Assembly (NCBI GenBank): GCA_938024995.1 | Contig: CALJDU010000006.1 | Coordinates: 147,052 to 211,051, forward strand | Direction of reading: 5' to 3' | DNA from: an uncultured bacterium | Lineage (GTDB): Bacteria; Myxococcota_A; Polyangia; Polyangiales; Houyiibacteriaceae | Length of the DNA: 64,000 bases | Part shown: one piece after another, positions 1 through 64,000 of the stretch | How positions within the stretch are numbered: the first letter of the stretch is position 1 | How the letters are laid out: each line of letters starts with the position of its first letter | Position numbers and translations under genes: made by a program | Notes under the pieces: model-generated | Databases searched by the model: none | Told to the model about the DNA's origin: nothing | The model's input: only the letters and a program-made list of their open reading frames with translations

Positions 1-218
1 GTTGCGCGGCGAAGCGACTGAAGAGCGCAATGTCACACTCAGGGATGGCGACAGCTTGAGGCGAACATCCCGTGATCACTCAGACTTTAGGCGGATTGCG
101 GTCTGTAGGCCGTGGTTTGTAAGCCGCTGTTTGTCTTCGTACCCGTTCAAGTAGGGGCACCTACCTCAAAGGTTTTTGAATTGACTTAGAGAATCGGCTA
201 AATCACACTCGGACAATC

Positions 219-2930
<2,712 letters not shown>

Positions 2931-3105
2931 TCCTTTGGGGGCTCATCGCCCTCTTGGCTAGCCGATTCACCCCATCGTTCGCCTCGTCGCGCGTCGGAAA
3001 CGAGTGAGCTTCCGGGTCCCCCTTTTCGGTTCCGACTGACTTGTGGTGGTGGCGTCTTGGGGAGCCTCTGCTTTGGGTCGTTCGGCTCTTTGGTAGGGTG
3101 CGCGC

Positions 3106-3963
3106 ATGAGCGAAGAAGCGATTGAGCGAGTCACGGTGCTGGGCGCCGGGACGATGGGACACGGCATCGCGCAGATCTGTGCGGTCGCGGGCTACGAGGT
3201 CGTGATGCGTGATGTGGCGCAGGCGGCGCTGGACAAGGGCATCGCGGGGATCACGAAGAGCCTCGACAAGTTCGTGAGCAAGGAGCGGCTGAGCGCGGAC
3301 CAGCGCGCGTCGGCTCTTTCGCGGATCAAGACGACCGAGAGTCTCGAGGACGCGGTCAGGGACGCGGACCTGGTCGTGGAGGCGATCCCGGAGCGCATGT
3401 CGCTCAAGCTCGAGACGTTTCGCGCGGTCGACGCGCACGCACCCGCGCACGCCCTCCTCGCGACCAACACGTCTTCGCTCAGCGTCACCGAGATCGCCGG
3501 CGCGACCGGGCGACCTGCTCAAGTGGTCGGCCTCCACTTCTTCAACCCCGTACCGATCATGAAGCTCCTCGAGATCGTCCGCGGCCTTCGCTGTGACGAC
3601 GCGACCATCGAGCGCGCGAAAGCGTTCGCGAGCTCGGTTGGCAAAGAGCCGATCGTGGTGAACGACTGGCCGGGGTTCGCGACCAGCCGCCTCGGGATCA
3701 TCTTGGGCTGCGAAGCGATCCGCATGGTCGAGCAGGGCGTCGCGAGTCCCGCCGACATCGATAAGGCGATGGAGCTCGGCTATCGGCACCCGATGGGACC
3801 GCTCAAGCTCACCGATCTCGTCGGTCTCGATGTGCGGCTCGCGATCATGGAGCACCTCTACGCCGAGCTGGGCGACCAGTTCCGGCCGCCTACGTTGCTT
3901 CGCCAGATGGTCCGCGCGGGCAAGCTCGGACGGAAGTCGGGCGAGGGCTTCTACACGTACTGA
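3106..3963 (+). CDS. 3-hydroxybutyryl-CoA / 3-hydroxyacyl-CoA dehydrogenase
   Basis: N-terminal Rossmann VTVLGAGTMGHGIAQICA; ATNTSSLSVTEIA; GLHFFNPVPIMKLLEIV; C-terminal GLDVRLAIMEHLY. Confidence 0.93.
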   Translation: MSEEAIERVTVLGAGTMGHGIAQICAVAGYEVVMRDVAQAALDKGIAGITKSLDKFVSKERLSADQRASALSRIKTTESLEDAVRDADLVVEAIPERMSLKLETFRAVDAHAPAHALLATNTSSLSVTEIAGATGRPAQVVGLHFFNPVPIMKLLEIVRGLRCDDATIERAKAFASSVGKEPIVVNDWPGFATSRLGIILGCEAIRMVEQGVASPADIDKAMELGYRHPMGPLKLTDLVGLDVRLAIMEHLYAELGDQFRPPTLLRQMVRAGKLGRKSGEGFYTY

Positions 3964-3985
3964 CGCTCGCCGGACCCGACGCTGG

Positions 3986-5704
3986 TTAGTCGCGACGTCG
4001 ACGCAGGAGCAACGCGAAGACCATCAACGCCAAGGGCGCGGCGTCGCTTGTTCGCGCGACCCGGCAGCTGCACCCGCCCTCGTCGTCTGGGTTCTCGCGT
4101 CCTCCGTCGACTCCAGCGTCCTCGGTTCCAGCGTCCTCGCTTCCGGCGTCGTCCATCCCGGCGTCGTCCAACCCCGCGTCGGGCTCCGGTCCCGCGTCTG
4201 GAACCGTGCCGGCCGCGGGCGTGACGCGAACCGCGTCCGCCAAGATCTTCTGATCGGGGGCGACCTCGCCTTCGTAGTTGTCGAGGAGGCGCACTTCGTT
4301 TTCGCCGTCGAGCTCGTACTCGCCGAGCTTCTGCCATCCCGACACGTTCTGGTCGATGATCACTTCGCTCACGCCGCCCGCGTGTTCGACCTCGTAACGA
4401 ACCGCCGCGTAAGTCTCGAAGCCAGCTTCCAGATAGACCTCGATGGTGTAGCGGCCTGGGTCTTCCATGTTCACCGACCAACGCGCCCAGTTGCTCGGCT
4501 CGGGATCCGAAAAGGCGTTCGTCCAGAGCAAGCTGCCCTCGTGTCCGCGCGGCTCTTGTCGCCAGTAGCGCGCGGGCCCAAACGACGCGAAGCAGGCTCC
4601 CTTTTCATCGAGCACACCGCCGCTCGGGCCCAGCGGGAGGCACGGTTCATCCAAGGCGCCCCCCGCGACGCTCGCGGCCGGATAGTAGTGCTCCACGATC
4701 CAGACGTAGTCTTTGGGCGCGGCGTCGAACCCGTCGTAGTCGCACGGGTCGGTGGCGCATCGTCCGGAGGCCCAGCGGTGCGAGCCGTTCTGACACATCC
4801 CGCGACCATGGCCGAAGAGGTCTGTGCCGCGGCAAACGGGATCATTGACCTCATCCCGCGTTGGGTGACCGTTCTCGGCGCTGTACTCGGCGAACACCAG
4901 CGCGCCGCTTCGCATCACGAGCTGCCCTCGGGTGTGCTCGACGGCGGCCGTCGCTCCGTCGCTTCGGCTGTCTTTGTAGACCTGCGTCACGGAGCCATCG
5001 TCGACGTCGGCGCAGTCCCATCGGCCGCCGCGCTGAACGTGTCGGAACGCGTAGCTGCGCGCCGCGATCGCGCCCGCGCGCAGAGACTCTTGGTGCCACG
5101 ACGGGATCCACTCGCTCGGGACCACGCCTTTGACGTATTCCTCGAACGGGATCTCTTCGACGGTGCCCTCGCAGCTCCGGTCGGCAAAACCATTCGCTCG
5201 GGTTGGCTCCAGCGGAGTGCGACGCGCCCGCCAAACGCGGATGGTGTCCGGGACGCGGGGCGCGGTCTCGGCGAAGGTCGCGCTGCCCGGCCCGTCGTGT
5301 TCCGGAACGAGCGTCACGCGGAACTGCGGCGCGCTCTCGTCGCGATGATCCTTGTACGCGAGCCAACGCGCGACGTTGGCTTCGTCGTGCTGCGCGGGGA
5401 AAAGCTCGACGGTCACATCCTCGCCCGCGCGCACGAAGTCCACGCCGCCGCGGCCAAAGGTCTCCGCGGTCACCGCGAGGTAGTGCGCGCCGTCGCGCGG
5501 GAGGAGCAGACTGAAGCGGCCGCTCTCATCGGTGCGCGCCCGGGTCTCGCTCTCATGAAGTCGAACCACGCTCCCGGCGATTGGGGAACCATCGATCCCA
5601 GAGACGACCTGACCGAAGACGCGCTCTACACGCTCGGCGGATTGAGCCGAGGCGCTCGACGCGACCACGAAGACAACGGCAAAGGCGAAGAAGCGGCTAA
5701 CCAC
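3986..5704 (-). CDS. Secreted SpoIID/LytB-domain protein with carboxypeptidase-regulatory-like N-terminus, golvesin-like region and MYXO-CTERM-like tail
   Basis: Signal peptide; VFGQVVSGIDGSPIAGSVVRL; PFEEYVKGVVPSEW...AGAIAARSYA (SpoIID); FGHGRGMCQNGS; Asp-Ala-Gly-rich linker; C-terminal GGCSCRVARTSDAAPLALMVFALLLRRRRD. Confidence 0.85.
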   Translation of the reverse strand: MVSRFFAFAVVFVVASSASAQSAERVERVFGQVVSGIDGSPIAGSVVRLHESETRARTDESGRFSLLLPRDGAHYLAVTAETFGRGGVDFVRAGEDVTVELFPAQHDEANVARWLAYKDHRDESAPQFRVTLVPEHDGPGSATFAETAPRVPDTIRVWRARRTPLEPTRANGFADRSCEGTVEEIPFEEYVKGVVPSEWIPSWHQESLRAGAIAARSYAFRHVQRGGRWDCADVDDGSVTQVYKDSRSDGATAAVEHTRGQLVMRSGALVFAEYSAENGHPTRDEVNDPVCRGTDLFGHGRGMCQNGSHRWASGRCATDPCDYDGFDAAPKDYVWIVEHYYPAASVAGGALDEPCLPLGPSGGVLDEKGACFASFGPARYWRQEPRGHEGSLLWTNAFSDPEPSNWARWSVNMEDPGRYTIEVYLEAGFETYAAVRYEVEHAGGVSEVIIDQNVSGWQKLGEYELDGENEVRLLDNYEGEVAPDQKILADAVRVTPAAGTVPDAGPEPDAGLDDAGMDDAGSEDAGTEDAGVDGGRENPDDEGGCSCRVARTSDAAPLALMVFALLLRRRRD

Positions 5705-5747
5705 ACGCGCTTGTTAGCAGCGTCACGGAGAAAAGCAAACCGTCCGG

Positions 5748-6416
5748 TCACTGTTTCGCTTTCCCCTTTGTTTTGTCCTGGGTTCTGACCGCTTTGATGC
5801 GCAAAGGAGCGGATGCGCGACCGCTCAAGACGCCTCGGGTCGCCCGCGCTCGATACGTCCCGCCATCACGCCGGTCGGGATCGGGCTCGCGGTTCGCGTA
5901 GCCGACGACCACGGCTTCGGTGTCCGCCCCAAGGATCGACTCGATCACCCGCGCGTCTTTCGGGAGCGTCACGTTGGCTTTCATCGCGAGGTAGTCGGCG
6001 TGGACGCGGGCAGCGGGCGTGTCGAGCTCAATCACGCTCGCGTCCGCGAGCTTCACCTGCGCGGCCGAGGTGTCGACCCGTGCTGAGCCGGAGTCGTCCG
6101 TGAGCAAGAAGTCGAACGCGCGCGCTTCGGTGGTGAGGGTCAGCCACCCGATGTCGGGCGCGGGAACTTGGATGACGATGCTGTACGCCGCGCAGGGCCG
6201 ATCCGAGAGCGGGGACTTGGTCTCGCCGACCAAGACGACGGTTCCTTTCACCTTCGCGACGTCTCCATCACGGAGGTCGGCGGTGCGCTTCTCGGTCGCC
6301 TCCGAAAGCGAGCGCGCGAAGCGATCTTCTCCGCTCGCGCGATCACGTGCGTAGGCCGCTGCGACCGCGCCACCGACGAACACCGCGAGGGCGCCGAATC
6401 CGAAAAACGGGTCCAC
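5748..6416 (-). CDS. Membrane protein with GIDE-like domain (MUL1/GIDE-type fold, no RING)
   Basis: N-terminal TM; KVKGTVVLVGETKSPLSDRPCAAYSIVIQ resembles the GIDE domain pattern. Confidence 0.5.
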   Translation of the reverse strand: MDPFFGFGALAVFVGGAVAAAYARDRASGEDRFARSLSEATEKRTADLRDGDVAKVKGTVVLVGETKSPLSDRPCAAYSIVIQVPAPDIGWLTLTTEARAFDFLLTDDSGSARVDTSAAQVKLADASVIELDTPAARVHADYLAMKANVTLPKDARVIESILGADTEAVVVGYANREPDPDRRDGGTYRARATRGVLSGRASAPLRIKAVRTQDKTKGKAKQ

Positions 6417-6428
6417 GCGTCAGCGCTC

Positions 6429-8552
6429 TCAGTCGCCGGGGAGGTACCAGATCGGCGAGGTCCAGGCGCGCTCTTGAACGGTCTGCGGGATGCTGCCGTC
6501 ACAACACGCGGAGAGCGCGGAGGTGGGGTCGACCGTCGCGCAGTCGACGCCCTCCGCGAGGCAGAGCCGCTGGCTCCAGCGACACGTCGGGTTCTCGACG
6601 ATCCGCGCGTAGTAGAAGGCGGGGAGGGCGGGGTCGAACTCGGGGTCCACCCAGCGTCCGCAGAGCGAATCAAAGCCAGCGCCGGAAGGCTCGCAGGTCG
6701 CGGTGTCGACCGTCGCGCCGTTGTCCGGATCGCCGGCGAGCTCAAAGACCTGCTCGTGGCTCTCGCCGTCGGCGTCGAGCCAACCCTTGATGATCTGCAC
6801 GCGCTGAAGCTGGACGCTCTCGGGATCCTTGAGCGTGTTCACGACCAACACAGGCGCCGCGCCGTCGCCGGTGCCCGTGAGCACGCCGCCCATCGGGACG
6901 CCTTCGTCGTAACCGACCTGCACCAGGTCGGGGTTGTCGCAGATATCGTCTGCGTAGCCGAAGCCGCCGAAGAAGCGCGCGACGATCCGCGGGCCGCTGG
7001 TCGCGTAGGTCTCTCGGGCGCGCATACCGTCGAAGAGATCCGCGCGCGTGTTTCGCTCGGCCCACACGACCGCGAGCCCGCCCGGGGAGCTGGTCCGCAA
7101 GCTGATGGTCACGCCGCCGGGCGGCTCGAGCGCTTCTTCGGGCTCGTCGTCGGCGTCACCGGTGTGGCCCTGCCAGTTGGTCTCGGTGACCTCGCCGGGC
7201 GTCGCGTTGTGCGTGTCGGTGCTCCCGATGAAGCCGAACTGGAACGGGTTCTCGCCGACCCGGGCCCATTCCGCGAGCCCGTTACGGAGCGCGCCGCGGA
7301 CGAAGTCTTGGGGCGCGACGCAGCCGCGGCCGACGAAGCTGCTCGCGGCTTCGCCGCAGATCCCGACGCAATCGTCTTCGAGGGGGTCTTCGCCAGGCGC
7401 GCAGAACTTCTCCTTCACTTGCTCAAACGCGCAGAGCTCGTCCTCGCTCGCGAGCGGATCGACGATCCCGCTGACGCACTCGGAGCTGCCCTTGTGCTGG
7501 TACATCTCGACGAGCGGCTCGAGGCGGCTTCGGCGCGCGGCGAACTCGGCGTCGTAGGGGGTCTCGTCGTCGCGTTCCGGGATGAACATTTGCCCAACCG
7601 AGATGTTCGAGTTGTGCGGGATCGAGATGAGGTCGCAGTCGCCTTCTTGGTTCAGGCAGTTGTTCTCGATGCCTTCCCACATGAGCGAGGGCGTGTCCGC
7701 GTCGACGTAGCTGATCGGGTGCCGAAGCACGGTGCCGCCGCGGAAGATGATGTTGCGGTGAATGTTCCGGCCGCCGCCGCCATCCGCGCCGGTCCACTCG
7801 TATCCCACGAAGGCCGAGAAGCTGCAGCTCTCGCTGGTGTCGTTCGCTTCGTTCGCGGCCTCGATGATCTCTCCCCACACGTCATCGAGCTCGTTCGCGC
7901 AAAGCGTTGGGTCCGCGAGGCACAAGCGCGTCTGCAAGGGGCGGGAGGAGCTCCCGATCGAGCGCAGGAACTCGCCGAAGTCGGCGTTCGCCGCGTTGCC
8001 TTCACGCCAGCTGACGCAGGTACGGGTGTCATAACCAGGTGAGCTCGGGTCCGAGCAGATGCTGGTCGGGGCGAGCAGCTCCGCGTGATCGGTGACGGCC
8101 GCGAAGTCGAGCGGTCGGTCGAGCTGAACGCGTCGCGTGGGGTTGCCGGCCGAGTCGTACGGCGGGAGCCCGATTTCTTCTCCACGCGCGAACCGGTAGG
8201 CGTCGGCCGGGCCCGTGCGAACATCGTAGGCGGCGGCGTCAAAGGAGAAGCGCGTGTGGACGTGGAGGTCTCCAAAGAACGGGGACTTGAGCGGGTTGCT
8301 CGCCGCGCACTCTTCGCGCTCGTCTCCCGTCACGATCAAGGGGTCGACCGGCGTCGTGTCGATGTTGGTGTCGGCGGCGTCGGCGTCGCCCGTATCCGCG
8401 CCGGTGTCGTCGGCTGCCGTGTCCACGCCCGTGTCGGTCGGTCCGTCATCGTCATCACCGCACCCGACGGTGCCGAACGCGAGGCACACACAGAGCGCGC
8501 TGAGGCTCACGGACGAGCGGAGCAGGGACGCACAATCGAGCAGGCGAAGCAT
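6429..8552 (-). CDS. DUF3604-family lipoprotein
   Basis: Start placed at MLRLLDCASLLRSSVSL; lipobox TVGCGDDDDG; FFGDLHVHTRFSFDAAAYDVRTGPADAYRFARGEE; FIGSTDTHNATPG. Confidence 0.85.
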   Translation of the reverse strand: MLRLLDCASLLRSSVSLSALCVCLAFGTVGCGDDDDGPTDTGVDTAADDTGADTGDADAADTNIDTTPVDPLIVTGDEREECAASNPLKSPFFGDLHVHTRFSFDAAAYDVRTGPADAYRFARGEEIGLPPYDSAGNPTRRVQLDRPLDFAAVTDHAELLAPTSICSDPSSPGYDTRTCVSWREGNAANADFGEFLRSIGSSSRPLQTRLCLADPTLCANELDDVWGEIIEAANEANDTSESCSFSAFVGYEWTGADGGGGRNIHRNIIFRGGTVLRHPISYVDADTPSLMWEGIENNCLNQEGDCDLISIPHNSNISVGQMFIPERDDETPYDAEFAARRSRLEPLVEMYQHKGSSECVSGIVDPLASEDELCAFEQVKEKFCAPGEDPLEDDCVGICGEAASSFVGRGCVAPQDFVRGALRNGLAEWARVGENPFQFGFIGSTDTHNATPGEVTETNWQGHTGDADDEPEEALEPPGGVTISLRTSSPGGLAVVWAERNTRADLFDGMRARETYATSGPRIVARFFGGFGYADDICDNPDLVQVGYDEGVPMGGVLTGTGDGAAPVLVVNTLKDPESVQLQRVQIIKGWLDADGESHEQVFELAGDPDNGATVDTATCEPSGAGFDSLCGRWVDPEFDPALPAFYYARIVENPTCRWSQRLCLAEGVDCATVDPTSALSACCDGSIPQTVQERAWTSPIWYLPGD

Positions 8553-8657
8553 GGCGAGAGTGTATGGGCTCGCTCGTGCAATACCAATCGACCGCGGCGT
8601 CCCCCCTGACCTGCCGGGTACTGGGTCCTTCTCGCGCGCATATGTCATGGTGGAAAC

Positions 8658-10061
8658 GTGACGAACCCCGAGTGGATCGGTTCCCGACGCGTCCTCGGTC
8701 CCTTTGGACCCGACGGGAGGCTCGAGGTGGCGCCGCGCTACCTGCGCATCTCAGGTGGCCGGATCGCGGAGATTCGCGAGACCCCGCCCGACGTCCCGTT
8801 CGATGATCTCGGAGAGCGGCTCATCACGCCGGCCTTCATCAACGCGCATACGCACCTCGCGCTCGGGGTCCTGCGCGGGTTCGACCTCGGGTCCTCCGCG
8901 GGCAACATGGTCGAGGACTTCTTCTTCGCGGTCGAGTCGCTCTTCACGAAGGAAGACGTCCGCGCGTTCGCTCGGATGGGCGCCTACGAGAGCCTGCTCT
9001 TCGGTGTCGGGCTTGTCTACGACCACTACTATCACGCGACCTCGATCACGGCGGCGCTCAAGGACACCGGGCTCGCGGGCGTGGTCGCGCCGACCCTGCA
9101 AGACCTCGACGGTCCCGGGGTGTCGCACGCGGAGCGCTCGCTCGAGGACACCCGCGCGATCGCCGAAGACTCAGACCTTCAGCGGCGCGGCATCTTCGCG
9201 GCGCTTGGACCACACGCGACCGACACCGTGAGCGAGGCGCTCTTCGGCCGCGCGGTCGAGCTCGCCAGTTCGCTCAACGTGCCCCTCCACGCGCATCTCG
9301 CGCAGTCGATCGAGGAGTACCAACGCGCGCGCGAGCGCCACGGTTGTTCGCCGACCGAGTGGCTCGAGCGGATCGGCGCGCTCTCGGTGCCCAGCCTCTT
9401 CGCGCACGGCATCTACTGTTCGTTCTCGGATCTCGAGCTGCTCAACAAGCGCGACCAGGCGCTGGTGCACTGCCCATACTCCGCGCTCGTGTTTGGTTTT
9501 CCCGCGCGGCTCGACGCCTGGCACGTCGCCGGTTCTCGTTTCGCGGTCGCGACCGACTGCGCCGCGAGCAACGACTCCATGGGCGTGCAAAAAGAGCTGC
9601 GCTACGTCGCCGGCCAACGCGTCGCGCGCGCGTCGTTCGAGAAAGCCTACGTTCGCTTTCTCTTGGAGAGCGATGCCCAGGACGCGGAGAAGGCGTGGGA
9701 GGATCGCCAAGACGCCCGCGCGCGGATGTCGCGCTTTGACGATCCGCGCGAGCTCTTGTCGCTCGTGTGGGACACGCCGGGTCGCTTTCATCCCGGGTTC
9801 CGCGCGGGCGTGGTCGCGGAAGGCGCGCTCGCGAACTTGATCGCGTGGGACCTTGATCATCCAGCGCTCTGGCCTGGTGATCCGATCGCGGCGCTCACTT
9901 TCGCGGAACCGTCTCACGCCATTCACGCGATGTGGGTCTGCGGCGCGGAGATCGGGAGCCGAGGGGACTACGCGCGCAGCATCGTGAACTCGCCGGAGTA
10001 TCGCGAAGCGCGAGAAGAAGCGGACGCTCGCTTCCGCGCGATCAAAGACCGCTTGGCGTAG
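8658..10061 (+). CDS. Amidohydrolase (metal-dependent hydrolase / cytosine deaminase-like)
   Basis: LITPAFINAHTHLALGVLRG; HAHLAQSIEEY; HGIYCSFSDLELL; ATDCAASNDSMGVQKEL. Confidence 0.9.
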   Translation: MTNPEWIGSRRVLGPFGPDGRLEVAPRYLRISGGRIAEIRETPPDVPFDDLGERLITPAFINAHTHLALGVLRGFDLGSSAGNMVEDFFFAVESLFTKEDVRAFARMGAYESLLFGVGLVYDHYYHATSITAALKDTGLAGVVAPTLQDLDGPGVSHAERSLEDTRAIAEDSDLQRRGIFAALGPHATDTVSEALFGRAVELASSLNVPLHAHLAQSIEEYQRARERHGCSPTEWLERIGALSVPSLFAHGIYCSFSDLELLNKRDQALVHCPYSALVFGFPARLDAWHVAGSRFAVATDCAASNDSMGVQKELRYVAGQRVARASFEKAYVRFLLESDAQDAEKAWEDRQDARARMSRFDDPRELLSLVWDTPGRFHPGFRAGVVAEGALANLIAWDLDHPALWPGDPIAALTFAEPSHAIHAMWVCGAEIGSRGDYARSIVNSPEYREAREEADARFRAIKDRLA

Positions 10062-10133
10062 CCGTTCGATCGCGCTCACCGCGGTGCCCGTCACCGTCCA
10101 GCTGCATGCGGCATGCTGCGCTATGTTTGCGTG

Positions 10134-10943
10134 ATGGCGTGGGAACCGATCGAGCAGTGGCCGGGCCACAAGACCCACGACTCGTTTCGTCAGGCGAGCG
10201 AGCCTTTGGTGGCCGAACGTGGTTCTCGTTCCCTGTTTGAGCGCTTCCGCGGCTTCTGGGGGTCGACCGACGAAGACCGCGCGAGCCGCCTCGTTCATCG
10301 CATCGCGCTCACGTCGAACTACGTCTACGTCGAGCGCGCGGACGGTTCACGGGTGCGCACCCCGCGGGCCGCTCTCATCGCGCAGCAATCCGTCGGCTCG
10401 GTCGTTCGTTATGGGGTTCGCCGCGGCGACGACTTCCTCCTCTACGCGAGGAAGGACTGCAACGTGCAGGACGCGCTCCAGGAGCAGCTCGGCAACGCGG
10501 GCAACCCCGTGGAGTACGGAAACGTTGGGCTGGCCTTGCTCGTCGCGGCGCTCGTCTCGCCCTTTAGCCTCTTCGTCTTCCTGCTCATCACGTTCTTCAA
10601 CGGCGAGCCGGTTTTCGCGGTCGGGCACACCGCCCAACGCGCGCTCGTTTTCGGCATCTCGACCCCGTTCTTGTTCGGGACGCTGTGGCTGTGGCTCTGG
10701 CTGCCGTTCCGCCTGCGCGTCGACACGCTCGGGCTTCACATCTCCCGCGGGTTCATCCCGTGGTTGCGCTGGTATGTACCCATCGACGAACTCGAGCTCG
10801 AGCCGGTGTTTCAGGACGCGGTCTTCTTGCTCCGCGTCCCGCGCAGGTTCGGTTCGCTCTTCAAGCGGAGGAAAGTGACCCTCGATCGACGTTTCGCGGA
10901 CCGGCGCGCGGCCGAGCAGGCGCTGCGTGAGCCGCGGCCCTGA
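10134..10943 (+). CDS. Hypothetical membrane protein with two TM segments
   Basis: Hydrophobic stretches LALLVAALVSPFSLFVFLLITFF and ALVFGISTPFLFGTLWLWLWLPF; start ambiguous (ORF open from 10113). Confidence 0.65.
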   Translation: MAWEPIEQWPGHKTHDSFRQASEPLVAERGSRSLFERFRGFWGSTDEDRASRLVHRIALTSNYVYVERADGSRVRTPRAALIAQQSVGSVVRYGVRRGDDFLLYARKDCNVQDALQEQLGNAGNPVEYGNVGLALLVAALVSPFSLFVFLLITFFNGEPVFAVGHTAQRALVFGISTPFLFGTLWLWLWLPFRLRVDTLGLHISRGFIPWLRWYVPIDELELEPVFQDAVFLLRVPRRFGSLFKRRKVTLDRRFADRRAAEQALREPRP

Positions 10944-10949
10944 GCGTGA

Positions 10950-12215
10950 TCACGTGACGTTCGGCGAGGCTCTCGGGCCGGAACGAGGAAGACGAAGAAC
11001 CAGGTCCCCACTTTCGGCGCTGAGCGTTCCGTCATGCGCGCGGGCGATCCGCGCGGTCAGCGACAAACCGAGTCCCAGCGATCCCCTTGAGTCCGCGTTG
11101 TCGAGCCCGCGTCGATCGGGTCCGCCTTTACGCGCGTAGGGCGCGACAAGCTGAGCGAGTTCTTCATTCGTCAGTCCGTCGCCGTGATCGCGGACCAGGA
11201 AGCAGACCTCGTCGTCGCTCCCCGTCACAGTGACCGAGCGCAGCCCGCCGCCATGGTCTCTCGCGTTTCGGATGAGGTTCGTAAGCGCGCGAAGGAGAAG
11301 CGTGGGGTCTGCCCGCAGCTGCACGTCGTCGTCTGCGCTCAGGTCGCTCTCGTCGAACGCCTCGAGGGCGCGCCTCGCGATCGCGGCGCCGTCCACCTCG
11401 CGGAGCTCGGTTCCGATCGCGTCGAGCTTGCCGCCCGCGAGGAGCTGGCCGACGAGATCATCGATCGCCAGGACCTCGTCCTCGAGCTCACCCGCGTATC
11501 GCTCGTCGAGCCCATGGTCGCGGGCGTGGTCGATGAGCAAGCGCGCGTGCCCGAGCGGGGTCCGGATCTCGTGGCTCACGCTAGCGAGCAAGAGCTTCTG
11601 ATCCTCCGCGTGAGCCTCGACCCGGCGGGCCATTTGATTGAGCGCGTTCTTGAGCGTGCGCACCTCTGCCGGGTCGTGATGGTGCTCCTCGAGCCGCGCG
11701 GAAAAGTCGCCGCCGCCGATCTTCTCCGCGAGCTCGGCGGTCTCCTGGAGCGAACGGCTGAGTCGCTTCGCGATCTGTCCAGCGATGAGCCACAGGCCGA
11801 ACAGGAAGAGCCCGATGAGTCCCGCTCCGCGGATCACCTCCGCGCGACGATGCCGTTTGCACACGCGGATCTCGCCGACGACCTCGCCGCCGCGCCGCAC
11901 GCTAGCCCGCAGCGCGTGATCACCACAGCTCCCGGACCGCGCCACCAGCTCGTCGAGGTCACGAACCTCGATCTCGACGTTGATGGTCGCGGCCAGCTCG
12001 TCGGCCAACGCTTGCAGCGCCGCGTCTTGTTCCCATCGCTCCGCGAAGCGAGCCGCGACAAAGTCGGCCGCGGTCGTGAAGCCGGTGGCGTCGCGCTGCT
12101 GAGAGAAGTGGGCGATCGCCGCGACCAGGAGGGCCACCAACAAGAGCGCGCCCCCGAACCAGAGAAAGAGGCGCCGCTGAAGCGTGCCGCGATGTCCGTG
12201 CGCGTAGCGTTTCAC
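10950..12215 (-). CDS. Sensor histidine kinase with HAMP
   Basis: Two TM segments, HAMP-like region, H-box ASVSHEIRTPLGHARLLID, N-box LTNLIRNARDHG, G-box LGLGLSLTARIARAHDG; 4-nt overlap with upstream regulator gene. Confidence 0.93.
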   Translation of the reverse strand: MKRYAHGHRGTLQRRLFLWFGGALLLVALLVAAIAHFSQQRDATGFTTAADFVAARFAERWEQDAALQALADELAATINVEIEVRDLDELVARSGSCGDHALRASVRRGGEVVGEIRVCKRHRRAEVIRGAGLIGLFLFGLWLIAGQIAKRLSRSLQETAELAEKIGGGDFSARLEEHHHDPAEVRTLKNALNQMARRVEAHAEDQKLLLASVSHEIRTPLGHARLLIDHARDHGLDERYAGELEDEVLAIDDLVGQLLAGGKLDAIGTELREVDGAAIARRALEAFDESDLSADDDVQLRADPTLLLRALTNLIRNARDHGGGLRSVTVTGSDDEVCFLVRDHGDGLTNEELAQLVAPYARKGGPDRRGLDNADSRGSLGLGLSLTARIARAHDGTLSAESGDLVLRLPRSGPRASPNVT

Positions 12216-12886
12216 GGGGACTCGTCCGCGAGCACGTAGCCAACGCCGCGGACCGTTCGGATCCGGCTGGGACGTTTCGGGTCGTCGCCGAGCTTCTTGC
12301 GGAGCTTGGAGATGTGCACGTCGACGGTCCGCTCGGAAACGATCACGTCGCGACCCGCGGCGGCGAGAAGCGCGCTCCGCGGGACCACTCGTCCCGCGCG
12401 CCGGAGCAGCGCGACCAAGAGATCAAACTCAAGGCCGGTCAGCTCGACGGCGCGACCTTCAATGGTCACCTCGCGCCGGGGAACGTCCGCGACCAGTCCC
12501 GCGACGCTGAAGCGCTCTTCGTTCATCACGTTGCGACGGGTGACAGCGCGGATCCGAGCGAGGAGCTCACGGGCAGAGAACGGCTTGCTGACGTAGTCGT
12601 CCGCGCCGAGCTCGAGGCCTACGACGCGATCGGTCTCTTCGCCTCGCGCGGTCAGCATCACGACCGGCACTTTGCTCTTCTCGCGGATCCGCCGAAGCAC
12701 CTCGAGGCCGTCCATCCCCGGCATCATCACGTCGAGAAGCACGACGTCCGGGCCGCTCTCCAGGGCGCGCAATCCGCTCGGCCCATCGGCCGCGTGGCCA
12801 ACGACCACTCCGTGTCCACCAAGGTAGTCACGGAGCAGGTCGAAGAGCCTCGCGTCGTCGTCGATGAGGAGGGCCGAGAGAGTCAT
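12212..12886 (-). CDS. OmpR/PhoB-family response regulator
   Basis: Receiver DDDARLFDLL...VVLLDVMMPGMDGLEVL...VVMLTARGEETDRVVGLELGADDYVSKPF; C-terminal winged helix VDVHISKLRKKLGDDPKRPSRIRTVRGVGYVL. Confidence 0.96.
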   Translation of the reverse strand: MTLSALLIDDDARLFDLLRDYLGGHGVVVGHAADGPSGLRALESGPDVVLLDVMMPGMDGLEVLRRIREKSKVPVVMLTARGEETDRVVGLELGADDYVSKPFSARELLARIRAVTRRNVMNEERFSVAGLVADVPRREVTIEGRAVELTGLEFDLLVALLRRAGRVVPRSALLAAAGRDVIVSERTVDVHISKLRKKLGDDPKRPSRIRTVRGVGYVLADESP

Positions 12887-12913
12887 TGCCGGGAGTGTAT
12901 GCGACGAGTCGCG

Positions 12914-13177
12914 TTACGGAGCGACCGGAGCGGGCTGCGGCACAGGGACGTAGACCGGGACCGTGACGAATTGTGGCGCCGCGACGCTCGGGTTCGGGAC
13001 CGCGCGCTGAGCTGGCGCGTCCAAATCTCGAGCGGCCTGCACGCACGTCCGGGCGACGTGGTTCATCACGCGTTGCCGGTGATGATGACGGTGATGCGCG
13101 TGCGCGGCGATCCCTGCGCTGAAGCCGGAGACCGCGCCGAGGGCGAGCACGATCGTGATGATTCTATCTCGGACCAT
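12914..13177 (-). CDS. Small secreted protein with His-rich segment and Pro/Val-rich C-terminus
   Basis: Signal-like MVRDRIITIVLALGAVSGFSAGIA followed by AHAHHRHHHRQR; sits between a Spy-like gene and a two-component system on the same strand. Confidence 0.6.
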   Translation of the reverse strand: MVRDRIITIVLALGAVSGFSAGIAAHAHHRHHHRQRVMNHVARTCVQAARDLDAPAQRAVPNPSVAAPQFVTVPVYVPVPQPAPVAP

Positions 13178-13206
13178 GGATGTTCTCCTTGGGAAGGGGT
13201 TACGGC

Positions 13207-13677
13207 TCATCGGTAGGGACCACTGGTTGCGCGGTGGCCGAAGAGATCAAAGAGCTGCGCGCGTTGATCCGCGTCGAGCGTCGCGTGCATCTTCTGAAGC
13301 GCGTGCTTGAGCGCGGTCTGCGCGCGGGTGACCACATCGCGCTGGGTCTCGAAGACCGCGTCGAGCTCCACCTCGTTGAGATCGTCCGCGCGGACCGCGT
13401 CGACCATGCCGTGCCTGCCCGCGCGGAGCTCGTCTTTGAGCGGGAAGAGCGTGCGCGTCAGCTCGTCGACGATGTCGTGGATCTCCCGCGCTTGATCGTC
13501 GCTGGCGTCGACCACGTCCAGCATCCGCTCGACCTTGTGCCGAAGCAGGCGTCGCTTGAACCCGCGATGGCGTCGACCGTGACCGCGACGACGTCCTCCG
13601 CCGCGGAAACCGTGCAACCGGCGCTTGTGATGAATCAGTCCCGCGAGACACGCGGCACCGAAGAGAAACCCAAACAT
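13207..13677 (-). CDS. CpxP/Spy-like (LTxxQ-type) periplasmic sensor/chaperone-like protein
   Basis: Helical composition; AEL..LF.LKDELRAGRHGMV; RAQTALKHALQKMHATLDADQRAQLFDLFG (LTxxQ-like); operon with TCS. Confidence 0.6.
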   Translation of the reverse strand: MFGFLFGAACLAGLIHHKRRLHGFRGGGRRRGHGRRHRGFKRRLLRHKVERMLDVVDASDDQAREIHDIVDELTRTLFPLKDELRAGRHGMVDAVRADDLNEVELDAVFETQRDVVTRAQTALKHALQKMHATLDADQRAQLFDLFGHRATSGPYR

Positions 13678-13800
13678 GTTCTGACTCCTTCTTGGCGGGC
13701 TCCCTGCCCGTCACAAAGTCATCTTGGGTCTCGCGTGTGAACGGAGTGTGTGCGCGATTGTGAAGAAGTGTGAAGTCGCGCGCGCGAGGTCAGCGAGGGC

Positions 13801-14313
13801 TCAAAGACCGGTGACCGTGAGCCCGACGATCTTCTCGAGCGGCGCGTTGTCTCGCTCGGTCTCGCAGTAGCCGTGCCCGTCGAGGTCGAGCGTCTTGAGG
13901 TTGGGGAGCGCTTCGATCCCCGTGAAGTTCGTCACTTGGTAAATCGACGACTCGCCGCCCGTGTCGAGCTCGCCGTCGAAGAGCTGCAGCGCGGATTCGG
14001 ACTCGCCTTCGACGATGATGTAGATCTCGTTCCCGCCGTCGAAGTGGATCGCCTCAACCTGCGCGAGCTGCTCGGCGGTGAGGTCGAGCGTGCCGAGCGT
14101 CGCGAGCACCCCGCGGAGGATCGCCTCCACGTTGTCTTGGTCTTCGACGACGCGATCACCTTCCTCTTCGGCGATGAACTTCTCGAAGGGAGCGACGGCG
14201 GTTTGGATGAGCGGGTTGAGCTGTTCTTTGTTGACCGCGCCAGCCGTCATGAGCGCTTCAAGAACGCCGAGCTGGAACCCCGCACACGGAAAAAGGTCGT
14301 TGAGCTTCGGCAT
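13801..14313 (-). CDS. Hypothetical protein (C-terminal LRR-like strand)
   Basis: Start at MPKLNDLFPCAGFQLGVLEALM; the upstream part of the 371-aa ORF is antisense/shadow of ttcA. Coherent acidic protein ending FTGIEALPNLKTLDLDGHGYC... Confidence 0.7.
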   Translation of the reverse strand: MPKLNDLFPCAGFQLGVLEALMTAGAVNKEQLNPLIQTAVAPFEKFIAEEEGDRVVEDQDNVEAILRGVLATLGTLDLTAEQLAQVEAIHFDGGNEIYIIVEGESESALQLFDGELDTGGESSIYQVTNFTGIEALPNLKTLDLDGHGYCETERDNAPLEKIVGLTVTGL

Positions 14314-14345
14314 CGGGTCTTCGCGTCTTTCGCTGTTCGTCCGGA

Positions 14346-15155
14346 TCAGAGGATCGGGAGCTGGCGGGCTCCGGGTCGCGCGGGCGGCGGGAGATCGCTC
14401 TCTTCTTTGGTCAGCTTCAGATCCATCAAGTGGCTCGGGCGTACGTTGCCGAGCGCGGCGAGCATGCTCTCGCGCACCTTCGGGATCTTCTCTTCGAGCT
14501 CCGTCAGCATCTGCTTGACGTTCTGCCGCCAGAGGTTGTCTTGAGAGCCGCACAGGTTGCACGGCAAGATCGGGAACGCCTTCTCGTCGGCGAGCGTCGC
14601 GATGTCTTTTTCGGCGGCGTACATGAGCGGGCGGATAACGGTGTTGCGGCCGTCTTTGGTCACGAGCTTGGGCGGCATCGAGCCGATCGATCCCGCGAAC
14701 ATCATGTTGAGCATCAGCGTCTCGATCGCGTCGTCTCGGTGATGACCGAGCGCGATCTTCTGACAGTCGAGCTCCTCCGCGAGGTTGTAGAGGATCCCGC
14801 GACGAAGCCGAGAGCAGAGCGAACAGTACGTCTTCCCCTCTTCGACCCGGTCGGTGACGATCGAGTACGTGTCTTCCGAGACGATGCGGTAGTCGAACCC
14901 GCCCGCTTCGAGCCACTCACGGAGCGGCGCCCCGTCGTAGCCGGGGTGCCCTTGATCGAGGTGGACCGCGATCAGGGAGAAGGGAACCGGGGAGCGTCGA
15001 CGTGCGCGCTCGAGCAGGTGCAGCATCGCGTAGCTGTCCTTGCCGCCGCTCATGCACACCATCACCCGGTCGCCCGCCGCGATGAGATCAAAGTCCCGAA
15101 TGCAGCGACCCATCGATCTCGCGAGATCCCGTTCGAGGCGGTCGTGCAGCGGCAT
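14346..15155 (-). CDS. ttcA: tRNA 2-thiocytidine(32) synthetase TtcA
   Basis: PP-loop SGGKDSYAML; CSLCSRLRRGILY; LGHHRDDAIETLMLNM; CNLCGSQ; start placed at MPLHDRLERDL. Confidence 0.93.
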   Translation of the reverse strand: MPLHDRLERDLARSMGRCIRDFDLIAAGDRVMVCMSGGKDSYAMLHLLERARRRSPVPFSLIAVHLDQGHPGYDGAPLREWLEAGGFDYRIVSEDTYSIVTDRVEEGKTYCSLCSRLRRGILYNLAEELDCQKIALGHHRDDAIETLMLNMMFAGSIGSMPPKLVTKDGRNTVIRPLMYAAEKDIATLADEKAFPILPCNLCGSQDNLWRQNVKQMLTELEEKIPKVRESMLAALGNVRPSHLMDLKLTKEESDLPPPARPGARQLPIL

Positions 15156-15346
15156 AGCCCGAATGTACGCAGCTGTAGACGCCCCGCAAGCGTTCCCGAA
15201 CCTCGGGAAAAAGCGCGGTTGATCTGCGGGTGAGGGTCGTCGCTTGCGCAAAATCGCCAAAGGTACAGACCCAAGTGAGCGTCAAAGCTGTGCGGGTAGT
15301 TTCGACCTCCCAACCGGCCTGATACCATTCGGCGACTCAACCCCTG

Positions 15347-16897
15347 ATGATGAGCGAGGAATATCCCGACGACGCGCCCACGAAGGCAGCGATTCGACTG
15401 CCGCAACGTGACTGGGTGGGTGAGGTCATTGACGGTCGCTACCGGATTCTGGAGAAAATCGGTGAAGGCGGCATGGGTTCTGTCTATGCCGCGACCCACC
15501 TGAAGCTGGGGAAGAAGGTCGCGCTAAAGATCATCCATCCCGATCTCATCGGGGACCAGGAGATGGCGACCCGTTTCGCGCGGGAGGCGATGGCGAGCGG
15601 CCGGTTGGAGCACCCCAACGTGGTTTCCGCGCTCGACTTCGGAACGCTCCCAGACGGCGCGGCCTATCTCGCGATGCAGTTCGCGAAAGGGCGCAGCCTT
15701 GAGCAGGCGCTTGAGACCGATGGCCGCTTCGGTTGGGCGGACGCGTGTGACATCGCTGCGCAGGTCGCGGACGCGATGGGAGCGGCTCACGCCCAAGGCA
15801 TCATTCATCGCGATCTCAAGCCGGAGAACATCCTGCTCGAGAAGAACGAGAACGGCATCAAGGTGCGCGTCCTCGATTTCGGGATCGCGCGGGTGCCGAA
15901 GAACGCCATGAACGCTCCCGCTGGCGCCGCGCCTCGGCGGTCGCTCACGCGGGTCGGCACGGTGATGGGTACACCGGGTTACATGGCGCCGGAGCAGGCG
16001 GTCGGCGACGACGTCGATGTGCGCGCGGACATCTACTGCCTCGGCATCGTCCTCTGGGAGATGGTCGCGGGACGAGCGCTCTTCCCGATGACCGACCTCA
16101 CGGAGATCGTCGCGGAGCAATACAAGGAGTCGGTGCCGCCGCTCGGCAAGGAGACCGGCGACGCGACCATCCCCGCGACGCTTGAGTCCTTGGTCGTGCG
16201 CTGTCTTCGGCGAAAGCGTGACCAGCGACCGGAGAGCGCGGTCGAGATCCGGGACGCGTTGCGCGAGCTCATCTTTGATGTGCGCGCTCGGTCTGGGATG
16301 CGCCCCGCGGCGAACGCGCCGCGCGAGGACGACACGCGTAAGATCACGACCGGCGCGGGCAAGATCGCGGTCACGCCTGACGCAGGTGTCGACACAAAGA
16401 AGCAGAAGATGTTCATGGCCGCGGGAGCGCTCGCGCTCTTGCTCATCGGGGGCATCGCGATCGCGGCGCTGGGAGGCGACGACTCGACGGTCACCCCGCT
16501 CGACGAACCCGTGATGGAAATGGACGAAGGTCCAACCGCTGAGGAGCTCGTCATCGCGATCGAAGACGTGCTCGCGCATGGGTCGGAGCGTCGCCGTCAG
16601 GCCGCCGCGAACCTCTTGCTGTCGGTTCCCGCCGATGACATTCCCCGTTTCGCGGTCCTCGCGGCACAGATCGAGCTTGAGCCCACGTGCACCGGGAAGC
16701 GCACGCTGCTGCGTGAGTTGGCGGACCTTCAGGAGCCCCACTCGCTGCCGCTGGTGATGCGCTTCGACACTGGCCCGCAGACCGGGATTCGCTGCCTGGC
16801 GCGAGTGAACGCGCGGCTGAAGCGTACCCTCAACGCGATCATTGAAGCCGAGGCCGGAGCCGCGGGTCCGGAAGAGGGCGCTGAAGCCAACCCGTAA
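15347..16897 (+). CDS. Hanks-type Ser/Thr protein kinase with C-terminal TM and extracytoplasmic domain
   Basis: YRILEKIGEGGMGSVYAATHLKLGKKVALKII; HRDLKPENILL; DFGIARV; GTPGYMAPEQ; TM KMFMAAGALALLLIGGIAIAALGG. Confidence 0.95.
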   Translation: MMSEEYPDDAPTKAAIRLPQRDWVGEVIDGRYRILEKIGEGGMGSVYAATHLKLGKKVALKIIHPDLIGDQEMATRFAREAMASGRLEHPNVVSALDFGTLPDGAAYLAMQFAKGRSLEQALETDGRFGWADACDIAAQVADAMGAAHAQGIIHRDLKPENILLEKNENGIKVRVLDFGIARVPKNAMNAPAGAAPRRSLTRVGTVMGTPGYMAPEQAVGDDVDVRADIYCLGIVLWEMVAGRALFPMTDLTEIVAEQYKESVPPLGKETGDATIPATLESLVVRCLRRKRDQRPESAVEIRDALRELIFDVRARSGMRPAANAPREDDTRKITTGAGKIAVTPDAGVDTKKQKMFMAAGALALLLIGGIAIAALGGDDSTVTPLDEPVMEMDEGPTAEELVIAIEDVLAHGSERRRQAAANLLLSVPADDIPRFAVLAAQIELEPTCTGKRTLLRELADLQEPHSLPLVMRFDTGPQTGIRCLARVNARLKRTLNAIIEAEAGAAGPEEGAEANP

Positions 16898-16949
16898 GCG
16901 GGCCGGTCGCCTGCTCGCGACGCGGGATCGATCAAGCTATCGTAGCGGC

Positions 16950-17558
16950 GTGTCTTCCCTTATTGCGCGCTCCCGTTCCTTGTCTCGCCTCACCGTTGTC
17001 CTGTTGTCGCTCGTCGCTTTGCTTGGCTGCGGGGATGACGACGCGATGGACACGTCGCCGCCGGATGCGGCAGAGGACGTGAGCGCAGACGTGAGCGGAG
17101 ACGTGAGCGGAGACGCGCGTGACGATGTCGCTCGTGACGTGGGCGAAGACACCGCAGGCGGACCTTTCATCGTCGTCGGGACCGGTCTCTCCGAGTTCAT
17201 CACGGTCGAGAACGGCGATGAGCTCGAGATGGTGATGGGACCTCAAGGTGGCTGGCACATCGACGTCTCTGTGCAGATCCGCGGCCTCGTGCCCGAAGAC
17301 CTCGAGCTCGAGATCAACGGCTTCGACGAGGAGACTGGAGAGCAGGTCGCGATTCGCGTCGAGCGCATCCTCTCCCCGCGCCGCGTTTTGGAGGACGGAG
17401 AAGGTCACGTCCGCCTGGGCGATCTCCTGGTCTTCATGATCCTCTCGGAGGACGAGATTGTGGGGCGTAGCGTCCGCGTGGAGGCCCGCTGCACCCAGCC
17501 GGACGGACTCAGCGCGGAAGACTCCATGGTTGTCGTGATCGCCGACGACGAGGCGTAA
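16950..17558 (+). CDS. Lipoprotein of unknown function with Asp-rich linker
   Basis: GTG start in frame; VSSLIARSRSLSRLTVVLLSLVALLGCGDDD then repetitive D(V/A)SGD linker. Confidence 0.7.
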   Translation: MSSLIARSRSLSRLTVVLLSLVALLGCGDDDAMDTSPPDAAEDVSADVSGDVSGDARDDVARDVGEDTAGGPFIVVGTGLSEFITVENGDELEMVMGPQGGWHIDVSVQIRGLVPEDLELEINGFDEETGEQVAIRVERILSPRRVLEDGEGHVRLGDLLVFMILSEDEIVGRSVRVEARCTQPDGLSAEDSMVVVIADDEA

Positions 17559-17644
17559 CGAAGACCGCTCGTCGCAGGAGTTGCCCGGGAGGCGTCTCCA
17601 GGAGTTGCTCGGGAGGTGCGGCGGACCTACCTAGAACCGCTACT

Positions 17645-18682
17645 ATGGACACGATGAACTCTACGCCCATGCTCGCGCGCGCGGCCTACCGCGCACAGCA
17701 CACGTCGATGATCTGGTCGAGCACGATGGCGCAGATGGCGCTTCGACGCGTCACCCGCAGCAAGATCGGTCCGCCACCGCCCGATGTGCAGGAGTCGGTC
17801 GACCAGCGTCTTCGTGAGCTCCTCGATCGCGACCTCGCGAACGTCGACGCCGGCCACTACCCGGCCTCGCTCCTCTTTCAGATGCCGGTGCGCGAGTACG
17901 CCAAGACGTTCCCGCGGCTCCTCCGCGAGTTCCCGCGCGTCCTCGCTCGGATCGCGCGTCGTGACTACAAAGATCTCCCGAAGGACGTCGACCTCGCGAA
18001 GTACCCGCCCTACTTCCGGCGGACGTTTCACTGGCAGACGGATGGCTATCTCAGCAAGCGCTCCGCGGAGCTCTATGACGCCGGGGTTGAGTTCCTCTTC
18101 GCGGGCACCGCGGACATCATGCGGCGGCAGATCATCCCGCCGATCTCGAAGTTCATCAAAGAGCGCGGCGCGGACGACGCGCGTTTGCTCGACGTCGCCG
18201 CGGGGACAGGTCGCACGCTCTCGCAAATCGCGATCGCGCACCCCAAGCTGCGACTGACCGCGCTCGATCTCTCGCCCTTCTACTTACAGGTCGCGCGGAA
18301 GCAGCTGCGCGATGTGGCGGACGTCTCGTTCGTCGCCGAGAACGCCGAGGCGATGCCGTTTCAGGACGCGCATTTCGACATGGTGACGAGCGTCTACCTC
18401 TTTCACGAGCTCCCCAAGAACGCGCGGCGCAATGTCTTTCGCGAGATGTTCCGGGTGCTCCGCCCGGGCGGCCTCTTGGTCATCGAAGACTCCGCGCAGC
18501 TGGCGGAGAGCGCCGAGCTCGCCGAGGTTCTCGGGAACTTCAGTCAGGAGTTCCACGAGCCCTTCTACGCGGACTACGTTCGTGACGACCTCCGCGCCGC
18601 GCTCGAGGCCACCGGATTCGATGTCGAAGAGGTGCAAGAGTGCTTCGTCGCCAAGGTCGTCGTGGCGCGCAAGCCAGCGTAA
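17645..18682 (+). CDS. Class I SAM-dependent methyltransferase
   Basis: LLDVAAGTGRTLSQIAIAHPKLRLTALDLSPFYLQVARKQL...FVAENAEAMPFQDAHFDMVTSVYLFHELP. Confidence 0.93.
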   Translation: MDTMNSTPMLARAAYRAQHTSMIWSSTMAQMALRRVTRSKIGPPPPDVQESVDQRLRELLDRDLANVDAGHYPASLLFQMPVREYAKTFPRLLREFPRVLARIARRDYKDLPKDVDLAKYPPYFRRTFHWQTDGYLSKRSAELYDAGVEFLFAGTADIMRRQIIPPISKFIKERGADDARLLDVAAGTGRTLSQIAIAHPKLRLTALDLSPFYLQVARKQLRDVADVSFVAENAEAMPFQDAHFDMVTSVYLFHELPKNARRNVFREMFRVLRPGGLLVIEDSAQLAESAELAEVLGNFSQEFHEPFYADYVRDDLRAALEATGFDVEEVQECFVAKVVVARKPA

Positions 18683-18698
18683 GCGTACGATCGCCGCG

Positions 18699-19457
18699 GT
18701 GACCGATCGCGCTCGTCAGCTCCTCCTGTTCCTCTGCATCGTGATGCTGAGTGGATGCGACGGCGCGGAGGCGCAGCGCGAAGAGCCACGCGCTGAACCG
18801 ACCCAAGCGCCAGTCCCCGCGCCGACCGAAGCGATCGAACCCGCGGTTGCCGAACCGCCCGCGGACCTGAAGCGCGCGCTCGTGAAGCTCGTCGTCCTGG
18901 GCGAGTTCGACGACGCGCTCGCGGAAGCGGTCGCGCAGGGTCTTCGTGATGAGCTCCAGGTAGAGGTCGAGATGATCTCCGGTGAGCCGCTCCCGCGCCG
19001 CGCGTACTACCGACCGCGTCGTCGCTATCGCGCGGAGCGTTTGCTCGACCATCTTCGTCAGCGCCTCGAAGGCGCCCCGGCGAGTGTCCGCGTGCTCGGC
19101 CTGACCTCCGTCGACATCTCGACCACGAAAGGCAACGTGCGCGACTGGGGGATCCTTGGCCTCGGCGACATCGGCGGACGCGCGTGCGTGATCAGCTCGT
19201 TCCGCATGCGCCGTCGCGGGCTTCGTGATCAGGCGCACCTCCGCTTTCGGGTCGTGAGCACCGCCATTCACGAGGTCGGCCATACGCTGGGCCTCGAGCA
19301 CTGCCTCGAACCGCGGGGCGTGATGAACGATGCGCGCGGGACGATCCGGACGGTGGACCAGAGCAGCGGCCACCTGGGGCCCGAGTGTCGCGCGGAGCTC
19401 GATCGGGAGGAGCCGCGGCGATTCGACTTCTCCCAGGCGACTGAAGCTTCCCCGTGA
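18699..19457 (+). CDS. Archaemetzincin-like metalloprotease lipoprotein
   Basis: GTG start; lipobox IVMLSGCDG; STAIHEVGHTLGLEHCLEPRGVMNDARG (HExxHxxGxxH metzincin signature with Met-turn-like VM). Confidence 0.72.
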   Translation: MTDRARQLLLFLCIVMLSGCDGAEAQREEPRAEPTQAPVPAPTEAIEPAVAEPPADLKRALVKLVVLGEFDDALAEAVAQGLRDELQVEVEMISGEPLPRRAYYRPRRRYRAERLLDHLRQRLEGAPASVRVLGLTSVDISTTKGNVRDWGILGLGDIGGRACVISSFRMRRRGLRDQAHLRFRVVSTAIHEVGHTLGLEHCLEPRGVMNDARGTIRTVDQSSGHLGPECRAELDREEPRRFDFSQATEASP

Positions 19458-20866
19458 TCGCGGAAGAACACGAAGCGGCCCACGAGCTCGGGACCGACTC
19501 GGGTCGACGGCTCGGCGTCGCGACATCCACGATGCTGGTCATCGCGTCCATGATCGGGACGGGCGTCTTCACGACCAGCGGCTTCTTGGTACGCGATCTG
19601 GGCTCTCCCATGTTGGTGCTCTTGGCGTGGGCCCTCGGCGGCCTGGCCGCGCTCTTCGGTGCGCTCTCGTATGCTGAGCTCAGCGCCGCGCTCCCCAACA
19701 ACGGCGGTGAGTACTACCTGCTCTCGCGTGTCTTTCATCCGGCGCTCGGCTTCGCCGCGGGCATCGTCTCGCTGGTGGTCGGATTCTCTGCGCCGATCGC
19801 GGCCTCCGCGATCGCGTTCGGCGAGTACACCAAGCGCGCGCTCGGGGTCGACGATCCGAACTTCGTGATGACCGCGGGTCTTGGACTGATCGTGGTCTCG
19901 ACCATGGTGCACCTCGGCAGCGTGCAGAGCGGGACGCGCTTTCAAAACGTCACGACCGCGATCAAGCTCGCTTTCGTCGTCGGGGTAATCTACCTGGGGC
20001 TCTCGCAAGGAGACGTCGGTCGGTTGAGCGAGGTGCCCGCTTCCCCACGCGAGGGGACCTTTGGCGCGCTCGCGGTCTCGCTCGTCTTCGTCTCGTTCGC
20101 TTACAGCGGCTGGAACGCGGCGGCCTACCTCGCCGGCGAGACCCGTGACCCAAGCAAGACCCTTCCGCGCGCGCTCTTCATCGGGACGGTCACGGTCACC
20201 GTGCTCTACGTCGCGCTCACCGCCGCGCTCTTGATGGCGGCGCCGACCGAAACGCTCTCGGGCGTGCTCGAGGTCGCGCATGTCGCGGCCGCTGCGCTCT
20301 TCGGCGAAGACGCGGGTCGCTTCGTTTCAGGCGTCATCGCGATCGGCCTGATCAGCACCGTGGGCGCGCTGACGATGACCGGGCCGCGGGTCTACGAAGC
20401 GATCGGCGCGGACTACCCGCTGCTGCGCGCGCTCTCCAGGCGAAGCGAAGGGCGCGGTCCGGGTTTCGCGATCGCGACCCAAGCGGTGATCGCGGCCGCC
20501 CTCGCGATGACCGCGAGCTTTGACACGCTCCTGATCTACATCGGCTTTACGCTCTCGTTCTTCGCGGCGATGACCGCGCTCGCTGTGATCGTGCTGCGCC
20601 GGACCGAGCCCGATCTGCCGCGACCGTACCGCGTCACCGCGTATCCGCTGCCGCCGGTCGTCTTCATCGCGCTGATGCTCTGGATGATGTGGTTCACGGT
20701 TCGCTCCAGCCCGATCGTGACGCTCGCCGGCGCGGCGACGATCGTGTTCTCGTTCATCGTCTGGCTCATCGTGCGTCCCCGCGGAGGTTCGCCGCAGGAG
20801 CTCATCACGTCAGGCACGCACCCGATCCCGCTCTCCATTGCGCCGGTGCCGTACGAAGAAGAGTAG
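19454..20866 (+). CDS. APC-family amino acid permease
   Basis: About 12 TM segments; STMLVIASMIGTGVFTTSGFLVRDLGS; GALSYAELSAALPNNGGEYYLLSR; 4-nt overlap with preceding gene. Confidence 0.93.
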   Translation: MIAEEHEAAHELGTDSGRRLGVATSTMLVIASMIGTGVFTTSGFLVRDLGSPMLVLLAWALGGLAALFGALSYAELSAALPNNGGEYYLLSRVFHPALGFAAGIVSLVVGFSAPIAASAIAFGEYTKRALGVDDPNFVMTAGLGLIVVSTMVHLGSVQSGTRFQNVTTAIKLAFVVGVIYLGLSQGDVGRLSEVPASPREGTFGALAVSLVFVSFAYSGWNAAAYLAGETRDPSKTLPRALFIGTVTVTVLYVALTAALLMAAPTETLSGVLEVAHVAAAALFGEDAGRFVSGVIAIGLISTVGALTMTGPRVYEAIGADYPLLRALSRRSEGRGPGFAIATQAVIAAALAMTASFDTLLIYIGFTLSFFAAMTALAVIVLRRTEPDLPRPYRVTAYPLPPVVFIALMLWMMWFTVRSSPIVTLAGAATIVFSFIVWLIVRPRGGSPQELITSGTHPIPLSIAPVPYEEE

Positions 20867-20873
20867 CCGTGGC

Positions 20874-23297
<2,424 letters not shown>

Positions 23298-23304
23298 CAG
23301 CGAC

Positions 23305-24750
23305 GTGCGCGACGTCGCGATTATCGGCGCGGGCTTTGGTGGCCTCGGCGCGGCGCTCCGCTTATCGGAGCTCGGGGCGGACGTCATCCTCTGCGAGTCG
23401 CTCAAGTACCCGGGCGGTTGCGCGAGCACCTTCACGCGCCGCAAGCACCGCTTTGAGTCCGGCGCGACGCTCTTCTCGGGGTTCGGTGAGGGCCAGCTCT
23501 TTCAACAGCTGATCGCGCGCTACAAACTCGACGTCGAGGTGGACATTCTCGATCCGATGGTCGAGCTGCGCGCGCCAGGCTTTACGCTCGCGGTCCCGCC
23601 CGATCGCGAGGGCTTCCTCTCGCGGATGGCCGCGCTCTCGGGGGCCGACGCTCCTCGCGTGCGCGCGTTCTTTAAGGAGCAGGAGCGAGTCGCGTCCGCG
23701 CTCTGGTCGCTCTTTTCAGACCCCGCGCTGCTCCCGCCCTTTGATCTCCGCGCGCTCCTTCGCCACGCCGGTCGCGCGCCGCGGTACCTCCCGCTCTTGC
23801 GCCTGATCGGTCAGCCGCTCACCCACGTTCTCGCGCGGCATGGGCTTGAGGACGCGCGCGCGCTTCGGGTCTTCCTCGACGCGGTCTGCCAGATCACGGT
23901 GCAGGCCGCGGCAGATGAGGTGGAAGCTCCGTTCGCGATGGCCGCGATGGACTACTACTTCCGCGGCACGGGTCACGTTCGGGGCGGCATCGGGACCCTC
24001 GCGTGGGCGCTCGTCTCTGCGATCGAGCACAACGGTGGCGAGGTCGTGATGTCGAACCCGGTTCGCGCGATCCGGCGTGAGCGGGGCGCGTGGACGCTGA
24101 CGACGCGTCGCGGAGAGATACGCGCGCGCCGCGTGGTCGCGAACATGCTGCCGCAGGGCGTGACGCGGCTCAGCGGGCAGACCTCGCGAGAGCTGGACGC
24201 GTTGACGAGCTCGGTGGAGGACGGATGGGGCGCCGCGATGCTCTACCGCGTGCTCGAGCCCGGCGAGCATCTGGGTGATCACGCGCATCACCTGGAGCTC
24301 GTCAGCGACGCGAGCGCGCCCTTCATCGAGGGCAACCACGTGTTCGTGTCCATCTCCGATGCGCGTGAAGACCGCGGACCCGACGAAGCGCGAACCGCGA
24401 CCCTCTCGACGCACGTGCCGATGAAGAAGCTCCGCGCCGAGCCCGATCCCGGCGAGTACATCGCGGGGGTACAAGCGCGGATGCGGGACACGATCGCGCA
24501 GCGCGCTCCGGAGCTCCGCGCGCGTTTCGAAATGCCGGGCAGCCCGCGGACCTTCGAGCGCTTCACGGGTCGCGACCACGGTTACGTCGGCGGGATCCCG
24601 CGCCGCGTCGGTCTCCATCACTACACCCGGATGTGGCCGCGCCCAGTGCTCCCGGATCTCTACCTTGTCGGCGACACGGTCTTCCCGGGACAGAGCACGC
24701 TCGGCACGGCGCTCGGCGGCATCAAGCTCGCTGAATTTATCAGGGTCTGA
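23305..24750 (+). CDS. Phytoene desaturase-like (CrtI/RetSat-type) FAD oxidoreductase
   Basis: DVAIIGAGFGGLGAALRLSELGADVILCESLKYPGGCASTF; C-terminal LYLVGDTVFPGQSTLGTALGGIKLAEFI. Confidence 0.85.
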   Translation: MRDVAIIGAGFGGLGAALRLSELGADVILCESLKYPGGCASTFTRRKHRFESGATLFSGFGEGQLFQQLIARYKLDVEVDILDPMVELRAPGFTLAVPPDREGFLSRMAALSGADAPRVRAFFKEQERVASALWSLFSDPALLPPFDLRALLRHAGRAPRYLPLLRLIGQPLTHVLARHGLEDARALRVFLDAVCQITVQAAADEVEAPFAMAAMDYYFRGTGHVRGGIGTLAWALVSAIEHNGGEVVMSNPVRAIRRERGAWTLTTRRGEIRARRVVANMLPQGVTRLSGQTSRELDALTSSVEDGWGAAMLYRVLEPGEHLGDHAHHLELVSDASAPFIEGNHVFVSISDAREDRGPDEARTATLSTHVPMKKLRAEPDPGEYIAGVQARMRDTIAQRAPELRARFEMPGSPRTFERFTGRDHGYVGGIPRRVGLHHYTRMWPRPVLPDLYLVGDTVFPGQSTLGTALGGIKLAEFIRV

Positions 24751-25002
24751 GTCGCAGACCCTCGCGCCTTTGGCGCTCAAACGTTCGCAAGGCGTGAGTC
24801 GTCAAGCTCCCGAGCTCCTCGAGTCCCGTGGCGTTCTGGGCAAGGCGCAAGAAAGAAGGACACTGTGGTGTCCGACTGACGCAGCAACGCCTCCGTCGTC
24901 CTGAGGCGTTCAAAAATACTCGGCATTGTTGTCGGTCAGAGGACACGAGAGATACGGGCAGCATCACACATCGCATCCAGCGACTTTTCAGCAGCCTGCT
25001 AG
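24742..25002. repeat. Hairpin-rich intergenic element with IS-end-like terminal motif
   Basis: Inverted repeats: AGGGTCTG-agtcg-CAGACCCT (24742-24762), GCGCC-ttt-GGCGC (24764-24776), AGCTC-cc-GAGCT (24805-24816), GGACAC-tgtg-GTGTCC (24858-24873), AACGCCTC-cgtcgtcct-GAGGCGTT (24886-24910); then GACTTTTCAGCAGCCTGCTAG (24982-25002) overlapping the minus-strand stop codon. Confidence 0.55.
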
Positions 25003-26078
25003 AGGCGCGTGATGAAGACGCGGCTCTCGAGCTGTTGGCGCGCGCGCATGCCGAGGTCGAAGAGGTAGCGGGCGTCGCCGATGGTCACGAGCTGGACGCT
25101 GAGGCCGCGCGTCCACTCCATGTGCGAGTGCTCGCGGAGCGGGTGGATCTCGCCGGTGGGCGCGGACACGACGGTGCCGCGGGTCTGATCTTGGAAGGCG
25201 ACGTGGCGCGCGCTGAGGTCGACCCGCGCGCCGACCGTATGGGCGGGCTCGCTGGTGCGCTGTCCGGCGTCGATCCGGCGCGGCTCATCCGCGAGCCCGT
25301 TGCGCTTGAGGAAACCAAAGCGGACCTCCTCGGAGGTCGTCCACGCGACCCCTACGCCGTTGCCACGAACGACCGCGTCGACCTCTTCGGTCACGCCGCG
25401 GGCCAGCTCGAGAGGCGCGGTCTCGCGGCTATCGGTCAGGAACTGCGCGTCGACTCCGTCGCGGCTGGAGCGCACGAGCATGACTCCGTCGAGGTAACGC
25501 TCAACCGCGACGTCGGTGGTGATGCGATCGGGGAGGGCGTGCGGGAAGCGCGTCACCGACGAATCGCCGAGCCGCACCGCCACGACGCCACCGTTGTCCA
25601 GCGCGAAGGCGCAGTGGAGCCGGTCTGCGGAATCCGTCGCGAGAGACGCGGCGATCGGGTTCTGGTCCGACAAGCTCGGGAGCGCGGTCGCGGCGCCGGT
25701 GGCGGGATCGATGCTCGACCACCAGAGGCCCACGCCTTCTTGAGGCAGGTACGCGATGACGATTCGATCACCACGGGTCGTGATCGCGAGCGGCCGACCC
25801 GCTCCGGAGATGACGCCGATGTTGCGAAAGGAGCCAGGCGTCGCGGGGTCGCCCGTGAAGAGCATGAGCTCACCTTCGGTCGAAGCGAGGGCGAGCGCGA
25901 CCCGATCACCGAAGGGTGTCGCGAGCATCGCGCGGACCGGCGGGAGCTCGCAGTTCGCGCCGCAGTGCTCTTCTTCGACCGCTGGGAAGAGCGGCGTCGC
26001 TTGCATCCCTTGCGTTCCCTTGGCGCAGCCCGCGAGGGTCATCGCAACGAGCGCGAGGGTGATCGCCGCCTGCTTCAA
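24999..26078 (-). CDS. Lipoprotein of unknown function (repeated beta-strand-like segments)
   Basis: MKQAAITLALVAMTLAGCAKG lipobox; full-length ORF; 4-nt overlap with upstream gene. Confidence 0.75.
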   Translation of the reverse strand: MKQAAITLALVAMTLAGCAKGTQGMQATPLFPAVEEEHCGANCELPPVRAMLATPFGDRVALALASTEGELMLFTGDPATPGSFRNIGVISGAGRPLAITTRGDRIVIAYLPQEGVGLWWSSIDPATGAATALPSLSDQNPIAASLATDSADRLHCAFALDNGGVVAVRLGDSSVTRFPHALPDRITTDVAVERYLDGVMLVRSSRDGVDAQFLTDSRETAPLELARGVTEEVDAVVRGNGVGVAWTTSEEVRFGFLKRNGLADEPRRIDAGQRTSEPAHTVGARVDLSARHVAFQDQTRGTVVSAPTGEIHPLREHSHMEWTRGLSVQLVTIGDARYLFDLGMRARQQLESRVFITRL

Positions 26079-27721
26079 TTTCCAAACCTCAGGTCAAAAG
26101 CGTAGGCGCGAACGCCGTCGTGCTCCACAAGGAGCGGGCGTCGCGCTAGGCGCGGAGAGCCCGGGAGCGGCTCCGCGATGAGCGGGTATGAGTCCGGCAC
26201 CGCGCCTTTGGCGAGACGGACGATGACCTCGAAGGTGTTGCGGAGCGTGTCGTCGCTCGCGCCGAGCAAGGGCGAGCCCCACACCGACTCCACCTCGGTC
26301 TCGATTTGGTTCTGCGCGACCTGCAGGTTCAGCCGCGTTCCGTTGGGGACGAGGGCGACGCGACCGCGCATCGTGACCGTGCCTGAGGCGAGACGCGCGA
26401 AGGCGCCCATGACGTTGGCGCCGATGTCGATCCGGACGCGAGTCGCCTCGACACGCATGGAGCCATCTTCACCGATCGCGACCGACGGGACCTCAAGCGG
26501 TCGCACCGAGATGACCGGGTGCGCGACGGAGAGCGCGGAGAGGCGCGAGAGGGTCGGCAGCAGCATTGAGATGTCGAGCTCTTCCAAGATCGAGGCGTCC
26601 GCGTCGTAGCAACCGACGCCCGCTTGGTGCGCCGCCCACAGCATCCGCGCGATCGAAGCCTCCCCGATCACGAGCCGCGCGTGGGCATCCGTCTCGCCCA
26701 AGATCTCGACCGGCAACGGCCGCGTGCGCGGCGCGTTCTTGAGCGGCGCGCAGCGATGCCGAAACGAGGGTCGCGCGCTCAAGCGAAGCGCGAGGTCGAG
26801 CCCGCTGGCGCTCTGCGCAACGTCATCGGCCAGAGAAGCGGCCAGCGAGACACGTCGCTGTTCGTCTGGGGAAGCGATCTCGATGGAGGCGGCGAGCGGC
26901 GCGGGATCACAACGTCCCGAGTTCTCCCCGCGTGATCGGCGACAGAGACCGTCTTCGGCGCAGCTTGAGCCGGGATCGCAGCCCATGGAGCACGGTCGGC
27001 AGCTGAGGGCCGCGGTGCGCTCCGTGACCGCGCTCGTGAGCGCTGCGTTGGCGCGCTCCGCGAGCATTTCCGTGACCCCCGCGACGTTGGCGACCGAGCA
27101 CCAGAGCGTTCCGCAACGGTTCCGGCCGGCGACGGTTACGTCTTCTGCAGACACGCCCGCGCCCATCTCCGCGCTCGCGACCTCAAGCACCGTCAGACCG
27201 GTTCGGGCGTCGATGCGAAACCCAAACCCGACCTGCGCGTCGATCGTTCGGGGCTGGGCCATCGCGGTGTCGACGAGCACGCTGCACTCCGGGTTGCTGG
27301 TGAACGCGCACGGCCAGGTCTGTTCGTAGCGGACCGGGATCGCGTCGGTCACCGCGCGCACGGCGACGTCGACGTTGAGCCCGGGTCGTTCGCTCAGACC
27401 GACCTCGAGCCGCTCGGGATCCAGCCGAACCGCGCAACCACCGTCCGGGCACACCGTGATGTCGTCTTGTTGGACCCGCGGGATGTCGACGACGAGATCG
27501 TTGGGCGAGAGCGAGCCGATCGTGGACGTGATCGCGTTGAGCCCGCTTGGCGTGATCCGCAACCACGCGGAGCGCTGGTCGACGCGGTAGGTCGCCTCCG
27601 CCGCGGTGCTCGCCGCGGGGCGCCAGTCGTCTTGTTGATCGCAGCCAAAGACGAAGAGAGTGACCGCTGCAGCGATCACGGCGGAGCGCAGAGAAGCGCT
27701 TGAGGGTGGAGAGCGTCGCAC
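26075..27721 (-). CDS. Lipoprotein of unknown function
   Basis: GTG start at 27721 gives VRRSPPSSASLRSAVIAAAVTLFVFGCDQQ lipobox; Cys-rich CRPCSMGCDPGSSCAEDGLCRR segment; coupled to next lipoprotein gene. Confidence 0.72.
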   Translation of the reverse strand: MRRSPPSSASLRSAVIAAAVTLFVFGCDQQDDWRPAASTAAEATYRVDQRSAWLRITPSGLNAITSTIGSLSPNDLVVDIPRVQQDDITVCPDGGCAVRLDPERLEVGLSERPGLNVDVAVRAVTDAIPVRYEQTWPCAFTSNPECSVLVDTAMAQPRTIDAQVGFGFRIDARTGLTVLEVASAEMGAGVSAEDVTVAGRNRCGTLWCSVANVAGVTEMLAERANAALTSAVTERTAALSCRPCSMGCDPGSSCAEDGLCRRSRGENSGRCDPAPLAASIEIASPDEQRRVSLAASLADDVAQSASGLDLALRLSARPSFRHRCAPLKNAPRTRPLPVEILGETDAHARLVIGEASIARMLWAAHQAGVGCYDADASILEELDISMLLPTLSRLSALSVAHPVISVRPLEVPSVAIGEDGSMRVEATRVRIDIGANVMGAFARLASGTVTMRGRVALVPNGTRLNLQVAQNQIETEVESVWGSPLLGASDDTLRNTFEVIVRLAKGAVPDSYPLIAEPLPGSPRLARRPLLVEHDGVRAYAFDLRFGN

Positions 27722-27756
27722 GCGGCTCGATTGATAACAGAAACCCAGGAATGAAG

Positions 27757-27788
27757 AGAGCGCGCTCGCCAAATGGCGGGCGCGCTCT
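27757..27788. terminator. 14-bp stem hairpin between the FHA gene and the lipoprotein gene (terminator/attenuator candidate)
   Basis: AGAGCGCGCTCGCC-aaat-GGCGGGCGCGCTCT, one non-Watson-Crick (G-U type) position; no strong T tract. Confidence 0.5.
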
Positions 27789-27812
27789 TCAAAAGTGACC
27801 GTGTTGTCTTGG

Positions 27813-29930
27813 CTAGAAGGTCGGCTTGCCGGTCATCTTGAAGGCTGACCCGTCGTAGCTGCCGAGGACGTTGGTCGTGCCAGGACCGGTGACCTCGATG
27901 ATCGACGTCACGCGACGACCCTCACCGCGTCGCTCCACCTGCACCACAACCTGAACCGCTGCGGTGATGAGGGAGGTCGTGGCGGCCTGGTTGATAACGC
28001 CGAGCGACGTCAGGTTCGCGAGCGCGGTGAGCGCGTCGCCGCGGGCGTGGATCCCGACGATGCAACCGTCGCGCGAGGTGAGCGTGCCGAGCACCGCGGC
28101 GGTGTCAGCGCCCGCGACGCCGTCGACGACGAGACGATCCGCGTGCATCTGACTCGCCCGCGAGACGAGCTCACCAAGCGAGATGCCGTTCGCGACGAAA
28201 CGCGCGGCGGCGGGGACGTCGAGCGTGCTCTGGGACTCGACGACGACCGCGCCTTGTCCCGAGACGCGCGCTAGGGCGCCGACCACGCTGCTCGTCCCGG
28301 CGCCAGACGCACCCATGACGACGACGTTCTTGCGCGCGTTGACCGCGCGGGTGAGCAGGTCGATGACGGTGCTGTCAGTGATGGCGCTGGCCGCGAGGTC
28401 TTCGCCGCCGGCGCGTCGCACCTGCACAATGGGTCCACCCGGAGCGACGTCGGAGCCGTAGACGGTGACCGCGTGACCGGAGGGAAGCGTGTTTTCGTAG
28501 ATGCCGCTCGAGGAAAGCGAGTGACCCGCGAGGTTGGCGATGCGCTTCGCGATCGTAGAGGCCGCAAAGCTTGAGGAGACCGAGGCCCCCGACTCTTTCA
28601 ACCCGTCACCGCGATCCACGTAGACCATGCCACCGCCGTGCACGACGGCCTCGTTGATGCCGCCATCCGTGAGGATCGCGTCAAAGGGACCCAGACCGAT
28701 CGCCTCGGCGAGGGCCGCGGCAGCGAGGGCGGCGTCGCCATCGACCGAGGAGAGCGCCGCGTTGATCGCGGCCTTCGCGTCCGACTCACGAGAGGCGTCA
28801 ACGACGTCCATGTGAAGGTCGAAGTTCGCGACGTTGCCCATCAGCTCCGCGAGCTTGCTAACCGACGCGACCGGGAGCGGAGCGGCCGCGACCGGGGTGT
28901 GGGCGATCGGCGCTGCGGCAGCCGCGGCAGCCGCGGGAGCGGCAGGCGCCACGGTCGGGCCGCCGGGAGGCGTCGCGGGCTCGGGCGTCTTGTCGGGGTC
29001 GGTTACCGGAGCTGCGGATGGACCGCCAAGCGAAGGCGCGCCCAGCGAGGGACCGCCCAGCGAGGGACCACCCAGTGAGGGACCACCCAGCGATGGACCG
29101 CCGAGGGACGGTGCCGGTGCCGCACCGGACGGCGTAGGCGCGGGAGCGGTGGCGTCGGCGGGACCACCCAGCGGCGGAGGTCCGCTCAACGCCGGAGGCG
29201 GAGCGAAGGGAGGTGGAGGCGAGCTTGGCGCGGGCGCGGGGGCTGCCGCGGGAGGACCTCCAAGAGACGGCGGGCCACCAAGCGAGGGCGGGCCACCAGG
29301 GGAGGGAGGGCCACCAAGCGAGGGAGGGCCACCGAGCGAGGGAGGGCCACCAAGCGAGGGAGGGCCACCAAGCGCGGGAGCCGGAGAGGGCGGTCCACCA
29401 AGAGCGGGCGGTCCACCGAGGGCGGGGGGTCCACCAAGAGCGGGAGGTCCACCTGGGGCGGCGGCCGGACCCGGCGTTGGCATTGGAACTGGGGGCACCG
29501 CCGCGGAGGCGCGCATGGTTCGCTTTGGCGCGTTGACGGCGTGATTGGTGGGACCGCCGAGGCCGTCCGCGGGAGGCGGACCACCGGGAAGAGGAGGGGG
29601 CGCGGACACGGGACCGGGCGGCGGAGCGAACTGCTCCGAGGCCTGATCCTCAACGGCGAGGATGAAGTCCCCGATGTAGATCTTGTCGCCTGGCTTTACG
29701 ACCAGCGGCGAGGTGATCTTACGTCCGTTGACGTAGGTACCGTTGGTGCTCTTCAGATCGACGACAATGAAACGTGAGTCCTTGAGGACAATGCGGGAGT
29801 GCCGCTTACTGACGTTTCCCTTGGGCAGGATGATGTCGTTCCCTTGGACGCGACCGATGGTGACCTCGGTCTTGTCGAACTCCATCTTCTTCTGAGTTCC
29901 ACCTTTTTCGGTGATGACGACTCCGAACAT
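27813..29930 (-). CDS. N-terminal FHA domain, Gly/Pro repeat linker, C-terminal CpaF/TadA-like (secretion ATPase superfamily) domain
   Basis: FHA: VTIGRVQGNDIILPKGNVSKRHSRIVLKDSRFIVVDLKSTNGTYVNGRKI; C-terminal ILTDGGINEAVVHGGGMVYVDRGDGL... VVVMGASGAGTSSVVGALARV... GIHARGDALTALANLTSL. Confidence 0.82.
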   Translation of the reverse strand: MFGVVITEKGGTQKKMEFDKTEVTIGRVQGNDIILPKGNVSKRHSRIVLKDSRFIVVDLKSTNGTYVNGRKITSPLVVKPGDKIYIGDFILAVEDQASEQFAPPPGPVSAPPPLPGGPPPADGLGGPTNHAVNAPKRTMRASAAVPPVPMPTPGPAAAPGGPPALGGPPALGGPPALGGPPSPAPALGGPPSLGGPPSLGGPPSLGGPPSPGGPPSLGGPPSLGGPPAAAPAPAPSSPPPPFAPPPALSGPPPLGGPADATAPAPTPSGAAPAPSLGGPSLGGPSLGGPSLGGPSLGAPSLGGPSAAPVTDPDKTPEPATPPGGPTVAPAAPAAAAAAAAPIAHTPVAAAPLPVASVSKLAELMGNVANFDLHMDVVDASRESDAKAAINAALSSVDGDAALAAAALAEAIGLGPFDAILTDGGINEAVVHGGGMVYVDRGDGLKESGASVSSSFAASTIAKRIANLAGHSLSSSGIYENTLPSGHAVTVYGSDVAPGGPIVQVRRAGGEDLAASAITDSTVIDLLTRAVNARKNVVVMGASGAGTSSVVGALARVSGQGAVVVESQSTLDVPAAARFVANGISLGELVSRASQMHADRLVVDGVAGADTAAVLGTLTSRDGCIVGIHARGDALTALANLTSLGVINQAATTSLITAAVQVVVQVERRGEGRRVTSIIEVTGPGTTNVLGSYDGSAFKMTGKPTF
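29018..29460 (-). repeat. Low-complexity in-frame repeats encoding (GGP(P)SLGGP(P)...)n linker
   Basis: Tandem ccaccaagcgagggagggcc-type units; protein PPALGGPPALGGPPALGGPPSP...SLGGPPSLGGPPSLGG and SLGGPSLGGPSLGGPSLGGP. Confidence 0.9.
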
Positions 29931-30113
29931 TCAACCCTCATCTGCGCTGTGCTCAGCGCGAAAAAATCCGCCAAATTAGGCGCCCGATTGAACCGCGGGG
30001 GACCTGCGAGGTCAAGAGAATCGACTGATTTCAGGCAGGTGTTTCGAGCCCCGTTCCGTTTTGCGGAGCCCTTGTTTCCTTTTCCTCGCCCGTGGGGAGG
30101 TGAAACCCTCTCG

Positions 30114-32936
30114 TCAGTCGATGAGTCGCAGGCCAGGCGGCAGCGAGTCGCCGAAGATCCGTCGTTCATCCGCTTCGTCGAGGTGCGTCACCTCGCGGAC
30201 CATCGCGACCCAGTTCTCGGGTGCATCGGCGGCGGTCAATCGTTGCGCGATCTTCTTTCGGATACCTTCGTCTAGATCCCGCTCGCGATCTCCGCTGGCG
30301 CGCGCGAGCAACGTCGCGGCGAGCGCGGCCTCACGAACCTCGGTCCAGTCGAAGCGGATCGCTTGCTCAAGCCAGGAGAGCGCGATCCGCGCGGGCACGA
30401 CGTTGTGCGCGCTTCCGTAGAACGGCACCCGGGCACCGAGGCGACCCACCGCCCACCAACCTTGCGGGTTGTCTTCGTGATCGATCAAGCGCGTGACGAG
30501 CCAGCCGCCGACCTTCGCTTTGCGCTCCGCGGAGATGCGCTCCAGCGAACCCGCCAAGCGGATCATGTCGTCGACGCCGAGTTTCTTCGGGCCCTTGGGT
30601 TTTTGTCGCGGACGTCGCGAAGGCGGCTCGAGGTAAAACGCGATCTCGCTTAGGAGGCGCTCCTGCGTCTCGGCGGTGAGGCCGCCCGCGATGCGCCGCC
30701 ACATGATCCAGAACTCGCTCCAGTTCTGCGCCTCGGCCGGGAACTGCACGCTCTGTTTGAGGAGCGCGGCGAGCTGACCGCTGCGCCACTCGTCGAGCGG
30801 GTAACCAAAGCCAGGCCGCAACGAGTAGCCGATCAAGTGGTACCAAATGCGCTCGTGATCCTTGCTCCGTCGCCGACGCTTTTGACCGGCGAAGAGCGCG
30901 GACCAGATCTCGCGCAGGAGCGGTGGGTCCCATCCTTCTCGCGCGCCCAAGATCTTCTCGAGGTCGGGGCGGAGGCGCTTGATGTCGCGCGGGCGAACCT
31001 CTTGCTCGCCTTTGCTCTTTCCGTAGACCAACCGGATCCGATCCGTCGCCTCCGCGAAGCGGGGATGGAGCTGGGTGACGCGTTGCGCGGAGAGGCTCGC
31101 TTGCCCTTTGCCCCGCAACTGAAACTCAAGCTTGAACCGCTTGGCGGCGTCCTCCGCGTGGACACAGCTCATCTCCAACGTGCCGACCTCGGTCAGCCCG
31201 CTCACGAGGGTCACGGGGATCTCGCGTCCCTCGTCCTCTTCGCCCAGGACCGCGGCGATCGGAGGTAGATCGGTGTAGCGATCGGCGGTGATCTCGACGA
31301 GCTCGCCGGGCCGCACGTGGCGCACCTCGGACGGAGTGGACGCGAGGTGAAAGCGAACCGGCCGCCCCAGCTTGAGCGAGAACGTGCGGTTCGGGAGGGT
31401 GATCTCTTCGCCTTCTTCGGCGCCGCGAGGGAGCACGCAGACGGCATCGCGACCCGTCGCGTCTTTGCTCTTGCGGTCGACCATCAAGAAGTACGCGCGC
31501 GCGGAGCCTCCGCCGATCTTCAGGCCGCGTCCACGTCGCGCGAGACCGTAGGCCACCGCGCCACGAGCGACCGCGCGATCGGGATCTTCGCCGCGGAGAT
31601 CCGCGACCTCCGCGCCGCGCCAGCGAGAGAGCGCGCCGCGCATGCGTTCCCGGAGCAGGGCGCCTCGGAAGACGCCGCCGTTGAAGAGCACCGCGTCCGG
31701 GACCGCGAGCGATGAAGGGCTGGGCGCGCGATCGCCGAGCGCCTCTCGAGCGACGTCATCGTTGCGGGCGAAGAAGTCGGTGACGTGACGCGTGATCCCC
31801 GCGTCAGCGACGTACGGCAAGCCGAACTCGACGATCCCGCCGCGACGCTTCTCCGGGCGCGCGTCGGCGTCGACCTCCGGGAAGAATCCATCGAGGACCA
31901 ACCGGTGAACCTCGTCGCGCGTGATCTCGCTCTTCATGGTGCCGCCCACGAGTGCCCGTCCAGAGCCGAGCACCGTGACGACCGCGCGCTCGGGAGCGTC
32001 TTCGCTGAGGAGGCGCTCCTTGGCGATGCGGCACTGCTGAATGAGCTGGTGGAAACGCGCGGAGTTGAGCTTCTTCCCCTTCGCGATCTTCGGCTCGACG
32101 ATCTTCGCGAGCGCGAGATCCATGTTGTCGCCGCCGAGCATCAAGTGTTCGCCGACCGCGACGCGGGTGAGGCGCGGACCGTTCTCGCGGAGCTCAACCT
32201 GGATCAACGTGAGATCGGTTGTGCCGCCGCCCACGTCGACGACGCTGACGAGCCGAATGTCTTTGAGCGCGGTCTCCAGGTCATCGCGGCGTTGGTCGAG
32301 CCAGGCGTAGAACGCCGCTTGGGGCTCCTCGACGAAGCGAACCTTAGGCAGGCCAGCGCTCTTGGCGGCGCGCAAAGTGAGCGCGCGCGCGCCTTCGTCG
32401 AAGGACGCGGGAACGGTGACGACGACCTCTTGGGTCTCGAGCGGGTTCCGCGGGAAGCGCGCGTCCCAAGCGCGCTTGAGGTGACGCAGGTACGACGCCG
32501 ACGCTTCGACGGGGGAGACCTTTTGCACCTCGTCCGCGGCGCCCCACGGCAAGATGGCGGCGGTGCGATCCACCGCGCCGTGTGAGAGCCAGCTCTTCGC
32601 GCTCGTGACGATGCGGCCGGGCACCTTGCTTCCCCGACGGAGCGCGAGCTCGCCGAGGACCGCGTCTTCGTCGCTGTGCCAGGGCAACTTGCGATCGTGC
32701 TCCTCGAGCTCTCCGTCGCGCGGGTGATAGCGAACAGAAGGGAGCGAGAGGCGCGCAGCGATCTCGCCCGGCGCGATCAGCTGCTCGATCTCAAACACCT
32801 CCACCGAGACGTCTTCCGCTGCGGTATCCGCGTACGCGACGACCGTGTTGGTGGTTCCGAGATCAATCCCGACGATGTAACGAGCGTGAGCAGGCACGAG
32901 CGAGAAAGCTCTAGTGCGTGAGCGCGCGCTCTTCAA
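30114..32936 (-). CDS. Hsp70/DnaK-family protein with long divergent C-terminal region
   Basis: YIVGIDLGTTNTVVAYAD; VVVTVPASFDEGARALTLRAAKSAGL; VSVVDVGGGTTDLTL; about 400 aa beyond the nucleotide-binding domain with no standard DnaK lid visible. Confidence 0.88.
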   Translation of the reverse strand: MKSARSRTRAFSLVPAHARYIVGIDLGTTNTVVAYADTAAEDVSVEVFEIEQLIAPGEIAARLSLPSVRYHPRDGELEEHDRKLPWHSDEDAVLGELALRRGSKVPGRIVTSAKSWLSHGAVDRTAAILPWGAADEVQKVSPVEASASYLRHLKRAWDARFPRNPLETQEVVVTVPASFDEGARALTLRAAKSAGLPKVRFVEEPQAAFYAWLDQRRDDLETALKDIRLVSVVDVGGGTTDLTLIQVELRENGPRLTRVAVGEHLMLGGDNMDLALAKIVEPKIAKGKKLNSARFHQLIQQCRIAKERLLSEDAPERAVVTVLGSGRALVGGTMKSEITRDEVHRLVLDGFFPEVDADARPEKRRGGIVEFGLPYVADAGITRHVTDFFARNDDVAREALGDRAPSPSSLAVPDAVLFNGGVFRGALLRERMRGALSRWRGAEVADLRGEDPDRAVARGAVAYGLARRGRGLKIGGGSARAYFLMVDRKSKDATGRDAVCVLPRGAEEGEEITLPNRTFSLKLGRPVRFHLASTPSEVRHVRPGELVEITADRYTDLPPIAAVLGEEDEGREIPVTLVSGLTEVGTLEMSCVHAEDAAKRFKLEFQLRGKGQASLSAQRVTQLHPRFAEATDRIRLVYGKSKGEQEVRPRDIKRLRPDLEKILGAREGWDPPLLREIWSALFAGQKRRRRSKDHERIWYHLIGYSLRPGFGYPLDEWRSGQLAALLKQSVQFPAEAQNWSEFWIMWRRIAGGLTAETQERLLSEIAFYLEPPSRRPRQKPKGPKKLGVDDMIRLAGSLERISAERKAKVGGWLVTRLIDHEDNPQGWWAVGRLGARVPFYGSAHNVVPARIALSWLEQAIRFDWTEVREAALAATLLARASGDRERDLDEGIRKKIAQRLTAADAPENWVAMVREVTHLDEADERRIFGDSLPPGLRLID

Positions 32937-33079
32937 CTTGTTTGGGCGAAGCCGAGGGAAAAGACCTCAAGAAACACCTCGGCATCAACGCCCGACGGTG
33001 CTCACAGGCGAACGCATGAGGAAAAGGACCCCAAGCGAAACCGGCGGAGCCGAGGTGCCTTCCGCACAAGACGGCCAAC

Positions 33080-33114
33080 AAAAAAGCGCACAGACCTCGT
33101 GGGTCCATGCGCTT
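33080..33114 (-). terminator. Rho-independent terminator for the response-regulator gene
   Basis: Minus-strand AAGCGCA-tg-GACC-CACGA-GGTC-tg-TGCGCTTTTTT: nested symmetric stem followed by a T tract. Confidence 0.75.
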
Positions 33115-33142
33115 GTTGTGTGGCGATGGGTATCGCTGAGGC

Positions 33143-33748
33143 TTAGCGGCTCGCGCGCTTGAGCACTTGCTGCGCAAGCGTCGCGAGGCTGCGCGCGCCG
33201 CTCTTCTTGAGCAGCGAACGGGTCTGCGCCTTCACGGTGTTCTCCGCGACGCCCAAGCGGTTCGCGAGCTCGCGGCGCGGGAGGCCTTCAACGGACAGGA
33301 GCAGGAGGGCGCGTTCACGACGCGTGAGCGACCACTCCTTCACCATGTCGTCGACACGCATGACAACACGCGCCTCCACACCACCGGCGTGGTCCATGGC
33401 GCGGTCAATGAACGGGGTCAGGTTTTCGGAAGTCGCCGGCTTGCACACGTACTCCGCGCGAAGCGCCTGAACACGGTTCACGACCTCGCGGTTGAACTCA
33501 CCCGTCAGCACGAGCACTGGAAGCTCCTCATGTGCCTCACGAATTTGCGTGAGGAGGTCGAGCCCAAAGCCATCCGGCAAACGGAGATCGAGAATCACCC
33601 CGATGTAGTCCCCGCTGCCGAGCGCGTGCCGCGCCTCGCTCAACGTGTGAACGATGTCGGTCGGACGATGCTTTCGAAAGTGTCGCGCGAGGCTGCGCGC
33701 AAACGCCGCCTCGTCTTCAACGATTAGAAATCCCTGTTGTGGTTCCAT
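33143..33748 (-). CDS. Orphan NarL/LuxR-type response regulator
   Basis: Receiver GFLIVEDEAAFARSLARHF...GVILDLRLPDGFGLDLL...PVLVLTGEF; HTH LTRRERALLLLSVEGLPRRELANRLGVAENTVKAQTRSLLKKSG; no histidine kinase gene adjacent. Confidence 0.9.
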   Translation of the reverse strand: MEPQQGFLIVEDEAAFARSLARHFRKHRPTDIVHTLSEARHALGSGDYIGVILDLRLPDGFGLDLLTQIREAHEELPVLVLTGEFNREVVNRVQALRAEYVCKPATSENLTPFIDRAMDHAGGVEARVVMRVDDMVKEWSLTRRERALLLLSVEGLPRRELANRLGVAENTVKAQTRSLLKKSGARSLATLAQQVLKRASR

Positions 33749-33833
33749 CGGTTCGATGTCTCGTCCCCTTACCCTTGCTTGGTTACCAAACTCTACCCGA
33801 GTCCCCAGTTGGTTCCGAGGGTAGCCGCCCTTG

Positions 33834-35033
33834 CTAAACGTTTCCATCATTACTGGAAAGTATAGGAGGGTTATTCGTTATATGTCGAATTATTCCTGTA
33901 GAGGTGTCACTTACCCCTAGCATCTCCCCATAACGGTTACCAGCCGCAAGGTGTTTTACAAGTGGGTAAACGGGCTTAGTTTTCGTCCAATAGGCTTCGT
34001 CCAAAAACACCATCGGGCTTATGAATTTAAATGTCCGGTAGTGGTTCTGAGCAACGTCCATGAAGACCTCTTGGATGGTTCCGGCGCTCCCGGGCGCGTA
34101 GACGACGCCATGAGTGGCGATGGCCAAGAGGCCATCTTCGCGGAGCGAGTTGGAGAAGTACTTCGCGACGTGGGTGGCGAAGAGGTTGCTCGGTTCGTGT
34201 CCGTAGAACCACGTGGGGATCGCGAGGCTCTCCCCGCCGTTTGGATAGCGATCGAGAACCTCGAACGCGGTGTCGAACCAAGCGGGGTCTTTGTAGGAGT
34301 CGGCGCGTCCGAGCGTCTCGATCGCGAAGTCGAGCGCGTCGTCCTCATGAACCGCGAGCCACGCGCCGAGCTGCGTCGCTTCCATCGCGCCAGGTCCGCC
34401 ACCGCTCGCGAGGAAGTAGCCGAGCCGCGTGAGCGCGCGCGAGATCTCCGCGACCAACCGAAACGAAGGCTCGCTCCGCTTCATCGCGTGACCGCCCATA
34501 ATCGCGACAACTTTCTTTTCCGAGGGGCTGTCCGCCGAGTCAGCAAGTGAGTCGGAGCCCGAGCTCTTGTCCGTGTCGGGAGGTGTTCGTGATCCGCTCA
34601 AGAGATCATGAAGCGCGTCATCGATCGCGTGGTCGTGGAGACGCTGCGCGAGCTCATCGAGGATCGGCGTGGGTCGCTGCTGCCGCCCGGCTTGGTACCA
34701 GTCGTAGATCTTCGCGTCGGTCGTATCGCGCGCGAAGCTCTTGTCGTCCCCACGGATGAACCCCGTCATCAACTCGGCGGGTGTGTAGAGCGAAGGTCGG
34801 TATGGCCGGAAGGGAACGTCTGCGAGAACCGGAAACGCGATCGCGCCGGTCGCGACGAGCGCGTGTTCGGTCTCTGCGTCGAGCTGACATCCGAGGAGCG
34901 TGAGCCCTCGCCCGCTTCGATTTTGAAGCTCGGCGATCCCGCGCAGGTCGAGCCCTTGGACGACGACATCCTCAAGCGTGGAGTGCGCGGCCAGATGAGC
35001 GTGCAAAGCGGCGACAGATTCGATTTCCCACAT
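33834..35033 (-). CDS. LOG-family (lysine decarboxylase-like / TIGR00730-type) protein with N-terminal extension
   Basis: VVAIMGGHAMKRSEPSF; YFLASGGGPGAMEATQLGAW; VYAPGSAGTIQEVFMD (PGGxGTxxE-like). Confidence 0.8.
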   Translation of the reverse strand: MWEIESVAALHAHLAAHSTLEDVVVQGLDLRGIAELQNRSGRGLTLLGCQLDAETEHALVATGAIAFPVLADVPFRPYRPSLYTPAELMTGFIRGDDKSFARDTTDAKIYDWYQAGRQQRPTPILDELAQRLHDHAIDDALHDLLSGSRTPPDTDKSSGSDSLADSADSPSEKKVVAIMGGHAMKRSEPSFRLVAEISRALTRLGYFLASGGGPGAMEATQLGAWLAVHEDDALDFAIETLGRADSYKDPAWFDTAFEVLDRYPNGGESLAIPTWFYGHEPSNLFATHVAKYFSNSLREDGLLAIATHGVVYAPGSAGTIQEVFMDVAQNHYRTFKFISPMVFLDEAYWTKTKPVYPLVKHLAAGNRYGEMLGVSDTSTGIIRHITNNPPILSSNDGNV

Positions 35034-35154
35034 GAGAGAGGGGTATCCGCCCTGCTCGGAGGGTAAGTTTGCGGTCCCTCACACACATACGTAAGCGCAT
35101 GAAACCTATGGTCTTTTACTTTGCTGGGATCCCATTCAAGCGTGATCCGCTTGT

Positions 35155-35183
35155 TTGACAACCCCCCGGGGGTCCGCGCTACA
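35155..35183 (+). promoter_or_regulatory. Putative sigma-70-type promoter upstream of topA
   Basis: TTGACA at 35155-35160; weak -10-like GCTACA 17 nt downstream; CCCCCGGGGG palindrome in spacer; start codon at 35195. Confidence 0.25.
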
Positions 35184-35194
35184 GGCTGCCTGAC

Positions 35195-38017
35195 ATGTCT
35201 CAAGCGCTCGTAATTGTAGAGTCTCCCGCAAAGGCCCGGACGATCGAAAAGTACCTCGGTGAGGGGTACGTGGTGGAGTCGTCCATCGGTCACATCCGCG
35301 ACCTCCCCAAGAGCGCCGGCGACATTCCGGAGAAGCTCAAGAAAGAGAAGTGGACCCGTCTTGGGGTCAACGTCGATGACGGCTTCAAGCCGCTCTACGT
35401 TGTCGACCCCGACAAGAAATCGCACATCACGCATCTCAAGAAGCTGCTCAAGGCGAGCGACAAGCTCTACCTCGCGACAGATGAAGACCGTGAAGGGGAG
35501 AGCATCGCGTGGCACCTGCTCGAGGTGCTCAAGCCGAAGGTGCCGGTTGAGCGGATGGTCTTTCACGAGATCACCAAGAAGGCGATCCAGGAAGCGCTCG
35601 GCAAGACGCGTAAGATCAACGACGATCTCGTGACCGCGCAGGAGGCGCGCCGGATCTTGGATCGCTTGGTCGGCTACGAGGTGTCGCCGGTCCTGTGGAA
35701 GAAGGTCATGCCGAAGCTCTCGGCGGGACGCGTGCAGTCGGTCGCGACCCGCGTGATCGTGGAGCGTGAACGTGAGCGGATGCGCTTCGTCCGCGCGAGC
35801 TACTGGGACCTCGCCGCGCACCTGTCCGCGGATACCGGCTCGAAGAAGGAGAAGTTCACGGCGAACCTCGCGTCCGTAGACGGCAAGCGACCCGCGAGCG
35901 GTAAGGACTTCGGTGAAGACGGCAAGCTCAAGCGCGACGATGTCGTGCTCCTCAGTGAAGCCGACGCGAACAAGCTCGCGACCTCGCTCAAGTCGGGCAC
36001 CTTCGAGGTCAGCAAGGTCGAGAAGAAGCCGTACACGCGAAAGCCGGCTGCGCCCTTCATGACGTCGACGATGCAGCAGGAGGCGGGGCGTAAGCTGAAG
36101 TTCAGCGCCAAGCGCGCGATGTCTTCCGCGCAGCGCCTCTACGAGCAGGGCTTCATCACCTACATGCGTACCGATAGCACCACGCTCAGCGAGACCGCGC
36201 TGACCGCGGCGCGGACTCAGATCAAAGAGCTCTACGGCAGTGAGTACGTCCCGGCGGCGCCGCGCACCTACAAGAAGAAGGTGAAGAACGCGCAGGAGGC
36301 GCATGAGGCGATTCGTCCAGCGGGCGATGACTGGCCCACGCCGCAGGCCGTGGCGAAAAAGATCGGCGCGGATGAAGCGCGGCTCTACGAACTGATCTGG
36401 AAGCGAACGGTCGCCTCACAGATGGTCGACGCCAAGGGCGAGCGGCTCTCGGTGCGGATCGCCGGCAAGGGTCAGGGCGGCGAGAACGTCGAGCTCTCGC
36501 TCAGCGGTCTGACGATCACGTTCCCTGGTTTCCTCAAAGCGTACGTGGAGGGGAGCGACGATCCGGACGCCGAGATCGAGAACAAAGAGAAGCACCTGCC
36601 GGCGCTCTCCGTCGGTCAGAAGATCAACGGCGAGGACTTCATCGCGAAGGGCCACGAGACGCTCCCGCCCGCGCGCTTCACAGAGGCTTCGCTGGTCAAG
36701 CGGCTCGAGGAGCTCGGGGTCGGTCGCCCGTCCACCTACGCCTCGATCATCGGGACCATTCAGAAGCGTGACTACGTCTGGAAGAAGTCGAGCGCGCTCA
36801 TCCCGTCGTTCAAGGCGTTCAGCGTCGTCGGCCTTCTTGAGAAGCACTTTGGCCACCTCGTCGACTACGCCTTCACCGCGAAGATGGAAGATGATCTGGA
36901 CGCCATCGCGAGCGGTGAGCGCCAGAGCATCCCGTGGCTCGAGGACTTCTACTTTGGCGAGACCAAGGGCACCGGCTTGCAGTCGATGGTCAGCGATCGG
37001 CTCGACGAGATCGACGCGCGCCAGATCAACACCATCCCGCTCGGCGAGGACGCGAACGGCGTGACCATCTCGGTCCGCGTCGGCCGCTACGGTCCTTACC
37101 TCGAGCGAGGCGAAGATCGCGCGAGCTTGCCAGAGGACATCCCTCCTGATGAGCTCACCTTGGCAAAAGCGCTCGAGTACATCGAGGCGCCCTCCGGTGA
37201 TCGCGAGCTCGGCCTTGACCCCGAGACCGAGCTCACCATCTATCTTCGCGCGGGCCGCTTCGGTCACTACGTGCAGGTCGGCGAAGCGGGCGGCGACAAA
37301 AAGGAAAAGCCGAAGACCGCGTCGATCTTGAAGTCGATGGACCCAGCGACGCTGACGCTTGAAGAAGCGCTCAAGGTCTTGGCCTTGCCGCGCTTGGTCG
37401 GCGTCGCGCCGGATGGCGAAGAGATCCACGCGCTCAACGGTCGCTACGGTCCTTACATGACGAAGGCCGCGCCGGGTGCGGCCAAGAAGGACAACCGCAG
37501 CCTCACGACCGAAGATCAGATGTTCACGATCGACGTCGAGGGCGCGCTGAAGATCTTCGCGGAGCCTCGTAAGCGAGGTCGCGCCGCGGCCGCCGCGCCG
37601 CTCAAGGAGCTGGGGGTAGACCCCGTTTCGGAGCAGCCGATCTTGCTCAAGAAAGGACGCTTCGGTCCGTATGTGACGGACGGCGAGACCAACGCTTCGC
37701 TCCGCACCGCGGACGACCCGGAGACCATCACGCCGGAGCGCGCACAGGAGCTTCTGCAGATCCGTCGCGAGAAGGGTCCGACCAAGAAGAAGAAGAAGAA
37801 GGCCGCCAAGAAGAAGGCGACCAAGAAGAAGACGACCAAGAAGGCCGCCAAGAAGAAGACGACCAAGAAGGCCGCCAAGAAGAAGACGGCCGCGAAGAAG
37901 ACGACCAAAAAGACCGCCAAAAAGAAGGCGACCAAGAAGGCCGCCAAGAAGAAGACGGCCGCGAAGAAGACGACCAAGAAGGCCGCCAAAAAGAAGGCGA
38001 CCAAGAAGGCCGACTGA
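35195..38017 (+). CDS. topA: DNA topoisomerase I with Topo_C repeats and Lys/Ala/Thr-rich C-terminal tail
   Basis: ALVIVESPAKARTIEKYLGEGYVVESSIGHIRDLP; ATDEDREGESIAWHLLE; YEQGFITYMRTDST; four GR(Y/F)GxY repeats; no Cys4 zinc fingers; K-rich tail. Confidence 0.98.
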   Translation: MSQALVIVESPAKARTIEKYLGEGYVVESSIGHIRDLPKSAGDIPEKLKKEKWTRLGVNVDDGFKPLYVVDPDKKSHITHLKKLLKASDKLYLATDEDREGESIAWHLLEVLKPKVPVERMVFHEITKKAIQEALGKTRKINDDLVTAQEARRILDRLVGYEVSPVLWKKVMPKLSAGRVQSVATRVIVERERERMRFVRASYWDLAAHLSADTGSKKEKFTANLASVDGKRPASGKDFGEDGKLKRDDVVLLSEADANKLATSLKSGTFEVSKVEKKPYTRKPAAPFMTSTMQQEAGRKLKFSAKRAMSSAQRLYEQGFITYMRTDSTTLSETALTAARTQIKELYGSEYVPAAPRTYKKKVKNAQEAHEAIRPAGDDWPTPQAVAKKIGADEARLYELIWKRTVASQMVDAKGERLSVRIAGKGQGGENVELSLSGLTITFPGFLKAYVEGSDDPDAEIENKEKHLPALSVGQKINGEDFIAKGHETLPPARFTEASLVKRLEELGVGRPSTYASIIGTIQKRDYVWKKSSALIPSFKAFSVVGLLEKHFGHLVDYAFTAKMEDDLDAIASGERQSIPWLEDFYFGETKGTGLQSMVSDRLDEIDARQINTIPLGEDANGVTISVRVGRYGPYLERGEDRASLPEDIPPDELTLAKALEYIEAPSGDRELGLDPETELTIYLRAGRFGHYVQVGEAGGDKKEKPKTASILKSMDPATLTLEEALKVLALPRLVGVAPDGEEIHALNGRYGPYMTKAAPGAAKKDNRSLTTEDQMFTIDVEGALKIFAEPRKRGRAAAAAPLKELGVDPVSEQPILLKKGRFGPYVTDGETNASLRTADDPETITPERAQELLQIRREKGPTKKKKKKAAKKKATKKKTTKKAAKKKTTKKAAKKKTAAKKTTKKTAKKKATKKAAKKKTAAKKTTKKAAKKKATKKAD
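37782..38014 (+). repeat. Low-complexity aag/gcc/acc repeat encoding Lys-rich (AAKKKTTKK)n tail of TopA
   Basis: Imperfect tandem 'gccgccaagaagaagac(g/c)acc aagaag' units. Confidence 0.92.
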
Positions 38018-38025
38018 AAGCGAAC

Positions 38026-39615
38026 GTGACCGTGGACGACGTTGTTCGGGCTCCGTTCACGATGTCCCCGCAACGCGAACGTGCTTACGCCGCGGTCTGC
38101 GCTGACGCTCATGACGAGTCGCTCCGCGAGGTCTACGCCGACCTCGCAGACGTTGAAGGCGATCCGCACGGCGCGATGATCCGCGTAGCGAAACGCGCGA
38201 AGAGTGATCCGGCCGCCGAGCGCGAACTCGAGGATCTCTTCGCGGTGTATGGGCGCGCGGCGTTTCTCCCGCTTGAGGGGCTCGCGGTCGACATGAAGGC
38301 GGAGGACGGGTTCGTGTCGGTGTTACATCTCCCGACGCGGGACCGTCTTCACTCGCGCGGGGTCCAGCATCTGGTCGCCGCTTGCGAGCGCGCGCCGCTC
38401 ACGACGTTTCGGTGCAGCGGAGCGGAGCCGCCGAAGGAGCTTCTTCCCGCGTTGGCGCACGCCACGAACGTGGAGCAGTTCGTCCTCACTGAGGAGAACG
38501 CGCCGGCGCTCTTGCGTGTGCGCTCGGCCGAGATCATCTCGACCTCCAACGCGACCCAAGTGGTGATGAACGGTCACCTCGATCAGATTCGGGAACTCAC
38601 CGTGACGCCGGGAGAGCCACGCATCGTCCAGCCGCTGATCGATCACGTCGCGCAGCACTGCCACGATCTCGAGGTGCTCTGCGCGCGCACCGTCCACCCC
38701 GCGCTCGGCGAGCTCCCGAAGCTGCGCGAGCTCAAGCTCACGAACGTCACGCTCGACCCGTCGTTCTTCACCTGGCGGTTCCCGGCGCTCCGCTCGCTCT
38801 CGATCATGGGAGGCGAGTGGGACCCCGCCGCGATCGCGCGCTTCGCGAACGCGCATCAGCTCGAGTCGCTGAGCGTCCACTCTATGCCGCTTCGCGATGA
38901 CTTTCGGGCCGCGTTGAACGGTGCCCCGCTGACCCGACTCGGGCATGGCGAAGCCGAGTTCACCTACGCCGGGCTCTCGCTGCCGAAGCTGCGCTCGCTT
39001 AACATCAGCGAGCAGGGCGCGGAGTTTCATCGCGCGGCGGGTCACATCTTCGACCAACTCGAAGAGCTCTACGCGTTCACCCGCGAGTACGACGGGCTTC
39101 ACTTCGCGGCGAGCGCGTTCCCGCGGCTCAAGAGGCTGACCATCGAGGACTTCGACGTTGAAGTGAACCGCTTCTCGGGTTGGCTCGACGCGCGACCTTT
39201 CCGAGAGCTTGAGGAGCTCTGTTTGAGCACCGCGGACCGCGGTTTGTCGGCATCGTTTCTGCAGCGCGCCGAGAAGCTCGAGCACCTTCACGTTCCCGAC
39301 GTTCAGCTGAGCTACCTGCGTCACCCGCTCCGGAGCCTGGGGTTGCGTCCGCGAGACCTTGAGCCGCTCTGCGACTATCTCCAATCGAGCGACGTGCTCA
39401 GTCTTCGCGAACTGGAGGTCGACCTCACGGACGACATCGCGGATGCGCTCCTCACCTCGCCGATCCGCGCGCTCTCGATCCGTGATCGCTATCGCTGCGC
39501 TGACGATCGCAAGCTCGCGCTTCGGCGGCGGTTTGGTCATCGCCTCACCAATAGCTGGAGCTGCGCCCACATGAGCGTGCCCGCCGACCGCGACCCGAGC
39601 TACTTCCGCGACTGA
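38026..39615 (+). CDS. TIGR02996-like / leucine-rich-repeat-like protein
   Basis: GTG start; ALREVYADLADVEGDPHGAMIRVAKR-like TIGR02996 segment (DESLREVYADLADVEGDPHGAMIRV) followed by many LxxLxL strands. Confidence 0.72.
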   Translation: MTVDDVVRAPFTMSPQRERAYAAVCADAHDESLREVYADLADVEGDPHGAMIRVAKRAKSDPAAERELEDLFAVYGRAAFLPLEGLAVDMKAEDGFVSVLHLPTRDRLHSRGVQHLVAACERAPLTTFRCSGAEPPKELLPALAHATNVEQFVLTEENAPALLRVRSAEIISTSNATQVVMNGHLDQIRELTVTPGEPRIVQPLIDHVAQHCHDLEVLCARTVHPALGELPKLRELKLTNVTLDPSFFTWRFPALRSLSIMGGEWDPAAIARFANAHQLESLSVHSMPLRDDFRAALNGAPLTRLGHGEAEFTYAGLSLPKLRSLNISEQGAEFHRAAGHIFDQLEELYAFTREYDGLHFAASAFPRLKRLTIEDFDVEVNRFSGWLDARPFRELEELCLSTADRGLSASFLQRAEKLEHLHVPDVQLSYLRHPLRSLGLRPRDLEPLCDYLQSSDVLSLRELEVDLTDDIADALLTSPIRALSIRDRYRCADDRKLALRRRFGHRLTNSWSCAHMSVPADRDPSYFRD

Positions 39616-39769
39616 CGGCGCTATCGCTGAACCGCGCTTCAACTCTGTCGCCGTGACGCGTCACGAATGAGCGATCGCACGCGAGCACCTGCGTCATGGT
39701 CTGGCGTGTGCATCTTCCCAGCACACAACGCAAGCGTGACGATGTTGCGCGGCGGAGGAGTGAAGAACA

Positions 39770-39970
39770 ATGGCGAAGAAGAGCGACTACATCCACACCG
39801 ACGAAGACCACGACGCGAACCTTTTCGCGGGTCTCGAAACTCTCGCTCATACCGAGAAGTCCCTTGATGGCTGGTCCGAAAAGACCCGTGAGGAAGACGA
39901 GAGCTTCCTTGGCTGGTCTGTGCAGAATTTCCGTATGGATGTGGACTGCTGGGGAACGCGGCTCGCGTAA
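39770..39970 (+). CDS. Orphan 66-aa acidic protein of unknown function
   Basis: ATG preceded by ggaggag; MAKKSDYIHTDEDHDANLFAGLETLAHTEKSLDGWSEKTREEDESFLGWSVQNFRMDVDCWGTRLA; not overlapped by any better gene. Confidence 0.5.
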   Translation: MAKKSDYIHTDEDHDANLFAGLETLAHTEKSLDGWSEKTREEDESFLGWSVQNFRMDVDCWGTRLA

Positions 39971-40093
39971 ACACCCTGTCGCATGACCGGTCCGGTGGCC
40001 ACTGATGGCTCGCCGAGTGACCACTCTCATGTGACAGCGCTGCGCAGCGCCACCTTCCTTTCGCACTTCTCTTATGACGCGGTGTGCCGTTTT

Positions 40094-40146
40094 CGGCGCG
40101 CCGCTTCTTGTTTGGGGGCGATTGCGCCCCCTCAGCGCTTCGCGCT
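40094..40146. repeat. Tandem hairpins in a gene-free stretch (extragenic repeat-like)
   Basis: CGGCGCGCCG palindrome (40094-40103); GGGGGCG-attg-CGCCCCC (40114-40131); AGCGC-ttc-GCGCT (40134-40146). Confidence 0.6.
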
Positions 40147-40317
40147 CTCACCCCACGCTCGCATTCGCTCGCCGCTTCACGTCGTTCGCCAAGAACCTTC
40201 GCTTCGCTTCGGTGTTTTGTCACAACGTTCCGCGTGGCTGCCGCAGGATGCTGGCGAAAAGCGTGGTTTGAAACCGCGAATGAATGAAGCGTCGTTCAGC
40301 GTTCTTTCGACTGGCTC

Positions 40318-41607
40318 CTACGGTGCCGTGGCGCCCGCTTCGCATGGCGTCACGTCAAAGTCGACGACTTGCTGACATGACATCTGCGCACCGTCGGCCG
40401 GTCGCGAGTTGCAGCCTTCCGCGTCGCCGTTGCCAGTGAAGAAGCCCGCGAGCACGGCGGTCTCTCCGCAGTTGCGGATCGTGATCGTGTAGTCGACGCG
40501 CCCGCCGCCGAAGCAGCTCTCGTAGTTGGAGACGCGCACCTGGTAGGCGCCCGCGGGGGCGCGTCCGGAAGAAAAGAAGACGTGCTCGGTGTTCACGCCC
40601 ATGTTGCTGCCGCAGCCCGCGTTCGCGTCGAGGTCGAGGCGCCCACCCGAGGTCGAGTTTCGGTTCTGATAAGAGATGGTCGTGCCGGTCGCGTCGACCA
40701 CATAGAGATCGAGGTCAGTCGCCTTGGTCATCGAGAGCGTGACCTCGAGGTCACCGGTGCCGAGCGGCATGACCCGAACGTTGCGCGTGACGTAGCTGGA
40801 GACGCGGTCTTGGTCGTCGATGACCGCGATGTGCATGACCGCGTCGAGCGGCTTGTCGTCGGAGACCGTGTTGCCTTCGGGCGTGATCGGCGCGTCGATC
40901 CCGAAGCGGACTGTGCCGTCGCCGTCGCCGGTCACGCGGACCTGACCAAGCTCCGTGTCAACGACTGAGGGAATGAAGAAGTGACCCTGGTAGCCTTCGA
41001 AGTAAACGTAGGCGCCCGCGACGGTTCCTTCCGAGTGCATCGGTAGCTCTGCGGGGACGCCCGCGACGACGTGCAGTGGTTCTCCGCTCGGGTCGCGGAG
41101 CCGAATCGACGGCCCGGAGCCGCCTGTTTGTGTCGGCGCGTTCCCGGGGCGGAGCTGGCCGCCCGGAACGATCCACGGGTTGTCGAGCGTGTGACCGCTT
41201 CGCTGAAGCGATCCCACATGTGCTTGGTTGGTGAGGCCGCTGGGTAGCAAACCTTGCACCGTGACGTGAGGTCCTGGCCGGTACCGCGGCCGCATCGCGG
41301 CGAGCGCTTGTGCGCGTTGGTCGGCGCTTGGACCGACCGCGCCGATGCCCGCGAGCGGATCGTCGTTTAGCGGGTCATCCACCACGTCCACAACGGGTTC
41401 GTCGCCGCCGATGGTGACGTCTCCGGGGAGCTCGCCTCCGAAGCGCTGGTAGAGCATGACGCCGCCGGCGCCTGCGCAGCACAAGAGCGTCACGCTGATG
41501 ATGCCGAGCGCGGCGAACGCGCCGTAGTCGGTCCCGGACGAGGTCGGCGGGAGAGAGTCACGGGGCGGCGGTTCGCTATAACGTTTGCGGTAACGCTTGC
41601 GGCTCAT
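40318..41607 (-). CDS. Single-TM protein with C-terminal beta-sandwich domain (DUF2135/YfaP-like)
   Basis: TM AALGIISVTLLCCAGAGGVMLY; LSMTKATDLDLYVVDATGTTISYQNRNSTSGGRLDLDANAGCG...VDYTITIRN. Confidence 0.65.
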   Translation of the reverse strand: MSRKRYRKRYSEPPPRDSLPPTSSGTDYGAFAALGIISVTLLCCAGAGGVMLYQRFGGELPGDVTIGGDEPVVDVVDDPLNDDPLAGIGAVGPSADQRAQALAAMRPRYRPGPHVTVQGLLPSGLTNQAHVGSLQRSGHTLDNPWIVPGGQLRPGNAPTQTGGSGPSIRLRDPSGEPLHVVAGVPAELPMHSEGTVAGAYVYFEGYQGHFFIPSVVDTELGQVRVTGDGDGTVRFGIDAPITPEGNTVSDDKPLDAVMHIAVIDDQDRVSSYVTRNVRVMPLGTGDLEVTLSMTKATDLDLYVVDATGTTISYQNRNSTSGGRLDLDANAGCGSNMGVNTEHVFFSSGRAPAGAYQVRVSNYESCFGGGRVDYTITIRNCGETAVLAGFFTGNGDAEGCNSRPADGAQMSCQQVVDFDVTPCEAGATAP

Positions 41608-42014
41608 GACGCACCTCCAGAGAGCCCGATCCGATCTGTGACCTCGACGGGCACGCGGACCAGTTTACGCGCTCCATCGACGCACACCAGCTCCACCTTT
41701 CCCTCCACGATCGGCTTGTCGTTCCCTGGACGATGGATGTTCTGGATGAACGCGAGTCGGTACTCGCTTTCCAGCCGGACCGTGGTTCGCACCTCGATGG
41801 TGTCGCCAAATTCTGCACCCTCGCGGTAGGTCGCTTCAGCCTTGTAGACCACAAAACCGACCCCGCGGTGATAGAGCGCGACGAGCTCCTCGACCCCGAG
41901 GAGGTGCTCGCGGGCGCGTTCGAAGTACTTCAGGTAATTCGCGTGGTACACCACGCCAGAATGGTCCGTGTCTTCGTAGTAGATCTGCACGCGATGGACG
42001 TGAGGCGACGACAT
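41604..42014 (-). CDS. Acyl-CoA thioesterase, YbgC/4HBT family
   Basis: VQIYYEDTDHSGVVYHANYLKYFERAREHLL; 4-nt overlap with downstream gene. Confidence 0.92.
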   Translation of the reverse strand: MSSPHVHRVQIYYEDTDHSGVVYHANYLKYFERAREHLLGVEELVALYHRGVGFVVYKAEATYREGAEFGDTIEVRTTVRLESEYRLAFIQNIHRPGNDKPIVEGKVELVCVDGARKLVRVPVEVTDRIGLSGGAS

Positions 42015-42160
42015 GCGCGCAGAGTACATCTCAACGAGTCGACGCCCAGGTGTTTGCGTCATGAACGAACGCAGACCCGCGTATCGCGTGAGTCCCCGCT
42101 GGAGTTTTTGAGATGCGCGCGCGGGTAGCCCAAGACTTCGCGTATCTACGCCATGAGCTC

Positions 42161-42931
42161 ATGCCGTTGCCGATCGCGCACCGCGGCGGTTCGAAACGGT
42201 GGCCGGAGAACACGCTCTTCGCCTTCGAGCGGGCGATGGAGCTCGGCATCGACACCATCGAGACCGACGTTCACCGAACGCGCGATGGCCACCTGGTGCT
42301 CTTTCATGATCCCGCGCTCGAGCGGACGACCAATGGGCGCGGCTTCGTCGCCAGTAAGACGCTCCGCGAGATCAAAGAGCTCGACGCCGGGTACCGGTTC
42401 AGCGACGGCGAAGGCTTCCCGTTTCGAAGCCAAGGGATCCGGGTCCCGACGCTTCACGAGGCGCTCGATCTCGATGTTCAGCTCAACCTCGAGATCAAAC
42501 CGACCGATCGCGAGACGGTGTGGGATCTCCTGAGAGTCATCCACGATCGCCAGTGTCATGATCGTGTGCTCGTCGCCTCTAGTCATGACGTGCAGACCCG
42601 TCGCTTTCGCGCATGCACAAACCGCGTGTGCACCTCCGCCGGCAAGCGCGGCATCATGCGGTTCTACGCGGCGGTGCGGAGCGGCGTTCACCTCGGCACC
42701 TATCCATTCCAAGCGCTCCAGGTCCCGCTTACCTACGGCGACATCTTGGTGACCACCGCGAAGTTTGTGCGCGAGGCGCAGGCGCGCGGGATCCGTGTTC
42801 ACGTGTGGACCATCGATGATCGCGAGCACATGGAGCACCTTCGCGATCTCGGGGTCGACGCGATCATGAGCGACCTGCCCGATGTCCTCGTGGATGTGCT
42901 CGGGGCTCCTTCGCCTCTGCTGTCTTCTTGA
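42161..42931 (+). CDS. Glycerophosphodiester phosphodiesterase
   Basis: IAHRGGSKRWPENTLFAFERAMELGIDTIETDVHRTRDGHLVLFHDPALERTTNGRG; VWTIDDREHMEHLRDLGVDAIMSDLPDVL; start ambiguous (open from 42113). Confidence 0.93.
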   Translation: MPLPIAHRGGSKRWPENTLFAFERAMELGIDTIETDVHRTRDGHLVLFHDPALERTTNGRGFVASKTLREIKELDAGYRFSDGEGFPFRSQGIRVPTLHEALDLDVQLNLEIKPTDRETVWDLLRVIHDRQCHDRVLVASSHDVQTRRFRACTNRVCTSAGKRGIMRFYAAVRSGVHLGTYPFQALQVPLTYGDILVTTAKFVREAQARGIRVHVWTIDDREHMEHLRDLGVDAIMSDLPDVLVDVLGAPSPLLSS

Positions 42932-43039
42932 GGGCGAGCGCGCCCCTCTGCGTTCTATTCACGCCCGAGTGAGGATGCCCGCTTGCATGAGAGTGAGCAT
43001 CGCGCTCGCATTTCCAGGCGTCCGTACTAAGGTCAGGCC

Positions 43040-44110
43040 GTGCGCCTCCCTGTTGTTTCTCGGTCCGCGATCTGCGACGAGCTTCCGCCTCGTCCGGCGG
43101 GCTTTGCGCCGGGGGCGCTGACCGATGCGCAAGGCCGCGCCTACACATACCTGCGCTTGAGCGTGACCGACCGATGCGACCTCGGTTGCGTCTACTGCAT
43201 GCCGCCGAGCGGCGAAGAAGACCACGGGCTGCGCAAGGAGCTGCTGACCTTTGAGGAGAGCGCTCGCTTGGTGCGCGTCTTCAGCGAGCAAGGCATTCGG
43301 CGAGTGCGCTTCACGGGAGGCGAGCCGCTCGTGCGCAAGGACATGGTCGACCTGGTCGGCTTGGTTCGCGATGCCTCGCCGCAGGTGGAGTCGCTCGTGA
43401 TGACCACCAACGCGACGCGTCTCGGGACGCTCGCCGAGCCGCTCGTCCGCGCGGGGCTTCGCGGGGTGAACATCTCGATCGACTCGCTCAAGCCCGAGCG
43501 CTTCGCGGCGATCACGCGCGGCGGCGATCTGCGCAAGGTCCTCGCGGGCATCGACGCGGCGCGTGACGCGGGGCTCACGATCAAGCTCAACATCGTCGCG
43601 CTCCGCGGCAAAAACGATGACGAGCTTTACGACCTGGTGTCGTTCGCGTGGCGCATCGGCGCCATCCCGCGCTTTATTGAACTGATGCCGCTCGGTGAAG
43701 CCGCGAACCTTCCCGCGGACACTCTGATGACCGCGCGAGACATCCAAGCGGTGCTCCTCCAGAGTCACGGCCAGAACCTCAGCCGACCGATCGAGCGCGA
43801 CGCGCATCGAGGACCCGCGAGCTACCTCGCGAACCCCTCGGGACAGCGGGTCGGCTTCATCACGGCGATGAGCGATGAGTTCTGCGGCTCGTGCAACCGG
43901 GTTCGGGTCACCGCGCGCGGCGAGGTCCGCGCGTGTCTCGCCTCACGACGCGCGATCAGTCTCCGGGACGTGATGCGCGGGGGCGGCGACGATGACGATC
44001 TCGCATGGGCGATTCACTGGGCGCTCTCGGCGAAGGCGCGCGGGCATGACTTCTTGAACCCGCGCGAGACCGAGCATCAGAACGTCGGCATGAGCCTCAT
44101 CGGCGGCTAG
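43040..44110 (+). CDS. moaA: GTP 3',8-cyclase MoaA (radical SAM)
   Basis: LRLSVTDRCDLGCVYCMPPSGEEDHG; FTGGEPLVRKD; second cluster CGSCNRVRVTARGEVRACL. Confidence 0.96.
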   Translation: MRLPVVSRSAICDELPPRPAGFAPGALTDAQGRAYTYLRLSVTDRCDLGCVYCMPPSGEEDHGLRKELLTFEESARLVRVFSEQGIRRVRFTGGEPLVRKDMVDLVGLVRDASPQVESLVMTTNATRLGTLAEPLVRAGLRGVNISIDSLKPERFAAITRGGDLRKVLAGIDAARDAGLTIKLNIVALRGKNDDELYDLVSFAWRIGAIPRFIELMPLGEAANLPADTLMTARDIQAVLLQSHGQNLSRPIERDAHRGPASYLANPSGQRVGFITAMSDEFCGSCNRVRVTARGEVRACLASRRAISLRDVMRGGGDDDDLAWAIHWALSAKARGHDFLNPRETEHQNVGMSLIGG

Positions 44111-44137
44111 CCGCCTGCTCGCGAAGCCCTCGCGAGC
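44102..44137. terminator. Perfect palindrome plus hairpin between convergent moaA and patatin gene
   Basis: GGCGGCTAGCCGCC (44102-44115, overlaps the moaA stop) and GCTCGCGA-agccc-TCGCGAGC (44117-44137). Confidence 0.45.
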
Positions 44138-44152
44138 CGTCTCTTTGGGCGG

Positions 44153-45232
44153 CTACTTGAGCGTGATGCCGAAGCTCGTGAGCGCCTTGCGGAGCGGCGC
44201 GCCTTCTTCGCGCAGCGCGGTCAGCGTTCGCGTGTAGCCATCTTCCAACAGCTCCCGTCGCGCGGCGAAGTTCATCGGTGAGTGCATGAACATCGTGGCG
44301 TCATCCCGCGCGGGCTCGATCAGCTCGATCGTCACGTCCTCGTGCTCGTGGCGGAGCTTCTCGAGCCCGGCCGCGAGACGCGCCTCGGCGACCAGACGCC
44401 AGCTCTGGTTGTAGACCCAGAGCATCCCCTTGTCGCGCACGCGGTTCTGCGCTCCGTGCCCCGTGGGCACCGCGCCCTTGCCCGCGCGTACCGGGATCAT
44501 CGCGTTCACGGCGATCACCAGCTCACACCCGCGCGCGATCGCGACGTCGATATGAGAGACCTCGCCGACGCCGCCCGCGATGTAGTCACGATGCCCGATA
44601 CGAACCGGCGCGAAGAGAAGGGGAGCGGCCATCGAGGCGGCCACCGCTTTCGCGACCGGGACCTCATCGATCGCGCCGCGGCCGAAGAGCGCGCGTTCGC
44701 CGCCGTCGAGATCGTTCGCGACCAACACCAGGTCGGCCGGCATCTCGGTGAAGCTGTGCGGGAGCCCGCGGCGCGTCATGAAGTCGATGAAGAAGGACTC
44801 GAAGGCGTCCATCGTGAAGACGCCCGCCGGGAGCGAGTCATAGAAGCGATCGATCTCCGTCCACACATCGAACCCGAGCGGGTTGATCGTGACCGCGCCC
44901 AAAATCCGCCGAAGCGACCCCAGCGCCGAGCCCCAGACGCGCTTCATCTCGCGCCGATCGAAGCGCATCAGGTGCTGGCGCTGGAGCGGGAAGAAGTCAT
45001 CGGCCGGATCGAGGAGCGCGCGGTACATGCGCTGCGCGGAGATCCCGCCCGCGAAACCCGTCGCGACCACCGCGCCAGCGGACGCGCCCACGATCACGTC
45101 GAAGTCGCTCGCGCGGAAGTCCTCGCACGCCTCTTCGATCGCCGCGAGCACGCCGACCTCGTACATCGCGCCGGTGATGCCTCCACCCGCGAGGCAGAGC
45201 CCCTTTTTTGCGCCGTGCGTCTTGTGCCTCAT
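44153..45232 (-). CDS. Patatin-like phospholipase
   Basis: LCLAGGGITGAMYEVGVLAAIEE; DVIVGASAGAVVATGFA (GxSxG); YIAGGVGEVSHIDVAIARG (DG-like site). Confidence 0.9.
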   Translation of the reverse strand: MRHKTHGAKKGLCLAGGGITGAMYEVGVLAAIEEACEDFRASDFDVIVGASAGAVVATGFAGGISAQRMYRALLDPADDFFPLQRQHLMRFDRREMKRVWGSALGSLRRILGAVTINPLGFDVWTEIDRFYDSLPAGVFTMDAFESFFIDFMTRRGLPHSFTEMPADLVLVANDLDGGERALFGRGAIDEVPVAKAVAASMAAPLLFAPVRIGHRDYIAGGVGEVSHIDVAIARGCELVIAVNAMIPVRAGKGAVPTGHGAQNRVRDKGMLWVYNQSWRLVAEARLAAGLEKLRHEHEDVTIELIEPARDDATMFMHSPMNFAARRELLEDGYTRTLTALREEGAPLRKALTSFGITLK

Positions 45233-45266
45233 GTCGGCAGGGTACCAGTGCGCAATGGTCTCGCGA

Positions 45267-48200
45267 CTAGATCGACACTCCGCGCGCTCTCAGCCGCTCG
45301 ACCGCGATCTCGACGTCGCGTTGCTTGGGCTCGCGGAAGGTCATGGGAGGCGGCTGCGCCACACCGTCCGTCTTTTTCATTTCGCGCACCTTCACGCCGC
45401 GGTTCTTCAGCACGGAGACGATCCAGTTGAGCCGCCCGTGTTCATCGCTCGCGCGTAACGCATCTTCGTTGCCGGTGATCGCTTCCCGAACGTGTTCCTC
45501 GATCCGCTGTCGATCGAGCTCGCTCTCCGCGGCGCCGCAGATCATCGGGACCAAGATCGGGGCGTCGCGCAGCAAGAGATACATCCCGCCGGTCGCGCGG
45601 GCGATCGCGCGGTAGACCGCTTCGCCTCCGTTGTAACTGCGCAGGTTCGGGAGGCAGCCGATCGCGTAGACCGCGATGCCCATCTCGCGGAGGTTCTCGC
45701 TCTGGGTAAACCAGTGGTCGCCGGTCGGGGGACCGCTCGGGAAACCGTCGCCGCCGTCGTTGGTGACGCCGTGGGGAGGCGCGTCACCGAACCACACCAC
45801 CGCGCGGGCGGCGTTCGGTCGCCACGAGAGTCGCGCGACGTCGTGAAGCGCGGCCGTGACCGCTTCGGGACCATCGCCGCCTCCGGACGCCACCAACTTC
45901 AGCACGTCGCCGCGCACGCTCGCGAAGTCGTCCGTCAGCGCGGTGACCTGGGTGATGTACGTGTTCTCTTGTGGCGGGTGGTCACGATAGCTCACCAGCC
46001 CCAGCCGCAGGCTCTCGCAAAGCGCGGACTCTTGCAGCGCGACGATCAGCTGCTGCAGGCGCTGACGAACCTCGCTGATCTGCGAACCCATCGAACCGGT
46101 CGCGTCGACCATAAACACCAGGTCAAGCTCGCCGCGCTTCTTTGTCTTGAGCCACGCGAGCTCGCGCTCCGGATACGGTTCGCTCCCCGGAAGCGTCACC
46201 GGGACCTGCGGAGGCGGAGTCTCGGCGCGCGCGCGATCAGCCGGTTCCATGGGCATCGCGTCCATCGTCCCAGGCGGGCGCGGCGGCATCACGGGAGGCG
46301 GAGTCGGCGCCGAAGCGGGACGACGCTTTGTGCGCGAAGGCGTCCTCGCGGCGGGAGCTGAGCGCTCCATCATGACGCCCATCTCCGGACTTGGCGCGGA
46401 CGGCACCGGCGCAGCCATCGCGGGCGGAGGAGGTGCGGCCATCGCTGGCGGCATCGGCGCCGGCATCGCAGGAGGCGCGCCGCCCCGCGTTCCTCTCGAG
46501 GAGGCTCGGGAGGGCGACATTGGTCGCGGTCGACTCCGCGTGAGAGGAGCCGGGGGAGGAAGGTCGCCGCGCGTTCGATCACCCACGGTCTCGCGCGGCA
46601 CGCAGGCGAAGGTCTCCTGCGACAGGGTGAAGCGGAGCTTGTAGTCACCTGCTCCGATCACGTCGCCGTCTTTCAGCGCGCGCTTTCGAACGGCGCGGCC
46701 CTCCACGTACGTCGCGTTGGTGGACTCGGAGTCGTAGAGCACATAGCCGTCGCCCTCGGCGCGGATCTCGAAATGGAATCGGCTGACGTTGTTGGCGGCG
46801 AGGACAAGATCGCTGCCGTCCCGACGCCCGATCGTTACCCGTGGCTTGCTGATCGTGAAGCGCGCCCCGACGCCCTCTCCCTTGATCACCTCCAGCACAC
46901 CCTTTTTGAACTCGGTCGGCTCGACGGCCACTTCGGAGTCCTCCGCGACCAGCGACGTAAAGGGGCTCACGATGTTGTGGGCGAGGGCGAGCGCGGTCAG
47001 CTCCGGGGCGGCTTCACCGAGCGCTTCGTGGCTCTTGTCGGTGAACGAGTCGATCTTCTTCCGCGCCCAGGCTCGCGTGAGGCCGTGGGTGCGCGCGACG
47101 GTGGGCAACGTGACCGGCACCTCTTGCCGGAACGACTTCCCGCCAGGCGTCACGCCGGTGATCACGAGCGTGCTCTCGCCGCTGCCTTCGTAGCGCCCGA
47201 GCACCCTGATGGGTTGGCCGCCGTGGAGATCGGGGATGCGCCGCGGGAGGTACTCCGTGACCTCCGCCTCCCAGTACATCTGGAGGTCCATCAGAACCGG
47301 TCCGCCATCGCGGACGCGCCGCGCGAAGCGCTTCAAGGTCTCGCGGTCGCCGGGCTGGACCACCTCCGCGATGCCCCCGGTCGTCGTCGCGATTCGCGTC
47401 AGCAGCCGTCGGTTCGCGCCCGCGCCCACGCCGAGCAGGTAGACGGGGGTCGTTACGCGCTCTTTGATCCGCGACAGAACGCGGCCCGTGTTTCCGATCG
47501 CGGCGTCGGTGATCAAGACGATCGCTTGGGTCCGTCCGTCTCGCTTGGCGACGTCGGCCATCGCCTCGAGCGCGCGCGTGAGCTCGGTTCCGCCGCGCGG
47601 CTGACGCTCGAGGAGAAACGCGTCCACGCGCTCGATCAACTCCGGCGAGACCGCCTCGTAGCGCTCCCCGTGTTCACCGTAAAACTCACGTTCGTGATCG
47701 AACGTCACGAGGCGAACCGTGTCGCCTTGCGGGAGCGCGGTCAGGAGCTCTCGCGTCGCCTCGCGGGCGAGCGCGTGTCCTTCGCTGCGCATCGACGCCG
47801 ATCGGTCGACCAAGATCAGGACGTCGCGCGGCAGGGTCGGGCGCGTGACCGGATCGGTCCCCGGCGTGAGCAAGGCGTGGCAGTAGCGACACGGAACGAC
47901 GGTCCCCATGCCGGGGATCTCTTTCGCGTGGTCGAGGCTCTCGATCGGCCCGCCGCAGTTCCCGCAACAGAGCGGCTGCATCCCTGGCTTCTTGATCGGA
48001 TCGAGGTTGGATTTGGGCGGCGTGATCGTCAGCAGAAACGTGCCGCGGGGGTCGTCTTCGGCGCGCTCGAACTGAACGACCGGCGCGACGCCTGCGCGGG
48101 CCGCTTGGAAGGTGAGATGGAAGTCGCGGTTCGGGACTCCGTCTTCCGCGCGAAGCGTGACCCGCTGGCGCTCCATGTTCCGGTCGTGGGTCACGGCGTG

Positions 48201-48818
48201 AGAACGACAGCGAACCTCTTCTGCGTGACGCGGGAGCGTCACCTCGATGCTGACGTCCGCGGCGCGGTTGGGGTTGCGGCGCGGCGGAGGGAGCGCGGCG
48301 GAGGCGGCCATGACCGCGTCGATGGACGCGTCAGGGGGCGCGTCGAGGTAGCGGGTGGGCGCGACCATCGGAAAGTCGAAGCGGTACTCGCCATCGTCGA
48401 AAGGCAAGAGCTGTTGGTACGTCAGCTCGACCTCGATCTCCGCGCCAGGCGCGAGGTTCGCGACGGAGAGGGTGAAGAGGTCCGGGCTGTCTTCCTCGAG
48501 CAGGGTCGCGGCGCGTCCTTCACTGCGCGCCCGCTCGTAGATCTCGCGCGCTTCTGCTTTGCGCTTGATGACCGCGCGGACGATGCGGTCGCCGATCCGG
48601 AAGAGCATCTGATGGACGCTCGCGCCTTGCGGCAACGGGAAGCTGTAGACCGCTTCGATCGCTTGGTCGCGATCGTTGAGGAACCGCTGCTCGACCGAGA
48701 CGGTCGCGACGGGGCCCAAGAGCGAGGCCTCGACGTGCGTCTCCTGGAGCGGGAGCGCCTGGCCGTCACTCGCGGTGAGCGTGCCCTCCGTGGGTGCGTT
48801 TTGACGATCCGCGATCAT
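45267..48818 (-). CDS. VIT domain / Cys4 zinc-ribbon-like insert / VWA / FHA / Pro-rich linker / second VWA
   Basis: VIT: LPLQETHVEASLLGPVATVSVEQRFLN; CGNCGG...CRYCHAL; VWA1 DVLILVDRSASM; FHA VTIGRRDGSDLVLAANNVSRFHFEI...STNATYVEG; VWA2 DLVFMVDATGSMGSQI. Confidence 0.88.
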   Translation of the reverse strand: MIADRQNAPTEGTLTASDGQALPLQETHVEASLLGPVATVSVEQRFLNDRDQAIEAVYSFPLPQGASVHQMLFRIGDRIVRAVIKRKAEAREIYERARSEGRAATLLEEDSPDLFTLSVANLAPGAEIEVELTYQQLLPFDDGEYRFDFPMVAPTRYLDAPPDASIDAVMAASAALPPPRRNPNRAADVSIEVTLPRHAEEVRCRSHAVTHDRNMERQRVTLRAEDGVPNRDFHLTFQAARAGVAPVVQFERAEDDPRGTFLLTITPPKSNLDPIKKPGMQPLCCGNCGGPIESLDHAKEIPGMGTVVPCRYCHALLTPGTDPVTRPTLPRDVLILVDRSASMRSEGHALAREATRELLTALPQGDTVRLVTFDHEREFYGEHGERYEAVSPELIERVDAFLLERQPRGGTELTRALEAMADVAKRDGRTQAIVLITDAAIGNTGRVLSRIKERVTTPVYLLGVGAGANRRLLTRIATTTGGIAEVVQPGDRETLKRFARRVRDGGPVLMDLQMYWEAEVTEYLPRRIPDLHGGQPIRVLGRYEGSGESTLVITGVTPGGKSFRQEVPVTLPTVARTHGLTRAWARKKIDSFTDKSHEALGEAAPELTALALAHNIVSPFTSLVAEDSEVAVEPTEFKKGVLEVIKGEGVGARFTISKPRVTIGRRDGSDLVLAANNVSRFHFEIRAEGDGYVLYDSESTNATYVEGRAVRKRALKDGDVIGAGDYKLRFTLSQETFACVPRETVGDRTRGDLPPPAPLTRSRPRPMSPSRASSRGTRGGAPPAMPAPMPPAMAAPPPPAMAAPVPSAPSPEMGVMMERSAPAARTPSRTKRRPASAPTPPPVMPPRPPGTMDAMPMEPADRARAETPPPQVPVTLPGSEPYPERELAWLKTKKRGELDLVFMVDATGSMGSQISEVRQRLQQLIVALQESALCESLRLGLVSYRDHPPQENTYITQVTALTDDFASVRGDVLKLVASGGGDGPEAVTAALHDVARLSWRPNAARAVVWFGDAPPHGVTNDGGDGFPSGPPTGDHWFTQSENLREMGIAVYAIGCLPNLRSYNGGEAVYRAIARATGGMYLLLRDAPILVPMICGAAESELDRQRIEEHVREAITGNEDALRASDEHGRLNWIVSVLKNRGVKVREMKKTDGVAQPPPMTFREPKQRDVEIAVERLRARGVSI

Positions 48819-48903
48819 TGCTGTCCCTCCATGGATGAACGCCGCGAATCAGCGCGCTCTGACAAGAACCCACCCCGCGGAAAATCTTTGGGTACTGTAC
48901 GGC

Positions 48904-51162
48904 ATGATCCGCAAGGAAGACGCGCTCCGTTATCACTCGAGGGGCAGGCCGGGGAAGCTCGAGGTGGTCCCGACGAAGCCGCTTCAGACACAACGGGAGC
49001 TGAGCCTCGCGTATTCCCCGGGCGTCGCCGAGCCGTGTCGCGAGATCGCCAAAGATCGTTCCGCGATCAGTAAATACACCGCGCGAAAGAACCTCGTCGC
49101 GGTCATCACGAACGGGACCGCGGTTCTCGGGCTCGGCGACATCGGACCCTACGCCGCGAAGCCGGTCATGGAGGGCAAGGCGGTGCTCTTCAAGAAGTAC
49201 GCGGACATCGACGTGTTCGACATTGAGGTCGACGAGAAGGACCCGCAGAAGTTCATCGAGGTGGTCGCCGCGCTTGAGCCGACCTTCGCGGGGATCAACC
49301 TCGAGGACATCGCGGCCCCGGACAGCTTCACCATCGAGCAGACGCTGGAAGCGCGGATGCAGATCCCGGTGTTTCACGACGACCAGCACGGCACCGCGAT
49401 CATCAGCTCTGCGGCGCTGATGAACGCGTGCGAGCTTCAAGGGAAGAAGCTGGAGTCGATCAAGGTGGCGTGTATCGGCGCTGGGGCCGCGGCTGTGGGC
49501 TGCATGCGGATGTGGAAGAAGCTCGGAGTGAGCGCCGCGAACATCACGATGTTCGACGTCGAGGGCGTGCTGAAGAGCGATCGCGAGGGGCTCGACGAAG
49601 CGCGCGCCGAGTTCGCGCAGCCGGCCGATGATCCGCGCGAGACCTTGGCGGATGTGCTGAAGGGCGCGGACGTGATGCTCGGCCTGAGCGCGGGCAACAT
49701 CGTGAAGAAGGAGATGCTCGCGGGGATGGCGGACAAGCCGATCATCTTCGCGCTCGCCAATCCCGATCCGGAGATCCCGTACGCGGACGCCAAGGAGGCG
49801 CGCCCGGACGCGATCGTGGGCACCGGCCGCAGCGACTTCCCGAACCAGGTGAACAATGTGCTCGGGTTCCCTTACATCTTCCGCGGCGCGCTCGACGTCG
49901 AAGCGACCCACATCAACGACGAGATGAAGCTGGCCGCGTCCAAGGCCCTCGCGCGGCTCGCGCGTGAAGGTGTCCCCGAAGACGTGCTCGAGGCGTACGG
50001 TCGCGAAGCGATTCAGTTCGGGCGCGACTACATCATCCCCAAACCCATGGATACGCGTTCGTTGGCGTGGGTGGCCTCGGCGGTGGCGCAGGCCGCGATC
50101 GATTCCGGCGTCGCGCAAGACCCGATCGACATCGCTCGCTATCGGCAAGAGCTCGAGCAGAAGCTCAGCCCGACGCGTCGGGTCATGTGGAACATCACCA
50201 GTGTCGCGAAGAAGAACCCGCGCCGGATCGTGATGCCTGAAGGGGAAGAGGACGCGATCTTGCGGGCGGCGGATATCGCGGCGCATGAAGGCATCGCGCA
50301 CCCGATCGTGATCGGCCGAACCGAGGTGGTGCGCCAACGCGCGCGTGCGCTCGGGATCGACCTCGCGCCCATTCAGATCATCGAGCGCAACGAGTTCCCC
50401 AAGCTCGACGAATACGCAGCTGCTTTCTTCGAGCGGCGTCAACGCCGAGGCCAGACGCTCCGGCGCGCGCACGCTCAGATCCGCAACAGCCGGACGTACT
50501 ACGGCATGATGATGGTGCACCAAGGCGACGCCGATGGCCTCGTGAGCGGTCTGCGCTCGCCGTACCCAAAGACGATCCGGCCGGCCCTCGAGATCATCGG
50601 GATCCGCGACGGGGTGCGGCGGGCGGCGGGCACGTACATGGTCATCACCAAGAACGACGTGAAGTTCTTCGCGGACACCACGATCAACATCGATCCCGAC
50701 GCGGAGACCTTGGCCGAGACCGCGCTGCTCACGGCGGAGCTGGTGCGCGAGCTCGGCATCACGCCGCGGGTGGCGATGCTCTCGTTCTCCAACTTCGGCG
50801 ACGCGCCCCACGCGGCTTCGGAAAAGGTCGCCCGGGCGGCCCGGATGGTTCAGGAGCGTGACCCGACCTTGATGGTGGACGGCGAGATGCAGGCCGACGT
50901 CGCGCTCTCAGCAGAAGCGCGCGCGCCGTACGCTGGGTTCACATCGCTCACGAGTGACGCCAACGTGTTGATCTTCCCGAACCTCGGCGCGGGCAACATC
51001 GCCTACAAGCTCATGGGCGTGATGAGCAACGCGAACATCATCGGACCGCTCGTCATGGGCATGAAGCGTCCGGTCAACGTGCTCCAGCAAGGGGCGAGCG
51101 TCGACACGATCGTCCACATGATCTCGTTGACCGTCGCGCGCGCGGTGCGACTCGATCAGTAG
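48904..51162 (+). CDS. maeB: NADP-dependent malic enzyme with phosphotransacetylase-like domain (MaeB type)
   Basis: LSLAYSPGVAEPCREIAKD; NGTAVLGLGDIGPYAAKPVMEGKAVLFK; FHDDQHGTAIISSAAL; C-terminal PTA-like ...GGDAxxxx-like LVSGLRSPYPKTIRPALEIIG; MMVHQGDADGLVSG. Confidence 0.95.
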   Translation: MIRKEDALRYHSRGRPGKLEVVPTKPLQTQRELSLAYSPGVAEPCREIAKDRSAISKYTARKNLVAVITNGTAVLGLGDIGPYAAKPVMEGKAVLFKKYADIDVFDIEVDEKDPQKFIEVVAALEPTFAGINLEDIAAPDSFTIEQTLEARMQIPVFHDDQHGTAIISSAALMNACELQGKKLESIKVACIGAGAAAVGCMRMWKKLGVSAANITMFDVEGVLKSDREGLDEARAEFAQPADDPRETLADVLKGADVMLGLSAGNIVKKEMLAGMADKPIIFALANPDPEIPYADAKEARPDAIVGTGRSDFPNQVNNVLGFPYIFRGALDVEATHINDEMKLAASKALARLAREGVPEDVLEAYGREAIQFGRDYIIPKPMDTRSLAWVASAVAQAAIDSGVAQDPIDIARYRQELEQKLSPTRRVMWNITSVAKKNPRRIVMPEGEEDAILRAADIAAHEGIAHPIVIGRTEVVRQRARALGIDLAPIQIIERNEFPKLDEYAAAFFERRQRRGQTLRRAHAQIRNSRTYYGMMMVHQGDADGLVSGLRSPYPKTIRPALEIIGIRDGVRRAAGTYMVITKNDVKFFADTTINIDPDAETLAETALLTAELVRELGITPRVAMLSFSNFGDAPHAASEKVARAARMVQERDPTLMVDGEMQADVALSAEARAPYAGFTSLTSDANVLIFPNLGAGNIAYKLMGVMSNANIIGPLVMGMKRPVNVLQQGASVDTIVHMISLTVARAVRLDQ

Positions 51163-51183
51163 CGGCGCTCAACGCATCGCGGT

Positions 51184-52317
51184 CTATACGTCGTCGTCCG
51201 CGTTCCACGCGCGGCGACGGTTTCTTCTTTTGAACCACTCGCGCGCGCGGGTCTGTGCGCGACGTCGCGCGTCGAAGTCTCCGGCGGGATCGAGCGCGAA
51301 GCTCTCGCCCGCGATACGTTCAAGCTCCGAACACGCGAGCGCGCAGATCACGGGCTGGCGATCCACGAACCCGTGCATCAGCCACTCCTCGCGACACTCG
51401 CGTCGATGACGTCGCCACCAGGTCCGCCAGGCGTCCTGGGACTCGCCTTGGTTGCCGCCGGTCAGCAAGATCAGCGCTTGTTGCGCGAGGTCCGCGATGC
51501 GCTCGTTCCCGAGCGCGACGATCATCGGCTCGACGGCTTTCTCGTCACGCGCCGCGCTGAGCGCTTCGATCGCGAGTTCAGCGCGCTTGCCGCTCGACAT
51601 GACCTCTTGGCGGAGCTGTAGAAGCCACTCTTCGCCGACGTGCGACGGGAGCTTCGTGAGACCGCTGACGACCGCCGCGCGAACGCCCGGATCGCGATCG
51701 TAGAGCAGCTGCGCGAGCCGTCGGTTGACGCCCGCGTCGTTGAGATCAATCGCGATGAGCGCGCCGTAGAAGCGAACGTCGGGGTGCTTGGCTTCGAGGA
51801 GAAGCGCGACATAGGGCGCCGCGTGTACACCCAGCGCGACCATCAGTCGTCCCACTGCGCAGACAGAGCGACCGCGCGCGAGCTGAATATGCGGACTGTG
51901 GCGATGAAACCAGAGGGCGCCGGGGAAGAAGTCGAGCATCGTCGAGAGCACGATGCTTGGCGGAAACTGGAGCAGGCGCTGGTGAAGAAGCTCGTCTTCA
52001 CCGGGACCACATCGATGCAGCTCCTCGACGAGCGGGACGATCTTCTCCAGCGTGGTCTTCGGCTTGGGCGGCGGGCGTTCACTCGCGGTTCCCACCGCCG
52101 TGATCGTGCTCTGCTCGACGACCTCCGTTTCGGTGCCCTGGCCTCGCGGATCGTGTCGAGCGAGGATCGGAGGCCGGCTAATCCGCGCCGCGGGGATACG
52201 CTCGATCCAGCTCTCGCGGATGGAGTTCACGACCTCGGTGCGCGAGTCGTAGAAGCCGTACTTCCCTGGCCGGTAGGATTCCGCCACAACGTTCAGCGTA
52301 GCAGCTCCTCCTCCCAT
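51184..52317 (-). CDS. HEAT-repeat-like protein
   Basis: LLEAKHPDVRFYGALIAIDLNDAGVNRRLAQLLYDRDPGVRAAVVSGLTKL...; start placed at MGGGAATLNVVAES because the upstream part overlaps the neighbouring gene. Confidence 0.7.
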   Translation of the reverse strand: MGGGAATLNVVAESYRPGKYGFYDSRTEVVNSIRESWIERIPAARISRPPILARHDPRGQGTETEVVEQSTITAVGTASERPPPKPKTTLEKIVPLVEELHRCGPGEDELLHQRLLQFPPSIVLSTMLDFFPGALWFHRHSPHIQLARGRSVCAVGRLMVALGVHAAPYVALLLEAKHPDVRFYGALIAIDLNDAGVNRRLAQLLYDRDPGVRAAVVSGLTKLPSHVGEEWLLQLRQEVMSSGKRAELAIEALSAARDEKAVEPMIVALGNERIADLAQQALILLTGGNQGESQDAWRTWWRRHRRECREEWLMHGFVDRQPVICALACSELERIAGESFALDPAGDFDARRRAQTRAREWFKRRNRRRAWNADDDV

Positions 52318-52360
52318 TGGTGGCCCGCGAGAGCGAAGCGAGCGGATCTTCTTCGTTCCG

Positions 52361-52909
52361 TTAGGGTGAAGAAAAGAGCGCAGCGCGGATCTTCTGCTGC
52401 GCTGCGTCGCCAAGATGGCGTAACGGAATCGGGTGAACCTCTTTGCCCGCGTAGACCACGACGAGCTCCTTCGCGTCCGCGACATCGTCGATCATTCGCC
52501 AGGGAATGGAGGTCGCCCGTTCACCCTTTTCAACCCGAAAGTGTGTGGGGACGAAGCTGTAGCGGATCTTCTTTCGCGAGCGGAGCGCCCAGGACTCACG
52601 TGACGCGCGGCGAAGGAGATACGGGATGAGGAGCGTGACGCCGACGAGCGCGGCGGCGGTGAGCATGAGCGCGCGGCTCCGATTGAAGACCAGCGCGCCC
52701 AGCGCGACGAGCGAGAGAATCGCGATGACGAAGTAGAGCGCTCGCGCCGCGCGTCCAATTGGTCGACGGGTGAGCGTCGCGATCAACGCGCGTCGCTCAT
52801 CATCCTCGTTGAGCTCGATGTCGATCGTGAGCGCTTCTGGATGAGAGATCGCGCTCGGATCGATCGCGCTCGAATCGATCGCGCTCGGTTCGCTGAGGTC
52901 ATTCGCCAT
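52361..52909 (-). CDS. Membrane protein, YcxB-like C-terminal region
   Basis: Start MANDLSEPSAIDSSAIDPSAI; two TM segments; C-terminal YSFVPTHFRVEKGERATSIPWRMIDDVADAKELVVVY. Confidence 0.65.
   Translation of the reverse strand: MANDLSEPSAIDSSAIDPSAISHPEALTIDIELNEDDERRALIATLTRRPIGRAARALYFVIAILSLVALGALVFNRSRALMLTAAALVGVTLLIPYLLRRASRESWALRSRKKIRYSFVPTHFRVEKGERATSIPWRMIDDVADAKELVVVYAGKEVHPIPLRHLGDAAQQKIRAALFSSP
52847..52891 (-). repeat. Three tandem 15-bp repeats in coding sequence
   Basis: gatcgcgctcggatc | gatcgcgctcgaatc | gatcgcgctcggttc; encodes SAIDSSAIDPSAI. Confidence 0.9.
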
Positions 52910-52911
52910 CG

Positions 52912-53979
52912 TCAACCGCGGAGCAGCTCTACCGCGCGCAGGACGTTGCCGCCGAGGATCTTCCCAATGCGTTCGCTCGACCATCCACGGCGAAGCATCA
53001 GCTCGACCAGTTTCGGCATCTCGCGCGGCGTCGGGATATCCGGAGGAGGCACGATCGCGCCATCGTAGTCTGTGCCGATCGAGGCGTGGTCTTCTCCCAC
53101 CGTCTCGATAATGTGCTCGATGTGGTCGATGATGTGGCTCGCGGTCACGCCGCGTTTTCCGAGGAAGCTCGCCTGGAACATGACGCCGATGGTCCCGCCG
53201 GTGTCGGCGACCGCGCGCATCTGCTCGTCGGTGATGTTGCGCCAGTGCTCGTAGACGCCAGCGATCCCGGTGTGCGTCACGATGAGCGGTTGTGACTTGT
53301 CGTGAACCTCGACCGCGTCGAAGAAGCCGCGGCGAGAGATGTGCGCGAGGTCGACGAAGATCTTCTTCTCGTTGAGGCGCCGCACGTAGTCGCGACCGAG
53401 ACTCGTGAGACCGTCTCTGCCGCCGAGTCGCGACGCGGGCGAGCTGGTGACGCCGAGGTTCGAGTTGGACAGGTGCACGAGCGTGACGCGCAGGACGTCG
53501 CCATCTTTCAGGTGGTCGAGATCGTCGCGATGATGGCTGAGCGCGTTCCCGCCTTGGATGCCGATGAAGGCGCCGTGCAGACCCTCTGCTCGCGCCGCGC
53601 GGTACTCGGCCGCGGTGCGAACATGGCGATAGTGGGAGGAGGCGTTGGCGAGCTCCCGCTTGAGGCGCGCGAGGTTCTTCACGAAGAGCGGGGTGCGCAC
53701 ACGTGACGGCAAGAACGGGTTCGTCGTGATGATCCAGGTCGCACCGGTCAGCCCGGCTTCGAGCGCGCGGGGGAAGTCGCAGTGGCTGTAGAACGCGCGA
53801 CCGAAGAGCCCGAGGTTGTGCTTCTTGTGGAGGTTGTAGCCGAAGATGCGTGTCCAGATGAAGCTGTCGAGGTGCAGGTCGATAACGTCGGACGCGAGGT
53901 AGAGCGACATCGCTTCGCTGCTGATCCCGAGCTCATTCGCGTACGCGTTCGGATCGTCGTGGGGGTCGGCAAACTGCAT
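52912..53979 (-). CDS. Dipeptidase (peptidase M19, membrane dipeptidase family)
   Basis: SDVIDLHLDSFIW; GIQGGNALSH; VTLVHLSNSNLG; VDLAHISRRGFFDAV; PLIVTHTGIAGV; IGTDYDGAIVPP. Confidence 0.92.
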   Translation of the reverse strand: MQFADPHDDPNAYANELGISSEAMSLYLASDVIDLHLDSFIWTRIFGYNLHKKHNLGLFGRAFYSHCDFPRALEAGLTGATWIITTNPFLPSRVRTPLFVKNLARLKRELANASSHYRHVRTAAEYRAARAEGLHGAFIGIQGGNALSHHRDDLDHLKDGDVLRVTLVHLSNSNLGVTSSPASRLGGRDGLTSLGRDYVRRLNEKKIFVDLAHISRRGFFDAVEVHDKSQPLIVTHTGIAGVYEHWRNITDEQMRAVADTGGTIGVMFQASFLGKRGVTASHIIDHIEHIIETVGEDHASIGTDYDGAIVPPPDIPTPREMPKLVELMLRRGWSSERIGKILGGNVLRAVELLRG

Positions 53980-54038
53980 GGCGCAACGGTACAACCGAAC
54001 GTACCGGCTGGTTAGTGCTTGGTGTCCTTCGCAGCCCG

Positions 54039-55766
54039 CTAGAGCGCGCGGAGCCGGCGGGTGAGCCGGACCATGGCGCGTCGCTTCTTCCAGCCGCGCG
54101 TCCGCGGATACTGCGCTTGGACGTACGGGAGCGCAGCTCTTCCCCAGCCCGCGCGGATGGCGCCGAACCCCTCAAGGAACTCGTCGTCGTCCGCGCCCTG
54201 AATGACCCGAACCAGATCCGAAAGCGCGCGCGGATCGGAAGCGGTGGCCCTCGCGTCCTGGTGCACGGCGGAGCGGTAACGCTCGAGCGCGGACTTGTAC
54301 CAACCGAGGTGCATGAAGAGCCGCGCGAGCACGAGGTGCGTGCGAACGTCGCTTCGGTGCTCGCGCGCGTAGCGAAGGAGCGGCCGGACGTCGGCGCGCT
54401 GCTCGAAGGTGTCGTTGCGCGCGATCCGGTCCATCGTGGTCTCGAGCAGATCCGGGAGCGTCTCGCGAAGCGGTCCTTGTGAACGGTTGGCGATCGCGAC
54501 GTAGTTCACGGAAGCGGGCGCGGAGGGAATAAAGCGACCCTCGATAACCTCGCCTTCAATGCGTCCATCCGCGGCGACTGGCGCGGGCGCTTCTTCTGGC
54601 GGCGCTTCTTCGGCTTCTTCGGCTTCTTCGGCCTCAGCGGCTTCTTCGGGAGCGACTTCTTCGGACGGCGGTTCTTCAGGCGTGGCTTCGGCAGCTTCTT
54701 CCTCGGCCTCTTCCGGCGGGAGTGTTGGCACCGATGCTTCTTCAGGCGTGTTCGTCTCGACGTTCGCGACGTTGTCGACCGTCTCGTTGGTCACGTCCGC
54801 GGCGGGCTCGCTCCTTGGCCACAGGAACCAAGCGAGACCGACGACCGCGGCGATCGCGAGCATCAAGGGCACGCGCGAGGTGTCCGGCGCGGGCGCTTTG
54901 TCTGCCGCGGGCGCTTTGTCTGCCGCCACGGGAGGCGCGGACGAGGGCTTGTCGACGGATTCGGTTGCTTCGGCTTCGCGAAGCTTGATCTCGCGGAACG
55001 CGAACTGCGCTTCCTCGATGTCGTCGAAGCGGCGCCGCTCCGGGTTGTCGATCGCCTTTTTGATCCACTCGCCGAGACCGGTGTAGGCGTCGAAGTGATA
55101 GCTCCGAATCTTGCCGTGGGGCTCACGGCCAGTCGCGGCGTAACGCAGGACCTGCGCGATGGAGACCTGGTCGCTCGCGAAGTCAGCGCGCTGCTGCTCG
55201 ACCTCCGGCGCGCGGAACCGGGTGGTGTACTTGCCTGGATCTTGCGGATGACCTTCGCGTTGTTGAACCAGGAGCTGAATGCCGAGGCCCACCACGAAGA
55301 TCCCATCCGCGCCGGCGATGATGTTCCGAGGTGTTAGGTCTCCGTGCCAAACGCCAGCCGAGTGCGCAGAGGCGGTGACGGCGATCAGTTCGTAGCCGAG
55401 GTTGAGCACGTCCTCCGGCTCAACGGCTCCCGCTTCGATCGTCGTGAAGAGCGGGTCTGCGTCGATCCACTTGTAGGCGATGTACGGGACGTCATGCAGG
55501 ACCCCGTAGTCAACGACCGGCACCAGACCTTCTTCACGGATCTTCGCGATGTGTCCGAGCACCTCAAGAACCAGGTCCGCCTCTTCGTCGATCGAGCAGT
55601 CCACCGGAACCGTGGCCAGGACGACCTTCGTTCCTTCGTCTAGACCATCGACGCCAGCGGCGATCGCTTCGTACATCAACGCGGTGCCGCCCCATGAAGA
55701 GGGCTCGCCCACCTCATAGCGACCCTCGAAGAGTTCGCTTAGCGCCTTTTGGGTGTCGCTCGACAC
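54039..55766 (-). CDS. Pseudokinase-like membrane protein: kinase-fold domain, TM, Glu/Ala-rich linker, TPR-like C-terminus
   Basis: HGDLTPRNIIAGADGIFVVGLGI in place of HRD...DFG; no VAIK Lys (VVLATV); TM LMLAIAAVVGLAWFLWP; acidic linker. Confidence 0.75.
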   Translation of the reverse strand: MSSDTQKALSELFEGRYEVGEPSSWGGTALMYEAIAAGVDGLDEGTKVVLATVPVDCSIDEEADLVLEVLGHIAKIREEGLVPVVDYGVLHDVPYIAYKWIDADPLFTTIEAGAVEPEDVLNLGYELIAVTASAHSAGVWHGDLTPRNIIAGADGIFVVGLGIQLLVQQREGHPQDPGKYTTRFRAPEVEQQRADFASDQVSIAQVLRYAATGREPHGKIRSYHFDAYTGLGEWIKKAIDNPERRRFDDIEEAQFAFREIKLREAEATESVDKPSSAPPVAADKAPAADKAPAPDTSRVPLMLAIAAVVGLAWFLWPRSEPAADVTNETVDNVANVETNTPEEASVPTLPPEEAEEEAAEATPEEPPSEEVAPEEAAEAEEAEEAEEAPPEEAPAPVAADGRIEGEVIEGRFIPSAPASVNYVAIANRSQGPLRETLPDLLETTMDRIARNDTFEQRADVRPLLRYAREHRSDVRTHLVLARLFMHLGWYKSALERYRSAVHQDARATASDPRALSDLVRVIQGADDDEFLEGFGAIRAGWGRAALPYVQAQYPRTRGWKKRRAMVRLTRRLRAL

Positions 55767-55823
55767 GCGCGGAGGATATCGGCGCGACCCGCGTTGGTCG
55801 AGTCGCGACGGTTTGTCGGAAGC

Positions 55824-58800
55824 TTAGGGCTGAGGAACGAAGGTGAAGCGCGCGTTCGCGCCCGCGATCACCTGCTCAGGTGTGAGGCGCATTGGGGTGG
55901 TCTGATTCGCGAGCCAGTCCTGCGCTTGGTCCGCGAAGTGCGGCGAAGCGGGTCGACCCGACTGACCGCCCGGCAAGGTGTTTTGACCCGTGGTCTCATC
56001 TCCCCGAACGGCCACGACCATCCGGAACACGGGGATGGAGCCAAACGTGAAGTCCGTTGGGGAGAACCCGTTGTTGGCCGCGTCGACCACGAAGTTGTCT
56101 CCGCCTCGCGGGAAGCCAGGGAGACCGAAACGTGGATCGTCTTCGTTCAGATCAGGCGCGAGGGGCAACCGCTCCGGCGTGATCGAGAAGCGGTCGACCA
56201 AGAAGCCGAACATGTCGTCGCCGTCGAGGAAGTCACCGATGAGCGCGTCGAAGCGAGTGTGATGGCGCAGGCCCCAGAGCCACTGGTCCCACTCGCCGAT
56301 CCCGTCACCCGTACCAAAGCCTCCGGCGCCAGGACCGGTGGGCGAAGAGCGCAAGAAGGCGAGCGCTTCATCCAGCGCGAGGAGCGCATCTTCGGTCGCG
56401 GTCTCGATCTCGTCGGTCCCGAGCACATCGAAGAACGCTGACTCGTTGGTGTCAGGGTTGAACGAGGCGAGCTCGAGCGGGTTGCCTTCGCCGCGCCCGC
56501 GGATCCAGCGCGTGAGCAGGCGCATCCGTCCGCCGCTCCCGGTCGGGGTCAGCGTTCCTCCGGGGAAGCGTTCGTCGCCGAGCACTTTTCGCTCAAAGCG
56601 TCCGAGCCAGGCGTTGAAGATCATCGTCGCGACCGCGTCTCGTCGGTCCGCTTCGGTGGGCTCTTCGTAGAAGGTCGCGACGCCGGAGCGCGCGAGGAAA
56701 CCGCGGTCGCGCCACTCGATGAGCCGGCGCTCGACCTCGTCGTAGTCCGCGTTTGCGTTTCTCCATAGCTCCGCCAGGCGCGCCTCGACGCTGCCGCCGG
56801 CGGGATCGGTCTCAGACGCCGCGCGCGCGTCAGCGATGCCCTCAAGGATCAGCCCGGTCATCATCGCGCCGAGCGGGGAGCGCACGTCGGCCTGGAGCTC
56901 CGCCATGTCGCTTACGTCGTGGTCTTCGCTCGCGCGGAGCCGGTCATCGATCCGCGTCGCGCGGAAGTCCTCGTGCCACGGGCCGCCGATGTAGAAAGGA
57001 TCGTTCTCGAGGTCGTTGTCTTGGGCCATCGTGCCCGGGTCGTTGTTGGCGGTGACGACGAAGCCTCGTCCGGGCGCGACCGCGGCGGGGTAACGATCAC
57101 GCGGGACGACGCAACGGTGCGGGGCCGTTACGCTCTCATCCACGCGGCCGTCGTCGCTGAGCGGGAGTTCGAAGCCGCGGAAGCGCGTCCCATCGATCAA
57201 CAGACGTGGGTCGGCTCCGTCGGCGAAGCGCCCATCGTCTCCGCGCAGATGCTCACGGCAGGGCATGACTTGGTAGGGCAGGTACGCCACGTCACCGCTT
57301 GAGTCCGCGGCGACGACGTTCTGCGAGTAGCCGACCAAGGCGTCGCTCCTCTCCTGCATCTCCCTGACCGTACGCGCGTGGCCCCACTCTTCGAGCGTGA
57401 GGCCAAAGTTGGGACCGTCGAGCGGGGTGTAGTCGAAGCTGACCGCGCGGATGACGCCGTCGCCGTCGAGGTCTTGGGGCACGACGAAGTCGGACAAGAG
57501 CATGACCTTGAACTCACCGTCGGCGACCGCTTCGTCTTCGGTGACGACGCGCCCTTCGATCGCGGTGATCAAGCGACCGTCAAACGTGGCGACGCGGTTC
57601 ACGCGAACGGTTCGGCCGACGCTGGAGAGCGAAGGGCGGTCGGCGATCTCGTAGACCTCTTCGACGAGCGTGACCGGTCGCTCTTCCCCGAGGTAGCGGG
57701 TCGCGCGAGGCGCGCCGTTGTCGTCGAGGAGCAGCTCGTCTTCAAACCAGTCGGTGATGTCTCCGAAGAACTGCGTCTGGTTCCACGCCACGTCGCCGTT
57801 CGTGCCGACCGCCATGAGCGGCACGCCGGGGAACGCCAGACCCACCTGTCGCGTGTCGCCGCCGCCCAAGAGCTTCGTGTCAACGCCCATGCGGAAGAAG
57901 AGCGTCGGCACGGTGCCGGGAAGGTGACCGTCGCCGCAGAGCATCGCGGCGCCATCGGAAGACCGGCTCCCCGCGACCGCCCAGGCGTTCGAGCCGAAGC
58001 CGTCGACGCGGTGCAAGCGCTCTTGAATCCCTGCGAGGCGATCCGCGAGACGCGCGAGCGTGACCTCAGGAAGGACCGCGCGTCGGCGCTCGAGCGGTGA
58101 CCGCGGCGGGACCGGGTCGATGATCGGCAAGGCGTCTCCGCTCTCGCTTCCCCAACCCCCTGCCGACGCGTAGCCCTCGCTGTTCGTCACGCGGTCAAAC
58201 GCATCGAGCAGTCCGGCGTGGCGAAGCGCTTGAAGCGGCGCGCCGTCGAAGTGATCCGCGAGCTGTCGCTGGGCGCGTGCGTGGCCCACATCCGTCGTCT
58301 CGTAACCGAGGCTGTAGGTGACCGCGGCGGCCACCGCGGAGACATCGCGCAAGGTGAAAGGCTCAAGCAACGCCGGTACGCGAACCCCAAAGAGCGGCGC
58401 GGCCAACGAGTACTCCTCGGGCGGCAGCTCTTCGCGATCACCGACCGCTTCGATGTAGGCGTTCACGCCCTCGACGAACGCTTGGTAGCGCGCGCGCTGG
58501 GTACCCGTAAACCGAGCGAGCGCGGTGTCGACCACGACGGTCATCCCGGTGCCGCGCGACTCCATGTCGATCTCAAGGGCCGCGTCTCCGAGGAGCGCGC
58601 TGAGCCGCCCCGTCGACAAGCGCCGCGCCATGTCCATCTCGAAGAAGCGATCACGCGCGACGATGTAGCCGAGCAGGCGCGCCGCGTCCTCGCGGTTCTC
58701 CGCGTAGACATGCGGCACATCGTTCTCGGTAAAGACGATGTAGCCCGGCGCGCTCAGGCCAGGCATCGAGATGCGACGGGTCTCGTCGACCGCGCCGATC

Positions 58801-58979
58801 ACGGGCGGCGGTTCAAGGTCCGCGTCCGGACCGTCCGCGCTGTCGATCGCGCCATCGGTCGTGTCGCCCGAGTTCGTGTCCGAAGAGGCGTCCGCGGGAG
58901 CGTCATCGTCGCCACACCCGGCGACGAGCAGCGAAGCGAGAAGAAAGGGCAGGGCGCAGGGGGCGAGCGGGCGAAGCAT
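55824..58979 (-). CDS. Penicillin acylase-family (Ntn hydrolase) lipoprotein
   Basis: Lipobox SLLVAGCGDDD; ENDVPHVYAENREDAARLLGYIVARDRFFEMDMARRLSTGRLSALLG; putative autocatalytic site DGFGSNAWAVAGSRS; GFVVTANNDPG. Confidence 0.93.
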   Translation of the reverse strand: MLRPLAPCALPFLLASLLVAGCGDDDAPADASSDTNSGDTTDGAIDSADGPDADLEPPPVIGAVDETRRISMPGLSAPGYIVFTENDVPHVYAENREDAARLLGYIVARDRFFEMDMARRLSTGRLSALLGDAALEIDMESRGTGMTVVVDTALARFTGTQRARYQAFVEGVNAYIEAVGDREELPPEEYSLAAPLFGVRVPALLEPFTLRDVSAVAAAVTYSLGYETTDVGHARAQRQLADHFDGAPLQALRHAGLLDAFDRVTNSEGYASAGGWGSESGDALPIIDPVPPRSPLERRRAVLPEVTLARLADRLAGIQERLHRVDGFGSNAWAVAGSRSSDGAAMLCGDGHLPGTVPTLFFRMGVDTKLLGGGDTRQVGLAFPGVPLMAVGTNGDVAWNQTQFFGDITDWFEDELLLDDNGAPRATRYLGEERPVTLVEEVYEIADRPSLSSVGRTVRVNRVATFDGRLITAIEGRVVTEDEAVADGEFKVMLLSDFVVPQDLDGDGVIRAVSFDYTPLDGPNFGLTLEEWGHARTVREMQERSDALVGYSQNVVAADSSGDVAYLPYQVMPCREHLRGDDGRFADGADPRLLIDGTRFRGFELPLSDDGRVDESVTAPHRCVVPRDRYPAAVAPGRGFVVTANNDPGTMAQDNDLENDPFYIGGPWHEDFRATRIDDRLRASEDHDVSDMAELQADVRSPLGAMMTGLILEGIADARAASETDPAGGSVEARLAELWRNANADYDEVERRLIEWRDRGFLARSGVATFYEEPTEADRRDAVATMIFNAWLGRFERKVLGDERFPGGTLTPTGSGGRMRLLTRWIRGRGEGNPLELASFNPDTNESAFFDVLGTDEIETATEDALLALDEALAFLRSSPTGPGAGGFGTGDGIGEWDQWLWGLRHHTRFDALIGDFLDGDDMFGFLVDRFSITPERLPLAPDLNEDDPRFGLPGFPRGGDNFVVDAANNGFSPTDFTFGSIPVFRMVVAVRGDETTGQNTLPGGQSGRPASPHFADQAQDWLANQTTPMRLTPEQVIAGANARFTFVPQP

Positions 58980-59013
58980 GCCGGACGCTACCGCGGTGAG
59001 CGCCCGGTTCAAG

Positions 59014-59643
59014 CTATGACGTGCGATCCAGTGGTGCGTCGAAGAGATCGACGCCGCCGATCAGGTGCCCCATCCGCTTCTCTTTCGCGTCCAGGTAGTG
59101 CTCGCTGAGCTTGTGGGGCGTGACGACGTGCGGGACGCGGCGAGCGATCGTGATGCCCTCACGCTCGAGCGCAACCATCTTCGCTGGGTTGTTGGTCATG
59201 AGCGCGATCGAGCGCACCTCGAGGTCGCGGAGAATGTCCGCGGCGGCGGTGTAGTGCCGCAGGTCATCTCCCAGACCCAGCGCGCGATTGGCGTCCACCG
59301 TGTCGAGCCCCTGTTCTTGCAGCGCGTAGGCCTTCACCTTGTCCCCGAGACCGATCCCGCGGCCTTCTTGGCGAAGGTAGATGACGACGCCCCGTCCAGC
59401 GCGCTCGAGTCTCTCCATCGCGAGCTCAAGTTGGTCACGGCAGTCGCACTTGAGCGAGCCGAAGACCTCGCTCGTCAGGCACTCGCTGTGCACCCGGGTC
59501 ATCACTTGCTCACCGCGGATATCGCCGCGAACGAGCGCGACGTGCTCCTTCATCTCCCGGCCGCTTTCATCGCGGTAGACGTGCATGGAGAACGTGCCGA
59601 AGCGGGTGGGAAGGTTGGCTTCAGAGTATCGACGAGTCGCCAC
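59014..59643 (-). CDS. ribA: GTP cyclohydrolase II
   Basis: RVHSECLTSEVFGSLKCDCRDQLELAM; YLRQEGRGIGLGDKVKAYALQEQGLDTVDANRALGL; TNNPAKMVALEREGI. Confidence 0.95.
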   Translation of the reverse strand: MATRRYSEANLPTRFGTFSMHVYRDESGREMKEHVALVRGDIRGEQVMTRVHSECLTSEVFGSLKCDCRDQLELAMERLERAGRGVVIYLRQEGRGIGLGDKVKAYALQEQGLDTVDANRALGLGDDLRHYTAAADILRDLEVRSIALMTNNPAKMVALEREGITIARRVPHVVTPHKLSEHYLDAKEKRMGHLIGGVDLFDAPLDRTS

Positions 59644-59714
59644 GGCGGGAACATAGGCGCAGGAGCACCTCCGTCAAGCTTCGCGGTGTGTCGCGGGCGT
59701 GTTAGGAACAAGAC

Positions 59715-61211
59715 ATGAGCGGCGCGCTGCGATCGGATCTCGCTACGTTCTGCCGCGCGTCGGACTCGACCGCGGACCGCGCGGCTTATGCGCGCGACCT
59801 GTGGCCGAGGCAGCAGATCGTCACCCGCGCCGGAACCGCGATGCCGTCGCCGCCGGCGGTGGTCGTCTGGCCGGAGAGCACTCAAGACGTTCAAGCGATC
59901 CTCCGGTTCGCCAGTGAGCGGCAGATCCCGGTCGTGCCCTTTGGTGCCGGGAGCGGGGTGTGCGGCGGGATCTTGCCGAGCGACGAGACCATCGTGCTCG
60001 ACACGAAGAAGATGCGCGCGGTGTCGATCGATCGCGACGCCAGCGAGGTCACCGCGCAGAGCGGGATCATCGGTCAGCATCTCGAGGACGCGCTCGCGCA
60101 GGCGGGGCTCACGCTGGGCCACTTCCCTTCGTCGATCTACTGCTCAACGCTGGGCGGGTGGATCGCGGCGCGTTCCGCAGGGCAGTGCTCGGGTCGCTAC
60201 GGAAAGATCGAGGACATGGTCAAGCGGCTCACCGTCGTCGACGGAACCGGAGCGCTTCATCACGGTGAGCGCGGCGGCGAGAACGCGGCGCTGCTCCCGC
60301 TCTTCATTGGGAGCGAGGGCATCCTCGGCGTCGTGACGGAGGCGTCGCTCGCGATCGCGGAAGTGCGCGGGCGGGCGTTCGCGTCGTTCATGTGCCCGAG
60401 CACCGACGCGGGGCTGACCGCGATTCGTCGTATCTACCAAGCGGGCCTGCGCCCAGCCGTCGCGCGGCTCTACGATCCCTTCGACTCCGTCATCGCGAAA
60501 CGGCTCGGGCACAAGTCGAGCGGGCCGAGCGAGCGGACCGGGCCCAGCTTGGCGAAGCGCCTCGTGGTCCGCGCGATTCGAAAGCCTCAGCTCCTCAACG
60601 AGCTCATCTCGCGCGCGCCCGACAAGATGCTCGGCGGCGCGAAGCTGGTGTTCATGTGGGAAGGCGAACCATCGCTGATCGCCGCGGAGCGTGAAGAGGT
60701 GCAAGCGATCTGCGCAGACGTGCGCGCGACTGACACGGGCGAAGAGCCGGCGCGTTACTGGTTCAAAAATCGTCACAAGGTCAGCTATCGGCAGTCGCCT
60801 TACTTCGCGGCCGGCGCGTTCATCGACACGATGGAGGTCGCGTCGACGTGGTCGCGACTGATGCCGATGTATCGCGCGGTTCGTGAAGCGCTCGCGGGGC
60901 ATGTCTTCGTGATGGCGCACTTCAGTCACGCCTACCCGGACGGTGCGTCCATCTACTTCACGTTCGTCGGGTCCGCGGAGAGCGACGAAGAGGCGCTGCG
61001 CGAATACGACAAGACCTGGGCGTCGGCGCTCGCGGCGGTGGTACGCGCTGGCGGGACGCTCTCCCATCATCACGGGGTCGGCCGGAGCAAAGCGCCGCAG
61101 ATGCGCGCGGAGCAGGGGCACGCGCTGGAGATGGTCAGAGCGCTGAAGCGCGTGATGGATCCCGCGGGCATTTTGAACCGGGGGTCGCTGATTCCGGAGC
61201 CATCGCGATGA
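59715..61211 (+). CDS. FAD-binding oxidase (GlcD / alkyl-DHAP synthase-like)
   Basis: VPFGAGSGVCGGILPSDETIVLDTKKMRAV; C-terminal SHHHGVGRSKAPQM...ALKRVMDPAGILNRG. Confidence 0.9.
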   Translation: MSGALRSDLATFCRASDSTADRAAYARDLWPRQQIVTRAGTAMPSPPAVVVWPESTQDVQAILRFASERQIPVVPFGAGSGVCGGILPSDETIVLDTKKMRAVSIDRDASEVTAQSGIIGQHLEDALAQAGLTLGHFPSSIYCSTLGGWIAARSAGQCSGRYGKIEDMVKRLTVVDGTGALHHGERGGENAALLPLFIGSEGILGVVTEASLAIAEVRGRAFASFMCPSTDAGLTAIRRIYQAGLRPAVARLYDPFDSVIAKRLGHKSSGPSERTGPSLAKRLVVRAIRKPQLLNELISRAPDKMLGGAKLVFMWEGEPSLIAAEREEVQAICADVRATDTGEEPARYWFKNRHKVSYRQSPYFAAGAFIDTMEVASTWSRLMPMYRAVREALAGHVFVMAHFSHAYPDGASIYFTFVGSAESDEEALREYDKTWASALAAVVRAGGTLSHHHGVGRSKAPQMRAEQGHALEMVRALKRVMDPAGILNRGSLIPEPSR

Positions 61212-62095
61212 CGTCGGCGGACGAACATCGCCGAGCGTTCGCCGCGGCCATCCGTAGAGGCGCTCCCGGTTCGTTAGAAGAAGGCGATCGGCTCGCGATC
61301 TTGCCGAGCAATCAGCGCGAGGTGGCCACCGTGCTTCGCATCGCTTCGGAACATCGCGTCGCGCTCGCGGTGCCGGGGAGCGGGCTGCACGACAAAACAG
61401 ATCGCGTCGCGCTCGACCTCCGACGGCTCGACGAGGTCATTCGCTACGACGACACCTCACTTCTGGTTCACGTGGCGTCGGGCTGCACCCTGGCGTCGCT
61501 GGAGCGCTCGCTGCAGAAGCGAGGTTGCTCGCTTCGTCTCGCGAGCCACGTGGGCGCCCAGAGCGTCGGGGAGTGGCTCGCGCGTGGTGCGTTAGGGAGG
61601 CGTCAGCGTGAAGACGATCCGGTCGAGCAGGTCGTCGCGGGTCTGACGTTCGTGACCGCGAGCGGTGAGTCCGTGACCGTGAGGCCTGCGCCGCGCCGCG
61701 CGGTGGGACCGGATCTCGTGAGCGCGATGGTGGGGGGACGAGGGCGCCTCGGCGTGATCACCGCGGCCTGGCTCTCGGTGTCACTCGAACGCCCGCTCAC
61801 GCACGTAGCGATCTTGTTCCCTTCGTTTTCGTTGGCGACCGCGTCACGCGAAGAGCTTCGTCGCGTCGGGGTTCGGGCAGTACAATCGGAAGTGAGCCGC
61901 GCCGCGGAAGGCGGACGCGTCGATTGGTGGCTCGAGCGCCGTGGTGAGGTCGACATCGTGACCAGCATCAGCGAGCAGCATCAGGGCGTATGGATCGAGG
62001 GGCTGGCGAAGATCTCAGGAACGCCGCCGGCGCCTCCGTCTTCGATCGTGTGTTCGCTTGCGCGCGAGCTCGATCCCCACGGGATCCTCTGCTGA
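61208..62095 (+). CDS. FAD-binding protein (GlcE-like), translationally coupled to preceding gene
   Basis: ATGA overlap; ALAVPGSGLHDKTDRVALDLRRLDEVIRYD; LARELDPHGIL. Confidence 0.78.
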   Translation: MTSADEHRRAFAAAIRRGAPGSLEEGDRLAILPSNQREVATVLRIASEHRVALAVPGSGLHDKTDRVALDLRRLDEVIRYDDTSLLVHVASGCTLASLERSLQKRGCSLRLASHVGAQSVGEWLARGALGRRQREDDPVEQVVAGLTFVTASGESVTVRPAPRRAVGPDLVSAMVGGRGRLGVITAAWLSVSLERPLTHVAILFPSFSLATASREELRRVGVRAVQSEVSRAAEGGRVDWWLERRGEVDIVTSISEQHQGVWIEGLAKISGTPPAPPSSIVCSLARELDPHGILC

Positions 62096-62104
62096 CGCCG
62101 AGCC

Positions 62105-62608
62105 CTACTCGCTCGCGGCTTCTGCCGCGTCCGCGGCTTCTGCTGCTTCCGCTGCCTCTTCCGCTTCGTCGGCGGCGATCTCGGCTTCAAGCTCCGCTTC
62201 GACGACTTCCTTTGTGCGGGTCCACTGACCGGTGACGAGCCCGCCGGCAAAGAGGACCATGCAGCCGACGAGCGTGAGCCAGAGCCCGGCGAAGGTGATG
62301 TTGTAGAGGAAACGAGCGGCCTCGAAGACGCCCCAGCTGATCGCGGCTGCGCCGGTGAAGGTCGCGACGCCGGCGGAGATGCGCTTGTACTTCAGGGAGA
62401 GCAGCGCGGAGACGAGCGCCATGATCGGGAGCAAGAACGCGGCGGAGTATTGCGGTCCGAAGCGACTCGCCTCGAGGGCCAAGCGGAAGCCAGAGAACTG
62501 ACCAAGCTCGAAGCCGATCCATGAGGAGAAGAAGCCTCCGATGACGAGGATCGAGCCAGCCAAAACGACGAGGTTCATCCTCTTCACGCGGTTCATGAGA
62601 CGGAGCAT
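62105..62608 (-). CDS. Small membrane protein with Ala/Glu-rich C-terminal tail
   Basis: Four TM-like segments; tail EVVEAELEAEIAADEAEEAAEAAEAADAAEAASE. Confidence 0.7.
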   Translation of the reverse strand: MLRLMNRVKRMNLVVLAGSILVIGGFFSSWIGFELGQFSGFRLALEASRFGPQYSAAFLLPIMALVSALLSLKYKRISAGVATFTGAAAISWGVFEAARFLYNITFAGLWLTLVGCMVLFAGGLVTGQWTRTKEVVEAELEAEIAADEAEEAAEAAEAADAAEAASE

Positions 62609-62694
62609 AGAGAAATTGCCGCGTGCTTCGGTGATTTCGCGCTGTGAAACGTGAAATTTGAGTTTCTTTCGGAGAAGGGGAAACCGGCCACGGA

Positions 62695-63672
62695 TTGGGT
62701 CGACGAAGGCACATGCGCCGCCCCTCCGAGTTCTTCGTCACCTCTCTCGTTTGCTCGACGATCGGGATTTGTTTCTTGGTTACAAGTGGTTGCGCGACTG
62801 GCGGGCTTCCGCGAGAGGCCGTGACGCACAACACGGTCGGCGCAGAGCTACTGGCGGAGGGCCGAATGGACGACGCAGAAGCGCGGTTTCGTCTCGCGCT
62901 CGAGTATCAGCCGCGCTTCTCTGAGCCTCACCAGAACCTCGGCCTGGTCGCGCTCTCTCGGGGCGACCTTGAGGAAGCCGAAGCGCACCTTCGCGCCGCG
63001 ACCCGCCTCAACGAGGACTTCGCGGAGGCCTGGTCGAACTTGGGCATCGTGTACGAGCGGATGTCGCGCAACGATGACGCTCGTGGCGCATACGACCGCG
63101 CGCTCTCGATCAACCCTGGTCTGATCAACGCGCGGCGCAACATCTCGCGCCTGCTCGTCTCGCGGCGCGCGTTCGGACCAGCGCGGGCGCACTTGATGCG
63201 CTTGGTTCAGCTCGTCCCGAACGACCCGCAAGCGGAAGGGCTGCTCGCGTACGTAGAGCTTCGGATTGAGCGCCCCGCGGAAGCCGAGCGTCGCGCGACG
63301 CGTCTCCTCGCGACCCATCCGGAGAACGCGGTGGGGCTGACGGTTCGCGGGATCATCCTCGCGCAGCGCGGTGAACTTGAGCGCGCCAAGCACGACCTGC
63401 AGCGCGCGAGCGCCGACCCTCTTGTTGGATACGACGCGCGTCTTCGACTTGCCGCTGTCACCGTCGCGGGCGGTGAGCTGGAGCGCGCTCGTCCGCTCGT
63501 ATCCTCGCTCTTGGTGGAGGGGGCGGAGGACGCGGCGGTGCAGTTGGTCGCGGGTTACCTCGAGCTCGCGCTGGGGCACGTCGACGCGGCGCGCGCATAC
63601 GCTGAGGACGCGCTGCGCCTCGCGCCTGATCTCGCGGCGGCGCGCTCGCTCATCGAGCGGATCGACGGTTGA
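62695..63672 (+). CDS. TPR-repeat lipoprotein/secreted protein
   Basis: Signal and lipobox-like VTSGCATGG; repeated TPR motifs (AEARFRLALEYQPRFSEPHQNLGLVALSRGDLEEAEAHLRAATRLNEDFAEAWSNLGIVYERM). Confidence 0.88.
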   Translation: MGRRRHMRRPSEFFVTSLVCSTIGICFLVTSGCATGGLPREAVTHNTVGAELLAEGRMDDAEARFRLALEYQPRFSEPHQNLGLVALSRGDLEEAEAHLRAATRLNEDFAEAWSNLGIVYERMSRNDDARGAYDRALSINPGLINARRNISRLLVSRRAFGPARAHLMRLVQLVPNDPQAEGLLAYVELRIERPAEAERRATRLLATHPENAVGLTVRGIILAQRGELERAKHDLQRASADPLVGYDARLRLAAVTVAGGELERARPLVSSLLVEGAEDAAVQLVAGYLELALGHVDAARAYAEDALRLAPDLAAARSLIERIDG

Positions 63673-64000
63673 GAGCGATCGTTGTCGTGTTGATCGGTTT
63701 ACTCGCTGTTGCCCAAGGATGCGGGAGCGTCTCGCTTCCCGACGTCGCGCTGTTCGGGACGACCCGGCGCGTGTTGACCGATCGGGCCGCGACGCGCGCT
63801 CGAAACGTGGACGGCAGCATCGGGCTCCGGCTCACGTTTCGGGAGCGGCCGCGTGACATTCCGCGGCGAGACGTGATTTCTCGCGCGCCGCGCTTCTCGC
63901 CGTTTCCCTGTGGCGTCGTTCAGCTCTGTCGTTGGGAAGCGACGGAGCGCGATCGGGTCACGCGGTCATGGGAGCAGCGCGTCGCGTTCTCAGGAAGGAG
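63669..64000 (+). CDS. Partial lipoprotein gene running off the window end
   Basis: TTG start overlapping the TPR stop; reads (M)RAIVVVLIGLLAVAQGCGSVSLPDVALFG..., open through the last base. Confidence 0.6.
   Translation, partial: MRAIVVVLIGLLAVAQGCGSVSLPDVALFGTTRRVLTDRAATRARNVDGSIGLRLTFRERPRDIPRRDVISRAPRFSPFPCGVVQLCRWEATERDRVTRSWEQRVAFSGR

Follow-up and report, generated by a model that had tools for sequence, protein, structure and literature searches.

An orphan FHA-fused CpaF paralogue of Myxococcota is probably a pseudo-ATPase serving as a phospho-dependent scaffold

The closest known systems to the protein described here are the CpaF/TadA ATPases of class III, defined by the domain order FHA-IDR-3HB-NTD-CAD (PMC12019362), and KilF, which belongs to the Kil system of Myxococcus xanthus (PMC8460266). 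They share with it the succession of an FHA domain, a disordered linker, NTD1, NTD2 and a RecA-like domain, and their motor part is homologous throughout to that of our protein.

The gene is located on the minus strand at positions 27813..29930 of the 64,000-nucleotide stretch of DNA that was analysed (the window). Its open reading frame starts with ATG, encodes 705 aa and is a real gene for which orthologues were recovered. Residues 1-95 (29646..29930, minus strand) matched the FHA family PF00498 at 3e-18, and TIGR03354 (T6SS Fha) matched the same region. A Pro/Gly/Ala-rich repetitive linker follows (residues 98-352; 28875..29639, minus strand), recognisable by its composition and dN/dS; its 255 residues contain 15 LGGP-type units and consist of 32% P, 19% A and 18% G. 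It leads into a CpaF-like NTD1/NTD2 region (residues 356-511; 28398..28865, minus strand), in which the hinge glycines G412/G414 are kept, and a degenerate RecA-like motor domain (residues 512-705; 27816..28397, minus strand) defined by AF2 modelling and Foldseek. TIGR03819 matched the CpaF-like domain at 1.4e-27, at only 96.8 bits against a curated cut-off of 373, and no match to Pfam T2SSE (PF00437) was reported for the protein. The initial annotation, an FHA domain fused through a long repetitive linker to a degenerate CpaF/TadA-like domain, is borne out by these results. All elements of the class III architecture (N-terminal FHA, disordered linker, three-helix region, NTD and CAD) were found, the three-helix region with modest model confidence. 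An antisense open reading frame of 236 aa (28834-29544, plus strand) mirrors the repetitive linker and seems to be a side effect of the GC-rich repeat, not a gene.

Nine catalytic residues (K287, T288, E312, R347, E357, R359, H382, R217 and R223 in Caulobacter CpaF numbering) were scored, their roles being set from work on Caulobacter CpaF (PMC11300603, PMC12019362). Eight of them are replaced in the window protein (R217T, R223A, K287T, T288S, E312T, R347Q, E357G and R359A), and H382 is the sole survivor. Thus the Walker B Glu E357, the Asp-box Glu E312 and the Arg fingers R217, R223 and R347 have become G, T, T, A and Q, respectively. Just as had been read from the sequence, the Walker A stretch is GASGAGTSS (28287..28313, minus strand), with Thr for Lys, and the Walker B stretch is RLVVDGVAGADT (28101..28136, minus strand), without its Glu. 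The pattern GxxxxGK[ST] is absent from the entire protein, and a search for an intact Walker A Lys at another register found none. The losses extend to the parts of CpaF that engage its partners. The Central Loop E331-G334, the region contacting the platform proteins CpaG/CpaH, is deleted in the window protein and in 86-89 of the 92 proteins of the clade to which it belongs (the orphan clade, see below), with E331 absent in 86 of 92; the platform-contacting D208 of CpaF is also lost. With the catalytic residues and the Central Loop gone, the protein is without its engine and without its pilus-engaging part.

The fold itself has been retained. Fold-core positions are kept, with the hinge glycine G149 present in 89 of the 92 proteins, and a profile search matched the window protein to CpaF chains at 9e-63. 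A two-domain AF2 model gave a low global TM of about 0.5, which we attribute to the NTD and CTD being oriented differently; because of this low value the CAD was remodelled alone (pLDDT 82, pTM 0.84). The best solved match in Foldseek was CpaF (8rjf, E 1.1e-23), with a query-TM of 0.78 for the motor domain alone. Comparison with CpaF, proposed when the domain was first noticed, therefore places the NTD2 and the RecA-like CTD in a fold homologous to that of CpaF.

Every orthologue recovered from the family and order of the window's genome (L024-L052) was without both the Lys of Walker A and the GE pair of Walker B, which excludes an artefact of sequencing or of a single strain. An initial DNA-pattern search using a single protein as query had given no matches; phylum-wide sampling was done with the family FHA as query against 237 Myxococcota genomes. 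One strong copy, nearly always single, was found in 123 of them (about half), and the Walker A Lys was lost in 44 of the 53 loci taken from this search. Relatives without Lys kept a median of two of the nine catalytic residues, as against nine of nine in canonical CpaF copies. Walker A was most degenerate in six relatives whose P-loop is shortened by one or more residues (L025, L026, L049, L085, L088 and L091).

In a tree of motor domains the window protein fell inside the orphan clade (n=92, SH-aLRT 100; support 100/99 in a careful tree of 76 rows), apart from the tad-encoded KilF-type motors and from five intact FHA-CpaFs. Lys is lost in 80 proteins of the clade and kept in 12, one of which has eight of the nine residues. 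It is mostly kept by one group (f26, including a Lujinxingiaceae genome) and by a Kofleriaceae pair; with two exceptions the remaining proteins are without it. Arg takes its place in about 20 relatives, some of which retain most of the P-loop. A single clade of all proteins without Lys was rejected by the AU test (p-AU 1.1e-5). This rules out a single common loss, and Lys was therefore probably lost repeatedly and independently. Parsimony gives five changes, which is a rough figure for the losses, since the inner backbone of the clade is weakly resolved and some of its long branches come together. Because 12 of the 92 proteins keep Lys, some lineages may still bind nucleotide, and binding without hydrolysis is possible even for the window protein.

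Between close relatives the dN/dS of the degenerate motor domain was 0.07-0.28, near the FHA value in most pairs, while the linker was usually looser and exceeded the folded domains. No frameshifted or truncated alleles occurred among complete orthologues. Purifying selection, which acts on the protein as a whole, and intact open reading frames together exclude a pseudogene. Catalytic residues lost in orthologues and a domain that is under purifying selection are the marks of a pseudoenzyme. From the family-wide losses, this selection and the missing docking loop, a pseudo-ATPase, as the initial annotation had suggested, is strongly supported as the predicted state of the window protein, and motor loss in its family is well supported.

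The FHA domain has had a different fate. Its phosphothreonine-pocket residues (G26, R27, S41, H44, N63 and G64, forming the GR, SxxH and NG signatures) are intact, and all six are invariant across 92/92 relatives, so that the domain is predicted to be a phosphothreonine reader. In genomes G044, G008 and G005 the orphan proteins were 93-98% identical in the FHA domain and 40-51% in the motor part, whereas the KilF-type motors of the same genomes were 76-88% identical in the motor part and about 56-86% in their FHA domain, a range that drops to 29% when a fourth genome is added. Conservation is thus inverted: orphans preserve the FHA domain and canonical motors preserve the motor. The orphan FHA subtype is only 24-32% identical to the KilF-type FHAs of relatives.

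The gene is not encoded in a tad locus; its neighbours are a gene for an Hsp70-like protein with a C-terminal DUF3731 (DNA-K related) and uncharacterised open reading frames. The Hsp70-like gene (30114..32936, minus strand) lies directly upstream and is co-directional; among 21 loci at the order level, five have it no more than two genes upstream of the orthologue. FBPase was encoded downstream of the orthologue in 10 of the 21. The co-directional open reading frame downstream in the window (26075..27772, minus strand; gap of about 40 bp) has no Pfam match and is unconserved at orthologous loci. Linkage in the window's own order is thus only partial, immediate downstream genes being unconserved, and a conserved operon was rejected there.

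Other signalling proteins were noted in the window. A 1183-aa protein (45267-48818, minus strand) has VIT, VWA, FHA and a second VWA-like domain and is thus a second FHA protein in the window. Two Hanks kinases had been claimed. One of them is clear and carries PEGA repeats (219-2930, plus strand). The other, of 575 aa (54039-55766, minus strand), fell below the Pfam protein-kinase cut-off in the scan of window proteins (27.7 against 31.7 bits) and is possibly a divergent or pseudo-kinase.

Outside the window's class the orphan has a regular companion. A gene for a membrane-anchored FHA-FHA-TM protein was located 0-220 bp downstream in 29 of 33 loci from 15 families, with a gap mostly under 100 bp; it was recorded as the conserved downstream neighbour for L053-L098 and L153-L205. 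The layout of this protein is constant (FHA 1-94, FHA about 130-205, TM about 230). In the window's order the two genes are not adjacent, and the 2xFHA homologue of the window's genome is on another contig (C33:9738, 579 aa, about 30% identical); it is a candidate orthologue of the partner. Of the five intact FHA-CpaF genes, four are likewise followed by the FHA-FHA-TM gene. In the five genomes concerned (L054, L079, L083, L087 and G241) the FHA subtype of the orphans is joined to an intact motor, and a separate orphan is absent; at L054, the one such locus with annotated neighbours, the intact FHA-CpaF adjoins a secretin. The complementary distribution of intact FHA-motors and orphans suggests that an ancestral FHA-motor was divided into two copies, one for the motor and one for the FHA domain.

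The explanation that we favour, with a probability of roughly 0.6, is that the window protein is an orphan FHA-fused (class III) CpaF/KilF paralogue that has become a pseudo-ATPase and a phospho-dependent scaffold; in other words, it is probably a signalling scaffold made from a retired secretion motor. A phosphothreonine-reading scaffold that has repurposed a secretion-ATPase fold had already been proposed from the sequence, and it is the best-supported reading in view of the invariant pocket, FHA conservation far above that of the motor, persistence in genomes without Tad and pairing with the membrane 2xFHA protein outside the window's class. Apo CpaF is a hexamer without nucleotide, and CpaF mutants have likewise been reported to be hexameric (PMC11300603). 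For this reason the CpaF-like part might still self-assemble in the absence of nucleotide, giving a static oligomeric platform from which several FHA domains would extend on long and flexible tethers. The tethered domains could capture proteins phosphorylated on Thr by Hanks-type kinases. Across most of the phylum the orphan would probably work with the adjacently encoded, membrane-anchored 2xFHA protein, which is unlinked in the window's genome. Together they would form a phospho-signalling hub at the membrane, with no remaining part in driving a pilus. The scaffold mechanism, the ligands and the oligomeric state of the window protein are what we infer. Historically, a bifunctional FHA-motor may have been duplicated; the tad copy would have retained the motor while its FHA domain drifted, and the orphan copy would have retained the FHA domain, its motor being lost independently on several occasions. 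Somewhat more tentatively, the whole may be viewed as a phylum-wide, Tad-independent phospho-signalling module of Myxococcota, a ring of FHA-bearing pseudo-CpaF with a membrane 2xFHA protein, which would have arisen from the split of an FHA-motor gene with repeated loss of ATPase function.

It might be thought that the protein still serves Tad, either as a dead subunit in hetero-hexamers with canonical CpaF/KilF or as their competitor, and couples the motor to phospho-signalling. It is homologous to CpaF, after all, and canonical CpaF is present in 27/50 carrier genomes. The statement that the window holds no other tad gene stood for the parts scanned, although about 145 kb away on the same contig there is a canonical tad cluster, whose two CpaF genes (C6:24.1, 28.6 kb) are intact. 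INDEPENDENCE from Tad is nevertheless indicated by 23/50 carrier genomes without canonical CpaF, in which the best CpaF matches are the orphan itself or PilB-like proteins; an obligate Tad partner is ruled out for these, and most of them are also without the Tad secretin N-domain. Moreover, the only tad loci in which the gene was seen are those whose canonical motor it encodes, and the Central Loop and D208, through which CpaF contacts its platform, are lost. A regulatory subunit of Tad is therefore improbable.

An unusual active or nucleotide-switching ATPase relying on replacement residues, for example Arg for Lys, is about equally unlikely. The relatives with Arg at this position, and those with Lys, one of them almost complete in its catalytic set, lend it some plausibility, but neither residue is found at this position in the window protein, which has also lost the two Glu and the three Arg fingers, and the P-loop is shortened in the six relatives named above. 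Still less probable is that the CpaF part is merely a residual domain under decay and the FHA domain alone the functional unit. The motor domain does evolve much faster, with 30-44% identity against about 84-92% for the FHA domain among many order-level relatives. However, low dN/dS values, complete orthologues free of frameshifts and truncations, and a fold core conserved in about 90 diverse proteins speak against decay.

Hanks-kinase signalling is strongly expanded in myxobacteria, and the proposed phospho-dependent scaffold opens a testable link between this signalling and an uncharacterised conserved FHA hub. The graded intermediates (intact, Lys-only and fully dead) form a natural series from motor to scaffold. 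In the literature searched, which left out most subscription papers, no FHA pseudo-CpaF or pseudo-ATPase of this kind was described, and no earlier report was found of any family of secretion or pilus motor ATPases that is catalytically dead and FHA-bearing throughout a bacterial phylum. Such genes may readily be mistaken for Tad/T2SS ATPases in annotation.

Among known systems, EssC of the type VII secretion system resembles the window protein in combining FHA-like domains with ATPase domains, some of them reported to be degenerate. It differs in being an FtsK/HerA-type ATPase in a membrane secretion channel; to our knowledge its FHA-like domains are not canonical phosphothreonine readers and its motor part is not homologous to that of the window protein. 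The Fha/TagH proteins of T6SS have, like the window protein, an FHA domain matching TIGR03354; they read Thr phosphorylation by Hanks kinases and control an envelope machine, but are without a CpaF-like domain, and no T6SS genes were found next to the window gene. Class III CpaF/KilF remain closest. Compared with them, the window protein has lost the catalytic residues and the Central Loop, is sited away from tad genes, carries another and far more conserved FHA subtype, and belongs to a family that persists in genomes without canonical CpaF. As it departs from them in the defining catalytic, docking and genomic traits, it does not belong under the heading of Tad ATPases.
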